A DNA stretch of 64,000 nucleotides. Origin: Melioribacteraceae bacterium. GTDB taxonomy: Bacteria; Bacteroidota; Ignavibacteria; Ignavibacteriales; Melioribacteraceae. Shown here piece after piece: positions 1 through 64,000 of the stretch. The first letter of the stretch is position 1, and the number at the start of each line of letters is the position of its first letter. The DNA lies in assembly GCA_021739765.1 (NCBI GenBank), contig JAIPBD010000005.1, positions 124,001 through 188,000 of the forward strand. The letters are read 5' to 3'. The position numbers were made by a program, and so were the translations under genes. The notes beneath the pieces were generated by a model, which saw nothing but the letters and a program-made list of their open reading frames with translations, did no database searches and was not told where the DNA came from.

Positions 1-51
1 AACACCCCCGAATACTTTATTTACCGGTGATCTGAATAATTGATGGGTCAT
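1..51 (-). CDS. PspC-domain protein, N-terminal fragment
   Basis: Only the first 17 codons are in the window; the gene continues past the left edge. The ATG (51..49) follows a good ribosome binding site (GAGGAG on the minus strand, about 55-62). The visible peptide begins MTHQLFRSP and continues VNKVFGGV. This matches the start of PspC domains, where a short basic stretch and an R-S-x-x-(N/D)-K-(V/M)-(I/F)-x-G-V pattern precede CGG-L. PspC domains are small membrane domains linked to envelope stress. The call rests on these few residues only. Confidence 0.5.
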   Translation of the reverse strand, partial: MTHQLFRSPVNKVFGGV

Positions 52-113
52 TTTCAACTCCTCTTCATGTGTAATTATGAAGTTAGACGAGGAATTACAA
101 AAAATGTTTTAAT

Positions 114-3107
114 TTAGTTTATCAGAAGAAAATCATAGATATTATCTACTGTTCCTTTAGCTCTGCGACCACCGTGCCATTCGCTTTGCCTTTGTTCAAC
201 AAGTCTGAATTTGCCGATTCCTGCGCCACCAAAATCATCTTGTGAGCCAACCAAAACGGAAATGACGGTATTTTTATTAATTTCTCCAACGAAACGAATT
301 GGAACTGCAAATGAAATATTACCCTCTGTAACAGAACCTAAAGGATTTCTTATATCAGATTCCTCAGGCAGATAAGCCGCAAGAAGTTTGCCGGTTCCAT
401 CCTTAATTTCGATTCCACTTCCGACGGTTAGTTGTCGATTAAATTCCCTGGATTGAGATAATCTATAATTTGAATTATATCCGACTTCTAAACTAAGATT
501 CGGATCATCCGGGGATTGTATAAGTATCGAAGTAAATGTTAATTGATAACCAATTTCCGGATTCCATCCCGGATTTGACAAATTTCTATAATCAATGGAG
601 AAATAATAATTTGAAGAATCTGATTTCACCTCGAACTTGGTCAAATCACAAATTCCATCTTTAAAAGCTGAATTGGTTGGGTAAGAATACCTTTCATCAT
701 TAATTTTATCTGAAACTTCAACTATTGTATTTGCCGATGAATCCGGTTTTGCTTTTATTCTAATTGATGGTAAGAATTCGAATTCGGCTTTTTCGTATGA
801 TTTAATTATATCGGAATTTGCCGAATTGGTGAACTTAATGTTATCATAAAGTAATTTATTCTCTTTCGGATCAACATAAATTTGAGCTTCAACATCAATC
901 ACAACGCCATCTTTACTTAAATTTAATTCACTTAGTTCCATAGAATATGCCGGAATTTCAATCATCAAATTTTCATTTTCATTAAGTTCAGCGACCAATT
1001 GATAATTGGCATTTGCGAGATTTGTGATGCTAATACCGATTTTCAAATTGTTGAAAATATCACCGGGGGAAAGGTAAACTCTATAAATCAAATTTGTGAA
1101 CTGATATTTTACATTAATAAATTGCTCACCGACACGCTGTTTAAATTCAACCATTGTCAGATCGTCCGGGAGCGAAGGAATCAAATAGAGAGTATTATTG
1201 GGAGCATCGGGATAGGCGCCCAAATAATCTTGATAGAAGTTTCTGATGTACTCAGCCAGCGCAGGTGAGTGAACTTTGGCGCCTAGCAACCTTTTATTTG
1301 TTCTTCCGGGTTTTACGAAAGGAGCAGTATACTCAGCGATTCCTCCAACAACCCCTTTTGAAGAAAGTTGTTCATTCAGATTTTCGGTCAATTGCCAAGA
1401 AAGATTATTAATGCCGTATGAGTTTAACGCGGTTATGGCTTGACCAAAATTCCAGAACCAAATCATACCATTGTGCAGCGCTTCCTCCTTTAAATAATAA
1501 GGTCTGTATTCAACATAAGGGTGAAATTCAAGATCGTTCAATCCAATTGAGACAGGTCCTTCCGGCAGAACCAGTTCGTTGAAAGCCTCGGCCATTATTT
1601 TCAATCTTTCCTTATATCCTTCAAAGAAATTGTTAATATTGAGCGAAAAAAATAAATTTGGGCGAAAGGATGTGTCAGGTTCATTATCTGAATTGATAAA
1701 ATCATAAATTTTGGTTCGGTCCGCTGAGATAAAAAATTTCTGAAAATTACGTTCCAGCTTAAGTCTTGCTGTTGTACAAAGATTTATTAATGCTTCATCC
1801 TCCATTATTTCCGCGATAGCGATCGTCGCCTCCAACTGTCTGTACCAAAGCGCTTGGATTTCATTCGCACGATTTCCGCGAGGTGTTATTTCTCCATTTT
1901 GACCGATATTGTTCATCCACGTTTCATTTCCGGAGTGAACCAAAAAGCCAAATTCGTCTGTGTTTTTTTCAAGATTCGTTATGGTGTTCGTTTTAACCAA
2001 ATCAAACATTTCATTTAAGAAAATTCTATCATTCGAATAGCTGAAATACTCAAATAGGTTAATGACAAACTGAGCTGTAACATCTGCGGAATTGTATCTG
2101 TTTGTGGAATTGCCAATTTCGTTAGCGACTCTGGAGTATGTTGGTGAATTGATATTTTGATCAACGGAAGCCGAAAATGTTCTTAATATTTCCTTCGCGT
2201 CAAAGAACTGATTTTGAATATATGTGGCTCCGGGCAGCGAAATCATATTTTCGCGTCCTCTTACAAAATTTGTATTGGGCAATCCGGTTAAAATTCCATT
2301 CTTTGCTACATCCGAATACATAGAATTTAGCATAACTTTTGCCCAAGCTAAATTAAGATCGAGAAGATCAATGTTCGAATGAAATTCGCTGCTTTGAAGG
2401 AGGTTGCGAATTCTGTTTATCTTCGAAAATTTTATTTCTTCCACTCTTTGCTGATAATCTTTGATCAAGGTTTTATTTGTATCAACCATAATGAGAAGTT
2501 CTAATATTTCAGATTTATCGCAATAAATATCGAGGAACTTATTCTCAACTTTTGCCGAGTCAAATCGGGTTTGAGATGAAATTAAAATCGGCATTGGTTC
2601 ACGATTTATATGGATCATATTATTATCGACCGATAGCTTTGCGGAATCGTCTTCAAGTATGTCATTCAACCGAATTTTTACTTTTTTATTACGAATCCCG
2701 TCCAGCGTTAAAACTATCAAATCAACATGGTCGGCAAGAAAGAACTCTTCAAAAATTTCTTTATGTTCTCTTTTAATACTCTCCAGATATAATAATGTTT
2801 TTGCTTCGGACCGAATTAGGGTGTCGTTCTCGGGGAAAATTTCATAATCCGAAAAAACCTTTTTCTCTTCAACAAACCAACCATAATTATAGCTGGAGTT
2901 CTGTTTGTTAGTGTTCCCGAGGTAGAAACCGTTGGCCTTATTCGCGTATAAAAACTCAAGATTTCGCTTTTCAATTTTGATATGATAATCTTCGATTTGC
3001 TCTTCAGCGGTCGGATTTCCATTGCATCCGTAGTGCAAAAAAAGTGAGCAAAGAATAAAGAGACCCAAAGTCTTCACTTTTCTTAAGTTAAATAACGATT
3101 TGTTCAT
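114..3107 (-). CDS. Exported glycoside hydrolase-like lipoprotein (debranching-enzyme catalytic domain plus glucodextranase-type C-terminal domain)
   Basis: A protein of about 997 residues starting at the ATG at 3107. A longer reading frame to 3344 would run into nadE and lacks an N-terminal signal; ATG 3119 is an alternative start. A basic N-terminus, a hydrophobic stretch and Cys28 in an imperfect lipobox (LHYGC, His at -3) suggest a lipoprotein. Residues about 250-640 look like the alpha/alpha-toroid of amylo-alpha-1,6-glucosidases (GDE C-terminal family): NETWM near 395, LWYRQLEA near 420, LHNGMIWFW near 545 and GGIAEYTAP near 590. The last 200 residues resemble the DOMON-like C-terminal domain of glucodextranases (YPT near 800, a final DFLLIN). 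The likely role is trimming alpha-glucans or related oligosaccharides at the cell surface; the substrate is not readable from sequence. It is divergent from nadE. Confidence 0.65.
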   Translation of the reverse strand: MNKSLFNLRKVKTLGLFILCSLFLHYGCNGNPTAEEQIEDYHIKIEKRNLEFLYANKANGFYLGNTNKQNSSYNYGWFVEEKKVFSDYEIFPENDTLIRSEAKTLLYLESIKREHKEIFEEFFLADHVDLIVLTLDGIRNKKVKIRLNDILEDDSAKLSVDNNMIHINREPMPILISSQTRFDSAKVENKFLDIYCDKSEILELLIMVDTNKTLIKDYQQRVEEIKFSKINRIRNLLQSSEFHSNIDLLDLNLAWAKVMLNSMYSDVAKNGILTGLPNTNFVRGRENMISLPGATYIQNQFFDAKEILRTFSASVDQNINSPTYSRVANEIGNSTNRYNSADVTAQFVINLFEYFSYSNDRIFLNEMFDLVKTNTITNLEKNTDEFGFLVHSGNETWMNNIGQNGEITPRGNRANEIQALWYRQLEATIAIAEIMEDEALINLCTTARLKLERNFQKFFISADRTKIYDFINSDNEPDTSFRPNLFFSLNINNFFEGYKERLKIMAEAFNELVLPEGPVSIGLNDLEFHPYVEYRPYYLKEEALHNGMIWFWNFGQAITALNSYGINNLSWQLTENLNEQLSSKGVVGGIAEYTAPFVKPGRTNKRLLGAKVHSPALAEYIRNFYQDYLGAYPDAPNNTLYLIPSLPDDLTMVEFKQRVGEQFINVKYQFTNLIYRVYLSPGDIFNNLKIGISITNLANANYQLVAELNENENLMIEIPAYSMELSELNLSKDGVVIDVEAQIYVDPKENKLLYDNIKFTNSANSDIIKSYEKAEFEFLPSIRIKAKPDSSANTIVEVSDKINDERYSYPTNSAFKDGICDLTKFEVKSDSSNYYFSIDYRNLSNPGWNPEIGYQLTFTSILIQSPDDPNLSLEVGYNSNYRLSQSREFNRQLTVGSGIEIKDGTGKLLAAYLPEESDIRNPLGSVTEGNISFAVPIRFVGEINKNTVISVLVGSQDDFGGAGIGKFRLVEQRQSEWHGGRRAKGTVDNIYDFLLIN

Positions 3108-3194
3108 TATTATTGTCATAGACCTTATTAAAATATTGCAGTAAGGGTTAGCATTCAATATTTTTATAGAACTAAGAGATAAAGTTTTTACTGA

Positions 3195-4832
3195 ATGAAA
3201 ATTGCTCTTTGCCAGATAAATCCGATTATTGGAGATATTGAAGGCAATAAAAAGAAAATTCTTAACGGATATAAAAAAGCTCAGATAGACAAAGTAGACA
3301 TTGCCATCTTTCCCGAGCTTTCGATTTGTGGTTACCCGCCCCAAGATCTAATTGAAAAACGCGAATTTAGGGAAGCTGTAAACTTAGCAGCTCTTGAATT
3401 ATCACATCAGACGAATAATGTAGCACTACTTTTTGGCTCAATAACCGAAAAAGAGGAGCGTGTAGGAACGGGGATTTATAATTCCGCGTTGCTTGCTTAT
3501 GAAGGGAAAATCCAATTCATACAAAATAAAACACTTCTTCCCAACTATGATGTTTTTGATGAAGTCCGTTATTTCGAATCGGCGGAAAAAGTATTTATAC
3601 ACGAATTTAAAGGCGAGAAGCTCGGAATATCTATTTGTGAAGATATTTGGAATGATGATGATTATTGGAAAAGAAGAAGATATTCACGTGATCCGATAAA
3701 ATCTTTAATTGATCAAGGAACAACACTTTTGCTAAACATTTCAGCGAGTCCTTACGCATACGGTCGCAGGAAGGAACGCCATGATATGTTATCCTACTTA
3801 ACAAAAACTGAAAGGATTGCGCTTGCCTATGTTTGCTGCACCGGTGCTCAAACGGATTTGATCTTTGATGGTTCAAGCATGTGTTTCGATTCGTCCGGTA
3901 CGATGGTGAAAGTAGGCAAAAATTATGCGACTGACTATTTAGTTTTTGATACAACTAATGAAAATCCCGAAGTTGATCATTATGAAGCTGCTTTCGAAGA
4001 GGAAGTATTGAATGCTTTAATTTTCGGGTTAAAAGAATATGCGACAAAATCCGGTTTTAAAAAAGTACTCGTTGGTTTGAGTGGCGGAATTGATTCCGCT
4101 TTGGTGACCTATATCGCGGCACAATCATTCGGTGCGGAAAATGTACATACTGTTCTGATGCCATCTCAATTTTCCAGTGAGGGGAGCATTAAAGATTCTG
4201 AGCAGTTATGTGAAAATTTGGGAATTCATTACGACATTATTCCGATTCAACCCGTTTTTGAAAAAACCCTTCAAGTATTACAACCGGCGTTCGGTAATTT
4301 GCCCGAAAATGTAGCGGAAGAGAATTTGCAATCACGCATTCGCGGACTTTATTTGATGGGACTTTCAAATAAGCACGGCTATTTGCTATGTACAACCGGT
4401 AACAAATCGGAAATGGCGGTCGGTTACGCGACATTGTACGGAGATATGTGCGGTGCTCTGGCGGTTATCGCAGATGTTTACAAAACTGATGTTTATAGAA
4501 TATCAAAATTTATAAATCGTGAAGAAGAAATTATTCCTTCAGCAATAATTGAGAAAGCACCATCCGCCGAATTAAAGCCGAATCAAAAGGATGAAGATAG
4601 TTTACCACCTTATGAAACATTGGACAGAATTTTAAAAATGTATCTTGAAGAGTATAAAGAGATTGACGAAATATCAGAAGAAATAAATGACTATGAACTG
4701 GTAAAAAGTGTTTTGCGATTGGTTGATATAAATGAATTCAAACGAAAACAAGCTGCACCCTCGTTGCGGGTTACAACAAAAGCATTCGGGTATGGAAGGA
4801 GATTCCCGATCGTTCAAGGATGGAGAAAATAA
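3195..4832 (+). CDS. nadE: Glutamine-dependent NAD+ synthetase
   Basis: 545 residues, the usual size for the two-domain enzyme. It makes NAD+ from nicotinic acid adenine dinucleotide, ATP and glutamine in the cytoplasm. Residues 1-260 are a nitrilase-fold glutaminase with the Glu-Lys-Cys triad at E41 (FPELSICGY), K112 (NKTLLPNYDVF) and C148 (SICEDIW). The synthetase domain starts near 270, with the ATP-pyrophosphatase P-loop SGGIDS at 296-301. The ATG at 3195 starts directly on the conserved MKIALCQINP. The 87 bases to the divergent lipoprotein gene must hold both promoters. Confidence 0.95.
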   Translation: MKIALCQINPIIGDIEGNKKKILNGYKKAQIDKVDIAIFPELSICGYPPQDLIEKREFREAVNLAALELSHQTNNVALLFGSITEKEERVGTGIYNSALLAYEGKIQFIQNKTLLPNYDVFDEVRYFESAEKVFIHEFKGEKLGISICEDIWNDDDYWKRRRYSRDPIKSLIDQGTTLLLNISASPYAYGRRKERHDMLSYLTKTERIALAYVCCTGAQTDLIFDGSSMCFDSSGTMVKVGKNYATDYLVFDTTNENPEVDHYEAAFEEEVLNALIFGLKEYATKSGFKKVLVGLSGGIDSALVTYIAAQSFGAENVHTVLMPSQFSSEGSIKDSEQLCENLGIHYDIIPIQPVFEKTLQVLQPAFGNLPENVAEENLQSRIRGLYLMGLSNKHGYLLCTTGNKSEMAVGYATLYGDMCGALAVIADVYKTDVYRISKFINREEEIIPSAIIEKAPSAELKPNQKDEDSLPPYETLDRILKMYLEEYKEIDEISEEINDYELVKSVLRLVDINEFKRKQAAPSLRVTTKAFGYGRRFPIVQGWRK

Positions 4833-4953
4833 TTGTGGAAAATATCACAAATATGACAAGGTGATCTCGTTTAAGATTGCAGTTACATATCAGCTTTTAT
4901 ATTTTAGAAGATGTCTATAAACAACAATAAAATCATATAAAGAAGAGTCAGAT

Positions 4954-6816
4954 ATGACAGAAGAAGTAAGAAAAAACGGTAAGGAAACGATTGACGTCAG
5001 CGAAGTAACGGTAAGATTCGCCGGAGATTCCGGTGATGGAATGCAGTTAACCGGGACTCAATTTAGCAACACGACAGCTTTGGTTGGTAATGATCTCAGT
5101 ACATTACCGGATTACCCCGCTGAAATTAGGGCTCCCGCCGGAACACTATACGGCGTTAGCGGATTTCAATTACACTTCAGTTCAATGGATATTCACACTC
5201 CTGGCGATCAACCTGATGTTTTAGTTGCCATGAATCCCGCGGCACTAAAAATAAATCTAAATGAAATCAAGAAGGATGCGATTATTATCCTCAACACAGA
5301 TTCATTTAACGCAAAGAATTACAAAATGGCCGGTTATACCGATAATCCATTAGATGATGATACTCTTAGCGGTCACAGAGTTTTTAGAATTCCAATTACT
5401 ACGCTAACCGCAAACGCACTGGAAGGAAGTTCCTTAACTAATAAAGAAATTGATAGATCGAAGAACTTTTTTGCCTTAGGATTAATGTATTGGCTATTTA
5501 ATAGGCCGATTGAACCAACCTTAGAATGGATAAAATCAAAATTTAAAAATGATGAATCTATTTTAGACGCCAATACCAAAGTATTGAAATCAGGCTACTA
5601 TTTTGGAGATTCTACAGAAATTTTCACAACTCGATATAGTGTTAAACCTGCTAAACTAAAGAAAGGCACATATCGAAATATTTCCGGAAACGAAGCAACT
5701 GCGATGGGATTTGTCGCGGCGGCAGAATTAAGTGGTTTGCCTTTATTCCTTGGCTCATACCCGATTACACCGGCGTCAGATATTCTTCATTATTTGAGTC
5801 GATATAAAAACTTCGGTGTAAAAACATTTCAGGCGGAAGATGAAATTGCCGGAATTACCTCCTCAATTGGAGCGGCATTTGGCGGCTCCCTGGCTATTAC
5901 AACTACAAGTGGTCCGGGAATGGCGCTTAAATCCGAAGCTCTCGGTTTGGCGGTTATGACTGAATTGCCATTGGTTGTCGTTAATGTTCAAAGAGGCGGA
6001 CCTTCTACCGGTCTCCCGACCAAAACCGAACAGGCCGATTTATTCCAAGCAATGTATGGGCGGAATGGAGAAGGTCCTGTTGGAATAGTTGCAGCTTCTA
6101 CTCCGAGTGATTGTTTCCACATGGCTGTAGAAGCATCAAGATTAGCGCTTAAATTTATGATGCCTGTAGTTCTTTTAACAGACGGATACATAGCAAACGG
6201 TTCAGAACCTTGGAGAGTGCCGCATGTTGAAGACCTGCCCGAATTTAAAGTTACTCATAGAACCGAAGTTGAAAATTTCAACGCTTATGACAGAGATGAA
6301 AACTTAACTCGTCCGTGGGCAATTCCCGGAACACCTGGTTTAGAGCACAGAATAGGCGGTTTAGAAAAACAAAACATAACCGGGAATGTGAGTTATGATC
6401 CCGATAATCATCATGCGATGATTGAATTAAGGGCTGAAAAAATCAAAAAGATGCAGAAAGAAGTACCGGATTTGGAAGTTCGAGGTGATGAAAAGGGAGG
6501 TTTGTTAGTTTTAGGATGGGGTGGAACCTACGGTGCAATCACTGAGGCAATTGATAAATCTTGGAAAGAAGGAATTAAAGTGTCCCAGGCTCACCTTAAT
6601 TATCTTAATCCTTTTCCTAAAAATTTAGGTGAAGTTTTGCACAATTTTGATCAAATATTGGTTCCCGAAATAAATATGGGACAACTCGCAGCAATGATAC
6701 GAAACTACTATTTGCTACCGGTTAAGCAATTCAATAAAATGAGAGGCTTGCCATTTAAATCCACAGATCTTCTCGATAAGATCAAAGAATTAGTTGGAGG
6801 CGGAGATGACAAATAA
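4954..6816 (+). CDS. korA: 2-oxoacid:ferredoxin oxidoreductase, fused gamma-alpha subunit (2-oxoglutarate type)
   Basis: 620 residues. The N-terminal gamma domain (about 15-210) starts with RFAGDSGDGMQLTG. The alpha pyrimidine-binding domain begins near 245 (GNEATAMGFVAAAELSG), with YPITPASDI, QAEDEIAG and TTTSGPG in order. With KorB it forms the thiamine-diphosphate enzyme that interconverts 2-oxoglutarate and succinyl-CoA using ferredoxin; the direction in vivo cannot be read from sequence. The gamma-alpha fusion followed by a small beta subunit is typical of KorAB. The gene overlaps korB by 11 bases and is 121 bases downstream of nadE. Specificity for 2-oxoglutarate over other 2-oxoacids is by family resemblance. 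Confidence 0.9.
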   Translation: MTEEVRKNGKETIDVSEVTVRFAGDSGDGMQLTGTQFSNTTALVGNDLSTLPDYPAEIRAPAGTLYGVSGFQLHFSSMDIHTPGDQPDVLVAMNPAALKINLNEIKKDAIIILNTDSFNAKNYKMAGYTDNPLDDDTLSGHRVFRIPITTLTANALEGSSLTNKEIDRSKNFFALGLMYWLFNRPIEPTLEWIKSKFKNDESILDANTKVLKSGYYFGDSTEIFTTRYSVKPAKLKKGTYRNISGNEATAMGFVAAAELSGLPLFLGSYPITPASDILHYLSRYKNFGVKTFQAEDEIAGITSSIGAAFGGSLAITTTSGPGMALKSEALGLAVMTELPLVVVNVQRGGPSTGLPTKTEQADLFQAMYGRNGEGPVGIVAASTPSDCFHMAVEASRLALKFMMPVVLLTDGYIANGSEPWRVPHVEDLPEFKVTHRTEVENFNAYDRDENLTRPWAIPGTPGLEHRIGGLEKQNITGNVSYDPDNHHAMIELRAEKIKKMQKEVPDLEVRGDEKGGLLVLGWGGTYGAITEAIDKSWKEGIKVSQAHLNYLNPFPKNLGEVLHNFDQILVPEINMGQLAAMIRNYYLLPVKQFNKMRGLPFKSTDLLDKIKELVGGGDDK

Positions 6817-7840
6817 AATAGATGCCAATGAAGTTATATATAAAGCGAAAGATTTCGCTTCCGATCAGGATGTAAGGTGGTGTCCGGGTTGTGGGGATTA
6901 TTCGATTCTTGCACAAGTTCAACGTTCATTCCCTGATATCGGCAAAAAAAAGGAAGAAATTGTATGGGTTTCCGGAATTGGTTGTTCCAGTCGATTCCCG
7001 TATTATATGAATACTTATGGTTTTCATAGTATTCATGGTCGCGCACCCGCGATTGCGACAGGATTAAAAGTTGCGCATCCCGAATTATCAGTCTGGGTCG
7101 CCACCGGCGATGGTGACTTGTTAAGTATCGGTGGAAATCATTTTATTCATGCGATTCGTAGAAATGTCGATATTAATATTTTATTATTTAATAATCAGAT
7201 TTACGGATTAACAAAGGGACAATATTCACCGACATCCGAACAGGGCAAAGTAACAAGAAGCACGCCTTTTGGAAGTGTGGATTATCCTTTTAATCCTGCA
7301 TCTTTGGCAATCGGCGCCGAGGCAACTTTTGTCGCCCGTACAATTGATCGAGAACCAAAACATATGCAAGAGATGATCAAACGGGCAAATTCTCATAAAG
7401 GCATTTCTTTTGTTGAGATTTACCAAAACTGTAACATTTTTAATGATGGAGCTTTTGAAGCTTATACGAATAAAGAAACCAAAGCGGACACCGTACTTCA
7501 TCTTGAGCATGGAAAACCGATGGTTTTCGGAAAGGAAAATGAGAAAGGTATTCGCCTCGATGGAATGAATCCCGTTGTTGCCGATTTGAAATCTGGTGAA
7601 TACAGCGAAAGCGATATGTGGGTCCATGACGAATTCGACAAAATGCCGTATCGTGCGTTTATTCTTGCAACAATGGCCGAAAATCCTGATCTCCCGACAC
7701 CAATCGGAATTTTCAGACAAATTGAACGTCCAACTTATGATGAGGGTGTTCAAAACCAAGTAGATCATATTATTGAGAAAAAAGGAAGAGGAAATCTTGA
7801 GAAATTACTTTTTAGCGGAAATACATGGGAAGTAAACTAA
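6806..7840 (+). CDS. korB: 2-oxoacid:ferredoxin oxidoreductase, beta subunit
   Basis: 344 residues from ATG 6806, chosen because TTGGAGG sits just upstream inside the end of korA; an ATG at 6794 would add four residues. This thiamine-diphosphate subunit carries a cluster-binding CPGCG near residue 27 and further conserved cysteines (IGCSSR, YQNCNIF). The cofactor motif is GDGDLLSIGGNHF followed by NNQIYGLTKGQYSPTS. It acts with KorA in the cytoplasm. A strong terminator at 7868-7897 ends the unit. Confidence 0.92.
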   Translation: MTNKIDANEVIYKAKDFASDQDVRWCPGCGDYSILAQVQRSFPDIGKKKEEIVWVSGIGCSSRFPYYMNTYGFHSIHGRAPAIATGLKVAHPELSVWVATGDGDLLSIGGNHFIHAIRRNVDINILLFNNQIYGLTKGQYSPTSEQGKVTRSTPFGSVDYPFNPASLAIGAEATFVARTIDREPKHMQEMIKRANSHKGISFVEIYQNCNIFNDGAFEAYTNKETKADTVLHLEHGKPMVFGKENEKGIRLDGMNPVVADLKSGEYSESDMWVHDEFDKMPYRAFILATMAENPDLPTPIGIFRQIERPTYDEGVQNQVDHIIEKKGRGNLEKLLFSGNTWEVN

Positions 7841-7867
7841 TCTGATCCTCTCGATTTTATTTATTCT

Positions 7868-7897
7868 AAAGCCACCTTATTATTGGGTGGCTTTTTT
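7868..7897 (+). terminator. Rho-independent terminator after korAB
   Basis: GCCACC (7871-7876) pairs with GGTGGC (7886-7891), extended by A-T pairs on both sides, and is followed by a run of Ts. Confidence 0.85.
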
Positions 7898-7989
7898 ATT
7901 GAATAAATCTGCAATCACAAAAAACATTTTCTACTTATTTTATATTTTAATTCATTTTTAACATTTTACAATTCGGAAATTGGAGAAGA

Positions 7990-8973
7990 ATGGAAATTAA
8001 TTTTCAAAAACTTAAAGAAATAATCCTGGAGAAAGACTCGTTTTTAATCACATCTCATGTTAATCCCGATGCAGATGCAATAGGGAGCGAAATCGCTTTT
8101 TATCATTTATTGAAAAAACTGGGAAAAACCGCCAGAATTGTAAACCACAGCGAAACTCCTTACAATATAGAGTTCCTTGATCCACAAAAAGTTATTGAAT
8201 TGTATAACGATGAAAAACATCGCCATCTTTTTTTGGATTCTGATGTTTTGGTTGCTTTGGATTTTAATGATTCGAAAAGAATATTAAGTATGAAAGATGG
8301 TTTTAATAAATCCGGAAAGCTGAAAATTTGTATTGACCATCATCAAGATCCAAAAGAATTTGTCGATTTTATTTTTTATGATACAGGCTATTCTTCAACC
8401 GGCGAAATTCTGTACGATTTTATAGCAAAAAGTAAAATTGCCGATTTCGATTTTGATATTGCGCTTCCGCTATACACAGCAATTTTAACGGATACGGGTT
8501 CTTTTCAATATGAACGAACAACTCCAAAAACGCATAAAATTGCCGCTCATTTACTCGAATTAGGAGTTAACCCAACCGAAGTTTATGATTTACACTATAA
8601 TCAAGGTACGATGAGTCGGATAAATTTACTCGGTAAAGCGCTGGAGTCAATGCAAATGAATGAAAAGAAAAATTTGGCTTATATGGTAATTACATCAGAT
8701 GAAATTAAAACAACGGGTGCTGTTATGGCTGATATTGATGGATTTGTAAATTATTGTTTGAAAATAAGTGGAATTATTTTGGGTATCCTTTTTGTTCAAT
8801 CAGAGGATGGCGTAAAAATGAGTTTCCGGTCGAAGGGAGATATTACCGCAAATAAACTTGCTTCCGAGTTTGGCGGCGGTGGACACATTAATGCAGCCGG
8901 TGCTCGAGTTTTTAACGCGCCATTTTCGGAAACAATTCAGACTGTTTTAAAATCTGCTGAAAAATACGTTTGA
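7990..8973 (+). CDS. nrnA: DHH-family phosphoesterase, NrnA-like oligoribonuclease / pAp phosphatase
   Basis: 327 residues, a normal length for NrnA. The DHH motif set is complete: SHVNPDADAIGS at 22-33, the DHH triad at 116-118 (IDHHQDP) and the DHHA1 substrate-binding GGGGHINAAG with His299. Such enzymes degrade nano-RNA and dephosphorylate 3'-phosphoadenosine 5'-phosphate; some act on cyclic dinucleotide breakdown products, and sequence alone does not decide between these. A 149-base gap containing the korAB terminator precedes it. pepA follows after 17 bases, so the two are probably co-transcribed. Confidence 0.88.
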   Translation: MEINFQKLKEIILEKDSFLITSHVNPDADAIGSEIAFYHLLKKLGKTARIVNHSETPYNIEFLDPQKVIELYNDEKHRHLFLDSDVLVALDFNDSKRILSMKDGFNKSGKLKICIDHHQDPKEFVDFIFYDTGYSSTGEILYDFIAKSKIADFDFDIALPLYTAILTDTGSFQYERTTPKTHKIAAHLLELGVNPTEVYDLHYNQGTMSRINLLGKALESMQMNEKKNLAYMVITSDEIKTTGAVMADIDGFVNYCLKISGIILGILFVQSEDGVKMSFRSKGDITANKLASEFGGGGHINAAGARVFNAPFSETIQTVLKSAEKYV

Positions 8974-8990
8974 TAAAATATGAGGATTAA

Positions 8991-10481
8991 ATGAAGCTAA
9001 AAATAAATAGTGATATCAAATCTAAAAATGTATTCAAAAACGCCGGATTAATAAAATTTTTTGTTGATGACGATTCATTAAAAACAAATTTTCAAAATAT
9101 TTTAAAAGAACTAAATCTCTCTTTCAGTTCTGAGTTACAGAAAAGTTTTTTAACGGAAGATGTAAATGAAATATCCACGTATACAGGGTTAGAATATCCT
9201 GCGCATGTTCGATTTATCAAAATTAAAATTGATGAAAAACTGACAAATGATTTTTTCCGCGAAACTTTTGCTTCACAGATTGAGGATTATAGAACAATTT
9301 CAGTTCAAAAATTAATTATAGAAATTCCTAAAAAAGAAGAGTTAAGCGAAATATTTCCCATTTCATCTTTTATCTCTCAATCCATAATTGAAGGGATTTA
9401 TTTAGGAGATTATGATTTTGAAGTATACAAAACGAAGAAATCTCCACAGAAGAAATTTGATATTTACTTCAATAATTCTCAGGATGACAATTTCGACAAA
9501 TTAATAACTGAAACTGTTTCCTTAATGGATGCAGTCTATTTTACACGCGATCTGATTAATGAACCTTCCAACACAATGACACCAAAGGAACTTGCCGAGA
9601 GGACGAAGAAAAAGTTAATTCCAAACAAAATTAAAGTTACAGTTTGGAACAAATCCCAACTTGTCAAAAAAGGGATGAGCGCTGTGCTCGCCGTCGGAAG
9701 TTCATCGGAAAGTGAACCTTGTTTTATTGAAATGCATTACAAGCCAAGCAAACCAAAAAAGAAAATTGTTTTGGTTGGTAAAGGAGTAACATACGATACC
9801 GGTGGGTATTCCATTAAATCAACATCAAATATGATTGATATGAAAGCTGATATGGCCGGCGGAGCTTCTGTGATTGGCGCTGTTTTATCTGCTGCCATGA
9901 ATAAACTTCCGATTGAGATTATCGCTCTTGTGCCTGCGGTTGAAAATGTTATTTCGGGAAGCGCTTTTAAGCCGGGGGATATAATTAAAAGTTCGTCCGG
10001 TAAATCAATTATGGTTTCAAATACAGATGCCGAAGGAAGGTTGATTCTTGCGGATGCGCTGGAATATGGAAACAAATTTAAACCCGATTTTATGATTGAT
10101 TACGCGACTTTAACCGGCGCGTGCGTTGTCGCGCTCGGTGAAATTGCAGCGGGAATATTCAGCAAAAATCAAGAATTAATTGATATGTTCAAAGCTGCCG
10201 GTGATAATACATTTGAACGCATTTGGCCTTTGCCGATGTGGGATGAATATTCCGAAATGATTGAATCCGATCTCGCAGATATTGATAATACAGGACCGAG
10301 GTGGGGTGGGGCAATCACTGCCGCAAAATTTTTGGAATTTTTCGTTGACAATAAAAAGAATTGGGCTCATATTGATTTAGCCGGACCCAGTCTCAAAAAT
10401 AAATACAAATCATACACAAAAAAATACGACCCGGGTTTTGGAGTTCGACTAACTTATCAATTCCTAAAAGAAATAAAATAA
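8991..10481 (+). CDS. pepA: Leucyl aminopeptidase, M17 family
   Basis: 496 residues, full length for M17 aminopeptidases, which remove N-terminal residues using two metal ions in the cytoplasm. The C-terminal catalytic domain has the metal and catalytic motifs GKGVTYDTGGYSIK and MKADMAGGA, and the family signature NTDAEGRLILADAL. The N-terminal 170 residues are poorly conserved, as usual. It follows nrnA by 17 bases and precedes the VOC gene by 16. Confidence 0.92.
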   Translation: MKLKINSDIKSKNVFKNAGLIKFFVDDDSLKTNFQNILKELNLSFSSELQKSFLTEDVNEISTYTGLEYPAHVRFIKIKIDEKLTNDFFRETFASQIEDYRTISVQKLIIEIPKKEELSEIFPISSFISQSIIEGIYLGDYDFEVYKTKKSPQKKFDIYFNNSQDDNFDKLITETVSLMDAVYFTRDLINEPSNTMTPKELAERTKKKLIPNKIKVTVWNKSQLVKKGMSAVLAVGSSSESEPCFIEMHYKPSKPKKKIVLVGKGVTYDTGGYSIKSTSNMIDMKADMAGGASVIGAVLSAAMNKLPIEIIALVPAVENVISGSAFKPGDIIKSSSGKSIMVSNTDAEGRLILADALEYGNKFKPDFMIDYATLTGACVVALGEIAAGIFSKNQELIDMFKAAGDNTFERIWPLPMWDEYSEMIESDLADIDNTGPRWGGAITAAKFLEFFVDNKKNWAHIDLAGPSLKNKYKSYTKKYDPGFGVRLTYQFLKEIK

Positions 10482-10497
10482 AATGAAAGGTTGAAAA

Positions 10498-10857
10498 ATG
10501 ATTGATATAAAAAGAACTGGTCATACCGCGATTGAAGTTAATAGTGTTGTTCAGGCTACCAAATTTTATAAAGATAACTTCGGATTTGAAGTTGTTTATG
10601 TGGCTGATGATTGGGGAATCGTTCGTAAAAACGGGGACGATCTTGCATTCATTAAAAAAGGAGTTTCACACCATCCTCCTCATTTTGGATTACGAGTCGC
10701 TACAACAGAGGAAGTTGACTCGGCATACGAAGAGCTAAAAACCAAAGTGAAAATTTTGAAGGAACCTATTGGTCACAGAGATGGAAGTTATTCCTTCTAT
10801 TTTGCTGATCTTGATAAAAATGTGGTTGAATTAATATTTGATCCGAACGTCGCCTAA
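10498..10857 (+). CDS. VOC-superfamily (glyoxalase/bleomycin-resistance fold) protein
   Basis: 119 residues forming one VOC domain. It begins with the typical GHTAIEVNSVVQATKFYKD. His10 and the late Glu in the FADLDKNVVELIFD strand sit where metal ligands are usually found. Members include lactoylglutathione lyases, isomerases and dioxygenases; the reaction here cannot be assigned. It is the last gene of the nrnA-pepA run and overlaps the convergent nitrilase gene by four bases. Confidence 0.8.
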   Translation: MIDIKRTGHTAIEVNSVVQATKFYKDNFGFEVVYVADDWGIVRKNGDDLAFIKKGVSHHPPHFGLRVATTEEVDSAYEELKTKVKILKEPIGHRDGSYSFYFADLDKNVVELIFDPNVA

Positions 10858-11615
10858 ACTAATTTCATATCCGCTAAAAACGGAAATTGTTTTCGCATCG
10901 ATTCAATTTTTTCTAGATCAATTTGAGAAGAAATTAATCCTTCTTCGTGCACAGCTAAAATTACTTCATTTCCCATCGGATCATAAATCGCACTGTGACC
11001 GTTATAATAATTGTAAGGATCTTGACCAACACGGTTAGCGCCTATCATAAAACATTGATTTTCAATCGCTCTAACTTGAAGTAATTGCTGCCAGTGATTT
11101 ATTCTCGGAACTGGCCAATTTGCGATATTGAGCATAATATCAACTTTCTGTTTAGCGTATTGCCTGTAAAGTTCAGGGAAACGTAAATCATAGCAGATTG
11201 ATAAACCAATATTTAACCTATCTATTTGCGTCACTACGGGTTCTGTTCCGGCGGTAAAAAACTTGTTTTCATTCGAGAATGTGAACGGATGAATTTTTCG
11301 ATACCTTGCCATTATTAATCCGTGTGGATCAAAATGAACTAATGAGTTATAAATATTTGAGCCATCCCTCTCAATAATTCCGGCAAAAATGTGTTTCTTT
11401 AGTTTCGACGAAAGATGAATAAAAAACTTTGTCGCGGTACCATTAATTTCCTCAGCAAATTCATCAGATTTCATGGTGAATCCGGTAAGAGTCATTTCCG
11501 GGAAAATTAAAATATCCTCATTCGATAATGAACTATCCAAAATTTCATTTATCGCTACAATATTATTCTCCGGATTCTCAAACTCTTGATTAAACTGAAT
11601 AATTCCTATGTTCAT
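10854..11615 (-). CDS. Nitrilase-superfamily amidase, omega-amidase (YafV/Nit2) type
   Basis: 253 residues with the Glu-Lys-Cys triad at E40 (FPEMTLTGF), K107 (YRKIHPF) and C141 (SICYDLRFPELYR). The SICYDLRFPELYR signature is typical of omega-amidases, which hydrolyse 2-oxoglutaramate or 2-oxosuccinamate to repair products of glutamine and asparagine transamination. It is a single minus-strand gene, divergent from the SpmAB-like gene across 94 bases and convergent with the VOC gene. Confidence 0.85.
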   Translation of the reverse strand: MNIGIIQFNQEFENPENNIVAINEILDSSLSNEDILIFPEMTLTGFTMKSDEFAEEINGTATKFFIHLSSKLKKHIFAGIIERDGSNIYNSLVHFDPHGLIMARYRKIHPFTFSNENKFFTAGTEPVVTQIDRLNIGLSICYDLRFPELYRQYAKQKVDIMLNIANWPVPRINHWQQLLQVRAIENQCFMIGANRVGQDPYNYYNGHSAIYDPMGNEVILAVHEEGLISSQIDLEKIESMRKQFPFLADMKLV

Positions 11616-11709
11616 TTCTATTTCACTTTTATGTTAGTAATTGATACTTTGTTGCCAATAATTTTACTTATAATACTTAATCGGTTATCCAAAAATATAG
11701 ACTTATTCG

Positions 11710-13332
11710 ATGCTAAACTACATCTGGTTGTTTTTAATTTCATTAGGGATTCTATCCGCTTTGTTGATAGATATTAAGGATTCCACCGATGACAAATATA
11801 GAAATGGTCAATCATTTAAAACCGAAATATTCATCGATAATACAGAATTATTGGATGAAACAACAGAAGTTCCTTTAAAAATCGAAAAGGAAAGATTTAA
11901 CGAATTTTATTCTGAAAAGATTAGTTATGATATTGATGTTTTGATTCAATTAATCCCTTCGGATAATAAACGCTCCGGTAAATTTATACTCAAAGCGATT
12001 GAAAAATTGCCTCCCATTTGGGGCGCAATGGCTTCCGCGAATGGAGAAAAGAATGAATTAACCGGAACATGGTTGATCGAGAAAAATCCTACCAACCGAA
12101 AAGCGAATATCAATTTAAGTTTTGATGACGTTTCATTCCTAAAAACAAAGGGTGTAACAAAGGCACTCTTCGATTATGCGGAAATTGCTGTAAATATTGC
12201 TCTGGGATTAATCGGAATTATGGCTCTTTGGCTTGGTATAATGAAAATCGCCGAATCCGCCGGACTAATAAATTTGATCGCGAAAAGCGTTAAACCAATC
12301 ACTAAAATTATTTTTCCCGAAGTTCCTTCCGACCATCCGGCAATTGGCGCAATGATGATGAATATTTCAGCAAATATGCTTGGTCTGGGAAATGCCGCAA
12401 CTCCCTTTGGAATTAAAGCAATGGAAGAACTCGATAAATTAAATCCCGAAAAAGGCACCGCGACCAACGCGATGTGTACTTTTTTGGCAATCAATACTGC
12501 CGGACTAACATTAATTCCCGCAACTGCCATCGCAATCCGAGCTTCTGCGGGAAGTTCAAATCCTGCGATTATCATCGGCACATCTTTCTTCGGAGCGCTC
12601 TGCGCAACAATTACAGGAATTGTGGCAGCTAAAATTCTCGAAAAATTTACCGGTGAGAAGCTATCGATTAAAGAATTTATCGTTAATAATAAAAGACTGG
12701 TAATCAGTTCTTCATTTGCAATTCTTCTCCTACTTACTTTTGGCTTTAGCGGATTATTGACAAGTATTGTTAATTCCATAGATTTTAATAGCAACGGTAT
12801 ATTCAAAACCGCGATTGAATTTATCTCAGTGATTACAATCCCGATTGTAGTTTTGGTTTTTGTTATCTACGGCATCATTAAGAAAGTGAAAATTTATGAG
12901 GAATTTGTAGAAGGTGCGAAAGAGGGATTCCAGGTCGCGATTAAAATAATTCCTTATCTGGTAGCGATGTTGGTCGCGATAGGAATTTTTAGGGCCGGTG
13001 GCGCGCTTGAGTTTACAATTGAACTGATAAATCCGATTACTAGTCTTATTGGATTTCCAGCCGAGGTATTGCCAATGGCTTTGATGCGGCCGCTTTCCGG
13101 AAGTGGTTCTTTGGGCATAATGACGGAAATTATGTCGGTTCACGGGGCGGATTCTTTTATCGGAGTTTTGGCTTCAACCATAATGGGTAGTACCGAAACT
13201 ACATTATACGTACTCGCGGTCTATTTCGGTGCGGTCAATATCAAAAGAATAAGACATGCCGCCGCAGCAGGTTTATTGGCTGATGTCGCGGGTATTTTGG
13301 CAGCATTATTTATTGTGAAAATGTTGTTTTAA
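11710..13332 (+). CDS. Fused SpmA-SpmB-like membrane protein (two nucleoside-recognition/gate domains)
   Basis: 540 residues. The first gate domain (about 155-320) matches SpmA: GNAATPFGIKAMEEL, then NTAGLTLIPATAIAIR. The second (about 400-540) matches SpmB: PLSGSGSLGI, then STIMGSTETTLYVLAVYFG. The start MLNYIWLFLISLGI is the usual SpmA start. About 120 mostly soluble residues separate the first helix from the first gate domain. In Bacillus, SpmA and SpmB act in spore-core dehydration; here, with no sporulation genes nearby, a transport-like role is the reasonable guess. No clear ribosome binding site precedes the ATG. Confidence 0.8.
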   Translation: MLNYIWLFLISLGILSALLIDIKDSTDDKYRNGQSFKTEIFIDNTELLDETTEVPLKIEKERFNEFYSEKISYDIDVLIQLIPSDNKRSGKFILKAIEKLPPIWGAMASANGEKNELTGTWLIEKNPTNRKANINLSFDDVSFLKTKGVTKALFDYAEIAVNIALGLIGIMALWLGIMKIAESAGLINLIAKSVKPITKIIFPEVPSDHPAIGAMMMNISANMLGLGNAATPFGIKAMEELDKLNPEKGTATNAMCTFLAINTAGLTLIPATAIAIRASAGSSNPAIIIGTSFFGALCATITGIVAAKILEKFTGEKLSIKEFIVNNKRLVISSSFAILLLLTFGFSGLLTSIVNSIDFNSNGIFKTAIEFISVITIPIVVLVFVIYGIIKKVKIYEEFVEGAKEGFQVAIKIIPYLVAMLVAIGIFRAGGALEFTIELINPITSLIGFPAEVLPMALMRPLSGSGSLGIMTEIMSVHGADSFIGVLASTIMGSTETTLYVLAVYFGAVNIKRIRHAAAAGLLADVAGILAALFIVKMLF

Positions 13333-13353
13333 CATTGTGTGATTTGCGACGTC

Positions 13354-13377
13354 ATCAATCCTTAATTGATTGTTTTT
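13354..13377 (+). terminator. Possible weak terminator after the SpmAB-like gene
   Basis: ATCAAT (13354-13359) pairs with ATTGAT (13365-13370) around a five-base loop, followed by TGTTTTTC. The stem is short and AT-rich, so this is tentative. Confidence 0.3.
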
Positions 13378-13430
13378 CTACGTTTTTATAGATAATTTTA
13401 TTGGATTAATTTGAAAGTACAGATGATCTT

Positions 13431-14552
13431 ATGAGAATTGGTATTCCGCGTGAAACTCACTTTGAGGAAAAAAGAGTTGCTCTGGCTCCAGCCGGAGTAG
13501 ATGTACTTGTTAAATCCGGTCATAGTGTATTTATTGAAACCGGTGCCGGAACCGATAGCCATTTTACGGATGAAGAATATCGAGCAGTAGGAGCTACCAT
13601 TGTTTATTCAAAAGAGGAAGTATTTCAACGATCTGAGCTGGTGGCCAAAATTGCACAAATTACTGAAGATGAAGCTAACCTTTTAGAAGAAGGACAAACA
13701 GTTTTTTCATTCCTCAGATTGGCCGTTGGTAAGAAAAACATTTTAGATTCTCTCCTTAGTAGGAAAATAACAGCTATCAGTTACGAATTAATAGAAAAAG
13801 AAGAGAACCTTCCGATACTGCATGTTATGAGTGAAATTGCCGGTCAGTTATCAATTCATTTAGGCGAAAGATATTTCTCCAGTGATTTTGCGAATTCAAG
13901 AGGCGTACTGATGGGAGGAGTTGCCGGGGTAGCCTCTGCAGCTGTGGTTATTTTGGGTGCTGGAGTTGTCGGATACTCAGCGGCGCGCGCGGCATTAGGT
14001 AGAGGAGCACAAGTGATTGTTTTGGATCGCGATCTTGCGAGATTACGAAGGTTAGAGGACGCATTCGACAAACATGTTACGACGGTAATGGCTAATCCGT
14101 ATACGATTGCGCGAGGAGTAAAATTCGCGGATTTATTGATCGGGGCAGTTCAAATTAAAGCGGAAAAATCTCCTCATTTGGTTACTGAAGAGATGATCAA
14201 AACAATGAAAAAAGGCGCGGTAATAGTCGATGTTTCCATTGATCAAGGCGGATGCGTAGAGACAAGTTATCCGACAACAATATCCGATCCAGTCTTTATT
14301 AAACACGACGTAATTCATTATTGTGTACCTAATATGCCTTCGCTCGTTTCAAGAAGTGCCAGCTATGCGTTAACAAATGCCTCTATTGAATACATACAAA
14401 AAATTGCCGATAATGGTTTGAACAATACGCTGATCAGTGATAACGGTCTCGCAAAAGGAGTTTGTACACATAATGGGAATTGTACTAACAATCAAATTGC
14501 TCATGCGTTTAACATTGAATATAAACGATTACATTTATTCTCTACTAATTAG
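13431..14552 (+). CDS. ald: Alanine dehydrogenase-like protein (catalytic His replaced by Arg)
   Basis: 373 residues, full length for the AlaDH/transhydrogenase family. AlaDH interconverts L-alanine and pyruvate with NAD. The substrate-binding Arg15 (EKRVAL) and a Lys at 73 (VAKI) are present. The nucleotide-binding GAGVVGYSAARAALG is at 177-191 and the conserved Asp is in SIDQGG (Asp271). At residue 96, where characterised enzymes have the catalytic His of a YLHLA-type motif, this protein reads FLRLA, an Arg. The activity is therefore less certain than the fold; a related dehydrogenase or altered substrate is possible. It lies eight bases before the CoA-transferase gene, so the two form an operon. 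Confidence 0.82.
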   Translation: MRIGIPRETHFEEKRVALAPAGVDVLVKSGHSVFIETGAGTDSHFTDEEYRAVGATIVYSKEEVFQRSELVAKIAQITEDEANLLEEGQTVFSFLRLAVGKKNILDSLLSRKITAISYELIEKEENLPILHVMSEIAGQLSIHLGERYFSSDFANSRGVLMGGVAGVASAAVVILGAGVVGYSAARAALGRGAQVIVLDRDLARLRRLEDAFDKHVTTVMANPYTIARGVKFADLLIGAVQIKAEKSPHLVTEEMIKTMKKGAVIVDVSIDQGGCVETSYPTTISDPVFIKHDVIHYCVPNMPSLVSRSASYALTNASIEYIQKIADNGLNNTLISDNGLAKGVCTHNGNCTNNQIAHAFNIEYKRLHLFSTN

Positions 14553-14560
14553 TAATAATT

Positions 14561-15913
14561 ATGACTGCTGAGGACCTAAAACTAAATAAATCAATTGGAC
14601 CGGCCTGGATTGCTAAGTATAATTCTAAATCAATCTCAGCTGATGACGCATTGAAAATTGTTAAATCGGGCGATAAAATTATTGTTCAGCCTGGTTGCTC
14701 AGCTCCTCTGCAATTAATTCGTTCATTAGTAAAAAGAAAAGATGATCTGCGTGATGTAGAAATATATCACATTTTGATCGTCGGGGATCTTCCTTATGTG
14801 TTACCGGGAATGGAAAAACATTTCAAACACAAAGCTTTTTTCATCGGAGGAAATACACGAAAAGCGGTAAATGAAGGAAGAGCCGAGTTTATTCCAATTT
14901 TTCTTTCGGATGTAACTTTGCTATTTAAGAAAGGAATTATTACTCCTGACGTTGCGTTAATTCATGTCTCAACACCTGATGAGCATGGATTTTGCAGTTA
15001 TGGAATTGATGTCGGAAACATTAAGACTCCGGCGGAAAAATCAAAAATTATTATTGCTCAAGTAAATAAAGAAATGCCGCGTGGATTGGGTAACAGCTTC
15101 ATCCACATCAACAAAATTAATTATATTGTAGAGCATAATGAACCCCTGATGGAGTTACCGCAAGTAGATCCAAATGCGACTAAAGAAGTTTTGGATGTTT
15201 ATGATAATATCGGTAAAAACGTTTCAGAATTAATTGAGGACGGCTCTACTTTGCAAATGGGAATTGGAGCAATACCCGATTCTGTGCTAAAGTATTTAAA
15301 AAATAAAAATGATCTTGGAATTCACACCGAGATGTTTTCTGACGGTATTATTGATTTGGTTGAAGAGGGAATTGTTACCGGAGAGAAAAAAACACTGCAT
15401 CCTGGCAAAATTATTGCCGGATTCGTTCTGGGGACCAAAAGATCGTATGATTTTATTGATAATAATCCGGTCTTTGAATTTCATCCTCAAGAATATGTTA
15501 ATGACCCATTCGTCATCGCGCAGAATGACAAAATGGTCGCGATTAATTCAGCTATCGAGATTGATTTAACCGGGCAAGTCTGTTCAGACTCAATCGGAAC
15601 AAAGTTTTATTCAGGAATTGGCGGGCAGGTGGATTTTATCCGGGGCTCAGCACATTCAAATGGTGGAAAACCAATTATTTCTCTGCCTTCCACTACAAAA
15701 GATGGTAAATTAACCAGAATAGTTCCAACATTAAAACCTGGTGCGGGAGTTGTGACTTCCAGGGGTGATGTGCATTTTGTTGTTACCGAATATGGTACAG
15801 CTCAACTTTTTGGAAAAACAGTGCAGGAAAGGGCAATTTCTTTAATCGAAATATCTCATCCCAATTTTCGAGACGAACTTACCCAGTATGCTAAGGAGAT
15901 TTATAAAATATAG
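14561..15913 (+). CDS. Acetyl-CoA hydrolase/transferase family CoA-transferase (4-hydroxybutyrate/butyrate type)
   Basis: 450 residues with both halves of the family. The catalytic Glu sits at 257 in GIHTEMFSDG, and GGQVDFIRGS, SRGDVHFVVTEYG and the C-terminal ISLIEISHPNFR are all present. These enzymes move CoA between acetate and other short acids such as 4-hydroxybutyrate, butyrate or propionate, or act with succinyl-CoA. The exact acids cannot be read here. It follows ald by eight bases, which suggests fermentation of amino acids or pyruvate-derived acids, and its stop codon directly abuts the next gene's ATG. Confidence 0.85.
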   Translation: MTAEDLKLNKSIGPAWIAKYNSKSISADDALKIVKSGDKIIVQPGCSAPLQLIRSLVKRKDDLRDVEIYHILIVGDLPYVLPGMEKHFKHKAFFIGGNTRKAVNEGRAEFIPIFLSDVTLLFKKGIITPDVALIHVSTPDEHGFCSYGIDVGNIKTPAEKSKIIIAQVNKEMPRGLGNSFIHINKINYIVEHNEPLMELPQVDPNATKEVLDVYDNIGKNVSELIEDGSTLQMGIGAIPDSVLKYLKNKNDLGIHTEMFSDGIIDLVEEGIVTGEKKTLHPGKIIAGFVLGTKRSYDFIDNNPVFEFHPQEYVNDPFVIAQNDKMVAINSAIEIDLTGQVCSDSIGTKFYSGIGGQVDFIRGSAHSNGGKPIISLPSTTKDGKLTRIVPTLKPGAGVVTSRGDVHFVVTEYGTAQLFGKTVQERAISLIEISHPNFRDELTQYAKEIYKI

Positions 15914-16603
15914 ATGGTTGCAGTTATAGGAGACATACACGGTTGCTACTTCACACTTGTTGAATTGCACAATAAGATCAAAAAAAATTACCCTGATATT
16001 CAAATCTATACAGTCGGCGATTTGGTTGATCGTGGAAACAACAGTACCGAAGTAATAAATTTCATTTTTAATGAAAATATTTTATTTACACCCGGAAATC
16101 ATGATTACATGTTTTATCATTATTTCCGCGATCCTGATTCAATTTTTGCCCGCTCGTGGGTTTTTAACGGAAATGAAACTACATTGGCTTCTTATGAAGC
16201 TGATGAAGACTTAATTCCAATTCATATTGAAAGAATAAAAAACGCACCTTTATATTTCGATTTAGATGATTGCTTTATTTCTCATGCCGGAGTTTCATCT
16301 TATTATGGAAAGATATTACCTGAAAATTTCAGAGATGACCTCGAAATTTTGAGCAAGATTATTTATAGCGATTACAAAACAGATACAGGTGTTTTATGGA
16401 CGCGTGATACTTTATTGGATCTTGGTAAACTGCAGGTTGTGGGTCATACAAAACAACGTGAGATAATTCTCGATGAAGATTCTTCAGCCATTTATATTGA
16501 TACCGGCGCATGTGTAGGAAATAAATTAAGTGCGGTAATTGTTCATCAAAGTGAAATTATTGATACGCTTGATGAAAAAACGCATTTGAATGATATAATT
16601 TAG
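15914..16603 (+). CDS. Ser/Thr-type metallophosphoesterase
   Basis: 229 residues of the calcineurin-like PPP class with GDIHG at 6-10, GDLVDRG at 35-41, GNHD at 61-64, SHAG, and a C-terminal VVGHTKQRE. These motifs hold the two metal ions. Small bacterial members (PrpA/PphA, PrpE, ApaH-like) dephosphorylate phosphoproteins or dinucleoside polyphosphates; the substrate here is unknown. The ATG begins directly after the stop of the CoA-transferase gene, so translation is probably coupled. Confidence 0.85.
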   Translation: MVAVIGDIHGCYFTLVELHNKIKKNYPDIQIYTVGDLVDRGNNSTEVINFIFNENILFTPGNHDYMFYHYFRDPDSIFARSWVFNGNETTLASYEADEDLIPIHIERIKNAPLYFDLDDCFISHAGVSSYYGKILPENFRDDLEILSKIIYSDYKTDTGVLWTRDTLLDLGKLQVVGHTKQREIILDEDSSAIYIDTGACVGNKLSAVIVHQSEIIDTLDEKTHLNDII

Positions 16604-16739
16604 GGGTACTTTTTATGGTACTATCCAAAAATGAATTGAAAGTAAATCTTAATATGGATAACTTTCCGCTCAATTTTACTTCTTTTAAGGAGGCTTCATA
16701 AAACACTTCTACAATTCTTAAACCTAATTTCTAATTGAA

Positions 16740-19700
16740 TTGTATTTCAAAACTATCGTGAACAAATCTTTAACTCTGAAAACATTCTTAACGATTGCAG
16801 GAATAACTGCATTCTGTTGGGCGATTTCAATTAACGAAATTGATGCCTCAAATATTCTAACTCTCAAAAAAACTTCAGCGAATTTAAATAAACTCGAAGT
16901 AATTGAAGAGGTGAATAATGTTTCTTCATTTCTGCACGAATTTATCACTCTATCGGATTCTACGGTTAATGATACAACCGTAATTGGTGACAGCACCGCT
17001 TATTATGATTCGTTACGGCTGTTTATGGCTGATTCACTCTCCCGGCAGGTCACAATCGATTCATCTGCTCGAATGGATTCGTTAAAAGCCGATTCAACAG
17101 CGAGAATGGCTAATTTTAAACATCAGCGTTCTGAATCGCCAATATATTCTCTCGGTTCAAAGAAAAAATCTGCCTTTTTTGTTTACCCGCGTACTTTGCC
17201 GGTTAAACAAATAACCGAATTAGATTCGCTCGGTGAAAATGTAATTATTTCGCAGCAGTACGGCAATAATGAACCTCAGGTAATTATGGTGCTTCCGCTT
17301 GGCGATTATATCGATTATAAGATGGAAGAAATCCGCCGCTCCGAGTGGGAGAAAAAAGGATACGAGTACAAATTACAAGAAGATAAAGATGATCTTGGAA
17401 AATTAATCACAAGTTTAACTAACATTGAAATTCCGCTCCCAAGTGCATCATTTTTAAGCATCTTCGGTCCGCCGAGAATTAATCTTAGGATAAATGGCGC
17501 GGTTGATATACATGGCGCCTGGAGAAATGAGACAACGGAAGGCGTTACGGCATCCCTTCTCGGTAACTCCAGAAACGAACCGGACTTTAAACAGCAAGTT
17601 CAAATTAATGTTGATGGTACAATTGGAGATAAACTATCGATAAAAGCCGATTGGAATACAGAAAGAACATTTCAATATGAAAATCAGTTGAAAATAGAAT
17701 ACACCGGATATGAAGATGAAATAATTCAGAAAATCCAAGCTGGAAACGTCTCATTGCAAACCTCACCCCTTGTTGGTGGTAGCGAAGCATTGTTTGGAAT
17801 TAAAGCGGATTTTCAATTTGGTGCGTTTAAATTAACCGCTCTTGCTTCACAGAAAAAGGGTGAAATTCAAGAGGTTTCGGTAAGCGGTGGAGCAAAATCG
17901 CAAAATTTTGAGATACGTGCCTACGAATACTCTCAAAACCATTATTTCTTGGATACCGTTTATGCGAGTCAGAAATTTAGAATATTTGAAGGATATTACG
18001 GGCAGGCGATTCCCCAAATTAACGATCAATTTTTTGTTAAGGATATCGAAGTTTGGAAAACAATTTCAACTCAGCTGGATAGGAACCGGGAGAAGTTTGG
18101 CAATGCATATATCAATCTTCCTCCGCGGTCGCCAGACACTTTGTACAGAAGTAAAAAAGATATTACACTCGATTCTGAACCCGGGATTCGCGAAATCAAT
18201 CGAAGGTTTATAAAATTAACTGAAGGTGTTGATTATATTTTACATCCCGAAACCGGATTCATCACTTTTAAAACTCAAGTGCAAAGGGACGAATCGATTG
18301 GTGTCGCTTATCGGGTTGAAGGTCCCTCGACTTCAACTGCTGCTGATGACCTGTTTTATGGTGAATTTGACGCTGATGTTGAAAATGATCAAGATTCGAC
18401 AATTGTTTTGAAATTGATTAAACCACCGAACCTTCAACCGCAGTTTGAGCAAGCCTGGCAGCTTCAGCTTAAAAATATTTATCCGATTGGCGGACGTGAC
18501 GTTCAGGAAGAAGGATTCACTTTAAACATCTTCTATGAACTAAGTGGTCAGGAACCCGTTGACGAACTAAACGGAGATAAATTGATTGAGGCGTTTGGAC
18601 TCGATTTTACAGACGAAAGTAAAACTGGCGGTCCCGACGGCGCTTTTGATTTTATTCCCAGTCGAACAATTATCCCGGAAACCGGTGAAATAATTTTCCC
18701 GTCACTTGAACCATTTGGCAGGAATTTCCCCGGTACATTGTCTGATTCGTTAAAGTATGATGCTGTTTACGACACAACAGTTACATTTGCCAAACAGGAT
18801 AAAACGAAAGACAAATTTGTTTTTCGCGGAGAATATTCCGCCTCAGTTTCCTCAGTTTATAATATTGGATTTAATGTGGTCGAAAATTCAGTTCGGGTGA
18901 CACTAAACGGTGCCGAATTAACACCGGGAGTCGATTATTCGGTTGATTACAATATAGGTCAAGTTGTAATCAGGAAGGCCGAAGCGCTCGTCCCCGGAGC
19001 GAATCTTAGTATTTCTTATGAACAGAACGATCTTTTTCAGCTTGCTTCAAAAACATTGTTGGGGCTTCGCGGAATTTATGAGTTCGACAAAAGAACCAGT
19101 TTGGGTTTCTCATTCTTAAATTTAAATCAACAAACACTTAGTGATAAAGTAAGAATTAATGAAGAACCACTCAACAACTCAATCTTCGGATTAGATTTCA
19201 AAACCGGTTTCGATCTTCCTTTTCTTACCAAAGGATTGGATTATCTGTTCTCTACCAGTACCATGTCAACATTTTCTCTACAAGGTGAATTTGCTTACGT
19301 TGATCCTGATCCGAACTCAAAGAAAAGTACGATAGGCAGCGATGGCGGAAAGAGTATTGCTTATATCGATGATTTTGAAGGATCGAAAAAAATGATTCCT
19401 CTGGGTATTTCATACACCGGATGGAGGGATTTGAGTGTACCCGAAAATTTACCATATTCTCCCGGAATTACTAAAAATATCGCCATAAATCATAAGGCAA
19501 AAACTTTCTGGTTCAATATTTTGCCCTCGGATGTAACAGTTCAAGATATCTGGGGTGATAGAAAACAAGTTGCTCGAGAAAATGAACAAGTAACGGCACT
19601 CGATTTTGTTTATCGTCCAAATCAAAAGGGACTTTACAACTGGAATCCTTCATTGGATACATTACGGCAAAATTGGGGAGGAATGATGAAAATTCTCTCA

Positions 19701-22700
19701 ACAACAGCTAACAACCTTGTTGAAGAGAACATCGAGTTCATTGAATTCTGGATAAAAGTTGAAAAAGCCCCGAGTGACGCAAAAATCTATATTGATCTTG
19801 GTCAAATTTCTGAAGACGTAATTCCTAATAACAAACTTGATTCTGAAGATAAGAACCTAAACGATTTGGTTGATGAGGGAGAAGATGTTGGTCTCGACGG
19901 ATTAGGTTCAACCGCTGAGCCTAACTATAATTCCGCGACTAATCCTGATCCAAGTAGTGATAATTTTGCATTGGGAGCAGGTCTGGCAGTTGAGAATTAT
20001 GAAAAGATAAATGGAACCGAAGGAAATGCCGTTCTAACAGATATTGGTCGTTTACCGGATAGTGAGGATTTGAACAGGAACTTCACTTTAGATAAAGTGA
20101 ACAGTTATTTCCGATATGAGATTCCGATAGATACCAACAGAAGTCGAAACCCATTTATTGCCGGCGGCGGCGACAATGAGGAGAACTGGTATTTATACCG
20201 GGTTCCGCTTCGAGAATTTACGGAAGAAATTGGCAGCCCGAGCTTTTCGATAATCGAATACATAAGAGTCTGGACTTCAGGAATAAATGAAGAAATGCAT
20301 CTTCGTTTTGCGGAGATGAATTTAGTCGGGAATCAATGGCAAAAATTGTTGGGTAAAAATGTTACTGAAGATGACAGCGTGATGGTAGTTTCAACCATTA
20401 ATGTTGAAGACAACCCTGAATATTTTTCGCCTCCGGGTGTTCAAAGGGAACGAGATAAAACCCAACCTGATCAAGAAGTATTTAAAAACGAACAATCATT
20501 ATTGTTAACCATCAATGATATGGAAGATGGAGAAGCCCGCGAAACCGTTAAATATTTATTTAGATCATTAGATTTATTTAACTACCGCGAAATGAAAGTA
20601 TTCTTTCACGGCGAAGAAACATCTGATCCCAATTCAGTTTCTTACTACATGTCACCCGATGATTACTCAACCGAAATTTATCTCCGTTTCGGGTCAGATA
20701 CTTTAAACTATTATGAATACCGTATGCCTGTAAAATCGGGTTGGCACGATATCAGCATTGTCTTTTCAGATCTCACAGCAATTAAAGAACGCAGAAGTGA
20801 AGGACAGGACAGCATTTTTGTGGATGTCCCCGGAAGGGAAGGTCATACATTTGGTGTTCGGGGAAGACCCAGTTTAACAAAAGTATCGTTCTTCCTTATG
20901 GGAATTACAAATCCAAAAGGTATTGGAACCGCGGCAACCCCGGTTAGTGGAGACCTTTGGGTAAATGAACTTCGCGTGCTTGATGCCGACGATACGGACG
21001 GCTGGGCCTATAAAGCTTCAACTTCGCTGGCATTAGCTGATGTGATGAAGGTTAATTTAAATGTGAGCCAGACTAATCCATATTTCCATAAATTATCGGA
21101 ACGTTTTGGTCAGAGGGTGGATAGCAAAAGTTGGGGTATGTCAGTTAATTTGGATGTGCTAAAATTAGTTCCGGCTAATTTGGAAGGAAGCAATTTAAGT
21201 GTTAATTACTCGCGGAATGAATCAATCTCACAGCCGCTTTACCTGCCAAGTACTGATGTAAAAGTTGATCAAGCAGCACAGCAACTGGAAAAACGAATGA
21301 TAGATGAAGGGGCGACGGAATTGGAAGCGAGCGCGGCTGCCGATAGATTGAAATTTGAGACTCAGACACTTAGAGTTTCAGATACTTTTACACTTTCAAA
21401 CATCAGGTTTGAAGTGCCGTCGAATGCATGGTATGTTAAAAATACAATTAATTCATTAAGTTGGAATTTTAATTATAATATTTCAACGAGTCGGAATCCC
21501 AATACAGTGCGACAGGAAAACTGGACTTGGAAAGCCGGAATGAAGTACGACTTGCAATTCAGCAAGGAAAATTATTTTGAATTGGCGGATATTCCTTACC
21601 TCGGTGAAATATTCGTTTTGTTTCCGGACTATAAAAAATTACGAATATATTTTACTCCGCAATCAATTTCAACTGATATCGCGGCGGATCGCAAATGGTC
21701 TTACAATTTAACCCGCGCGGTTGATTCGGAAGCGAAAATTCAGAGAGATTTTACCGCAAGCCGAAATGGTGCGTTTAATTGGAAGATTACTGAAGGTGGG
21801 TTTTTCAATCTTAGTGTGAACTATAACTTTAATGTCTCATCATCTCTAGCCCATCTTTTGGTTGATGATTTGGAATTAGAACGAAAAGACAGCGAAATTT
21901 GGGGAGATATATTTAAAGGTGAGCTTTTCGGCAGAGATTTCGACTATCGACAATCATTTAATCTAAAAACGTCTCCTCAGCTTCCAAAATGGTTTGATCT
22001 TGATCGATATTTTAGACTGACGGCGAGTTATTCCGTAAACTATAATTGGCGTTATAATTTTCAACAAGAGAATCTTGGAAGAAGCGCAGGATACAGCAAT
22101 AATATTTCAGCAGGGTTGAACATAAATTGGAAGAAAATATGGGAGCCTTTGTTCGCTGAAGATGCTGCGGATACACAACCCGCGAATAAACAAATTCAAC
22201 CAAACACTCAAACTTCGGGGCGGGGTAGAAACCGAGACAGAAAATTGGATGAGGACTTAGCAAAAGGAATAGAAGAAGTTCCTGAAATTATCGATGAAGA
22301 TCAAACGGATGAGGACTCCGAAATCAACGAGGAATCGGACACATCTCCTTCTGATTCAACAAATCTACCGCCAATTGAGGAAATTGAAGAGGAAGATTTA
22401 GGTCCTTCAACTTTTGATATCGCTTTTAGCGGGATGAAACAAATTTTTAAATATCTGCTTGTTGATTATGACAATTTCGCAATAAATTTTTCACAGAAAA
22501 ATTCATTAAGCGGTTCCGGTATTAAAGGTGAAGGCACGGGTTTTAGAAACTTCTGGGGATTTACACACGCCGATAATAATGGCCCATCGCGAGCATTTAT
22601 GTTTGGATTATCAAATGATCTGGGACCGAGGGCTTTTAACGGTAATTTATCTGATAATTATACTCAACAGAACAACATCACTTTTAAGACTCAACGTGAT

Positions 22701-23663
22701 CTTTGGGAAGGCGCGAAAATCAATATTGACTGGAAAGTTGCATGGGGAATGAATAAAAAATCGACGATACAAACGGACTCGTTAGGAAATATAACTATCA
22801 CGAACCTTACATCAACGGGTACAATCGATCGATCATTTTTACATTTGCCGAATCAATTGATATTTTCCTTCTTGGGGAACGGAATCAATAAGGTTGCCGA
22901 ACTTTATGATCCGAATGCTCCTAATTCCACACAAAATTTATCGGATGCGTTTATTGAAGGAATGGAGACTCTGCCGTTATTGAGTAAAATCCCATTTCTT
23001 GCAAATGTTGCAAAATATATTCCAAGGCCAAATTGGAGTATCTCGTGGTCAGGTCTCGAAAAAATTAGTTTTATTGAAGGATTCGCGCAGAGAATTTCTT
23101 TAAGTCATGCTTATACTTCCAGTTTCTCGGAAGGTTGGAAAATAAACCCTGACGGAAATCAGCAGATACAAACACAAAAAATCAGTTACGGTTTTTCTCC
23201 TCTCGTAGGTATGAATTTAACTTTTAATGAATTGTGGGGCGGAAATTTAACAGGGTCAATTAAATATTCTACTCGAACAAATTATAATCTTGGAGTTTCA
23301 ACCAGAAATATTTCCGAATCATTATCTCAAGATATAAATGTAACCGCAAGTTTTTCCAAATCCGGATTTGAAATTCCACTTTTTGGATTATCGCTTAAAA
23401 ATGATTTAGAAATATCTTTCGCATATACAATGGGGAAAAATTCAACCGTTATTTACGAAATGGACGATTTCAAAGAAGAGGGAACGCCACAGGATGGAAC
23501 AACACGAACAACCATCGAACCCCGAATTAAATACGTAATGAGTTCAAAAGTTACACTTTCACTCTTTTATAAACGTACATCGGTTATGCCGGAGGGTGCA
23601 GCGCGTATTCCTCCCACCACTACAAACGAAGCCGGTTTGGATGTACATATAGCCATCAGATAA
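16740..23663 (+). CDS. sprA: T9SS outer-membrane translocon protein SprA (Sov)
   Basis: 2307 residues, the size of SprA, the very large beta-barrel through which T9SS cargo crosses the outer membrane. An N-terminal signal peptide (hydrophobic segment near 12-28, likely cut after EIDA) is followed by SprA landmarks: early EIPLPSASFLSIFGPPRINLRI halves, LTPGVDYSVDYNIGQVVI, YIDDFEGSKKMIPLG and GWRDLSVP. An acidic, probably disordered stretch lies near 1830-1880, and the end is barrel-like. The start is TTG 16740; GTG 16758 is equally possible, and neither has a ribosome binding site. porX follows after two bases. Confidence 0.93.
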   Translation: MYFKTIVNKSLTLKTFLTIAGITAFCWAISINEIDASNILTLKKTSANLNKLEVIEEVNNVSSFLHEFITLSDSTVNDTTVIGDSTAYYDSLRLFMADSLSRQVTIDSSARMDSLKADSTARMANFKHQRSESPIYSLGSKKKSAFFVYPRTLPVKQITELDSLGENVIISQQYGNNEPQVIMVLPLGDYIDYKMEEIRRSEWEKKGYEYKLQEDKDDLGKLITSLTNIEIPLPSASFLSIFGPPRINLRINGAVDIHGAWRNETTEGVTASLLGNSRNEPDFKQQVQINVDGTIGDKLSIKADWNTERTFQYENQLKIEYTGYEDEIIQKIQAGNVSLQTSPLVGGSEALFGIKADFQFGAFKLTALASQKKGEIQEVSVSGGAKSQNFEIRAYEYSQNHYFLDTVYASQKFRIFEGYYGQAIPQINDQFFVKDIEVWKTISTQLDRNREKFGNAYINLPPRSPDTLYRSKKDITLDSEPGIREINRRFIKLTEGVDYILHPETGFITFKTQVQRDESIGVAYRVEGPSTSTAADDLFYGEFDADVENDQDSTIVLKLIKPPNLQPQFEQAWQLQLKNIYPIGGRDVQEEGFTLNIFYELSGQEPVDELNGDKLIEAFGLDFTDESKTGGPDGAFDFIPSRTIIPETGEIIFPSLEPFGRNFPGTLSDSLKYDAVYDTTVTFAKQDKTKDKFVFRGEYSASVSSVYNIGFNVVENSVRVTLNGAELTPGVDYSVDYNIGQVVIRKAEALVPGANLSISYEQNDLFQLASKTLLGLRGIYEFDKRTSLGFSFLNLNQQTLSDKVRINEEPLNNSIFGLDFKTGFDLPFLTKGLDYLFSTSTMSTFSLQGEFAYVDPDPNSKKSTIGSDGGKSIAYIDDFEGSKKMIPLGISYTGWRDLSVPENLPYSPGITKNIAINHKAKTFWFNILPSDVTVQDIWGDRKQVARENEQVTALDFVYRPNQKGLYNWNPSLDTLRQNWGGMMKILSTTANNLVEENIEFIEFWIKVEKAPSDAKIYIDLGQISEDVIPNNKLDSEDKNLNDLVDEGEDVGLDGLGSTAEPNYNSATNPDPSSDNFALGAGLAVENYEKINGTEGNAVLTDIGRLPDSEDLNRNFTLDKVNSYFRYEIPIDTNRSRNPFIAGGGDNEENWYLYRVPLREFTEEIGSPSFSIIEYIRVWTSGINEEMHLRFAEMNLVGNQWQKLLGKNVTEDDSVMVVSTINVEDNPEYFSPPGVQRERDKTQPDQEVFKNEQSLLLTINDMEDGEARETVKYLFRSLDLFNYREMKVFFHGEETSDPNSVSYYMSPDDYSTEIYLRFGSDTLNYYEYRMPVKSGWHDISIVFSDLTAIKERRSEGQDSIFVDVPGREGHTFGVRGRPSLTKVSFFLMGITNPKGIGTAATPVSGDLWVNELRVLDADDTDGWAYKASTSLALADVMKVNLNVSQTNPYFHKLSERFGQRVDSKSWGMSVNLDVLKLVPANLEGSNLSVNYSRNESISQPLYLPSTDVKVDQAAQQLEKRMIDEGATELEASAAADRLKFETQTLRVSDTFTLSNIRFEVPSNAWYVKNTINSLSWNFNYNISTSRNPNTVRQENWTWKAGMKYDLQFSKENYFELADIPYLGEIFVLFPDYKKLRIYFTPQSISTDIAADRKWSYNLTRAVDSEAKIQRDFTASRNGAFNWKITEGGFFNLSVNYNFNVSSSLAHLLVDDLELERKDSEIWGDIFKGELFGRDFDYRQSFNLKTSPQLPKWFDLDRYFRLTASYSVNYNWRYNFQQENLGRSAGYSNNISAGLNINWKKIWEPLFAEDAADTQPANKQIQPNTQTSGRGRNRDRKLDEDLAKGIEEVPEIIDEDQTDEDSEINEESDTSPSDSTNLPPIEEIEEEDLGPSTFDIAFSGMKQIFKYLLVDYDNFAINFSQKNSLSGSGIKGEGTGFRNFWGFTHADNNGPSRAFMFGLSNDLGPRAFNGNLSDNYTQQNNITFKTQRDLWEGAKINIDWKVAWGMNKKSTIQTDSLGNITITNLTSTGTIDRSFLHLPNQLIFSFLGNGINKVAELYDPNAPNSTQNLSDAFIEGMETLPLLSKIPFLANVAKYIPRPNWSISWSGLEKISFIEGFAQRISLSHAYTSSFSEGWKINPDGNQQIQTQKISYGFSPLVGMNLTFNELWGGNLTGSIKYSTRTNYNLGVSTRNISESLSQDINVTASFSKSGFEIPLFGLSLKNDLEISFAYTMGKNSTVIYEMDDFKEEGTPQDGTTRTTIEPRIKYVMSSKVTLSLFYKRTSVMPEGAARIPPTTTNEAGLDVHIAIR

Positions 23664-23665
23664 TT

Positions 23666-25234
23666 ATGAATACCAGAAACAAAATACTTTGGGTAGATGA
23701 TGAAATCGAACTGCTCAGATCACATATTATTTTCCTTAGTGAAAAAGGGTACAATGTAGATACGGTCACAAATGGGGAAGATGCAATTGATAAAGTTAGA
23801 GAGCAAAACTTCGATTTGATTTTTCTCGATGAAATGATGAGCGGATTGGGCGGATTAGAAACTCTTGCGCAGATTAAGGATATTAATCCTTATATACCTG
23901 TTGTAATGGTAACTAAAAATGAAGAAGAAAGTTTGATGAACGATGCGATTGGAAGCAAAATTTCTGATTACTTGATAAAACCTGTTGTGCCCTCCCAGAT
24001 TCTACTTGTCTGCAAAAAGATTTTAGAAAGAGAAAAAATCTCCAGTGAATACACAACCAAAGATTATCTGCAGGATTTTAACAACACCACAAGACAATTG
24101 TTTGATGACCCGGATTATAAAGACTGGATTAATATTTACACTCGCCTTGTAAATTGGGAGATGGAGATTGAGGGGCATCCCGAAGTTAATTTGAAGCAAA
24201 CTTTAACCGATCAGAAAAAGGAGTTGAATAAGGAATTTTCCCGTTATGTTGAAAGGAATTATGTTAAATGGATTAATAATGAAGACAAAGATAACCGTCC
24301 GATAATTACAACAGATGTAATGAATGATTACGTCTTCAAGTATGTAAAAAACGAAACCGGACCAATATTTTTCTTTGTTTTAGATTGTCTGCGGCTCGAT
24401 CAGTGGATGCTGATGGAAAAACAACTTCTTAACATTTTTAATATTAACAAAGATTATTATTACTCAATTCTACCGACAGCAACCCCGTATGCCAGAAATG
24501 CCTTGTTTAGTGGATTATTTCCTTTGGAAATCCAACAAAATCTTCCGCAATATTGGTCAGACCGCGGCGATGAAAAAAGTCAGAATAAATATGAACGGGA
24601 ATTACTTGATGCGCTGATCAAACGAAAAAGGATTAATCTAAAGAACGACTTCAAATATTTAAAAATTATCGATCCGGAAGTTGGGAGGTCGTTCGAACAA
24701 AATGTTCTCTCATTTGCAAATACACATTTAATTACAGTTGTTGTCAATTTTCTCGATATGATTGCCCACGGCCGTTCCGATTCAGAGCTTCTAAAAGAAA
24801 TTGCTCCCGATGAGGCTGCTTATCGGTCATTATCAAATAGCTGGTTTAAACATTCTTATCTTTTATCCACGTTCAAATCGATTGCCAAAATTCCCGGCGC
24901 GAAAATAATTATATCAACCGATCATGGATCAATTCGAACTCAAAGAGGATCAAAAGTTTTAGGCGACAAAGAAGCATCTAAAAATCTAAGGTTTAAATTC
25001 GGACGAAATCTCAAAGCAGAGGACAAACACTCAATTTTTATTAAAAAGCCTGAAGAGTATAAATTGCCTCACGTGGGTGTTGCGGCAAATTATATAATCG
25101 CAAAAGAGGATTATTATTTTGTCTACCCGACCGAATATCATAAATATTTGAGTCATTACAAGGATACGTTCCAGCATGGTGGAATATCTTTGGAAGAAAT
25201 GATCCTTCCAATTGTTACTTTAACTCCAAAATGA
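23666..25234 (+). CDS. porX: T9SS response regulator PorX (receiver plus PglZ domain)
   Basis: 522 residues. The receiver domain (1-120) has the acidic pair Asp11/Asp12, the phospho-acceptor Asp55 in FLDEMMSG and a conserved Lys in LIKPV. From about 160 on it is a PglZ domain of the alkaline-phosphatase superfamily. Metal-site motifs are visible: LDCLRLDQW, NFLDMIAHGRSD, STDHGS and QHGGISLEEMI. PorX responds to the kinase PorY and controls T9SS; work on other bacteria indicates nucleotide-hydrolysing activity of the PglZ domain. It begins two bases after sprA and overlaps tsaE by four, so it is translationally coupled to both. Confidence 0.93.
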   Translation: MNTRNKILWVDDEIELLRSHIIFLSEKGYNVDTVTNGEDAIDKVREQNFDLIFLDEMMSGLGGLETLAQIKDINPYIPVVMVTKNEEESLMNDAIGSKISDYLIKPVVPSQILLVCKKILEREKISSEYTTKDYLQDFNNTTRQLFDDPDYKDWINIYTRLVNWEMEIEGHPEVNLKQTLTDQKKELNKEFSRYVERNYVKWINNEDKDNRPIITTDVMNDYVFKYVKNETGPIFFFVLDCLRLDQWMLMEKQLLNIFNINKDYYYSILPTATPYARNALFSGLFPLEIQQNLPQYWSDRGDEKSQNKYERELLDALIKRKRINLKNDFKYLKIIDPEVGRSFEQNVLSFANTHLITVVVNFLDMIAHGRSDSELLKEIAPDEAAYRSLSNSWFKHSYLLSTFKSIAKIPGAKIIISTDHGSIRTQRGSKVLGDKEASKNLRFKFGRNLKAEDKHSIFIKKPEEYKLPHVGVAANYIIAKEDYYFVYPTEYHKYLSHYKDTFQHGGISLEEMILPIVTLTPK

Positions 25235-25665
25235 AAAGGGATTTGATATATACTTGTAAGTCGGCGAATCCGGAGGAAACATCAGATTTTGCACGAAAAA
25301 TGAAGTCAATATTTGTTCCCGGAGTTGTAGTTTCACTTATTGGTAATCTTGGTTCCGGAAAAACTTTTTTTGTTAAAGAGTTCGCGAGTGCTTTTGGAAT
25401 TAAAGATGTTGACAGCCCGACTTTTACAATTGTCAACGAATACGTATCAAATCAAAAAATAATACATATCGATTTTTATAGAATTAATAAAATTTCCGAA
25501 CTATATGAAATCGGTATTTTTGATTATCTGAACAACCCCGAAACAATTGTTTTTGTTGAATGGGGAAATCTTTATCCTGATATACTACCGGAAAAAAGAT
25601 TTGAACTCGAAATTGAGTCATCTGAAAACAACCATCGAAAAATTTGTGTATATGAACTTGGATAA
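25231..25665 (+). CDS. tsaE: tRNA N6-threonylcarbamoyladenosine biosynthesis ATPase TsaE
   Basis: 144 residues, the normal size. The Walker A motif GNLGSGKTFFVKEFA is near 39-53 and the family motif DSPTFTIVNEY follows. A late VEWG matches the conserved EWxE/W region. TsaE acts with TsaB and TsaD in forming t6A at position 37 of ANN-reading tRNAs. The ATG overlaps the porX stop (ATGA), and the end overlaps tsaB by 14 bases. Confidence 0.92.
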   Translation: MKRDLIYTCKSANPEETSDFARKMKSIFVPGVVVSLIGNLGSGKTFFVKEFASAFGIKDVDSPTFTIVNEYVSNQKIIHIDFYRINKISELYEIGIFDYLNNPETIVFVEWGNLYPDILPEKRFELEIESSENNHRKICVYELG

Positions 25666-26317
25666 AAAATATTTACCGATACTCGCGATTGAAACTTCAG
25701 GAGAAAATTGCAGTACTTCGCTTTTTTTTTCTATGAATGAAATTTTTAGCGTGGAGATTCTGAAGAAGCATGTTCACTCTCAAAAACTACTCAATTGTAT
25801 CGATTCGTTACTAAATCTTGCCGAAATATCAATTAAAGAGATTGGTTCACTAGCAATTTCGAATGGACCGGGCTCCTTTACCGGTTTAAGGATCGGTTTA
25901 ACAACCGTGAAGGGTTTGGCACTGGGAGCGGAAAAATCGATTATTCCGGTTCCAACTTTAGGCGCAATGGCGCTTTCAGCTGTCGATTTTGTAAATGATG
26001 ATGATACTTTTGCGATTGCATCTCAAGTCAACAGAGATGAATTATATTTCCAAAAATTTCTCAAGAAAAATCATACAATTTTGGAGGATGGAAATCTTGA
26101 AGTGATTTCTAAATCTGAATTAGGTGGGAAATTAAAACGATGTAATTATGTATTCTCCGACATGAAAGAGCTTAATTCTTCTTATATACAAATTAAACCT
26201 AATGCTGAATATGTAGCGAAATGGTCTTATATTAATGGGAACAATGTAATTACTAATGAGTATGATTATCTCGAACCAAACTATTATAAAAATTTTGTCG
26301 CAAAGGTGAAACAATGA
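25652..26317 (+). CDS. tsaB: tRNA threonylcarbamoyladenosine biosynthesis protein TsaB
   Basis: 221 residues from ATG 25652; an in-frame ATG at 25547 lies deep inside tsaE and adds no homologous sequence. The typical start LPILAIETSG is followed by SNGPGSFTGLRIGLTTVKGLA near 65-85, the hallmark of TsaB. It is an inactive-ATPase partner of TsaD in t6A synthesis. It overlaps tsaE by 14 bases and the next gene by four. Confidence 0.92.
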   Translation: MNLDKKYLPILAIETSGENCSTSLFFSMNEIFSVEILKKHVHSQKLLNCIDSLLNLAEISIKEIGSLAISNGPGSFTGLRIGLTTVKGLALGAEKSIIPVPTLGAMALSAVDFVNDDDTFAIASQVNRDELYFQKFLKKNHTILEDGNLEVISKSELGGKLKRCNYVFSDMKELNSSYIQIKPNAEYVAKWSYINGNNVITNEYDYLEPNYYKNFVAKVKQ

Positions 26318-27042
26318 AAAAACTATTTTTACTTACTTTCTTTTTATTTGGAACACTAGTTTTTGCTCAAATGGCTGAACCAAAAATTACGGCTGAAAAT
26401 CCTTCTTTCGATTTTGGAGATATAATTGAAGGAACTCAAGTAGAGCATATATTTATTGTTCAAAACACCGGAGAAAAACAACTTGAGATTGATAGGGTTA
26501 GAGCCTCATGCGGATGTACCGCGGCTGAACCGGAAAAAAAATTGTTAGCGCCCGGGGAAAAGACAAAAATCAAAGTTTCGTTCAACTCAAGTGGAAGAAA
26601 AGGAACTCAGAGAAAATATGTTTATGTAAGTTCAAACGACCCAAAAACTCCGGAATTAAGACTGAATTTCACAACAAATGTTTTGCCTAAGGAGTTTGTA
26701 GTTGATGGCGAAGTAAAATTGCCTGAACTCAAACTTGTTCAATCAAAAGTTGATTTTGGCGATGTGGTTGAGGGTGATATCGTTGATACAGAAATCGAGT
26801 TAATTAATAACGGCGAATTTGATTTGAAAATATCGGATGTAAAAACATCATGCGGTTGCACAGCAGCTTTATTATCAAGCGAAAAATTATCACCGGGTGA
26901 AAAAGGAACATTAAAAATTGAATTGGATACGAATGATCGAGTTGGTAAAATGACGAGAACGATCACTTTATTCACTAATGATCCTAAAAACTCAAGAGCT
27001 GTAATAACTGTATTTGCCAATATATCAGAGAGAAAATCATAA
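26314..27042 (+). CDS. Exported protein with two DUF1573 domains
   Basis: 242 residues with a clear signal peptide cut after VFAQ (19). Two tandem immunoglobulin-like DUF1573 domains follow (about 28-120 and 142-238). Each carries the family motif: SCGCTAAEP (Cys66/Cys68) and SCGCTAALL (Cys180/Cys182), then a PGEK turn and a SNDPK or TNDPK end. Function is unknown; such domains are common in secreted Bacteroidota proteins. Four-base overlap with tsaB and one-base overlap with accD place it in this housekeeping run. Confidence 0.85.
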
Positions 27043-27884
27043 TGGGATGGTTCAAAAGAGAGAAGCAAAATATTTCACCGGATTCGCAAAAGCTTGATAT
27101 ACCCGATGGACAGTGGGAAAAATGTGCAGGTTGTGATGAAATAATACACAAAAAACAGCTGGAGATTAATGCATGGGTTTGTTATAAATGCGATCATCAT
27201 TTCAGAGTCGGTTCAGAAGAATATATCTCATTATTGTTTGATAAAAATTCATTTAAAGAATTAGATAAAAAAATGAAATCGGGCGATCCGCTTGAATTTA
27301 GTGATACCAAAAAATATAAAGACCGAATAAACTCTACAATTAAAAAGACCGGTTTATATGATGCCGTTAGAACCGGAACCGGTAAGATTAACGGTAAAAA
27401 AGCTGTTCTTGGCTGTATGGATTTTAAGTTCATCGGTGGAAGTATGGGGTCCGTTGTTGGAGAAAAGCTTGCCAGAGCTATCGATAAAGCTTACGATACA
27501 AAATCCCCGATGATTATTATTTCTCAGAGTGGTGGCGCCCGTATGATGGAAGGCGCTCTCTCATTAATGCAGTTAGCGAAGACAAGTGCGAGACTTTCGA
27601 AACTCGCGGATGCAAAAATTCCATACATATCAATACTTACAGATCCGACTACGGGAGGAACCACAGCCAGTTACGCAATGCTGGGCGATATAAATATCGC
27701 GGAACCGAAAGCACTGATTGGGTTTGCCGGTCCGCGCGTAATTAAACAAACCATTGGCAAAGATTTGCCTAAAGGATTTCAACGTTCCGAGTTTTTGCAA
27801 GAACATGGCTTTGTTGATTTTATCTGTCATCGAAAAGAATTAAAGAACAGATTAGACCTTGTTTTAGGTTACCTTTCAAACTAA
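27042..27884 (+). CDS. accD: Acetyl-CoA carboxylase carboxyltransferase beta subunit
   Basis: 280 residues. The N-terminal zinc ribbon has Cys28, Cys31, Cys47 and Cys50 (CAGC and CYKC). The carboxyltransferase core shows [13 protein letters not shown] and [15 protein letters not shown], with [14 protein letters not shown] and IGFAGPRVI. With AccA it transfers carboxyl from biotinyl-AccB to acetyl-CoA for fatty-acid synthesis. AccA is not in the window; accB and accC are at 43.7-45.5 kb and the biotin ligase at 30.6 kb. Confidence 0.95.
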
Positions 27885-27890
27885 GAACTG

Positions 27891-28742
27891 ATGAAGGTAA
27901 TTACCGCGATATCCGAAATGACCGATTATTCCAATAATCAGATTATTTCCGGAAAAAAAATTGGTCTGGTTCCGACTATGGGCTTTCTTCACGAAGGCCA
28001 CTTTTCCCTCGTTAGAAAATGTACCGCTCTTTCGGATTTAACCATTGTTTCAATTTTTTTGAATCCTACACAATTTGCTCCTTCGGAAGATTTAACAAAA
28101 TATCCGAGAGATTTTGAAAAGGACTATGAACAGCTTTCAAAATTAAATGTTGATGTGATTTTTTATCCGACCGCTGATGAAATTTACCCAAAGGATTTTA
28201 GCTCAAAAGTTGAAGTAAAAGGCATCACAAATATATTGGAAGGGAGTTCGCGCCCAACCCATTTTGAGGGTGTTACAACTGTTGTAAATATTCTTTTCAA
28301 CATTGTCAAACCGTATATCGCAGTATTCGGACAAAAAGATGCACAGCAATCTGTCGTGATTAAAAAGATGGTTCGAGATTTAAAGATAGATACTAAAATC
28401 ATCGTTGAACCGATTGTTAGGGAAAAAGATGGACTCGCTCTAAGTTCAAGAAATATTTATTTGACCGAAAATGAACGAAGGGATGCGCTCGTTTTATCGA
28501 AATCCTTACTGCTCGCTCAAAGAATGATTAAAGAGGGCGTGACCGAATTCAAGTTTATAAGGGAAAAAATGAGTCTGATGTTTACTGAAATCGAATCCGC
28601 GAAACTCGATTACATCGAAGTTGTTTCAAGTTCAGATTTTAGCATTGTTGAAAACCTCACACCTGGCCAAGAATATTTTATTCTGGTCGCATGCAAAATT
28701 GGAAATACAAGACTGATCGATAATATTTTAGTAGAAATTTAA
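27891..28742 (+). CDS. panC: Pantothenate synthetase
   Basis: 283 residues. It joins pantoate and beta-alanine using ATP. The signatures VPTMGFLHEGHFSLV (with the HxGH nucleotide motif) and FGQKDAQQ are present, as is LSSRNIYL. The start six bases after accD fits co-transcription. It ends three bases before the convergent cysteine desulfurase gene, leaving no room for a separate terminator. CoaX, a later enzyme of the same pathway, is on the opposite strand nearby. Confidence 0.95.
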   Translation: MKVITAISEMTDYSNNQIISGKKIGLVPTMGFLHEGHFSLVRKCTALSDLTIVSIFLNPTQFAPSEDLTKYPRDFEKDYEQLSKLNVDVIFYPTADEIYPKDFSSKVEVKGITNILEGSSRPTHFEGVTTVVNILFNIVKPYIAVFGQKDAQQSVVIKKMVRDLKIDTKIIVEPIVREKDGLALSSRNIYLTENERRDALVLSKSLLLAQRMIKEGVTEFKFIREKMSLMFTEIESAKLDYIEVVSSSDFSIVENLTPGQEYFILVACKIGNTRLIDNILVEI

Positions 28743-28745
28743 ATT

Positions 28746-29900
28746 TTATTTTTTGAATTTTTCACTCATCTTTCTAATAATTCCAAGCGCATATTCAATT
28801 TCCACTTCCGAATTATATTTGCTGAATGAAAATCTGATGGTTCCATTTGCGTCGCCGATTGATTTCCCGCTACTTAAAATCACATGAGACGGTTTGAGGG
28901 TTCCGGAGGTACAAGCAGCTCCATTTGAAGCAGCAACACCATTAATATCTAGATACATCAGCATTGCTTCAGCATCATTTTTGTAAATGTCTGAGTTGAA
29001 AGTTAAACTGATAATATATGGCGAGGCGTTCTCAGGGGAGTTGATCGAAATAAAATTGTCGGGAATTTCGGCGACACCATTCCGGAAAGTATCGTTTAGC
29101 TTTGTTATTAAACCCAAATTCGAATCCATTTCTGAGAGAGAAATTTTGGTCGCTTCCGCCATTCCTATAATACCCGCAACATTTTCGGTTCCACCGCGAC
29201 GGTTTCTCTCCTGGGAACCGCCAAAAATCATTGGGCGCATTGGTGTGCGGTTTTTTATAAAAGCCACTCCAATTCCTTTCGGCCCATGAATTTTATGGCC
29301 GGAAATTGATAGGGCATCAACTCCTAATTCCATTACGTCAATTTTTTGTTTTCCAAAACTTTGAACTGCATCAACATGTAAGTAAAAGTTAAATTTGGCT
29401 TTTAATTTTGCAATTCGTTCTATTGCATTGGTTGCACCGGTTTCATTGTTCGTGTGTATGATTGAGACGAGGGAAACGTTATCGTCTAATGCGGCTTCAA
29501 GTTGATCGTAATCTAATTCCGTTTGATTATCGACCGGAATTGCAACTCTTTCAAATCCATTTTTTCCCAATTCTTCGAATGAATCAAGAACACAGCGATG
29601 TTCTGCTTTTCCGGTGAGAATTTTAGCTCTTCCCGATTCTTGAAATTCAGTTTTTGCGATCCCGAAAATTGGAAAGTTATTCGCTTCCGTTCCACTGCCG
29701 ACAAAATAAATTTCACTTGGGTCAGCATTAATAGAATCCGCTATTACATCTCTGGCTTCTTCCAGCGCAACTTTTACTTCTCGCCCGAAAGAATGGATAG
29801 AAGATGGATTTCCAAAAGAATCACTCAAGTAAGGGAGCATTTTTTCTAAAACCCGGGGATCTATTTTTGTTGTTGCAGCATTATCTAAATATACTTTCAT
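28746..29900 (-). CDS. Cysteine desulfurase (NifS/IscS class V aminotransferase)
   Basis: 384 residues. The PLP lysine is Lys203 in SGHKIHGPKG, with His202 next to it, and the catalytic cysteine is Cys330 in GAACTSG. A short loop around the cysteine and an overall NifS/IscS pattern (YLDNAATTKIDPRV, HVDAVQSFGK) place it in group I. It provides sulfur for Fe-S clusters or thio-modified tRNA. It lies last in a minus-strand operon and overlaps coaX by four bases. No scaffold gene (IscU/NifU) is adjacent, so the partner is unknown. Confidence 0.9.
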   Translation of the reverse strand: MKVYLDNAATTKIDPRVLEKMLPYLSDSFGNPSSIHSFGREVKVALEEARDVIADSINADPSEIYFVGSGTEANNFPIFGIAKTEFQESGRAKILTGKAEHRCVLDSFEELGKNGFERVAIPVDNQTELDYDQLEAALDDNVSLVSIIHTNNETGATNAIERIAKLKAKFNFYLHVDAVQSFGKQKIDVMELGVDALSISGHKIHGPKGIGVAFIKNRTPMRPMIFGGSQERNRRGGTENVAGIIGMAEATKISLSEMDSNLGLITKLNDTFRNGVAEIPDNFISINSPENASPYIISLTFNSDIYKNDAEAMLMYLDINGVAASNGAACTSGTLKPSHVILSSGKSIGDANGTIRFSFSKYNSEVEIEYALGIIRKMSEKFKK

Positions 29901-30628
29901 AAGTTTTTATAATAGATTTTTCGAATGCCGATCAAAGTCAGAACCGGCACAATTATGTAATTTTGTTCTATAAACGGAGCTATTTTATCAGCATTCCCAC
30001 CGGTTAAGACTAATTGGAATTTCTCATCGAAATTATTCAGCTTTTCAAGAGCTAAACTTATTGCCCCAACAGTCGAAAGAGTAATGCCTGCTAAAATCGA
30101 TTTGGTAGTCGATTTTCCTTTGCTGATTTGCAATTGATTCAAATCTGCATCCGGAAGTTGCGCCGTTCTCGATTCTAAACTTTGTACCATAGTGGACAGT
30201 CCGGGGAAAATATAACCGCCAGTGAAAGTATTGCCGTTTTCAACAAAATTTAATGTAGTAGCTGTCCCAAAATCGACGATCACAATATTTTTAGAATTTA
30301 TTTCAGAACTATAAATCACTCCCTCAGCAGCGCAAATCCGATCGATTCCAAGTGTCTGAGGAGTTTCGTAATCGAGTAATAAATTGCGTTTAGAATCCCT
30401 GGTTATTTGGTACGGACGTATTCCGAAATTCCCCCAAAATAGATCCTCCAACTTTGCGTTAAGCGATGGTACTACCGATGAATACGCACAGTGCTGAAAA
30501 TCAGAATCGAGAGAGCCTATTTTTTCAATTTCATTATGGCTGAAACGGTCTAACTTGACCAATTTTTCCTTATCGTATAAGGCGCATTTTATTGAACTAT
30601 TCCCAATGTCGATTGCCAAAAACATCAA
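29897..30628 (-). CDS. coaX: Type III pantothenate kinase
   Basis: 243 residues of the ASKHA fold. It starts MMFLAIDIGNSSIKCALYD, and has GIDRICAAEG and DFGTATTLNFVE with the conserved catalytic Asp; TGGYIFPG and TGGNAD follow. It phosphorylates pantothenate, the first step from vitamin to coenzyme A. It overlaps birA upstream and the cysteine desulfurase downstream by four bases each. Confidence 0.93.
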   Translation of the reverse strand: MMFLAIDIGNSSIKCALYDKEKLVKLDRFSHNEIEKIGSLDSDFQHCAYSSVVPSLNAKLEDLFWGNFGIRPYQITRDSKRNLLLDYETPQTLGIDRICAAEGVIYSSEINSKNIVIVDFGTATTLNFVENGNTFTGGYIFPGLSTMVQSLESRTAQLPDADLNQLQISKGKSTTKSILAGITLSTVGAISLALEKLNNFDEKFQLVLTGGNADKIAPFIEQNYIIVPVLTLIGIRKIYYKNL

Positions 30629-31392
30629 CGTAAACTAATATCCCCATAATTAATCTTTTCAACCTTCCCATTTGTCTTCAACAAAACATAACCCTCGTTA
30701 TCGATGTCTTCAAGAATTCCATATTTGTCGATATTTTCGTCAACAATTCTGATTTTTTCGCCTATCATTTTACATCGTGCCCGCCAGTCGTTCATTATTT
30801 TGAGCGGATCTTTTCGTAAGGTTCTGTAATTGCTTTCTAAAATATTTAAAATTTCACTTAATAATCGTTCCCTCGAAACAATTCGTTTTAACTCAATTTT
30901 GGTCGAAGTCGGCTGAATATTAAATTTACCGCTAAAGGTTGGCTGATTTACGTTAATCCCAATTCCAACAACCAATCGGTTAATTTTCTCCCCCTTCGAG
31001 ATTGATTCAAGTAAAATTCCGGCTATTTTTTTCTCACCAACTAAAACATCATTCGGCCATTTTAAGTTAATGTTCAGCTGAAATAAATTTTCCAAAGCCT
31101 GCGCTACGGATAGAGAGGCAGCAAAGTGAATCAAGTTTACATTAATTTTTTTCAATTTTTTTGTAATTAGAATAGAGAAAGTTAGGTTGAGACCTTTCTG
31201 GCTTACCCATTCTCTATCTTTTCTACCGCGCCCTTTGGTTTGAAATTCCGCAAAAACCACGGTGCCATGTTCATCGAACTCTTTACTATCCAATAAAAAT
31301 CGGTTGGTCGAATCTACTTCATCGCACACGACAAAATTTCGTCCGAATGTTTCTGTCTCGAGTTTGATATCGAAGTCTTCAATAGTTAACAA
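30625..31392 (-). CDS. birA: Biotin--[acetyl-CoA carboxylase] ligase
   Basis: 255 residues. The catalytic domain has CDEVDSTNRFL, GRGRKDREWVS (the biotinyl-AMP loop) and LKWPNDVLVGEKKIAGIL, then a small C-terminal SH3-like domain. It lacks the N-terminal helix-turn-helix of repressor-type BirA, so it should only act as an enzyme. It attaches biotin to AccB (43.7 kb). It is the first gene of the coupled birA-coaX-desulfurase operon, divergent from hsp20. Confidence 0.93.
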   Translation of the reverse strand: MLTIEDFDIKLETETFGRNFVVCDEVDSTNRFLLDSKEFDEHGTVVFAEFQTKGRGRKDREWVSQKGLNLTFSILITKKLKKINVNLIHFAASLSVAQALENLFQLNINLKWPNDVLVGEKKIAGILLESISKGEKINRLVVGIGINVNQPTFSGKFNIQPTSTKIELKRIVSRERLLSEILNILESNYRTLRKDPLKIMNDWRARCKMIGEKIRIVDENIDKYGILEDIDNEGYVLLKTNGKVEKINYGDISLR

Positions 31393-31416
31393 TTTCTCAC
31401 CTTAGTGTTATGACAA

Positions 31417-31472
31417 AATAACTTGCCGGTATGACGTTATTACGTATATGCGCATAAATGTCATACTGTTTG
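31417..31472. promoter_or_regulatory. Candidate upstream activator region of hsp20-dnaK: repeated GTATGAC and a TGCGCA palindrome
   Basis: GTTATGAC (31417-31424), GTATGAC (31429-31435) and inverted GTCATAC (31460-31466) flank the perfect palindrome TATGCGCATA (31447-31456). The 13-mer at 31460-31472 recurs, inverted and with one mismatch, at 61431-61443, ahead of another hsp20. This looks like an activator binding region; the factor is unknown. It also lies upstream of divergent birA. Confidence 0.45.
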
Positions 31473-31550
31473 CAAAATTGGCTGAGATTCAAAATAATGC
31501 ATAATTCCTCTAAGTTGTTTATTTGTAATAACTTAAGGCTGGTGCCGTCT

Positions 31551-31578
31551 TTTGGCACATCGCTTGTTATAAATTAAT
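31551..31578 (+). promoter_or_regulatory. Candidate hsp20-dnaK promoter, TTTGGCAC-N15-TTAA
   Basis: TTTGGCAC (31551-31558) with TTAA 15 bases later matches the arrangement before the hsp20 at 61629. TTGGCAC resembles a sigma-54 -24 box; the -12 position reads TTGT rather than TTGC, so the sigma factor is open. It overlaps an inverted repeat GTGCC (31542-31546) / GGCAC (31554-31558). Confidence 0.4.
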
Positions 31579-31604
31579 CCAGTTACATAAAAGGAGAAAA
31601 CAAA

Positions 31605-32039
31605 ATGACATTATTAAGATTCGAACCGTTAAATGATTTTGGACATATCAACAACTTTTTCCAAAAATTTTTTGATGAAAATATCGAATTAAAGGATTCA
31701 ACAAAAGAAAATTTTTCACCAATGATAAATATTAGCGAAAACAATGATAAGATATATGTTGAAGCTGAAATTCCCGGTGTAAATAAAAAAGATATTAACA
31801 TTACTCTCAAAGATAACATTTTGACGATAGAAGGCGAAAAGAAGAGTTTCAAGAATGATGATCTTGTAAAAATTTATAGAAGCGAGAGAAGTTTTGGAAA
31901 ATTCAAAAGATCTTTTACACTTCCCGTTAATGTTGATTCAAATAAAGTGAGTGCAAAATTTACTGATGGAACATTGCAAATCGAATTGGAGAAGCACGTT
32001 CCCGAACAGAAAAAAGAAAAAGTAATTGAATTAAAATAA
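31605..32039 (+). CDS. Small heat-shock protein Hsp20 (alpha-crystallin family)
   Basis: 144 residues. The alpha-crystallin domain covers about 45-140, with the PGVNKKDINITL strand, LTIEGEKK, and a C-terminal extension. It starts MTLLRFEP, almost the same as the Hsp20 at 61629 (MTLVRFEP), so they are paralogues. It is an ATP-independent holdase that keeps unfolding proteins soluble. AAAGGAG lies eight bases before the ATG. dnaK follows after 26 bases, giving a holdase-foldase operon. Confidence 0.92.
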   Translation: MTLLRFEPLNDFGHINNFFQKFFDENIELKDSTKENFSPMINISENNDKIYVEAEIPGVNKKDINITLKDNILTIEGEKKSFKNDDLVKIYRSERSFGKFKRSFTLPVNVDSNKVSAKFTDGTLQIELEKHVPEQKKEKVIELK

Positions 32040-32065
32040 ATTAAAATTGATAAGGAGTTAAGTAA

Positions 32066-34012
32066 ATGGGTAAGATTATAGGTATAGATTTAGGAACTAC
32101 GAACTCGTGCGTTTCTGTGATGGAAGGGAATGAACCCGTAGTAATTCCTAACTCTGAAGGCGGAAGAACAACCCCTTCTGTAGTTGGTTTTACAAAAAGT
32201 GGAGAACGGCTGATTGGTCAACCCGCTAAAAGACAAGCAGTTACAAATCCTAATAACACTGTTTTTTCTGTAAAAAGGTTTATGGGACGCAGACTTGATG
32301 AAGTAAAACATGAAATTCATGAAGTTCCGTATTCTGTGGTTGAAGGCGATTCAGGAACTGCCAGAGTTAAAATTGATGACAGAGTCTATTCTCCACCGGA
32401 AGTAAGCGCGATGATTCTTCAAAAAATGAAAAAAACTGCAGAGGATTATTTAGGTCAAGAGATTACAGAAGCGGTAATCACCGTTCCTGCATATTTTAAT
32501 GATTCACAACGCCAGGCAACTAAGGATGCAGGTGAAATTGCCGGATTAAATGTAAAAAGAATTATCAACGAACCAACTGCTGCAGCCCTTGCTTATGGAA
32601 TGGATAAAAAAAGCAAAGAACAAATGGTTGCGGTTTATGATTTTGGTGGCGGTACTTTCGATATTTCTGTTCTGCAACTCGGTGATGGTGTTTTTGAAGT
32701 GAAATCTACCAACGGTGATACACACCTTGGTGGTGATGATTTCGATCAAAGACTTATTGATTTCTTGGCGGATGAGTTCAAAAAAGATGAAAATATTGAT
32801 CTTCGAAAAGATCCAATGGCTTTGCAAAGATTAAAAGAAGCCGCAGAAAAAGCAAAAATCGAGCTTTCATCTTCAATGTCAACAGATGTTAATTTGCCGT
32901 TTATTACAGCGACTCAGGACGGACCGAAACACTTGAATATCAACTTGTCACGTGCAAAATTTGAACAATTAGTTGACGATTTATTTGAGCGAACCATTGC
33001 TCCTTGTGAATCAGCAATTAAAGATGCCGGCTTATCTGCATCGCAGATTGATGAAGTAATTTTAGTTGGTGGTTCTACCAGAATTCCGAAAATACAAGAA
33101 GTAGTTAAGAAAATTTTTGGTAAAGAACCTCATAAAGGTGTTAATCCTGATGAAGTTGTCGCGATTGGGGCAGCTATCCAAGGTGGTGTTTTAGCCGGTG
33201 ATGTGAAAGATGTTTTGTTGTTGGATGTTACGCCGCTTTCGCTTGGAATTGAAACACTCGGAAACGTAATGACAAAGTTGATCGATGCGAATACAACAAT
33301 TCCAACTAAGAAAAGCGAAGTATTTTCTACGGCTGCTGATAATCAACCTTCTGTGGAAATTCATGTTTTGCAGGGCGAAAGACCAATGGCGCATGATAAC
33401 AGAACACTCGGAAGATTTCACTTAGAAGGAATTCCACCGGCACCCCGTGGAGTACCACAAGTTGAAGTAACTTTTGATATTGATGCAAACGGTATTCTTC
33501 ATGTTCACGCTAAAGATAAAGCTACTTCGAAGGAACAAAGCATCAGAATCACTTCATCCGGTGGGCTTTCAGATGCGGAAATTGAAAAAATGAAAAATGC
33601 GGCTAAAGAACATGCTGCAGAGGATTCGAAGAAAAAAGAAGCGGTTGAAACTAAAAACCAAGCGGACAATTTGGTTTTTCAAACTAAAAAGCAATTGTCA
33701 GAACTCGGTGATAAAGTTTCGCCGGAATTGAAAAACAAACTTGAAGCTGAAATCAAAAAAGTCGAAGACGCAATTGCGACTAATGACACGGCTAAAATTA
33801 AATCAGCGACCGAAGAGTTAAATAAAGTCTGGGCTGAAGCTTCACAAGAGCTTTATAAAAATGCGGGAGCACCTGGTGCTGATCCTTCTCAGGGAGCGCA
33901 AGGCGACCCAACCCAGGGAGCTCAAAATGCTGCGGATGGCGCTAAAGAGGAAGAAGTTCAAGACGCTTCTTATGAAGAAGTTGTCGATGAAGATGATTCA
34001 AATAAAAAGTAA
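32066..34012 (+). CDS. dnaK: Chaperone DnaK (Hsp70)
   Basis: 648 residues, full length. The nucleotide-binding domain starts [17 protein letters not shown] and has [12 protein letters not shown] and LVGGSTRIP. The substrate-binding domain has [11 protein letters not shown], and the tail ends in the acidic [11 protein letters not shown]-dependent folding chaperone working with DnaJ and GrpE, neither of which is in the window. The AAGGAG ribosome site lies 7-12 bases before the ATG. It stands between two hsp20 genes. Confidence 0.97.
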
Positions 34013-34030
34013 ATAAATTCGGAAAAATAG

Positions 34031-34057
34031 AGCTGCCGTGTTTATTAACCGGCAGCT
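34031..34057 (+). other. Stem-loop between dnaK and the second hsp20
   Basis: AGCTGCCG (34031-34038) pairs perfectly with CGGCAGCT (34050-34057) over an 11-base loop. No T-run follows, so it is more likely an mRNA-stabilising or partial-attenuation element than a full terminator. Confidence 0.55.
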
Positions 34058-34093
34058 GATATAAAATTAATTAATAGATCAATGGAGGGAAAA

Positions 34094-34492
34094 ATGGTTG
34101 AACAAAAAGATGCGGTTGAAGTTCAAGAACAATCGAAAGATACTTGGGAAGCGGCTCTTGAAAGAGAATCTTGGGTTGCTCCTTTGGTAGATATTTACGA
34201 GACTGAAGATGTATTCCTAATGGTTGCGAATATGCCGGGTGTTTCTAAAGATGACGTAAAAGTTAAATTAGAAGACGGCAGTTTAATTATCATGGGTCGT
34301 ATCAATTTCGATGAAGTAAATTCTTACAAATATATCTTGAAAGAAAGTGAAACGAGCAATTATTATCGTAAATTTAAAATTTCCGATAGTGTTGACGAAT
34401 CGAAAATAGATGCGAAATTCGATAATGGTCAGCTTCATGTTACTTTACCGAAACATGAACGAGTAAAACCAAAGACAATCGAAATAAACTAA
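34094..34492 (+). CDS. Small heat-shock protein Hsp20, divergent
   Basis: 132 residues from ATG 34094, placed by the GGAGGG at 34084-34089; an ATG at 34082 lies upstream of that site. The alpha-crystallin domain spans about 30-130 (MPGVSKDDVKVKLEDGSLIIMG, then a late GQLHVTLPKHE). It is clearly divergent from the other two Hsp20 proteins and lacks their MTLxRFEP start. It forms part of the hsp20-dnaK-hsp20 locus and ends at a terminator. Confidence 0.88.
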   Translation: MVEQKDAVEVQEQSKDTWEAALERESWVAPLVDIYETEDVFLMVANMPGVSKDDVKVKLEDGSLIIMGRINFDEVNSYKYILKESETSNYYRKFKISDSVDESKIDAKFDNGQLHVTLPKHERVKPKTIEIN

Positions 34493-34511
34493 ATACACTC
34501 AAGTTCAAATC

Positions 34512-34548
34512 AAAACCCGTTTCATCGAAAGAAGGAACGGGTTTTTTT
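34512..34548 (+). terminator. Rho-independent terminator of the dnaK locus
   Basis: AAAACCCGTT (34512-34521) pairs with AACGGGTTTT (34536-34545), followed by Ts to 34548. Confidence 0.88.
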
Positions 34549-34604
34549 ATTTCCCAAATTGCTTTGTATCTTCACGTTTTATTAACTCCTAAATCGGAAT
34601 TTTT

Positions 34605-34988
34605 ATGAACTCAAAAGCGCTTATGATTAATACCTCGTCATTTCTTGGTCTTTTAGGAGTGATGCTGCTGTTTCTTCCATCGGAGATATCACATTTCTTT
34701 GGGTTTGGAACAGATTACGAAATCGTATTACAATTAATGTCCGGGATTTATCTCGGTTTTGCGATGTTGAATTGGATGTCAAAAGAGAGTATACTCGGAG
34801 GAATTTATGGTCGGCCGATCGTTTTGGGAAATTTTTTCCATTTTTTCGTTGGCACAATTTCGCTTATTAAATTTTCGTTCAAGAATTCAGATGAAATTGC
34901 TTTTGTTGTTCTTGGAGCCGTCTATTCAATTTTAGCGGTGTTGTTTGGAATTAAATTATTTTTCCACCCAAATGTAAAGTCAAAATAA
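34605..34988 (+). CDS. Small integral membrane protein, unknown function
   Basis: 127 residues with four probable transmembrane helices (about 10-26, 42-58, 72-92, 98-118). I do not recognise the family. It has no charged or catalytic motif. It starts after the dnaK-locus terminator and 19 bases before the dehydrogenase gene. Confidence 0.6.
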   Translation: MNSKALMINTSSFLGLLGVMLLFLPSEISHFFGFGTDYEIVLQLMSGIYLGFAMLNWMSKESILGGIYGRPIVLGNFFHFFVGTISLIKFSFKNSDEIAFVVLGAVYSILAVLFGIKLFFHPNVKSK

Positions 34989-35007
34989 AAATCCAATAGA
35001 TATTTAA

Positions 35008-36012
35008 ATGAAAATAACGAATAAGAAGAAAATTTTACTTACGAGAATTTTCCCGGGCATAGCAAGAGAACTTTTGGAGAATGCCGGATATTTCGTCTCA
35101 AGTTCGATGCAGGACGCGCCCCTAACCAAGTTAGAATTAATTAGAATGTCCAAGAGTCATGATGCGATTATGTGCACACTTTCAGATCGTATTGATTCTG
35201 AATTTCTAACCGAATGTGCGCATTTGGATATAATCTCTCAATTTGCGGTAGGATTTGATAACATCGATTTGATTAAAGCCACCGAGCTTAATATTCCTGT
35301 AGGTTATACTCCGGATGTTTTAAGTGACGCAACGGCTGATCTTGCCTTCGGTTTGATGATTGCCGTATCAAGAAATATGATTTACAACTACAAAAGAATA
35401 CTAAACGGGGAATGGAAGTATTTTAGGCCCAATTCTGATCTCGGAATTGAGCTTAAAAATAAAACTCTCGGGATTTATGGACTCGGTCGAATTGGTTTTG
35501 AAATGGCGAAACGCTGCAAAGGCGCATTTGATATGAAAATACTCTACAATAATAGATCCCGAAATCAGAAGGCAGAAGATCAGTTGGACGCCCGGTTTGT
35601 TGATTTTTCAACCCTTTTAGCGGAGAGCGATATAATCTCGGTTCATGCAGCGTTGAATCCCGAAACTAAAAGTAAATTTAATAAAACTGCGTTTGATAAA
35701 ATGAAACCAACCGCGCTGTTTATTAATACGGCAAGAGGTGGAATTCACGACGAATACGATTTGATTAAAGCAATGGAAATGAATCAATTTTGGGGTGCAG
35801 GATTGGATGTAACAAATCCGGAACCGTGCAAACCGGATAATCCATTGCTAAGTATGCCAAATGTGGTTGTTTTACCACACATTGGCTCCGCGACCGTTGA
35901 GGCGAGATCGGCAATGGCAAAGTTGGCGGCTGAAAATATTATTGAATTCTATGAAAAAGGCACAGTTCCGAATATTATCAATTATGAAGTTATAAGTTCA
36001 ATTAAACGGTAA
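35008..36012 (+). CDS. D-2-hydroxyacid dehydrogenase (glyoxylate/hydroxypyruvate reductase-like)
   Basis: 334 residues. The NAD(P)-binding GLGRIG motif is at 158-163. The catalytic Arg (NTARGG), Glu (NPEP) and His (LPHIGSAT) are all present in order. The QFAVGFDNID segment is typical of the glyoxylate reductase branch. The enzyme reduces a 2-oxoacid such as glyoxylate or hydroxypyruvate; the substrate is not fixed by sequence. The dioxygenase-like gene begins two bases after its stop. Confidence 0.88.
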   Translation: MKITNKKKILLTRIFPGIARELLENAGYFVSSSMQDAPLTKLELIRMSKSHDAIMCTLSDRIDSEFLTECAHLDIISQFAVGFDNIDLIKATELNIPVGYTPDVLSDATADLAFGLMIAVSRNMIYNYKRILNGEWKYFRPNSDLGIELKNKTLGIYGLGRIGFEMAKRCKGAFDMKILYNNRSRNQKAEDQLDARFVDFSTLLAESDIISVHAALNPETKSKFNKTAFDKMKPTALFINTARGGIHDEYDLIKAMEMNQFWGAGLDVTNPEPCKPDNPLLSMPNVVVLPHIGSATVEARSAMAKLAAENIIEFYEKGTVPNIINYEVISSIKR

Positions 36013-36014
36013 TA

Positions 36015-36659
36015 ATGATGAAAAGTTACAATTCAATTAAAACTTTATTGTTTTTGATATTGATATCAGCTTTACCACTCGCGTGCAACGCTCAAGGTGA
36101 TAAAAATTATAAACTGATCGGCGGGCCATGCGAAGGTTGTGAAGCGGTTTTTGAATATGGAGATAAGCAATTAAATCCGGTGGATACATTACCGGGATTT
36201 GAGTCTGCTAAAATGAAATTACAGATTTCCGGAACTGTTTTTGAGAATGATGAACAAACTCCGGCTGAGGATGTTATCCTATATTTTCATCACACAAACG
36301 CAGGGGGAATTTATCCCACAATCGGAAATGAAACCGGTTGGGCGAGAAGACATGGGTATATTCGAGGTTGGATAAAAACCGATAATGATGGAAAGTACAC
36401 AATATTTACGTCAAAACCGGGAGTATATCCTTCGCGAACCGAACCTGCGCATATTCATATAACCGTTCTTGAACCAAGCGGGAAATATTATTGGATTGAT
36501 AGTATATTATTTTCGGATGATCCGTTGTTGGACGATGCGAACGAAAACTCAAACAAAATTCGCGGCGGAGCAGAAAATATTTTGGTACTAAAAGAACAGA
36601 ATAGTTTATTTATTGGAGAAAGAAATGTTATACTTGGTAAAAATATCCCGGATTATTGA
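36015..36659 (+). CDS. Exported intradiol ring-cleavage dioxygenase-like protein
   Basis: 214 residues with an N-terminal signal (hydrophobic 9-24) ending ACNAQ; a lipoprotein Cys24 is possible but the lipobox is poor. The dioxygenase C-terminal beta-sandwich carries the expected non-heme Fe(III) ligands: Tyr100 (GGIYP), Tyr138 (PGVYP), His146 and His148 (PAHIHI). The GGPCEGCEA motif after the signal is typical of this exported subfamily. Intradiol enzymes open catechols; substrates of exported members are mostly unknown. Two bases after the dehydrogenase gene. The start may be 36015 or 36018. Confidence 0.75.
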   Translation: MMKSYNSIKTLLFLILISALPLACNAQGDKNYKLIGGPCEGCEAVFEYGDKQLNPVDTLPGFESAKMKLQISGTVFENDEQTPAEDVILYFHHTNAGGIYPTIGNETGWARRHGYIRGWIKTDNDGKYTIFTSKPGVYPSRTEPAHIHITVLEPSGKYYWIDSILFSDDPLLDDANENSNKIRGGAENILVLKEQNSLFIGERNVILGKNIPDY

Positions 36660-36821
36660 TTCCCTAAACTTTAATCTAAACTATCCGGCTGCAAACTTCT
36701 GAAAAAATTATTGTCACGGTATTTATTCAAAGAAAGTAAATTTCAATGGATACTTCTAAACAGAAAGCTGATTATATTAATTATTAAATAAGATTTTTGC
36801 CGAAACAAATTTTGAAAAATT

Positions 36822-37379
36822 ATGCTAATTGAAATAAATTCATTTGATGACATCCCATTACAACTACGCAACACACCAATCGGAGAACTTCTTGAATATC
36901 ATAATCTCGATAAAAAGATTGAGCCGTGCACTCAAGCCCAATTGTTAATCGGAATGTGTATGGATAACCGAAAAAGTATCAGAATTCCCGATAATTACGC
37001 ATTTATCATTCGATCAGGCGGCGCAAATTTACGGTATAGTGAATTTAAAGTTTCTTTTGCGATTGCGATCGGCAACATTTCCCACATCGCGTTAATTGCA
37101 CATACATGTTGCGGAATGGTTGATCTCGCCTCAAAAAAAGATGATTTTGTATCAGGATTGGCAAAAAAAGCTGGATGGGATTTACAATTTGCGGAAGAGC
37201 ATTTTAATCATTTTGCCCCATTATTTGAAATCGGAAATGAAAATGATTTTGTAGTTAGCGAAGCAAACAGATTGAGAAATAGATATCCCAAAGTGACTGT
37301 TGTGCCATTACTGTATAAAGTTGAAGATAACAGGCTTTACCTGATTGACGAGAATAATTCTAATCAATATTCAAAGTGA
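36822..37379 (+). CDS. Divergent beta-carbonic anhydrase-like protein
   Basis: 185 residues. The beta-carbonic anhydrase zinc site is visible: Cys46-x-Asp48-x-Arg50 (CMDNR) and His94-x-x-Cys97 (HTCCGM), with RSGGAN between them where the family has RNAGN. Outside these motifs similarity is limited. Carbonic anhydrase activity is plausible but not certain. It is followed after six bases by the NYN gene. The 160 bases upstream hold no gene that I can support. Confidence 0.65.
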   Translation: MLIEINSFDDIPLQLRNTPIGELLEYHNLDKKIEPCTQAQLLIGMCMDNRKSIRIPDNYAFIIRSGGANLRYSEFKVSFAIAIGNISHIALIAHTCCGMVDLASKKDDFVSGLAKKAGWDLQFAEEHFNHFAPLFEIGNENDFVVSEANRLRNRYPKVTVVPLLYKVEDNRLYLIDENNSNQYSK

Positions 37380-37385
37380 ACCAAT

Positions 37386-37865
37386 TTGAAACAAAAAGTT
37401 TCGGTTTTTGTTGATGTTCAGAACGTTTATTACACCGTTAAAGAAGCATTTAATGAAAATTTTGATTACAACAAGTTCTGGGCGAAAATTTCGGATGGTC
37501 GCCAAATAATAAAAGCGATTGCGTACGCAATTGATAGAAATGACCCGAAACAAAGGCAATTTCAGAATATCCTGAAAGCTATAGGATTCGAGGTTAAACT
37601 CAAGCCTTTTATCCAGAGACAAGATGGTTCGGCAAAAGGAGATTGGGATGTTGGGATCACAATTGATGTTTTAGAGTACGCTAAAAATTCAGATGTCGTT
37701 ATATTGGTCTCCGGTGATGGTGATTTCGACTTACTCGTCAGAAAAATTAAATCTGATTATGACTCAATTGTAGAGGTCTATGGCGTGGAGAAATTAACCG
37801 CTGGCGCATTAATTCATGCAGCCGATATTTTTGTTCCGATTGAAGGTGAACTATTATTGAAGTGA
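37386..37865 (+). CDS. NYN-domain (LabA/DUF88-like) putative nuclease
   Basis: 159 residues. The PIN-like fold has the acidic residues of the family: VFVDVQNVYY near 6-15, KGDWDVGITIDVLEYA and VSGDGDFDLLV. NYN proteins are probable RNA-cleaving enzymes. The frame opens with TTG at 37386, six bases after the upstream gene; no ATG is available before the conserved VSVFVD strand, so TTG is probably real. Confidence 0.8.
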   Translation: MKQKVSVFVDVQNVYYTVKEAFNENFDYNKFWAKISDGRQIIKAIAYAIDRNDPKQRQFQNILKAIGFEVKLKPFIQRQDGSAKGDWDVGITIDVLEYAKNSDVVILVSGDGDFDLLVRKIKSDYDSIVEVYGVEKLTAGALIHAADIFVPIEGELLLK

Positions 37866-37961
37866 GGAGGGTAGGATGGTAAAATTTAAGACTGTTAGTA
37901 ATTGCCACCGGATAATTTATGTGTTGAATAATTTTTGAGAACTAATTAATTTTGATCATTT

Positions 37962-38034
37962 GCGGATGTAACTCAGTTGGTAGAGTGTCAGCTTCCCAAG
38001 CTGAATGTCGCGGGTTCGAATCCCGTCATCCGCT
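37962..38034 (+). tRNA. tRNA-Gly (anticodon CCC)
   Basis: A complete cloverleaf of 73 bases. The acceptor GCGGATG pairs with CATCCGC; the D stem is ACTC/GAGT. The anticodon stem TCAGC/GCTGA encloses TTCCCAA, so the anticodon is CCC at 37995-37997. The T arm has GCGGG-TTCGAAT-CCCGT. The discriminator is T and CCA is not encoded. Confidence 0.95.
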
Positions 38035-38080
38035 CTGAAAGCCTAATCCAAAAAAAATTAATCTTTATTCGTTATTTGGA

Positions 38081-38110
38081 AAATACGAAGTTCTTCTTCT
38101 GCTCGTATTT
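38081..38110. other. Stem-loop upstream of the serine hydrolase gene
   Basis: AAATACGA (38081-38088) pairs perfectly with TCGTATTT (38103-38110), with a 14-base pyrimidine-rich loop and no T-run. Role unknown; it lies in the 180-base gap between the tRNA and the next gene. Confidence 0.35.
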
Positions 38111-38214
38111 GCGATTATCAAAAATATCTTAGACCTCGTAAAGAAAATCTTTCTCCGCGTGTAACAATCGTTAGCTTTCTTTCGTCAAAACCTAACAACT
38201 AAAAAAGGGATAAA

Positions 38215-39951
38215 ATGAAACTAATTCGTAAAAAAGCATTAACAATTCTGAGCTTAATGCTCGCATTCTACATTTCGTCTTATGCACAAGATAAATCAGA
38301 AAAAATCGACAAACTTGTATCAGCGTATTCGGAATACGGACTTTTTAGCGGGACCGTTTTAGTGGCAGATGAGTCCGGTGTTAATTTCGAAAAAGCGTAT
38401 GGATTTGCTAATATTGAGTGGAATGTTAAAAATGATATAGAGACAAAATTCAGAATTGGTTCAATCACAAAACAGTTCACTGCACTTTTGATACTGCAAT
38501 TAGTTGAAAAAGGAAAAATTAGTCTCGAAGGTACCATCTCTGATTATCTCCCATATTATCGAAAAGATATCGGAGCAAAAGTTACAATTCATCAACTCTT
38601 AAATCATACTTCGGGTATTCCCAGTTATACCTCAAAGCCCAACTTTTTCACTGAAATAAGCAAAAAGTATTACAATCCTAAAGATTTTGTAATTGAACAT
38701 TGTTCTGATGATCCAACATTTGAACCCGGATCGGAATGGAGTTATAATAACTCAGGCTACTTTATTCTTGGTGCTATCTTAGAGGAGATTACCGGAAAAG
38801 CATACGCTGATTTGGCTCAAGAAAAAATATTCGAACCTTTGAATATGAATAGCACCGGATTTGATTCGCACAAAGAAATTATTAAAAAACGCGCAACAGG
38901 TTACACAAAAACTCCGTCGGGTTATGAAAATTCAGATTGGATTGATATGTCTTTGCCTTATGCCGCCGGCTCACTTTATTCAACAGTTGGCGATTTATGT
39001 AAATGGGACCGCTCACTTTACACAGATAAATTGTTAAGTGCAAAATCCCGCGAATTGATGATGACTCCGACATTGAATGAATATGGCTACGGGTTTGTAA
39101 TTTCTTCAGCTCCGTTGGCAAATGGGGATTCAGTAAAGATTGTCGCTCATGGTGGAGGAATAAACGGATTTAGCACTATGATATTCCGGCTTGTTGAAAG
39201 CAAAGAATTAATCGTTGCATTGAGCAATGCGCCGGCTGCAAACCTAAATTTAATGTGTATGGAAATCGTAAAAATATTAAATGATCTTGAGTATGTACTC
39301 CCGAAAAAACCGATTACCGACTTTTTCATTCAATATGTGAAAGATGAAGGATCGGAGAACCTCCCTGACGTTTTTAATGAGATCAAAGAGAACGCATCGG
39401 AAACCTACGATATAAGCGAAGGTGCATTGAATTCACTTGGGTATACATTTTTACAAAAGGGAGATACTGACGCGGCAATCAAAATATTTGAGATAAATAT
39501 TAAAGAGTATCCCAACTCCTTTAATGTTTACGATAGCATGGGCGAAGCTTTCATGGAAGCTGGAGATAACGAAAGAGCAATTGAATATTATAACAAATCA
39601 CTTGAGTTAAATCCTAGAAATGATAATGCGGTTACAATGCTTGGCAAGCTGGGTGTAGAAGTTGAACCGGTTAAAGATGTTGAAGTGGCTAAGGAAATTT
39701 TAGAAACCTACGTTGGTGAATATCAATTAATGCCTAATTTTATTCTACTGGTTTCATTAAAAGATAATCAACTTATGTCGCGAGCAACCGGTCAACCGGA
39801 ATTTCCCGTCTTTCCGGAATCAGAAACAAAGTTTTATTTCAAAGTTGTTCAAGCCACAATTGAATTTAATAGAAATGAGAATGGCGAAGTTGAAAGCCTT
39901 ACTCTAGTGCAAAACGGACGCACAATGGTTGCCGAAAAATTAACCGAATAA
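38215..39951 (+). CDS. Exported serine hydrolase (beta-lactamase/PBP fold) with C-terminal TPR repeats
   Basis: 578 residues with a signal peptide cut near SYAQ (25). The class C beta-lactamase-like domain (30-365) has SITK at 83-86, YNN at 177-179 and an HGGG motif. Residues about 400-480 form TPR-type helices (GDTDAAIKIFEINIKEYPNS, GDNERAIEYYNKSLELNP), and a small beta domain ends the protein. Such proteins are usually esterases or D-amino-acid peptidases; antibiotic hydrolysis is not implied. Single gene, preceded by AAAAAGGG. Confidence 0.88.
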   Translation: MKLIRKKALTILSLMLAFYISSYAQDKSEKIDKLVSAYSEYGLFSGTVLVADESGVNFEKAYGFANIEWNVKNDIETKFRIGSITKQFTALLILQLVEKGKISLEGTISDYLPYYRKDIGAKVTIHQLLNHTSGIPSYTSKPNFFTEISKKYYNPKDFVIEHCSDDPTFEPGSEWSYNNSGYFILGAILEEITGKAYADLAQEKIFEPLNMNSTGFDSHKEIIKKRATGYTKTPSGYENSDWIDMSLPYAAGSLYSTVGDLCKWDRSLYTDKLLSAKSRELMMTPTLNEYGYGFVISSAPLANGDSVKIVAHGGGINGFSTMIFRLVESKELIVALSNAPAANLNLMCMEIVKILNDLEYVLPKKPITDFFIQYVKDEGSENLPDVFNEIKENASETYDISEGALNSLGYTFLQKGDTDAAIKIFEINIKEYPNSFNVYDSMGEAFMEAGDNERAIEYYNKSLELNPRNDNAVTMLGKLGVEVEPVKDVEVAKEILETYVGEYQLMPNFILLVSLKDNQLMSRATGQPEFPVFPESETKFYFKVVQATIEFNRNENGEVESLTLVQNGRTMVAEKLTE

Positions 39952-39996
39952 GTCGAATGATTTCAATTTGATGGTTCGATCATCCACAAAAATTAT

Positions 39997-40035
39997 GGAC
40001 AATTGTTTAGAAAATGAATTGCTAAACAGTTGTCC
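39997..40035 (+). promoter_or_regulatory. Long stem-loop upstream of dapF
   Basis: A 14-base arm (39997-40010, starting GGACAATTG) pairs with 40022-40035 (ending AGTTGTCC) with one G-T pair and an 11-base loop. It ends 18 bases before the dapF ATG and follows the serine hydrolase stop by 45 bases. No T-run, so it could be an operator, an mRNA 5' structure or a processing site. Confidence 0.6.
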
Positions 40036-40053
40036 ATTCCATATCCTTATGCC

Positions 40054-40914
40054 ATGAATTCTATTAGATTTACAAAAATGACCGCTGCCGGAAATGACTT
40101 CGTTCTGATTGACATGCTAAAAAATCCGTCGCTCGATTTTGCTTCAAATTTAATTAAAAACCTATGCGATAGACGATTCGGTATAGGTGCGGATGGGGTT
40201 TTAGTAATTTCAGAATCTGAAAGAAGTGATTATTTACTTCAATATTTTAATTCTGATGGAAGTTCGGGTTCTCTATGCGCAAATGGTTCCCGGGCAAGCG
40301 CCCTTTATTATTATGAATCGGTCGGGAAAGTAAAGCCGGACGTTCATTTTGAGTTTAATGGCGATATTTACCTTGCTCAAATCCTTGAGGAAAATTCAAT
40401 TAAATTAAAATTAAAAAAACCGCATCATTCAAAATTGAACTTCAAAATCATGTGCGGTGGACAATTAGTAAACGCATCATTTATAAATACCGGTTCTCCA
40501 CAAGTTTTAATTAATATTAAAGATATGTTCGTAAATGAAAATCCAAATAAAGGAAAATATACTTCTTTAGATGAAGTTCCGGTTTATGAACTTGGGCGAG
40601 AATTAAGGTATGCAAAAGAATTTCGGCCGGAGGGGACAAACGTTAACTTTATTGAAACCCTTGGCGATTCAATCAAAATTAGGTCATATGAGAGAGGTGT
40701 TGAGGAGGAAACCTTTGCTTGTGGTACCGGAATTGTCGCAGCGGCTTTAGTTTCTGCGGTAAACGATAATTTTCAACCTCCAATCAAGCTCTATTCAAAA
40801 GCAGGAAACGAATTTAAAGTTGATTTTGTGATTGATAATCAGAGCATTAAAGAGTTATTTTTGCAAGGCACCGCAAAAAATGTTTATACGGGAGTTTATC
40901 CCATCAATCTATAA
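40054..40914 (+). CDS. dapF: Diaminopimelate epimerase
   Basis: 286 residues from ATG 40054, where the typical start IRFTKMTAAGNDFV begins; an upstream in-frame TTG at 40030 lies inside a hairpin and is unlikely. Two catalytic cysteines are visible: SLCANGSR (replacing the common MCGNG) and FACGTGIVA. It converts LL- to meso-diaminopimelate for lysine and peptidoglycan. The ABM gene follows after 12 bases. Confidence 0.92.
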   Translation: MNSIRFTKMTAAGNDFVLIDMLKNPSLDFASNLIKNLCDRRFGIGADGVLVISESERSDYLLQYFNSDGSSGSLCANGSRASALYYYESVGKVKPDVHFEFNGDIYLAQILEENSIKLKLKKPHHSKLNFKIMCGGQLVNASFINTGSPQVLINIKDMFVNENPNKGKYTSLDEVPVYELGRELRYAKEFRPEGTNVNFIETLGDSIKIRSYERGVEEETFACGTGIVAAALVSAVNDNFQPPIKLYSKAGNEFKVDFVIDNQSIKELFLQGTAKNVYTGVYPINL

Positions 40915-40926
40915 TTAAGGAGTGAA

Positions 40927-41238
40927 ATGAGTCAGGTTATTTTTTCAATAAAATATGAAATACTTCCCGAGAAAAGGGAAGAATATTTAGATGTTGTTAG
41001 AGAATTAAAAAATCTGGTAAAAGCGGAAGGGCTATTAAGTTATTCTGTTTACGAGAAGAAATCAAAAACAAATGTTTTCGAAGAAATTTATTTATTTGAT
41101 TCAAAAGAAAATTTTGAAAATTTTGATGATGATCAAGATGAAAGAGTTGATTTGTTGATGACAAAGCTGTCCGATATGATTAAAGGACACTCGACTGAGT
41201 ATTCAACTCTAAATGAAGTTGTGAGTAATAACAATTAA
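40927..41238 (+). CDS. ABM-type (antibiotic biosynthesis monooxygenase fold) small protein
   Basis: 103 residues of a dimeric alpha/beta barrel domain: the VIFSIKYEILPEKREEYLDVV start and a middle YSVYEKKSKTNVFEEIYLF. Members include quinol monooxygenases and heme-degrading enzymes, but many have no known activity and none can be assigned here. It is 12 bases after dapF with AAGGAG upstream. Confidence 0.65.
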   Translation: MSQVIFSIKYEILPEKREEYLDVVRELKNLVKAEGLLSYSVYEKKSKTNVFEEIYLFDSKENFENFDDDQDERVDLLMTKLSDMIKGHSTEYSTLNEVVSNNN

Positions 41239-41276
41239 TTATCAAATTACATCCCTCAACAAGTATAATACCTTCT

Positions 41277-42323
41277 ATGTATGAATACGTCGGTTCACTT
41301 CACATGCATTCACTCTATTCTGATGGATCGGGAGATGTGCGAGATATCGCCAATACGGCAAATGAAGTTGGGCTCGATTTTATAATTCTTACGGATCATA
41401 ACACACTTCGCGCCTTGGATGAAGGGTGCGAGGGATGGTATGGAAATACGCTTTTGCTGGTTGGTTGTGAAATTAATGATCGTGAAAATAAAAACCATTA
41501 TCTGGCTTTTGGAATTGAGAAGCCAATCTCAACACGTATGCCGGCAGCCGAATATGTAAAAAAGGTTAAAGAAGCTGGTGGAATTGGTTTTTTAGCTCAT
41601 CCTCACGAGAAAAGAAGTTCAATGGAAGAACACCCACCTTATCCTTGGGTTGATTGGGATGTGGAGGGATTTACCGGTATTGAAATCTGGAATCATATGT
41701 CTGAATGGATGGAAGGATTGACCGAGGAGAACAAATACAATTATTTTATTCATCCTCTTCGATCAATCGTAAAACCACCTGATGAGACATTAGAAGTCTG
41801 GGATGAATTAAGTCTAAAACGAAAAGTTGTCGGAATTGGTGGAATAGACGCACATGCTCACAAGGTTAATTTACTTGGATTTTTTGAAGTAGAAGTCTTC
41901 CCCTACAAAATATTGTTTAAGTCTGTAAGAACTCATGTTCTTTTGGAAACTGAAATAAAACCAGACGATAAAAAAGCAACGTTAGATAATGCCAAATCGA
42001 ATATTTACAAATCGCTTGAGCAAGGTAAATGTTTTGTAACTAACTTTTATCATGGTGATGCGAAAGGTTTTCGTTTTACCGCGAAATCCGGAACAAAAAT
42101 TTTCCAGATGGGGGATTCGGTAGAATTGCTCGAAAATTTACAATTGGAAGTTACTGTCCCCATAGAAGGTGAAATTCGAATTTTGCATAATGGAAAAGTG
42201 GTTGAACGAACAGAAGGTAATAGCGCTATTCACACCGTTAAGCAATCCGGTGCGTTTAGAGTTGAAGTTTATTTAAATGACAAAGCGTGGATTTTTTCAA
42301 ATCATATTAGAATTGGACTATAA
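41277..42323 (+). CDS. PHP-domain metal-dependent phosphoesterase
   Basis: 348 residues. The PHP motifs are HMHSLYSDGSGD near 9-20, ILTDHN, AHPHE and GGIDAHAH, which make up the metal site. The last 80 residues are a beta-rich domain. Family members hydrolyse phosphoesters such as nucleotides or histidinol phosphate; the substrate here is unknown. It follows the ABM gene by 38 bases. Confidence 0.82.
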   Translation: MYEYVGSLHMHSLYSDGSGDVRDIANTANEVGLDFIILTDHNTLRALDEGCEGWYGNTLLLVGCEINDRENKNHYLAFGIEKPISTRMPAAEYVKKVKEAGGIGFLAHPHEKRSSMEEHPPYPWVDWDVEGFTGIEIWNHMSEWMEGLTEENKYNYFIHPLRSIVKPPDETLEVWDELSLKRKVVGIGGIDAHAHKVNLLGFFEVEVFPYKILFKSVRTHVLLETEIKPDDKKATLDNAKSNIYKSLEQGKCFVTNFYHGDAKGFRFTAKSGTKIFQMGDSVELLENLQLEVTVPIEGEIRILHNGKVVERTEGNSAIHTVKQSGAFRVEVYLNDKAWIFSNHIRIGL

Positions 42324-42360
42324 TATTTTTTAACTTTATTGTCTGTTTTCTCTGAAAATA

Positions 42361-43065
42361 ATGGAGCAAGAAGTGTTAGCTAAGAAGAAAAAATTGAGTA
42401 AGAAAGAAATTAAAGAGGATCAATTGGTAACATCATATTACCAATCCCTTGAATTTATTGAGCAATACAAAAGCAAATTGATAATCGCAGCGGCGGCAAT
42501 TGCCGTTGTTGTATTGGCAGTTCTGCTTTACACAAACAAAATCGAAGAAGATAATACAGCCGCCAACGAAGCTTTGTCCAGAGTAATCCCACTTTACGAC
42601 AACAATCAATTTGAACAAGCGATTAACGGACAACCGGGCACAACATTGATTGGTCTCAAGGAAATCGTAGATCAGTATTCCGGAACTACAAATGGGGAGA
42701 TCGCAAAATTTTATCTCGCTAATTCTTACTTTTTTACCGGTGAATATCAGTCTGCATTGGAAGTTTATCAAGATTTTAACGGTGATGATGAGTTATTACG
42801 TGCCGGTGCGATTTCAGGTTCTGCAAATTGTTACGAAGCTTTAGGACAAAATGAAAAAGCCGCAGAACTTTATTATCAAGCTTCACAAGTTTCTGAATAC
42901 AATCCGGATAACGCGGAAAATTTATTGCTTGCCGGAAAAAACTATTTAACCGCAGGTCAAAATGAAAAATCGGCTGAAGTATTGAACGAATTAAAAGCCA
43001 ACTATAAAACTTCGGCATCTGCAAGGGAAGCTGATCGTTATCTGGCCGAAGCAAATATGATGTAA
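42361..43065 (+). CDS. Membrane-anchored TPR protein (YfgM-like)
   Basis: 234 residues. A basic N-terminus (KKKKLSKKEIK) is followed by one transmembrane helix at about 38-57 and then three or four TPR-like repeats (EYQSALEVYQDF, GQNEKAAELYYQA, GQNEKSAEVL). This layout matches YfgM-type ancillary proteins associated with the Sec translocon or periplasmic chaperones. The inferred topology is N-in, repeats outside. efp follows by 63 bases. Confidence 0.75.
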   Translation: MEQEVLAKKKKLSKKEIKEDQLVTSYYQSLEFIEQYKSKLIIAAAAIAVVVLAVLLYTNKIEEDNTAANEALSRVIPLYDNNQFEQAINGQPGTTLIGLKEIVDQYSGTTNGEIAKFYLANSYFFTGEYQSALEVYQDFNGDDELLRAGAISGSANCYEALGQNEKAAELYYQASQVSEYNPDNAENLLLAGKNYLTAGQNEKSAEVLNELKANYKTSASAREADRYLAEANMM

Positions 43066-43128
43066 TTAACAAATTGATTTTCTTTGATCCACTAACTATT
43101 TTATCAACAAATTAAGATATAAGAATTT

Positions 43129-43695
43129 ATGGCAGACACATCAGATTTTAGAAATGGATTAATCATTAAATTCAAATCAGATCTTTATACAATGATTGAA
43201 TTTCAGCACGTTAAGCCTGGAAAAGGCGGTGCTTTTGTTAGAACTATGTTGAAAAATATGAGAACAGGAAAAGTACTTGACAATACTTTTCGTTCGGGTG
43301 AGAGTGTTGAAGTAGTTCGTGTGGAAAGGAAAAAATATCAGTACCTTTACAAAGATTCTACCGGACTCGTGCTGATGGATAATGACACATTCGAACAAAT
43401 CACTGTTCCTCAGGAAATTTTTGGGGATCAAGCTAATTATTTGAAAGAAAGTGAAGAGGTTGAACTGCTGCATGATGATGAGGATAAAATTATTACTGCT
43501 GAAATACCTATCTTCGTAAATCTTGAAGTAAAAGAAACCGAACCGGGCTTTAAAGGTGATACCGCCACAAATACTCTAAAACCTGCAATTATGGAAACCG
43601 GGGTTACAGTGAACGTCCCTTTATTTGTTAATGAAGGTGAAGTAATTAAAATTGATACCCGAAAAGGGCAATATGTTGAACGAGTCAAAAACTAA
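43129..43695 (+). CDS. efp: Elongation factor P
   Basis: 188 residues, standard length, with three beta-barrel domains. The loop KPGKGGAFVRT near 29-39 holds Lys32, the residue that meets the P-site tRNA. It rescues ribosomes stalled on proline stretches. It sits nine bases before accB; the order efp-accB-accC is common in bacteria. Confidence 0.97.
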   Translation: MADTSDFRNGLIIKFKSDLYTMIEFQHVKPGKGGAFVRTMLKNMRTGKVLDNTFRSGESVEVVRVERKKYQYLYKDSTGLVLMDNDTFEQITVPQEIFGDQANYLKESEEVELLHDDEDKIITAEIPIFVNLEVKETEPGFKGDTATNTLKPAIMETGVTVNVPLFVNEGEVIKIDTRKGQYVERVKN

Positions 43696-43704
43696 GAGAT
43701 TAAT

Positions 43705-44181
43705 ATGGATCTAAACCTTATAAAAAAACTCATAAAAGCAGTTGAAACAAGTGAAATAACAGATTTTTTTATTGAAGAGGGTGACCTAAAAATAAAAATT
43801 TCCAAAAAAACTGCCCCTGTAATTCAAAGCGCTCCTCAATATATTGAAGCAAAATTACCTCAAACTCAGAACGAAACAACTGCTTCCGTCCAGGCATCGC
43901 CTGAACAAAAGGAAGCTAAACCGGAAATTCCCGCTGCCAATTTACACGAGGTTCGTTCACCGATTGTCGGAACGTTTTATCGAGCTCCCGCTCCCGATGC
44001 TGATTCGTATGTAAATGTGGGGGATAAAGTATCAGAGGGAAATGTTCTTTGCATTATTGAAGCAATGAAATTAATGAATGAAATTGAAAGTGACGCGACC
44101 GGTAAAATCGTTAAAATTCTTGTCGAGAACGCAACTGCGGTAGAATATAATCAGCCTCTATTTTTAATTGAGAAAAATTAG
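43705..44181 (+). CDS. accB: Biotin carboxyl carrier protein of acetyl-CoA carboxylase
   Basis: 158 residues. The N-terminal helix is followed by a Pro/Ala/Gln-rich linker (about 36-78) and the biotinyl domain, with the biotin lysine Lys122 in IEAMKLMNEI. It is the substrate of the BirA-like ligase at 30.6 kb and carries carboxyl between AccC and AccA/AccD. accC follows after 24 bases. Confidence 0.96.
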   Translation: MDLNLIKKLIKAVETSEITDFFIEEGDLKIKISKKTAPVIQSAPQYIEAKLPQTQNETTASVQASPEQKEAKPEIPAANLHEVRSPIVGTFYRAPAPDADSYVNVGDKVSEGNVLCIIEAMKLMNEIESDATGKIVKILVENATAVEYNQPLFLIEKN

Positions 44182-44205
44182 ATAAATTAATTAATTGAGG
44201 AAATC

Positions 44206-45543
44206 TTGTTCAAAAAAGTTTTAATTGCTAATCGTGGTGAAATTGCTTTAAGAGTTATTCGTTCTTGCAAAGAATTAGGCATCAAAACCGTAGCGGTTTA
44301 CTCTGAAGCGGATAAAGAATCTCTTCATACAATTTTAGCTGATGAAGCCGTTTGTATCGGTCCTGCGAGTAGTCAGCTCAGTTATCTTAAAATTCCAAGT
44401 ATTATAGCGGCAGCACAGGTAACCGGTGCGGAAGCAATACATCCCGGATATGGCTTTTTATCTGAGAACGCTGATTTCTCGGATATTTGTCTTGATTCCG
44501 ACATAAAATTTATCGGCCCTTCCGCTAATATGATAAATCGAATGGGAGATAAAGCCCTCGCGAAAACTACGATGAAAGAGTGTGGTGTTCCGGTTGTACC
44601 GGGAAGCGACGGCGCAGTAAAAAGCATAGAGGAAGCAAAAAAAGTAGCGGCGGAAATCGGATACCCTGTAATGCTTAAAGCTTCAGCCGGCGGCGGTGGA
44701 AAAGGAATGCGAATTGTTAATGAAGAGAAAGAGTTAAGCAAAGCATATCAAACAGCAAGTACCGAAGCGGGTGCCGCATTTAATAATCCTGAATTATATG
44801 TTGAAAAATTTATCGAAAATCCGCGCCATGTTGAAATTCAAATACTGGGCGACTCTCATGGAAATGTTTACCATTATGGCGAGCGAGATTGTTCAATTCA
44901 AAGAAGACATCAAAAATTAATCGAGGAGTCACCTTCTCCCATCGTTTCTGAAGAACTTCGTAATAAAATGGGTGATGCGGCAGTTCTTGCGGCAAAATCA
45001 GTTAAATACGAGGGAGCGGGAACCATTGAATTTTTGGTGGATAAACATTCAAATTTCTATTTTATTGAAATGAACACTCGAATTCAAGTCGAACACCCGG
45101 TAACGGAAACTATATACAACATCGATTTGGTGAAGGAGCAAATAATGATTGCCTCCGGATCGCCTATCGAAACTCTGCCTCAAAAACCACATGGACATGC
45201 AATCGAATTTAGAATAAATGCCGAAGATCCCGATCATAATTTTCGCCCATCGCCCGGTAAAATTCAATATTTGCATTTCCCCGGAGGATATGGAATCAGG
45301 GTGGACTCGCATGTTTACAACGAATATGTAATTCCTCCATATTATGATTCCCTAATCGCGAAGTTAATTGTTTGGGGAAGAACGCGTGAGTTGGCGATTG
45401 TCAGATCGAAAAGAGCTTTTGAAGAATTTACTGTCGAGGGAATAAAAACAACGATTCCATTCCATGAAAAGGTTCTCGACAATGAAAACTTTAAAAATTC
45501 AACTTATGACACATCCTTTATTGATAAAGAATTTTTGAAATAA
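44206..45543 (+). CDS. accC: Biotin carboxylase subunit of acetyl-CoA carboxylase
   Basis: 445 residues. The start is TTG at 44206, set by GAGGA upstream and by [16 protein letters not shown] right after it. ATP-grasp landmarks: [40 protein letters not shown] and [16 protein letters not shown]. It carboxylates biotin on AccB using ATP and bicarbonate. gcvH follows after 15 bases. Confidence 0.97.
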
Positions 45544-45558
45544 TCAAAGGTTGGTAAA

Positions 45559-45939
45559 ATGAATTTCCCGGAAAACTTAAAGTACACTAAAGAACACGAA
45601 TGGTTAAGAATTGATGGTGCAACAGCTTATGTAGGAATTACAGATTATGCCCAAGGCGAACTCGGCGATATTGTTTATGTTGATATTGACGAGGATATCG
45701 AATCTATTGAAATGGATGAATCTTTTGGAACAATCGAGGCTGTTAAAACCGTTAGTGATTTATTCGCGCCGGTTTCAGCTAAAGTTTTGGAGTTAAATCC
45801 GAAATTAGCCGACGAGCCGCAGCTTGTTAACTCCGACCCTTACGGGGAAGGATGGATATTAAAAATTGAGATGGAGGATACGTCTTCCGTTGACAACTTG
45901 ATGGATGTAAACTCCTACAAAGAACTTGTAGGTCAATAA
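45559..45939 (+). CDS. gcvH: Glycine cleavage system H protein
   Basis: 126 residues, normal size. The lipoyl lysine is Lys63 in [12 protein letters not shown]. It carries the aminomethyl group in glycine cleavage and can act as a lipoyl relay. The other Gcv genes are not in the window. It ends the efp-accB-accC-gcvH run at a terminator. Confidence 0.96.
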
Positions 45940-45947
45940 GAATTTTT

Positions 45948-45970
45948 AGGCCGTTTACGCGGCCTTTTTT
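45948..45970 (+). terminator. Rho-independent terminator after gcvH
   Basis: AGGCCG (45948-45953) pairs with CGGCCT (45960-45965) around a six-base loop, then Ts to 45970. Confidence 0.85.
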
Positions 45971-45984
45971 ATTTCGGGCAATTT

Positions 45985-47529
45985 ATGATACAGCACAATG
46001 AAACTATATTAATTCTTGATTTTGGGTCGCAATACACACAATTAATTGCTCGAAGAATTCGCGAGGAAAATGTTTATTGCGAAATTCACCCACACACATT
46101 TTCAATCGAAGAGATCAATTCCGGAAATATAAGCGGCATTGTTCTTTCCGGCGGTCCGATGAGCGTTTACGACGAGGATGCTCCACAAATTGATTCGGCT
46201 ATCTTTGATCTTGGAATTCCAATTTTGGGAATTTGTTATGGTTTGCAGCTTATTACGAAAAAATTTAATGGACATGTTGAGCCTGCCGATGATCGTGAAT
46301 ATGGGAAAGCGCATCTAGAATTAATCGGTGAATCAAAACTTTTAAAGGAAGTTAAGAGCGGGAGTACAGTTTGGATGAGTCATGGCGATTATATCACCCA
46401 ACTACCGGATGGCTTCGAACTGATTGCTAAAACCGATAATTCTCCGGTCTGCGGGATTGAAAACTCTATGAAGTCCATTTTTGGATTACAATTTCACCCT
46501 GAAGTGGTTCATACGGAAGAAGGGAAAAAAATTGTTTCAAATTTCATTTTTGATGTTTGTGGATGTACTGCTGATTGGACCGCCGGAAATTTTATCGATC
46601 AGACTATTTCTGATATTAAAGAAAAAGTCGGATCGTCAAAGGCAATTTGTGCTTTAAGCGGAGGAGTAGATTCATCCGTTGCCGCGGTTTTATTAAACAA
46701 AGCACTTGGCGATCAGCTCATTTGCGTTCACGTAAATACAGGATTAATGCGGAAAAATGAGAGTGAATATGTAATTAAGATGTTTAATGATTCTTACGAT
46801 ATGAACATTGTTTATATCGACGCGACCGACCAATTTATGTCGGAATTGAAAGGTGTTTCAGATCCTGAGTTAAAAAGAAAGATTATCGGCAAAACATTTA
46901 TCGATGTTTTTGATGCCGAAGCTAAAGAGCATTCAGATGTAAAATTTTTGGTTCAGGGCACCTTGTATCCCGATGTAATCGAATCTGTTCCGGTAAAAGG
47001 GAAATCCGCGACAATCAAAACTCATCACAACGTTGGTGGATTGCCGGATGTTATGGATCTAGAATTACTTGAACCTTTTAAAGAGCTTTTCAAAGATGAA
47101 GTTCGGGCAATCGGCAGGGAATTGGGAATACCGGAAGAATTCATTGGTCGGCATCCATTCCCGGGTCCGGGTCTCGCGGTACGGATATTAAGCGATGCCT
47201 CAAAGGAGAAAGTAGAAATTTTACAAGAAGCCGATGATATTTTTATTCGGACACTTCACGCGAGAGGAGTCTACGATGAAATTTGGCAAGCTTTCGCAGT
47301 TTTACTGCCGGTTCAAACAGTCGGTGTGATGGGCGATGCACGAACATATGAAAATGTTATTGCACTTCGTGCAGTTACATCAGTTGACGGCATGACAGCG
47401 GACTGGTACAAATTTGATCACTCAATTCTTGAAGAGGTGTCAAATAAAATCATTAGAAGTGTTAAAGGTGTAAATAGAGTTGTCTACGATATCAGTTCTA
47501 AACCGCCTGCCACTATTGAGTGGGAATAA
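45985..47529 (+). CDS. guaA: GMP synthase (glutamine-hydrolysing)
   Basis: 514 residues. The N-terminal class I glutaminase has Cys84 in GICYGLQLI and the FHPEV His-Glu. The ATP-pyrophosphatase domain has ALSGGVDSSV. The dimerisation domain ends in the usual YDISSKPPATIEWE. It makes GMP from XMP. It starts 14 bases beyond the gcvH terminator. Confidence 0.97.
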   Translation: MIQHNETILILDFGSQYTQLIARRIREENVYCEIHPHTFSIEEINSGNISGIVLSGGPMSVYDEDAPQIDSAIFDLGIPILGICYGLQLITKKFNGHVEPADDREYGKAHLELIGESKLLKEVKSGSTVWMSHGDYITQLPDGFELIAKTDNSPVCGIENSMKSIFGLQFHPEVVHTEEGKKIVSNFIFDVCGCTADWTAGNFIDQTISDIKEKVGSSKAICALSGGVDSSVAAVLLNKALGDQLICVHVNTGLMRKNESEYVIKMFNDSYDMNIVYIDATDQFMSELKGVSDPELKRKIIGKTFIDVFDAEAKEHSDVKFLVQGTLYPDVIESVPVKGKSATIKTHHNVGGLPDVMDLELLEPFKELFKDEVRAIGRELGIPEEFIGRHPFPGPGLAVRILSDASKEKVEILQEADDIFIRTLHARGVYDEIWQAFAVLLPVQTVGVMGDARTYENVIALRAVTSVDGMTADWYKFDHSILEEVSNKIIRSVKGVNRVVYDISSKPPATIEWE

Positions 47530-47555
47530 GTCTCCATCAAATCAAATATCTGATC

Positions 47556-47574
47556 TGTGGCACCGATTTCGCAC
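47556..47574 (+). promoter_or_regulatory. Candidate sigma-54 promoter of the cytochrome pair
   Basis: TGTGGCACCGATTTCGCAC reads as TGGCAC-N5-TCGCA. The GG (47559-47560) and GC (47571-47572) are 12 bases apart, the exact -24/-12 spacing of sigma-54 promoters. It lies about 95 bases before the ATG of the next gene. One base differs from the usual TTGCA. Confidence 0.5.
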
Positions 47575-47667
47575 TTAAATTTGAGTTTACTACTGTCTAT
47601 AAGTGGATAACATCATCCAGATGTTGTAATTTAGTTATGCACAATTCTAACATATAATGGAGGAATC

Positions 47668-49215
47668 ATGAATTACCCTGTTTGGGATGTCTCCTTCGGC
47701 TCAGGATTACTAATTGCGATTATTTCAGTAGTTCACGTATTTGTATCTCATTTCGCTGTCGGTGGAGGATTGTTCCTCGTCCTTACCGAAAGAAAAGCAT
47801 ATAAGGAAAACAATTCACAACTAGTAGGCTGGCTCAAAACCCACTCAAAGTTTTTTGTCCTTCTCACAGTTGTTTTCGGAGCTATTACGGGCGTGGGGAT
47901 TTGGTTCACAATCGCCTTAGTTAATCCGTCAGCTACCAGCGCTTTAATACATGCTTTTGTGTGGGGTTGGGCGATTGAATGGGTTTTTTTCTTCCTTGAA
48001 ATCACGGCCGCATTGCTCTATCTCTACGGATGGAAAAGGTTGGACAAACAAACTCATATCTGGATAGGTTGGATTTACTTTTTAACTGCATTTTTATCAA
48101 TGGTGGTAATAAACGGCATAATTACTTTTATGCTGACTTCCGGAAATTGGGTTGAATCAAAAAATTTCTGGGATGGATTTTTCAATCCTACTTATTGGCC
48201 ATCGTTATTTATCCGTTTTGCTTTCTCATTATCTCTTGCCGGTTTATATGCTTTAATAACGATAAGTAGAATTAAGGATTCCGTATTTAAGTCGTTTGTG
48301 GCAAAATGGAGTTTGAAATGGGTTCTTCCATCATTCATTTTACTTCCCATATTTGCTTATTGGTACGTTGCTAATATTCCCGTTGAATTATTTCAAAGTA
48401 CAAATGGATTGATGGCGACAGCGACTCAGTATGCCACTCTGATTTCAATTTTTGCCTTAATAACATTTTTACTCGCGTTAGTTTACTATTTTTTTACATC
48501 GAAAATCAATCTACTATTTAGCCTGCTTATTCTGATCACCGCATTTGTTACGATGTGGTCTTTTGAGTTCATCCGCGAATCGATCCGAAAACCGTATGTT
48601 ATAGCAAATTACATGTATGGTAATTCTATTTACACTGAATCATCAGATTTTGATCAAGGATTTTCAATTGAAAAAATTAATGAGAATGGAATCCTAAATA
48701 CAGCTAAATGGACTTCAATCAAGAAAATTAAGAAGGAAAATAGCATTCAAGCAGGCGAAGAAATTTTCCGCGTGGAGTGTTTAAGCTGCCACACCTACGA
48801 TGCTTACCGAGGCGTAAGGAATCGATTAATAGATAGAGGGTGGGATAAAAATATAACATCACAAATGATCTCTCGGATTGAACACATGCAGAAAGGGATT
48901 ATGCCGCCATTCGCCGGATTTGAATCAGAAAGAGAATCTCTCTCAGACTATTTACATAATAATATCAGTCAAAGTGAATTGAGTGCCTTTAAAAGTGGAA
49001 AAGGATTATTCGATAAATATTGCCAAGTTTGTCACCAATATAGCTCTGATGATCCCGTATTTTTTGTCCTTACAGGAGCTGATCGGGAGGAGGTTGAATA
49101 TTATTTAACTGATCTTCAAGGAATGAATGATTTGATGCCAAATCTGGTCCCAAACAGTAAAGAAATAGAAATTATGATGGATTGGTTTCCCAAACAATTT
49201 ATCAATCAAAATTAG
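47668..49215 (+). CDS. CydA-like membrane protein with C-terminal di-heme cytochrome c domain
   Basis: 515 residues with about eight transmembrane helices (first 300), then a soluble domain with two c-type heme motifs, CLSCH (371-375) and CQVCH (452-456), and a likely Met ligand in IMPP. Aligned by eye to E. coli CydA, His23 matches the H19 heme ligand. Glu104 and Glu111 match the E99/E107 pair (AIEW, FFLE), and IRESIRKPY matches the AEYGRQPW region. The heme b558 histidine (H186) reads Arg183. The ninth CydA helix is missing, which would place the heme domain in the periplasm. The likely role is a terminal oxidase or related oxidoreductase exchanging electrons with cytochrome c. AGGAGG-linked partner gene nine bases on. 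AATGGAGGA precedes its ATG. Confidence 0.75.
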   Translation: MNYPVWDVSFGSGLLIAIISVVHVFVSHFAVGGGLFLVLTERKAYKENNSQLVGWLKTHSKFFVLLTVVFGAITGVGIWFTIALVNPSATSALIHAFVWGWAIEWVFFFLEITAALLYLYGWKRLDKQTHIWIGWIYFLTAFLSMVVINGIITFMLTSGNWVESKNFWDGFFNPTYWPSLFIRFAFSLSLAGLYALITISRIKDSVFKSFVAKWSLKWVLPSFILLPIFAYWYVANIPVELFQSTNGLMATATQYATLISIFALITFLLALVYYFFTSKINLLFSLLILITAFVTMWSFEFIRESIRKPYVIANYMYGNSIYTESSDFDQGFSIEKINENGILNTAKWTSIKKIKKENSIQAGEEIFRVECLSCHTYDAYRGVRNRLIDRGWDKNITSQMISRIEHMQKGIMPPFAGFESERESLSDYLHNNISQSELSAFKSGKGLFDKYCQVCHQYSSDDPVFFVLTGADREEVEYYLTDLQGMNDLMPNLVPNSKEIEIMMDWFPKQFINQN

Positions 49216-49224
49216 GAGGAGAAA

Positions 49225-50331
49225 ATGGATATACAAACGATTATACCATCTGTAGACCCGATTTCATTACCTGCTCCATATTGGTTGTTTAAACTTTTGC
49301 TAATTGTGACGTTTGTGTTACATATTATCGCTATGAATATCGTATTCGGTGGAAGTATCATCGCGTATGTTGCTAAATTGAAGGGAAAAACGAATGACAA
49401 TTTTAAAAAGTTATATTCGGATCTGGCAAAAAAACTGCCGACATTTCTCGCGGCTACAATTACTTTAGGCGTAGCACCCCTGCTTTTTTTGCAGGTAATT
49501 TACGGACAGTATTTTTATACATCTTCCGCAATAATTGGCTGGCCGTGGTTTTTAGTGATAATCCTTTTAATTATAGCTTACTATGGATTTTACATAATCG
49601 CCTTCAAAGGGAGCGAGAATAATAAATATTTGGGTTGGATTTTATTACTTTCAAGTTTTTGCATTGTATTAATTGGATTTATTTATTCGAATAATTTGAC
49701 ATTAATGTCAACTCCCCAATTTTGGTCTCAAAAATATTTTAGAGATCCGACCGGAATGAATTTGAATCTTAATGAATACACATTGATTCCCAGATACCTT
49801 CACTTTGTCACCGCCGCAATCGCTGTTGGCGGATTATTTGTCGCGATTCTAGGTGTGTTCAAATGGGGCACAGAAAAAGACTACGCGAAGTTTTTAATAA
49901 ACTTTGGCGGAAAATGGTTTACCTATGCAACTATGCTACAATTTGTGGTTGGCATTCTCTATTTAATAATATTGCCTAAAGAACAGATGATGACGTTTAT
50001 GGGCGAAAATATATTCGCTACTGTTTCATTCCTAGTTGCATTAACTGCGGCGCTAGGTTCTATTTTTATAATTTTCAGCTCCACAAAAAATGAGGATCCC
50101 AGAAAAGGGATTTACATTGGGACTTCATTACTTGTTCTCGTCTTAGTTTTTATGTCAATCATGCGAGATTCACTCAGGGATTCATATCTTTCGGAATATT
50201 TTAATCCCGATCTTTTTTTAACTGCAACACAGTGGGATGTTTTAGGAATTTTTCTATTTCTATTTTTAGGTGGAATTGCATTATGGATTTTCATGCTAAA
50301 AGTATATTTTAGAAAACCGAATTTTAATTAG
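49225..50331 (+). CDS. CydA-related membrane partner subunit
   Basis: 368 residues with about nine transmembrane helices and no soluble domain. It is not an ordinary CydB. Its first helix has LHIIAMNIVFGG with His33 nine residues before a Gly, the same spacing as the H19 motif of CydA. A later helix starts YLHFVTAAIAVGG, with His193 where CydA has its b558 His186, and Met237 (YATMLQF) may match the other b558 ligand. The Glu pair of CydA is absent. It seems to be a second, complementary CydA-like half. GGAGGAGA lies just before the ATG; nine bases follow the upstream gene. Confidence 0.65.
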   Translation: MDIQTIIPSVDPISLPAPYWLFKLLLIVTFVLHIIAMNIVFGGSIIAYVAKLKGKTNDNFKKLYSDLAKKLPTFLAATITLGVAPLLFLQVIYGQYFYTSSAIIGWPWFLVIILLIIAYYGFYIIAFKGSENNKYLGWILLLSSFCIVLIGFIYSNNLTLMSTPQFWSQKYFRDPTGMNLNLNEYTLIPRYLHFVTAAIAVGGLFVAILGVFKWGTEKDYAKFLINFGGKWFTYATMLQFVVGILYLIILPKEQMMTFMGENIFATVSFLVALTAALGSIFIIFSSTKNEDPRKGIYIGTSLLVLVLVFMSIMRDSLRDSYLSEYFNPDLFLTATQWDVLGIFLFLFLGGIALWIFMLKVYFRKPNFN

Positions 50332-50343
50332 AACGGATTTACT

Positions 50344-51024
50344 ATTTATAAAATTAAGGATTTGCCGCTCGACGATAGACCAAGGGAAAAGCTTCATTTG
50401 CGAGGTGCACATAATCTGTCGGATGCGGAACTTATTGCCATATTACTAAGAACTGGAACAAAGGGTCGATCAGTTGTCGAAGTTTCACGAGAATTAATAA
50501 GTAAACACTCGAATATTTCAACACTTGCAGCCCAATCAGTTGAGTCATTGAAAAAAATAAGTGGAATTGGAAACGACAAAGCCGCAACGCTGGCGGCGGC
50601 TTTTGAAATTTCCAGAAGAATAGATTTCCAAGACAAACTTTACTCGAATAGAAAAATCACTTCGCCATCCGACGTTGCCGAAATGTTCATTCCTATGTTT
50701 AGGGATAAAATGAAAGAAGAATTTGTCGTCGTATCTCTAAATTCAGCCAATAAGATTATTAAATTTGATATAATTTCCACCGGTAATTTGAACAGCAGTA
50801 TTGTTCATCCGAGGGAAGTTTTCAAAGTCGCTATCGACAATCTTTCGGCAAATATTATTCTGATTCATAATCATCCAAGTGGTAACCCTGAACCAAGTAA
50901 TGAAGATATTGCGATAACCAGAAAATTAGTTGAAGCCGGGCAAATTTTCGATATAAAGATATTTGATCATATAATTCTTGCCGGAAACAGCTATACCAGC
51001 TTCGTGGAGCGTAAATTAATCTGA
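50344..51024 (+). CDS. radC: RadC/JAB-domain protein
   Basis: The first recognisable RadC residues (YKIKDLPLDDRPREKL) extend upstream of TTG 50362, the first conventional start. An ATT at 50344 would include them (226 residues), with AACGGA a few bases before it. The N-terminal helix-hairpin-helix part has SDAELIAILLRTGT and ISGIGNDKAATL. The JAB metalloprotease-like domain has HNHPSGNPEPSNED. RadC was linked to DNA repair, but its real function is unsettled. It lies 12 bases after the cytochrome partner. Confidence 0.9.
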   Translation: MYKIKDLPLDDRPREKLHLRGAHNLSDAELIAILLRTGTKGRSVVEVSRELISKHSNISTLAAQSVESLKKISGIGNDKAATLAAAFEISRRIDFQDKLYSNRKITSPSDVAEMFIPMFRDKMKEEFVVVSLNSANKIIKFDIISTGNLNSSIVHPREVFKVAIDNLSANIILIHNHPSGNPEPSNEDIAITRKLVEAGQIFDIKIFDHIILAGNSYTSFVERKLI

Positions 51025-51125
51025 TTTCACCAATATTTAATTCAAAATTTTTTATAAAATCGATATTTTTGATTATATTATCCAATAAAACTTTTTTTTG
51101 GAATACTCAATAAAGGAGGCAGTAA

Positions 51126-51392
51126 ATGACCCGTATGAAAAAATACTTTGGATTCCTTATGGTTGCACTGCTCATGACCGGTTTTGTAGGTTGTGGCGGC
51201 GTTACTCCGGAACAATTTGCTCAATTAGATGAATTAAGAGCAGAAGTTAAATCTTTGGAACAAGAGTTAAACTCTTTACAAAGTGACAAAACAAAACTCG
51301 AAAGAGAAATAGCAGAAAGACAAGCAGCTCTTGATCAATGTGCAAAAGAGAAAGCTGAAGTAAAAGCTAACTTGAAAAAAATGGGCAAATAA
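51126..51392 (+). CDS. Small coiled-coil lipoprotein
   Basis: 88 residues. The signal sequence ends in GFVGC, a usable lipobox with Cys23. The rest is one long helix with heptads (QLDELRAEVKSLEQELNSLQ and on) rich in Glu, Lys and Leu. This resembles Lpp-type envelope lipoproteins in shape, but there is no sequence match I can name. AAAGGAGG precedes the ATG by five bases, suggesting strong translation. The LysM gene follows after 31 bases. Confidence 0.7.
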   Translation: MTRMKKYFGFLMVALLMTGFVGCGGVTPEQFAQLDELRAEVKSLEQELNSLQSDKTKLEREIAERQAALDQCAKEKAEVKANLKKMGK

Positions 51393-51423
51393 TAAGTTTA
51401 ATTTAATCTAACGGAGGAATTCA

Positions 51424-52125
51424 ATGAAATTCGCAAAATTATTTAGTGTTGTTGCTATGCTCGTTCTTCTGGCGTCAACCTCTTTTGCTCAAGAAAGAGA
51501 GATGACGGTCGATGAGTGGCGTGGAGAAATTAACAGATTAACTCAAGCTAAAGCTGAGCTTACATCATCAGTTGATGGTGCAAAAGCTGAAGTTGAAGCG
51601 TTAAAAACAAAATTGAATGGAATGGAAACTGTTGATGATTGTTACGAAGGTACCAATAAAATGATCGGTGACGCTGCAGGTACTAATGTTACTGACGCTG
51701 ATATTGATGCATACAGAAATCGTGTAAACGCTTTGGCTGCAAAAATAAACAGAAAAGATCCTGAAAAAGCTGACAGACAAGCTGAGTTAAACGAATTAAA
51801 AGCTGATCCAATTAGTGCTTTACCTGAGTTTTATGATAAAGTTCATAATGAACTTCAAAGAAAACTTGATGCATGGGTTGTTGCACCAAAAGAAGTTAGT
51901 TATACAGTTGTTAAAGGTGATCACTTATGGGGAATTGCCAAGAAAAAAGAACATTATGATAACCCATTTGCTTGGCCGGAAATTTACAAAGCCAACAAAA
52001 GCTCAATCAACGATCCGAATTTAATTTATCCTAAACAAGTATTTAAAATTCCTAATCTTGATGCAGATGTTAAAGCTAAGTGGGATAAAGTTAGAGCAAA
52101 CTGGAAACCTGCTCCATCTAACTAA
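51424..52125 (+). CDS. Exported LysM-domain protein with coiled-coil N-terminus
   Basis: 233 residues. The signal peptide is cut after SFAQ (23). Residues 30-80 are helical (INRLTQAKAELTSSVDGAKAEV-like heptads), followed by a helical middle. A LysM domain covers about 157-210 (YTVVKGDHLWGIAKK, then IYPKQVFKIP), expected to bind peptidoglycan. With the lipoprotein gene 31 bases upstream, both probably act at the cell wall. AACGGAGGA precedes the ATG, and a strong terminator follows. Confidence 0.8.
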   Translation: MKFAKLFSVVAMLVLLASTSFAQEREMTVDEWRGEINRLTQAKAELTSSVDGAKAEVEALKTKLNGMETVDDCYEGTNKMIGDAAGTNVTDADIDAYRNRVNALAAKINRKDPEKADRQAELNELKADPISALPEFYDKVHNELQRKLDAWVVAPKEVSYTVVKGDHLWGIAKKKEHYDNPFAWPEIYKANKSSINDPNLIYPKQVFKIPNLDADVKAKWDKVRANWKPAPSN

Positions 52126-52158
52126 TCTTTTCTTTGATCTGATTGAAGTATATAATAT

Positions 52159-52190
52159 AAAGCCCTTTTCGATTTTGAAGAGGGCTTTTT
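52159..52190 (+). terminator. Rho-independent terminator after the LysM gene
   Basis: A 12-base arm at 52159-52170 (AAAGCCCTTTTC) pairs with 52177-52188, and Ts follow. Confidence 0.9.
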
Positions 52191-52245
52191 CTATTTAAAC
52201 GAATCCATCAAAACTAAAAATACTCGTTTAAGCGAGGAGGTTGTT

Positions 52246-53193
52246 CTGGCCGAAAGAAAATTAAAAATTGATGAAGTGAATCCAATGCTTTTTCTTGGAA
52301 CAAATGATTCTAATTTGCTTCCTCTTGAAGAGAGATTTAGCTCCAAGATTACAGTTCGAGGGGATAATGTATTTCTAAAGGGAAAAAATGCCGAGCTCGA
52401 CATAATCGAAAAAGTTATTAAAGAAATGGTTTATGTCCTGAACACTACTAAATCACTGACACCCACCGATGTTGAAACTATAATTGCGCTGCTTCAGGAA
52501 GGTAAACAAATTGTATCGGACGAAGAACTTGATGATATAATTCTTTATACTCAAAAAGATGTTGTTAAACCAAGAACTCCGAATCAAATAAAGTATTTTG
52601 AATCTGTAAAGAAAAATGATATTTGCTTTGCGGTCGGCCCGGCGGGAACCGGCAAAACTTTCCTTGCGGTAGCTTTTGCGGTGGCTGCTTTAAAAAAAGG
52701 GCTGGTTCGCAAGATTGTTCTTGCCAGACCCGCAGTTGAGGCCGGAGAAAGTTTAGGTTTTCTTCCCGGTGATTTTAGAGAAAAAATTGATCCTTACTTG
52801 AGACCGCTATATGATTCATTACAAGATTTGATGCCTTCGGATCAGTTAAAAAAGAACATCGAAAATCTTGTGATTGAAATTGTACCGCTGGCATACATGC
52901 GAGGGCGTACATTAAATAACGCGTTCGTCATTCTGGATGAAGCCCAGAACGCAACAGCAATGCAAATGAAGATGTTTTTAACAAGACTCGGTCCTAATTC
53001 CCGTTCAATTATTACAGGGGATATAACACAAATCGATTTACCAAAAAACACGGTAAGCGGACTTGTTCAAGTAAACGAAATCCTCCAGAATGTTGATGGG
53101 GTTGGTTTTGTCTATTTTAATAAACAAGATGTTGTTCGTCATCGTTTAGTTAAAGATATAATAGAAGCTTACGATAACTTTAACGGTGATTGA
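52246..53193 (+). CDS. PhoH-family ATPase
   Basis: About 315 residues if translation begins at CTG 52246, which sits five bases after GAGGAGG (52234-52240). The first ordinary start, GTG 52276, has no such site. The P-loop is GPAGTGKTF and the Walker B FVILDEAQNA. An N-terminal KH-like part is followed by GESLGFLPGDFREKIDPYLRP, typical of the YbeZ/PhoL branch. These proteins are tied to ribosome and RNA metabolism and often neighbour ybeY, which is not present here. Confidence 0.88.
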   Translation: MAERKLKIDEVNPMLFLGTNDSNLLPLEERFSSKITVRGDNVFLKGKNAELDIIEKVIKEMVYVLNTTKSLTPTDVETIIALLQEGKQIVSDEELDDIILYTQKDVVKPRTPNQIKYFESVKKNDICFAVGPAGTGKTFLAVAFAVAALKKGLVRKIVLARPAVEAGESLGFLPGDFREKIDPYLRPLYDSLQDLMPSDQLKKNIENLVIEIVPLAYMRGRTLNNAFVILDEAQNATAMQMKMFLTRLGPNSRSIITGDITQIDLPKNTVSGLVQVNEILQNVDGVGFVYFNKQDVVRHRLVKDIIEAYDNFNGD

Positions 53194-53302
53194 TCATGAA
53201 ATCGATGGATATTATTTATAGCATTTGAAAAATTTAGCCACATTTGTAATTTACCATAATTACTGCATAAGTTGATTGTTATTCCAAAATACGAAAGGTA
53301 AT

Positions 53303-55426
53303 ATGTCGAAGACAAAATTGAACTTATTAATAATATTGTTTAGTGGAGTTTTATTCTCGCAAGAAATCAGATTTGTGAATAATGTAGCTGTTCCCAAGGA
53401 TTTCCCGGAACTGGATATTTCAATTTCGACTGAAAATGCATCTCAAGACAAAATATTATTGGCGAGCCGAGGCAAGAATTCTTATTTGTTAATATTTGAA
53501 AATGATGGAACGCCGTATTTTTATCAAAAATTAGATTATGTTCCTTTTGATTTTGCGCTTCAACCAAATGGTCTTTTTACTGTTGCAGCCGCCACACAAT
53601 CTTTCGCCATTGATTCTACTTTCACACGTGTAAAAGATTTTCAAATTCCAAACGACTATTCCACTGATCCTCATGAATTGTTGATGACTGCGGATGGTCA
53701 CTCAATATTGTTAGCAATTACGAGAAGCCAATATGATATGCGAATCGCGATCGAGGGTGGAAATGCAAATGCCACTGTGCAGGATAATATTGTATATGAA
53801 CTGGATGAGAACGATAATGTAATATTTGAATGGAACACCATTGATAATTATAAACCCGGTGATGCCATTCACGAAAATCTATTAAATTCATATATTGATT
53901 ATGCCCATATAAATTCCATTGCAATTGATTATGATGGACATTTTATTATTTCCAGCAGACACCAATCAGAGATTACAAAAGTAAATCGCCAAACCGGTGA
54001 AATAATTTGGAGGTTCGGTGGACAGAATTCGGATTTCACCTTATTTAATGAAACGGAGTGGTTTTCTTATCAGCACGATGTTCGTCCTGTAAAAGACAAA
54101 CCAAATTATTACACCCTTTTTGATAATGGAAATCACAACAGCCTAAAATATTCCAGAGTTATAGAATTTTATCTCGACACATTAAACATGAGAGCGGAGA
54201 AGATTTGGGAATACATCCCCGAGTTTGATACAAAGGTTCCGTTTATGGGCTCAACCAGAAGATTGGAAAGTGGAAATACTTTAATCGACTGGTCTGATCC
54301 CCGTCTACCACAAATAATGGAGGTTGATCGTTATGGACGGATATTTTTCGAAGCGAGATTCAAAATTCCCCTCGATAGTTACCGCGCGCATCGAATTAAA
54401 TTTAATGGTGTAGCTGATGCGCCGCATCTTGTGGTTGAACCAAATTCGACAAATGTTAATTTTATTTACAACAAATTCGGTGATAAAAACGTAGAAAAGT
54501 ACATTATCTATTTTGGTTTCGAAGAAGATTCTATGAATCCGTGGGATACAACTTCGTTGCCGTACACTTCAATTAATGGACTTGAAAATTATAGACGTTA
54601 CTTCGCGAAAGTAAAAACGATAGACAGCTTGGGCGCAGAGAGTGATTTTTCAAATATCGTTTCTTTTCGGACGAATTTTAACATTCCCGGGACTAATTTA
54701 GTTAAAAATGGCAATTTTGAAGAGGAATTGACATTCTGGACGCATTCCTTCGAAAACTCGGCCACCGGCGAAGTTTTAGTAAATCAAGATTCTGAATTAC
54801 TAATTTCTATTTCAAACAGTGGAACTGATTACGAAGACGTAGCCATTTCACAAAATAATTTGCCGTTATTACAAGGTAAGAGATATATTTTCACTTTTGA
54901 TGCATATTCAACTGAAAATCGCATTTTAGAAGCAGTTGTTGTATCGGAGGATGCGCAACCGGTTAACTATGGAAAAATTGGTTTAACCGCATTATCGAAA
55001 AACAAAAAACAGATTTCATACGAGTTTATAATGGAATCGGAAGATGATTTGAATTCAGTTATTAAATTTAACTGCGGCGGCTCACTGGGCGATATTTTTA
55101 TCGATAATATAAGTCTAAAGGAAGATATCCAAACAAATTTGGAGAAGGAGATTGCCGAACCCTCAGAAATTACTTTGCTCCAAAATTACCCGAACCCCTT
55201 TAATCCCATTACAATAATAAGTTTTACTCTCCCACATCGATCAGATATTTCGCTTAGAGTTTATGATTCTTTAGGAAAAGAAATCGCAGTTTTAATCGAT
55301 GAAAATAAAAACGCCGGAATTCACTCAATAAATTTTAATGCTTCTTTTCTCTCCAGCGGTGTATATTTCTATCAATTACAAAGTGAAGATTTTATATCAG
55401 TGAAAAAAATGTTACTGATAAAGTAA
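53303..55426 (+). CDS. Arylsulfotransferase-like T9SS cargo protein
   Basis: 707 residues from ATG 53303 (GAAAGG upstream); a frame from 53276 adds no signal. Signal peptide near 5-19. The arylsulfotransferase-type propeller (about 25-400) has PHELL (His124), AHINSIAIDYDG (His202), SSRHQSE (Arg219, His220) and YQHDV (His258), so the His-rich site seems intact. A beta domain follows, then the T9SS sorting domain from about 628 (NYPNPFNP, ending KKMLLIK). It should be exported by SprA-type T9SS. It is similar along the propeller to the next gene. Confidence 0.8.
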   Translation: MSKTKLNLLIILFSGVLFSQEIRFVNNVAVPKDFPELDISISTENASQDKILLASRGKNSYLLIFENDGTPYFYQKLDYVPFDFALQPNGLFTVAAATQSFAIDSTFTRVKDFQIPNDYSTDPHELLMTADGHSILLAITRSQYDMRIAIEGGNANATVQDNIVYELDENDNVIFEWNTIDNYKPGDAIHENLLNSYIDYAHINSIAIDYDGHFIISSRHQSEITKVNRQTGEIIWRFGGQNSDFTLFNETEWFSYQHDVRPVKDKPNYYTLFDNGNHNSLKYSRVIEFYLDTLNMRAEKIWEYIPEFDTKVPFMGSTRRLESGNTLIDWSDPRLPQIMEVDRYGRIFFEARFKIPLDSYRAHRIKFNGVADAPHLVVEPNSTNVNFIYNKFGDKNVEKYIIYFGFEEDSMNPWDTTSLPYTSINGLENYRRYFAKVKTIDSLGAESDFSNIVSFRTNFNIPGTNLVKNGNFEEELTFWTHSFENSATGEVLVNQDSELLISISNSGTDYEDVAISQNNLPLLQGKRYIFTFDAYSTENRILEAVVVSEDAQPVNYGKIGLTALSKNKKQISYEFIMESEDDLNSVIKFNCGGSLGDIFIDNISLKEDIQTNLEKEIAEPSEITLLQNYPNPFNPITIISFTLPHRSDISLRVYDSLGKEIAVLIDENKNAGIHSINFNASFLSSGVYFYQLQSEDFISVKKMLLIK

Positions 55427-55644
55427 TTGGATGTTAATCTAATCAAAACCTCTTCGAATATCATTGTGGCTTTCAAACGCTATGCTGCTTTTTTGATTTG
55501 ATTTTTAATAAATAGATGCAGATCTTTGAAAAATATTAGGACTTAATATCCGATTAAATTTTGCATACAAAATAATGGAAATATATTAGTTTATACTGAT
55601 CGAAAATATTTAAGATTAAATCTCTCATAAAAAAGGATATTTGT

Positions 55645-58530
55645 ATGAAAGATGTATTCCGATTTTTAGTTTTATTTGCGATCACACTCAATGCCCAAGT
55701 TAAGGATTATGAATTTCTTAATCCCCGACCCGGTTCATCATTCAATACTCTTGAAACAACAATTACCATTCGAGAAGGAAGTATTGTTGATGTTTCAAAA
55801 ATTACACAAGATTTGATCATAGTGAGCGGATCTAAAAGTGGAAATATTAGTGGCCGTATAATCCTTGCCGATGATGGTCGAACCCTGGTCTTTAAACCAT
55901 CTAAACCATTTATTTACGGGGAAAATATTAACGTCACGATCAGCAAAAACCTTAAAAATTCAGACCCGGAACATTATTCAGATGATTCGTTCAATTTTCA
56001 AACCATAAAAAAAGAACAAATGGCCACTTCTATTAGTACTTTTAGTGATGAATACTTCCCGAACAAGAAACAAAAAATTGGGGCATTTACCACTAATGAT
56101 TTTAGATCGCTCCCGGTTCCTGAGATTGAGATTGATACCGTAAATAACCCAAGACCGGGCACAATTTTTCTTGCTACTTGGGATAGAAATGTTCCTGCCA
56201 AATATGCGAATTTTATATTCGTCTTAGATAATCAAGGGAATATTTTAGATTCGGTTCGGGTAAATGGAGCCCCGTTTGATTTACGAATCCAACCCAACGG
56301 TTACCTTTCTTATGCTTTCGGCGATTTTAGCGGAAACGTACCGGGTGCCGGCGAAAAACTTAGATATTTGATAATGGACGATAATATAACTGTTATCGAC
56401 AGTTTTGAAATGAAAAATGGCTATCCGACGGATTTTCATGAATTACAATATCTGCCAAACGGTCATGCACTTATTATGTCCTATTTGCCGATAACTTATG
56501 ATATGAGTGCAATTGTTCCCGGTGGAAGACCCGACGCTTCGTTAATACTTAATATAATTCAGGAACAAGACAAAGATAAAAATGTTGTTTTCGAGTGGAG
56601 AAATATTGATTACATCCCGATCACAGATTCTGATGCTGATTTGACTGCTTCCAGAGTAAATTATAGTACGTTAAACGCATTTGAAGTCGATTACGATGGA
56701 AATATTCTCGCTTCCTTCCGTGAACTCAGCGCTATTATGAAAATCAATCGTTCCAATGGTGAAATAATGTGGAATTTTGGGGGAAAGAATAATGAGTTTG
56801 CGATAACAGGTGAACACGAGGAAAACGCACCGTATTATTTTTCACGTCAACATGATATAACACGATTGCCAAATGGTAATATCACAATATTTGATAATGG
56901 TCAATTTCATAAGCCGCCATATTCAAGAGGAGTTGAGTATGAAATTGATGAAATTAATAAAACTGCTGATATGGTTTCTGAATTTCGATATCCCGGTCAA
57001 AACGTATTTGCCGCTGCTGCCGGAAATGCGCAAAAATATGATGATGGAGGCTGGTTCCTCGGCTTTGGGATACTTCATCCCCAAAGTCCGGCGGTAAATG
57101 TTGTTGAGTCACACCCTGAGGGATCGATTGCGTTTCAATTATCTTTGCCCAAAAATGTAATTTCTTATAGGACATCTAAGCAACTTTGGAAAGATGATGT
57201 GGAAGCACCAACTGTAAGCATTTTTGAATCAAATCAAGGTAATACGTATGAGTATGCCTCAGATACTATTAATACCGGAGTAAGTGTTGAATTTATTTTA
57301 CTTGATGGTGAAGCTTATAATTCGAGTACAATAACACGATTTCCTTACGGACCAAAAAAACCGGAATTTTTGGATGATAAAGTAACTATTTACCCTGTAT
57401 CAGTTCTATACGAAGGAGCAGCCATCTATTCTCAAAATGCAGAATTTCGTTTCGATTTGGACTATTTCCCCCAGATTAAAGACCCGCAGAATACAATGGT
57501 TTATTGGAGAAATTTTGCGAATCAAGGATTGTTTGTTTCAAAATCAACTACTTATGATGATGTATACAATGAATTAGTCGCTAATCTTAATAATTTCGGA
57601 GAAATTGTTTTTGGCGTGTTAGGAGGAGATTTTACGCCGGACCTTCCCATTTTATATGAACCAACGAATCAACAAAAATTGATTCTTCAAAACGAAATTG
57701 CGGTTAGATGGACAGGTAGGGGCAAATATGATTCGTTTAATCTTCAAGTCTCAACCGATAGTTCGTTTTCAACAACTCTTTTTTCTGAAAATACAAATTT
57801 ATCTTATTTCAAATTGACAGGGTTGGATGAGAATTCAAAATATTTTTGGCGCGTGAATTCTGAAATTAACGGAGTATCAAGTGATTGGTCTGATGTTTGG
57901 AGTTTTATGATCACCGATCCATACTTAGATTTATCCGCACCAAATGGAGGGGAATCTTGGGCGGTCGGATCATCCCAGATTATTCGCTGGGAGACAAACA
58001 TTTTAGATAGTGTTATAATTGGATTGGAAAATGGATCAGATGTAGGAAAAATTATCGGTACGGAATCGGGAAATCTTAAGGCATTCCAATGGAATATTGA
58101 AAGTGAGAACGCTGTTGATGACAATTACAGAATCCATATTTATTCTCAAGCGGATACGAATTTATCTGATAGAAGCTCAAATTCATTTTCAATTATCGAC
58201 ACGGTAAGCTCATTTCAAGATAATGTTTTACCGAAAGAATTTGAACTCAGCCAAAATTATCCGAACCCTTTTAATCCTTCAACCAAAATTTCTTTCAGCA
58301 TTCCGGAGAGTGGGGGGAAAATTCTTCAGACTTCATTAAAGATTTATGATGCACTCGGGAACGAAATCGCAACTCTTCTCAATCGTTCTCTAAGTTCGGG
58401 TAAACATTCGGTTGATTTTAATACAGCGAATTTATCAATTGGAAAGGGTGGACTGACAAGCGGTGTTTATTTCTATAAATTGCAAAGTGGTGATTTCATC
58501 AAAGTAAAAAAAATGCTAGTGCTTAAATAA
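55645..58530 (+). CDS. Arylsulfotransferase-like T9SS cargo protein, multidomain paralogue
   Basis: 961 residues. Signal peptide (1-18), an SbsA-type Ig-like domain (about 25-120), then an arylsulfotransferase-like propeller (about 165-510). A fibronectin-III-like domain (about 665-755), a PNGGESW-type domain (about 760-850) and the T9SS sorting domain from 871 (NYPNPFNP to KKMLVLK) follow. Compared with its neighbour, His265 and His403 are kept but Thr342 and Glu360 replace two histidines. It may have lost sulfotransferase activity. A terminator follows. Confidence 0.8.
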   Translation: MKDVFRFLVLFAITLNAQVKDYEFLNPRPGSSFNTLETTITIREGSIVDVSKITQDLIIVSGSKSGNISGRIILADDGRTLVFKPSKPFIYGENINVTISKNLKNSDPEHYSDDSFNFQTIKKEQMATSISTFSDEYFPNKKQKIGAFTTNDFRSLPVPEIEIDTVNNPRPGTIFLATWDRNVPAKYANFIFVLDNQGNILDSVRVNGAPFDLRIQPNGYLSYAFGDFSGNVPGAGEKLRYLIMDDNITVIDSFEMKNGYPTDFHELQYLPNGHALIMSYLPITYDMSAIVPGGRPDASLILNIIQEQDKDKNVVFEWRNIDYIPITDSDADLTASRVNYSTLNAFEVDYDGNILASFRELSAIMKINRSNGEIMWNFGGKNNEFAITGEHEENAPYYFSRQHDITRLPNGNITIFDNGQFHKPPYSRGVEYEIDEINKTADMVSEFRYPGQNVFAAAAGNAQKYDDGGWFLGFGILHPQSPAVNVVESHPEGSIAFQLSLPKNVISYRTSKQLWKDDVEAPTVSIFESNQGNTYEYASDTINTGVSVEFILLDGEAYNSSTITRFPYGPKKPEFLDDKVTIYPVSVLYEGAAIYSQNAEFRFDLDYFPQIKDPQNTMVYWRNFANQGLFVSKSTTYDDVYNELVANLNNFGEIVFGVLGGDFTPDLPILYEPTNQQKLILQNEIAVRWTGRGKYDSFNLQVSTDSSFSTTLFSENTNLSYFKLTGLDENSKYFWRVNSEINGVSSDWSDVWSFMITDPYLDLSAPNGGESWAVGSSQIIRWETNILDSVIIGLENGSDVGKIIGTESGNLKAFQWNIESENAVDDNYRIHIYSQADTNLSDRSSNSFSIIDTVSSFQDNVLPKEFELSQNYPNPFNPSTKISFSIPESGGKILQTSLKIYDALGNEIATLLNRSLSSGKHSVDFNTANLSIGKGGLTSGVYFYKLQSGDFIKVKKMLVLK

Positions 58531-58561
58531 CTTCGAATGGCACAGTAGTTTTGGGTAAAAA

Positions 58562-58596
58562 CAAAAGCCCGATCACGTTAAAGATCGGGCTTTTTC
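58562..58596. terminator. Terminator between convergent genes, probably bidirectional
   Basis: AGCCCGATC (58566-58574) pairs with GATCGGGCT (58583-58591), with As before and Ts after, so it can work on both strands. Confidence 0.88.
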
Positions 58597-58630
58597 TAAC
58601 AGTAAGTTGTAATGAGAATTGGTGTTATAA

Positions 58631-60223
58631 TTAAAACTTTTCATCGTATTTAGTCCAGAGAAAATCTCCCAGCTTCCAAGCTTCTTCAACAGCTTTAATG
58701 CCGGTTTTATTAGTGTAATCAGTCAGAAGTTTTATTGCGGAATCCTTATCTGTCTTTAACAATTCCAATACTTTTTCCTCAAAAGAATTCTGATTTGCAA
58801 AAAGTTCTTTCTGCATCGGATCGAAAACAGCTCTAACATCGTGCCGCATATCGCCCCATCTTTGTGCTGTGAGAGTACCAAGTCGGTTAAAAGCCCACCA
58901 AGCGGAATCATGGGTGTAACCATTAATTCTTCCGGGAGTTTTAAAGTATTTGTTCACTTCGGTCACGTTCGAATAAATTGGGGTATAAACCGCAGTCGCG
59001 ACATTATCCCATGCAAGCCAAACAACTCCTCCAATTTCATCCGGCAGCCAATCGCGTGATTGGGTAATTGTAGCATACATTGTATACCAACGTGCGATTG
59101 TCCTTTCGCCAAGCCATCCCCAGCCACCGTTAATTTTGAAGATTTTATTCATATCGTATGGCATAAACGGATTAGCCAATGGTGATATTTCGACTTTACC
59201 GCTATCGTTTACCCAAGTAATATCTTTAATAAAATTGTAAGGAGTTCCTTCATAATAATCCTGAAACATTTGTACCATTTTATCTTTTGTGATGGGAGCG
59301 TCCGGTTTTACTGAGAACGGATAATTTTCAGCGTTTGCGTCTAATTTTAGCGATGGGGCAGCGAGAGAAAGCACTCTCCATTCACGCCTTCGGGTAGCAA
59401 GCGATCTTCTGCTTCCGGGTGAATAAGCGTATACGAACTCAAAATTACCATCTGTCGGATTCCACCAGCCGCTATCTTGCGCCACTTGAAAAACGTTATC
59501 CGAAGCCATGAAGAAACCGGAGTTTTCTAAATCGATCACTCTGATTCTGCTTCCATTTGCTCCGACGGAAATATGATGATCTGGAACTCTTTGGGCCACC
59601 CAAATTGCACCTCGATTTCCTTTACCGGCACCGGTAATCTCAAAATGCCAAACTTCTTTTGTATCCGCGATTGTCAGCATTTCGCCTGCGTCAATCCATC
59701 CATATTCTTTTGTTAGTTCATCAGCCATTTTGATAGCTTCTCTTGCAGTTTTGCATCTTTCCAGCATCAACTGACATAAACGTTGGCAATCAATTAGTCC
59801 GTTATCAGATTGAAGTGTAGCTCTTCCACCGAAAGTAGTTTCACCAATTGCTAGCTGGTGCTGATTCATTGAAGGATATGCCGTATTGATAAACCCGTAA
59901 GTGTGATTTACTTGAGGAATTTCTCCAACCGGAACATGTTTATAGGTTGGCATCGCGAGAGAATCTGAAGTAGCTCTCTTGTACATTGTTGAAGTTGATC
60001 CTTCGGGATGATCCATTGGTGGCATAATATCTAACCAGGATCTTGTTCTGTGGCTGTCATCTGTATGGGAAGTCATAACAGATCCGTCATCGGTTGCTAA
60101 TTTCCCGACAGTGATGGTTGTACAACCGTCAGGAACTCCGCCTTGCCAATCGGTTTTAACTTGCGCGAATGATGCTGAAATAGTCAAAAATAAGGCGATA
60201 ATTAGATTTCTTTTAATATTCAT
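58631..60223 (-). CDS. Exported C69-family dipeptidase
   Basis: 530 residues. Signal peptide cut after SFAQ (21). The likely nucleophile is Cys34 in PDGCTTITVGK, followed by ATDDGSVMTSHTDD, typical of the PepD/C69 N-terminal-nucleophile hydrolases. Because activity of this family needs a free N-terminal cysteine, further processing of residues 22-33 is expected. It would cut dipeptides in the periplasm. It lies in the same direction as the guanylyltransferase upstream. Confidence 0.85.
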   Translation of the reverse strand: MNIKRNLIIALFLTISASFAQVKTDWQGGVPDGCTTITVGKLATDDGSVMTSHTDDSHRTRSWLDIMPPMDHPEGSTSTMYKRATSDSLAMPTYKHVPVGEIPQVNHTYGFINTAYPSMNQHQLAIGETTFGGRATLQSDNGLIDCQRLCQLMLERCKTAREAIKMADELTKEYGWIDAGEMLTIADTKEVWHFEITGAGKGNRGAIWVAQRVPDHHISVGANGSRIRVIDLENSGFFMASDNVFQVAQDSGWWNPTDGNFEFVYAYSPGSRRSLATRRREWRVLSLAAPSLKLDANAENYPFSVKPDAPITKDKMVQMFQDYYEGTPYNFIKDITWVNDSGKVEISPLANPFMPYDMNKIFKINGGWGWLGERTIARWYTMYATITQSRDWLPDEIGGVVWLAWDNVATAVYTPIYSNVTEVNKYFKTPGRINGYTHDSAWWAFNRLGTLTAQRWGDMRHDVRAVFDPMQKELFANQNSFEEKVLELLKTDKDSAIKLLTDYTNKTGIKAVEEAWKLGDFLWTKYDEKF

Positions 60224-60275
60224 TGATTTACCACTTTGCTAATTAAATAATAATTCTGTTGTTATAATTGATTCT

Positions 60276-61337
60276 TTAAACCAAGTTATTTCGATTACTA
60301 TCATTTAAATAATTCACTACATTTTTAACATCTTGAGTTTGTCCGCGTTTACAAACGAGCAGAGCATCGTCAGTATTGATAATAATAAAATCATCTGCTC
60401 CAATTACTGCGGAGAATTTATTTGGAGAAAAAACGTATGAGTTATTACACTTTTCGGTAAAAACATCACCGATTTTCACATTTCCGTTTTCTGATTTTTC
60501 GCTTAATTCGTAAACACTTTCCCAGCTTCCCACATCATTCCAATCGAATTCCCCACGAAGCAAATATACTTTATCCGATTTTTCCATGATTCCATAATCA
60601 ATCGAGATACTTTCGAGTCTCGGAAAGATTGCTTTCAAATTTTCTTCAAATTGATCTTCCGATTGGGTGATTGATTCCAGTCCGCTAATCATCTCGGGGA
60701 GGTAGTCTTTCATTTCTTTCAGAATCGTATCGGCACGCCAGATAAACATTCCGGAATTCCAAACATATTCGCCGGATTCAAGATAGAGCTCCGCTTTTTC
60801 AATATCGGGTTTTTCAACAAATTTGATAACCTCATGAATACCGCCGCTTACTTCATTTCGATTGAAATTAATATAACCATACCCGGTTTCAGGGCGCGTT
60901 GGGGTAATCCCGAAGGTAACTAGTCCTTTCGATTTATAAGCGAATTCACAACCTTTTTGTAAAGAATCTACGAACTTTTCTTTCTGCTCGATTAGATGAT
61001 CTGCCGGAAGTGTGATGATAACCGCGTCTTCCACCTTTTGAGATATAATTGAAGCTGCCAACCCAACGCATGGAGCGGTGTTTCTTCCTTCCGGTTCGGC
61101 GATTATATTCGCGGAGGGAATTTCCGGGAGCTGCTCTTCAACTATTGCCTTTTGAACTTTGTTTGTAATTATGTAAATATGATCCTTTTCAACAAACCCA
61201 TCCAATCGGTCGACAGTATTTTGAATCATCGTATTTTGACCAAAAATGTTCAATAATTGCTTTGGTGATTTTTTTCTGCTTCTCGGCCAAAAACGGGAAC
61301 CAACTCCCCCTGCCATAATAACAACAAACTTCTGCAT
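60276..61337 (-). CDS. manC: Mannose-1-phosphate guanylyltransferase
   Basis: 353 residues, the short form without the isomerase domain. The nucleotidyltransferase signature MAGGVGSRFWPRSRKKSPKQLL is at 9-30. FVEKPD and EYVWNSGMF follow, as does FDWNDVGSW. It makes GDP-mannose for surface polysaccharide or glycoprotein synthesis. It is divergent from hsp20 across 291 bases, most of which is regulatory sequence. Confidence 0.92.
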   Translation of the reverse strand: MQKFVVIMAGGVGSRFWPRSRKKSPKQLLNIFGQNTMIQNTVDRLDGFVEKDHIYIITNKVQKAIVEEQLPEIPSANIIAEPEGRNTAPCVGLAASIISQKVEDAVIITLPADHLIEQKEKFVDSLQKGCEFAYKSKGLVTFGITPTRPETGYGYINFNRNEVSGGIHEVIKFVEKPDIEKAELYLESGEYVWNSGMFIWRADTILKEMKDYLPEMISGLESITQSEDQFEENLKAIFPRLESISIDYGIMEKSDKVYLLRGEFDWNDVGSWESVYELSEKSENGNVKIGDVFTEKCNNSYVFSPNKFSAVIGADDFIIINTDDALLVCKRGQTQDVKNVVNYLNDSNRNNLV

Positions 61338-61427
61338 TTTAACCTCATTGCTAGCATAATAAAGTCCTTAAAATAAAAAATAAAATCCACTCAACGAAAG
61401 ATTTTGTGATCATTTTTACGGTCAATT

Positions 61428-61475
61428 TGTCAAACTGTATGACTGTAATACTGACATCTGAAAATATTGCGCATA
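61428..61475. promoter_or_regulatory. Candidate upstream activator region of hsp20-htpG
   Basis: TGTCAAACTGT (61428-61438) and GTATGAC (61437-61443), plus TGCGCATA (61468-61475), repeat elements found before hsp20-dnaK. The 13-mer 61431-61443 is, on the other strand, nearly the same as 31460-31472. The TGCGCA centre is about 89 bases before TTTGGCAC, versus about 100 at the first locus, a difference of about one helical turn. Confidence 0.45.
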
Positions 61476-61558
61476 TTATGCCAAAAAGGCAAATTTGGGA
61501 AATTACCCAAAAACGTTTCTAACTTGTTGTAAATAAAGGGTTTACGAAAAATACAGAC

Positions 61559-61585
61559 TTTGGCACGGAGTTTTATATGTATTAA
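61559..61585 (+). promoter_or_regulatory. Candidate hsp20-htpG promoter, TTTGGCAC-N15-TTAA
   Basis: TTTGGCAC (61559-61566) with TTAA 15 bases later (61582-61585), the same spacing as at 31551-31577. A sigma-54 -24 box is suggested but the -12 GC is missing (TA there). Confidence 0.4.
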
Positions 61586-61628
61586 GTAAACAATTAATCA
61601 CAAATCAATTATAAAGGAGGGTCTGAAA

Positions 61629-62054
61629 ATGACACTAGTTAGATTTGAACCTTTCAACGAAATGGAAAGATTTGCTAACAGATTTTTTAATGATCTACCC
61701 TTGGCAGGGTTAAACTTTAACGATAGTTTCCGTCCGACAATCGATATTTCGGAGGACAAGAAAAATATAATTGTTGAAGTTGAAGCGCCGGGATTAACGA
61801 AGAAAGATCTTAAAATTACGCTTAAAGACAATATCTTAACAATTGAAGGTGAGAAAAAGCGTGAGGAAGAAAAGAAAGATCAAAACTTCTACAGATCTGA
61901 AAGAGTTTATGGATCATTCAAAAGAAGTTTTACTCTTCCCGTAGAAGTAAACAGCGATAAGGTTGACGCGAAATTTGAGGATGGAATACTTAATATCCGA
62001 ATCGCTAAATTGGAAGAAAAGCCTAAAAATGAAAAAGTAATTGAGCTTAAATAA
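61629..62054 (+). CDS. Small heat-shock protein Hsp20 (alpha-crystallin family)
   Basis: 141 residues, closely related to the Hsp20 at 31605: both start MTLxRFEP, both carry KDNILTIEGEKK and both end KVIELK. The alpha-crystallin domain is about 38-138 (APGLTKKDLKITL). AAAGGAGG lies upstream of the ATG. A terminator separates it from htpG, so htpG may be made partly by read-through or from its own promoter. Confidence 0.93.
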   Translation: MTLVRFEPFNEMERFANRFFNDLPLAGLNFNDSFRPTIDISEDKKNIIVEVEAPGLTKKDLKITLKDNILTIEGEKKREEEKKDQNFYRSERVYGSFKRSFTLPVEVNSDKVDAKFEDGILNIRIAKLEEKPKNEKVIELK

Positions 62055-62079
62055 TCTTTCATCGACCTCGTTTTGAAAT

Positions 62080-62107
62080 CCGCTGCGACAATTCGCGGCG
62101 GGTTTTA
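62080..62107 (+). terminator. Terminator-like hairpin between hsp20 and htpG
   Basis: CCGCTGCGA (62080-62088) pairs with TCGCGGCGG (62093-62101), with one G-T pair and a four-base loop; GTTTT and further Ts follow. Confidence 0.75.
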
Positions 62108-62161
62108 TTTTAAATAAAATATTAAATACAAATACAATAATCAGATTCGGAGGAATTGATA

Positions 62162-64000
62162 ATGGGCGAAAGTCAAGGAACTGCAGAGAAATTTCAATTT
62201 AAAGCTGAGGTAAAACAATTACTGGATATACTTGTTCATTCCTTATATACAAGTCGTGAAATATTTTTAAGGGAGCTTGTGTCCAATGCGTCGGATGCAT
62301 TGGATAAATTGAGATTCGAATCCACAAAAGGCGCGGAAATTGCCAATAAGGAGTTACCGTCGGAAATTAGAATTACACTTGATGAAAAAGAGAACAAACT
62401 TATCATCGCGGATACCGGCATTGGGATGTCAAAAGAAGAATTGATCAATAATATTGGTACAATCGCAAAATCCGGAACCTCGGAGTTCTTGAAAAAAATC
62501 GCGCAAAATAAAGACCAAGCAACAAACTTGATCGGGAAGTTTGGCGTCGGTTTTTATTCGGTTTTTATGGTTGCTAAAGAAGTTGTTATAAAAACTAAAT
62601 CGTATCAAAAAGATGTGCCGGCAATTGAGTGGAAGTCTGATGGAACAGGGGATTATGAGATCCGCGAAATTGGCGACGATGTAAAACGTGGAACTACGAT
62701 AGAAATATTCTTAAAAGAAGATTCGAAAGAATTTGCGGAAAAATATAGAGTGGAAAGCACAATTAAAAAACACTCGAATTTTGTCTCATTCCCGATTTTT
62801 GTCGGTGATGAGAGAATTAATACAATTGCCGCGATTTGGAGAGAACCTAAATCTGCTATCAAAAAGGAACAATACAACGAGTTTTATAAATTCTTGAGTT
62901 ATGATCAAGAAGATCCGATGGATGTGATTCATAAATCGGTTGACGCCCCGATTCAATTTAGTTCTTTAATGTTCATTCCTAAAAAAGCCGATGAATTTTT
63001 CTGGATGGATCGTGAAAATTATGGTCTGGATTTATACGTAAAAAGAGTGTTGATACAACACAAAAACAAAGAATTATTACCTGAATATTTAAGTTTTGTA
63101 AAAGGTGTTGTCGATTCCGAAGATATTCCACTAAATATTTCTCGGGAAACGCTCCAAGAAAATGCCGTTTTTTCCAAAATTGCTTCAAATGTAACTTCAC
63201 AAATATTGAGTTACTTAAAAGATAAAGCGGAGAAGAATCCTGAAGAATACGTTGAGTTCTGGAACTCTCACGGAAAAATATTCAAACTGGGTTATGGCGA
63301 TTTTACGAATCATGAGAAGTTTTCAGAATTGTTAAGATTTAATTCTTCAGAATGCAAAGATGAAAAAGAGCTTACTTCTTTGTCCCAATATGTTTCAAGA
63401 ATGAAAGATGAGCAAAAAGAAATCTACTACTTATCCGGAAACAGCCGTGATGCAGTTTTGATGGATCCGCATCTTGAAATATTCAAAAGTAAGGGATTGG
63501 AAGTTTTGTTTATGTACGATCCGGCGGATGAGTTTGTTGTGAATTCCCTGCGCAAATACAAAGATTTTGATCTGAAATCTGTTGATACTGTTGATATGAA
63601 AGAGCTGGAAAAAATTAAAGATGTTGAAGATGCTAAGGAAGAAAAAAAGGAAGAGTTGAGCAAAGATGACGAGAATACTTTTAAGGCTCTCAGGTCTAAA
63701 ATTAAAGATATTTTGGGTGACCGCGTTACTGAAGTCAGAGAATCGATAAGATTAAAAAGTAGCCCGAGTTGTATAGTTGCCGCTGATGACGCGATGTCTG
63801 CGCAAATGCAGAAAATACTAAAAATGACTAATCAATCAATGGGAATGGGCAGTCAGAAAAAAATCTTTGAAGTGAATAAAGATCATAAGTTGATCAGAAA
63901 TATGTTAAAAGTATATAAAGCCAATAATGATGATCAATACATCGCGGATGTTGTCGAGCAGCTTTATGAATCAGCTTTGTTGCTTGAAGGCAGTTTGGAA
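62162..64000 (+). CDS. htpG: Chaperone HtpG (Hsp90), truncated by the window end
   Basis: 613 codons are visible, in frame to the last base; only the final few residues of the C-terminal dimerisation domain seem to be missing. It starts [19 protein letters not shown] at ATG 62162, with GGAGGA upstream. The ATP-lid motifs are [21 protein letters not shown] and [10 protein letters not shown]. The end reads LLLEGSLE, where HtpG proteins continue with an Asp-Pro segment. It refolds late-stage clients with DnaK. It lies 107 bases after hsp20. Confidence 0.97.

Follow-up and report, generated by a model that had tools for sequence, protein, structure and literature searches.

A CydA-like protein with a haem c domain and its CydA-type paralogue as a candidate bd-type oxygen reductase fed by cytochrome c

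Two adjacent genes in a 64,000-nucleotide stretch of Melioribacteraceae bacterium DNA (hereafter, the window) encode what is probably an O2 reductase of the bd superfamily that receives its electrons from cytochrome c and consists of two CydA paralogues joined as a heterodimer. We hold this reading, drawn from sequence analysis, with moderate confidence. Gene A (47668..49215; 515 aa) and gene B (49225..50331; 368 aa) both lie on the + strand, as do all features given below, and are separated by nine bases. The pair is flanked by a GMP synthase-like gene and a radC-like gene, names given from sequence. According to Pfam matches, hydropathy and ligand conservation, the product of gene A is a CydA-like catalytic subunit with a C-terminal haem c domain, which is predicted to be periplasmic. 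The product of gene B is, by hhalign and hydropathy, a CydA paralogue with nine predicted helices. We infer the heterodimer from the pairing of the two genes and the matched evolutionary distances of their products; haem occupancy, the direction of electron flow, the reaction and proton coupling are likewise deduced, with function assigned from family knowledge and gene order.

Ligand sites and paralogy of A and B

Protein A matched the Pfam family Cyt_bd_oxida_I (PF01654) over residues 15–200 (E = 1.2e-8) and the cytochrome c family PF13442 over residues 359–429 (E = 1.2e-11). Among the 80 A sequences scanned, PF01654 was matched by all and PF13442 by 78. When sequences of solved structures were searched, a weak match was obtained to 5doq_A, subunit I of a bd-type quinol oxidase (E = 0.002). 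Alignment-averaged hydropathy revealed seven main segments ahead of the haem c region. The last of these is 43 residues long and is read as two helices, giving a predicted total of about eight.

To place the ligands, A was aligned by hhalign with 32 canonical CydA sequences (30 loci and six sequences from the phylum search, with L157, L158, L162 and L167 lost to a motif filter). Conservation was scored over 80 rows, i.e., the window plus 79 sequences drawn from 77 loci, with two apiece from L076 and L080; L073, where A is in two frames, and L077 and L134, which are cut by contig ends, were left out. We take the relevant residues of E. coli CydA to be His19, Glu99, Glu107, His186, Glu445 and Arg448. 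In this numbering, A has an H19-type haem ligand at His23 (47734..47736), a Glu99-type residue at Glu104 (47977..47979) and a Glu107-type residue of the proton path at Glu111 (47998..48000). At the site where canonical bd enzymes have the haem b558 ligand His186, it has Arg183 instead (48214..48216; a one-residue gap lies beside it in the alignment). Each of the four residues is present in 80/80 sequences, in agreement with an earlier note on this DNA that had picked out the same sites. The note had also described A as lacking helix 9, with the haem c domain in its place. This part fits our alignment, but the note overlooked a motif on helix 8, E300-F-I-R303-E304-S-I-R307-K-P309 (48565..48594), which aligns with Glu445-x-x-Arg448-Q-P of CydA and in which E300, R303, E304 and R307 are each found in 80/80 sequences. 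Since A retains E304xxR307KP, the whole O2-reducing site would lie in A.

Two CxxCH motifs follow the predicted helices, as already noted. The first, CLSCH (C371-H375; 48778..48792), has its two cysteines and its histidine conserved in 80/80 sequences, and Met412, a methionine in 79/80, is likely the axial ligand of the corresponding haem c. The second, CQVCH (C452-H456; 49021..49035), is found in some relatives only. The number of CxxCH motifs in A differs between lineages, being one, two, three or eight; the total of eight arises where A is extended by a long fused tail. The columns of the CydA quinol loop (helices 6–7) are gaps in both A and B, and A has about 20 residues there.

The window B gave no relevant match in Pfam or NCBIfam. 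None of 65 B sequences matched a bd-family Pfam model, and the search of B against sequences of solved structures returned a single meaningless match (E = 1.3). Stray weak Pfam matches (SpoVAC in 2/65 and DUF7937 in 1/65) were taken as chance. By hhalign, B matched A at 98.0–98.3% (E = 1.8e-13 and 1.4e-14) over 289–295 columns, and matched an OR-N-like set of seven sequences, so labeled in this analysis, at 90.8%. The profile search with CydA and CydB that the earlier note had suggested placed A in PF01654 throughout (80/80), and scored B at 85.4% with CydA and at 1.2% with CydB; on the latter value, the reading of B as a diverged CydB was rejected. The controls, consisting of CydB, cytochrome b, COX1, CtaB and NrfD (24, 11, 5, 4 and 2 sequences, respectively), scored 0.1–1.2% against B and 0.1–1.9% against A. 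A B-like cytochrome family of caa3 operons matched B at 97.5% but A at 0.5% (and CydA at 2.1%); hence the reach of such profile comparisons is uneven. We conclude that, by profile comparison, B is a CydA-type paralogue, a relationship visible to this method and not to Pfam. A joint alignment of A and B was discarded, as its B-only rows fell onto the A half.

The B alignment contains 65 rows: the window and 64 loci out of the 71 in which B cleared a length filter. The filter removed the partial B of L071, L099 and L130, and L062, L068, L070, L083, L091, L100 and L109 were deliberately omitted. Hydropathy averaged over the alignment gave nine segments, matching the earlier estimate of about nine helices. 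In CydA, the H186-type histidine is the low-spin haem b558 ligand. B has an H19-type His33 (49321..49323), a histidine in 65/65 sequences, and an H186-type His193 (49801..49803), a histidine in 64/65, and both align with CydA as had been proposed. The second assignment holds less well in a divergent B set from the window's phylum (n = 13), where position 33 is histidine in 13/13 but position 193 in only 3/13, which makes a haem in B doubtful. The Glu pair is absent from B, as anticipated, and inspection of B by eye found no Met393-type ligand of a low-spin haem. Met237, put forward earlier as a possible ligand, is a methionine in 17/65 sequences and was rejected. The helix-8 stretch M310...R314-D315...R318 (50152..50178) places D315 at the Glu445 position and R318 at the Arg448 position. 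M310, R314 and R318 are each present in 65/65 sequences; at position 315, 39 of the 65 have D and 21 have H.

The earlier note had viewed A and B as complementary halves. The two are indeed paired paralogues, with Arg at the H186 site of A and no Glu pair in B; the halves are, however, unequal, the full O2 site falling to A. As every catalytic ligand, the Glu445-type residue among them, sits in A, the likelier role for B is that of a partner subunit resembling CydB or CydA', with a low-spin haem at most.

In the cytochrome c-fed reductase that we favor, His23, Glu104 and Glu304 of A would hold a pair of high-spin haems at which O2 is reduced, and Glu111 would belong to the route by which protons arrive from the cytoplasm. 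A would have lost both the quinol loop and the ligand of the low-spin haem b558, and its haem c domain, replacing helix 9 on the periplasmic side, would serve as the point of electron entry. The domain would be fed by a cytochrome c, or directly by a partner that is either Rieske/cytochrome b or alternative complex III, and electrons would move on from haem c to the high-spin haems. B would stand in for CydB, perhaps retaining a single b-type haem at His193 and/or His33.

Pairing, distribution and genome setting

Named genomes contain at least 507 relatives of A, of which the best 80 were kept for locus analysis. B is encoded on the strand of A in 74 of these 80 loci, in the order A-B in 67 and B-A in 7. 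It lies at most 300 bp from A in 73 loci, and in one, L124, two genes stand between; in the remaining six a contig end falls within 60 bp downstream of A. In a survey of 296 genomes of the phylum, strong matches to A (E up to 4.3e-26) and strong matches to B (E up to 3.7e-14) were found in the same 17 genomes. Weaker matches sit in other genomes, 26 more for A and 6 more for B; 16 of them were inspected by sequence and read as canonical CydA (6), OR-N-like proteins (4) and a B-like cytochrome (6). The earlier note had asked how often the two genes co-occur, and both surveys answer that they do so regularly. The distance matrices of A and B correlate with r = 0.87 over 62 pairs (leaving aside L076, L080 and any locus that has no row in either alignment), compared with a maximum of 0.15 in 1000 permutations. 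This shows that A and B descended or were transferred as a unit, and says nothing of contact between them.

Among the matches listed, the closest A relatives of the window come from MAGs titled Calditrichota/Calditrichaeota or Deferribacteres (62–67%), followed by Acidobacteriota (56–61%). In a tree, the Calditrichota/Deferribacteres-titled group is the sister of the window A (support 0.88).

A profile search of the 4.54-Mb genome from which the window comes found no PF01654 match other than A at E up to 1 and no CydB over the cut-off (best E = 0.013), which extends to the whole genome the earlier remark that canonical cydB is absent. The genome has two COX1 genes, one read as part of an ACIII-caa3 operon and the other as part of a cbb3-like operon, so the A-B pair would not be the sole oxidase of this organism. 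The ACIII-caa3 operon ends with a distant B relative that bears its own haem c. Full-length canonical CydA is present in 11/12 sampled genomes of the same family and absent from the window genome, which has the A-B pair; this suggests, but does not prove, that the pair replaced canonical CydA in the window lineage.

When ORFs flanking the 80 loci were clustered by blastp, none of the clusters was seemingly respiratory. The largest, present in 11 loci, is ABC-transporter-like, and no cytochrome c or oxidase-assembly family was found among clusters shared by four or more of the 80 loci. These neighborhoods bear on the idea that the pair handles another ligand or offers protection, by scavenging nitric oxide or O2, instead of conserving energy. 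Canonical bd enzymes are said to detoxify O2 and NO too (a passage of PMC10839748), and the record titles of some A carriers name fen, bog, groundwater or sediment. Yet no stress or denitrification family was recognized among the clusters that recur in four or more loci, and the ligand set is that of an O2 site; we regard a protective role as distinctly improbable.

In the order that includes L130 (titled Desulfobulbaceae), an A-type match at E up to 1e-5 is present in 143/257 genomes. A block of 13 of these genomes (G373-G385) has a divergent A; outside the block, B was found beside A in 11/11 fetched regions. Globin matches were obtained in 12/13 genomes of the block and in 1/7 other genomes searched alongside. 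The globin is in frame with five CxxCH motifs in six genomes of the block and with two in a seventh; the outside genome's globin carries no such motif. A passage of PMC11976967 describes the globin-CxxCH fusion as unique to cable bacteria, and the block probably represents these organisms. In the regions fetched for 9 of the 13 genomes, A bears a single haem c; His23, Glu104, Glu304 and Arg307 are retained, and Glu111, Arg183 and Glu300 are lost. B was not found in any of the nine, in one of which the contig ends beside A. Cable bacteria are stated, in a part of PMC10030654, to have CydA homologues alone and no complete bd oxidase. Given the features of A in this block, the CydA of the probable cable bacteria seen here would belong to the c-type branch and not be canonical.

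Electron input to the pair

In L124 (titled Thermochlorobacteriaceae), genes identified from sequence as Rieske and cytochrome b lie between B and A. The order B-Rieske-cytochrome b-A was found in 7/7 sampled A-carrying genomes of the L124 family (G133, the genome that contains L124, and six others). This order points to input via bc-type chemistry and haem c, and we read electrons as reaching A from a bc complex or a cytochrome c. By blastp of the 80 loci, cytochrome b was found in L124 alone, so a direct bc link would exist in a minority of lineages. Rieske-like ORFs were found in L124 and L065 alone; that of L065 is about 3 kb away on the opposite strand.

In a further family, f19, 4/4 loci contain caa3-type genes and a monohaem cytochrome, followed by B-Rieske-cytochrome b-A. 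The A proteins of these four genomes have lost His23, Glu104 (Gln), Glu304, Arg307 and CxxCH together, and retain Glu111, Arg183, Glu300 and Arg303; f19 B retains His33 in 4/4. Joint loss of the ligands and CxxCH is expected if they form one electron path, and we read f19 as a family in which the whole predicted path was lost together where caa3 took over. In the other five of 15 fetched regions, A and B adjoin, and no Rieske or cytochrome b was found by blastp.

Since f19 A persists without haem ligands, A can serve without redox activity. The pair might then serve chiefly in structure or docking within supercomplexes of cytochrome bc or alternative complex III, a role that would suit both the retention of B-Rieske-cytochrome b-A beside caa3-type genes in f19, where A has lost its predicted haem ligands, and the distant haem c-bearing B relative at the end of the ACIII-caa3 operon of the window genome. 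However, the A ligands are intact in 80/80 sequences of the close set, and so few of the 80 loci have cytochrome b (L124) or Rieske-like ORFs (L124 and L065) that we consider a docking role very improbable.

The operons with Rieske and cytochrome b also bear on a reversed path, in which B would oxidize quinol and hand the electrons, by way of a b-type haem, to haem c in A and from there to a periplasmic or extracellular acceptor, O2 reduction having been lost. The A fusions with eight CxxCH found in some lineages resemble a periplasmic wire, the order including L130 (titled Desulfobulbaceae) has many anaerobes, and B contains strictly conserved polar residues, all of which would accord with such a flow. 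We nevertheless find it unlikely: the O2-site ligands of A, the Glu445-type residue included, are identical in 80/80 sequences, the quinol-loop columns of CydA are gaps in B, and seven genomes already have, within the operon, a Rieske/cytochrome b pair able to oxidize quinol.

Relation to known bd-superfamily enzymes

Murali, Gennis and Hemp reportedly defined the qOR, OR-C and OR-N families in 2021. The division of the bd superfamily into these three families is given in a passage of PMC13189123, which has the quinol site as the mark of qOR; by implication, OR-C is without one. Membership in the superfamily, in the sense of a CydA-type fold, is indicated for A by PF01654 (80/80) and by its ligands (80/80), and for B by profile comparison only, as its Glu ligands are absent.

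With canonical CydAB (qOR), A shares the His19, Glu99, Glu107, Glu445 and Arg448 positions. The canonical enzyme has CydB as the partner, whereas B is a CydA paralogue (B-CydB, 1.2%), and it has a quinol loop, the b558 His and helix 9, whereas A has no loop, an Arg and a haem c domain. Like OR-C, whose members are reported to carry haem c, A has no quinol loop and bears a haem c domain. A probably belongs to this family, a likeness drawn from second-hand descriptions of OR-C.

The encoding of two CydA-type paralogues together, seen in 74/80 loci with a paralogy score of 98%, has parallels. OR-N CydAA' pairs are thought to be cytochrome c-fed O2 reductases (passages of PMC10839748 and PMC12342949), and in those of Nitrospirota/Nitrospinota, as in A-B, two CydA paralogues are proposed to make up one such reductase. 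The bd-like oxidase of N. gracilis has 14 helices, according to a passage of PMC3578206. Four OR-N-like proteins, the label again being ours, are about 600 aa long and have no CxxCH and, by eye, no Glu445-type residue. Compared with an OR-N outline of about 14 helices and no haem c, drawn from one passage and four sequences, A differs in having about eight helices and haem c. In Archaea, too, CydAA' joins two CydA paralogues in one complex; this enzyme is fed by quinol and is not known to carry haem c.

The earlier note left open whether the pair was new. Bd-type cytochromes that use cytochrome c have been proposed (PMC9266656), and CydAA' pairs are described (PMC10839748, PMC12342949); as far as the available passages of these papers go, the kind of enzyme to which A-B belongs, bd-type, cytochrome c-fed and made of two CydA proteins, is already in print. 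The literature searched yielded no description of the A-B pair itself, which is no proof of its absence from print, and we came across no experiment on any A-B member there.

A more specific scenario can be offered tentatively. A duplicated CydA may have split its sites, A keeping the O2 site with a covalent haem c in place of b558 and B keeping the b558-type His, in an arrangement that could be rewired by gene order and in which B would represent an undescribed subunit family. If so, the input would vary with the number of haems c on A (one, two, three or eight), and a Rieske/cytochrome b pair inside the operon would lead to a bc-bd supercomplex without a soluble shuttle.

A is common, with at least 507 relatives and a presence in 143/257 genomes of one order, yet B is missed by Pfam (0/65) and the window B by NCBIfam. 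Annotation with these libraries would show a lone CydA without CydB, and the oxidase could be called incomplete. Models of A and B, once added to the libraries, would alter what is predicted of oxygen use in many genomes. The bc-linked operons would provide a direct test of whether a Rieske protein can feed a bd-type oxidase, and the A-B pair is present in many little-studied bacteria.

Fused and duplicated forms of A

A, the CydA-like protein with haem c motifs (CxxCH), carries a fused long C-terminal tail in L125, L126, L130, L131 and L148, bringing its total to eight CxxCH motifs, and the same tailed eight-CxxCH protein was detected in L232, L233, L235, L239, L240 and L242. In the order that includes L130, a record titled Desulfobulbaceae, 11 regions from outside the probable cable-bacteria group were fetched, and six of them have the tailed form. 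At L076 and L080, a tandem pair of A copies is followed by a single gene for B, the CydA paralogue.

Elsewhere in the window, two arylsulfotransferase-like proteins are encoded (53276-55426 and 55645-58530), each ending in a C-terminal sorting domain of the Por_Secre_tail type.

Operons with bc and caa3-type genes

Four family f19 loci (L144-L147) share the operon order B-Rieske-cytochrome b-A, adjoining caa3-type genes. Here the predicted haem ligands are gone from A, and the H19-type His33 is retained in B; this pair may once have been an oxidase and may now persist as a companion of the bc complex.

In the window organism's own genome (L271:14197-15531, contig C13), the final gene of an operon encodes a B-like membrane protein with one CxxCH. 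With its counterparts in L267-L270, it closes alternative complex III (ACIII)-caa3 or caa3 operons. By hhalign, the membrane part of this cytochrome is distantly related to B (97.5%) and shows no detectable kinship to A (0.5%) or CydA (2.1%); judged by eye, it has no counterpart of B His33.

CydA of probable cable bacteria

CydA of probable cable bacteria (L223-L231) is a divergent A-type protein with one haem c, and B was found in none of the nine fetched regions. A divergent A-type CydA without an adjoining B may explain the CydA-without-CydB puzzle of cable bacteria.
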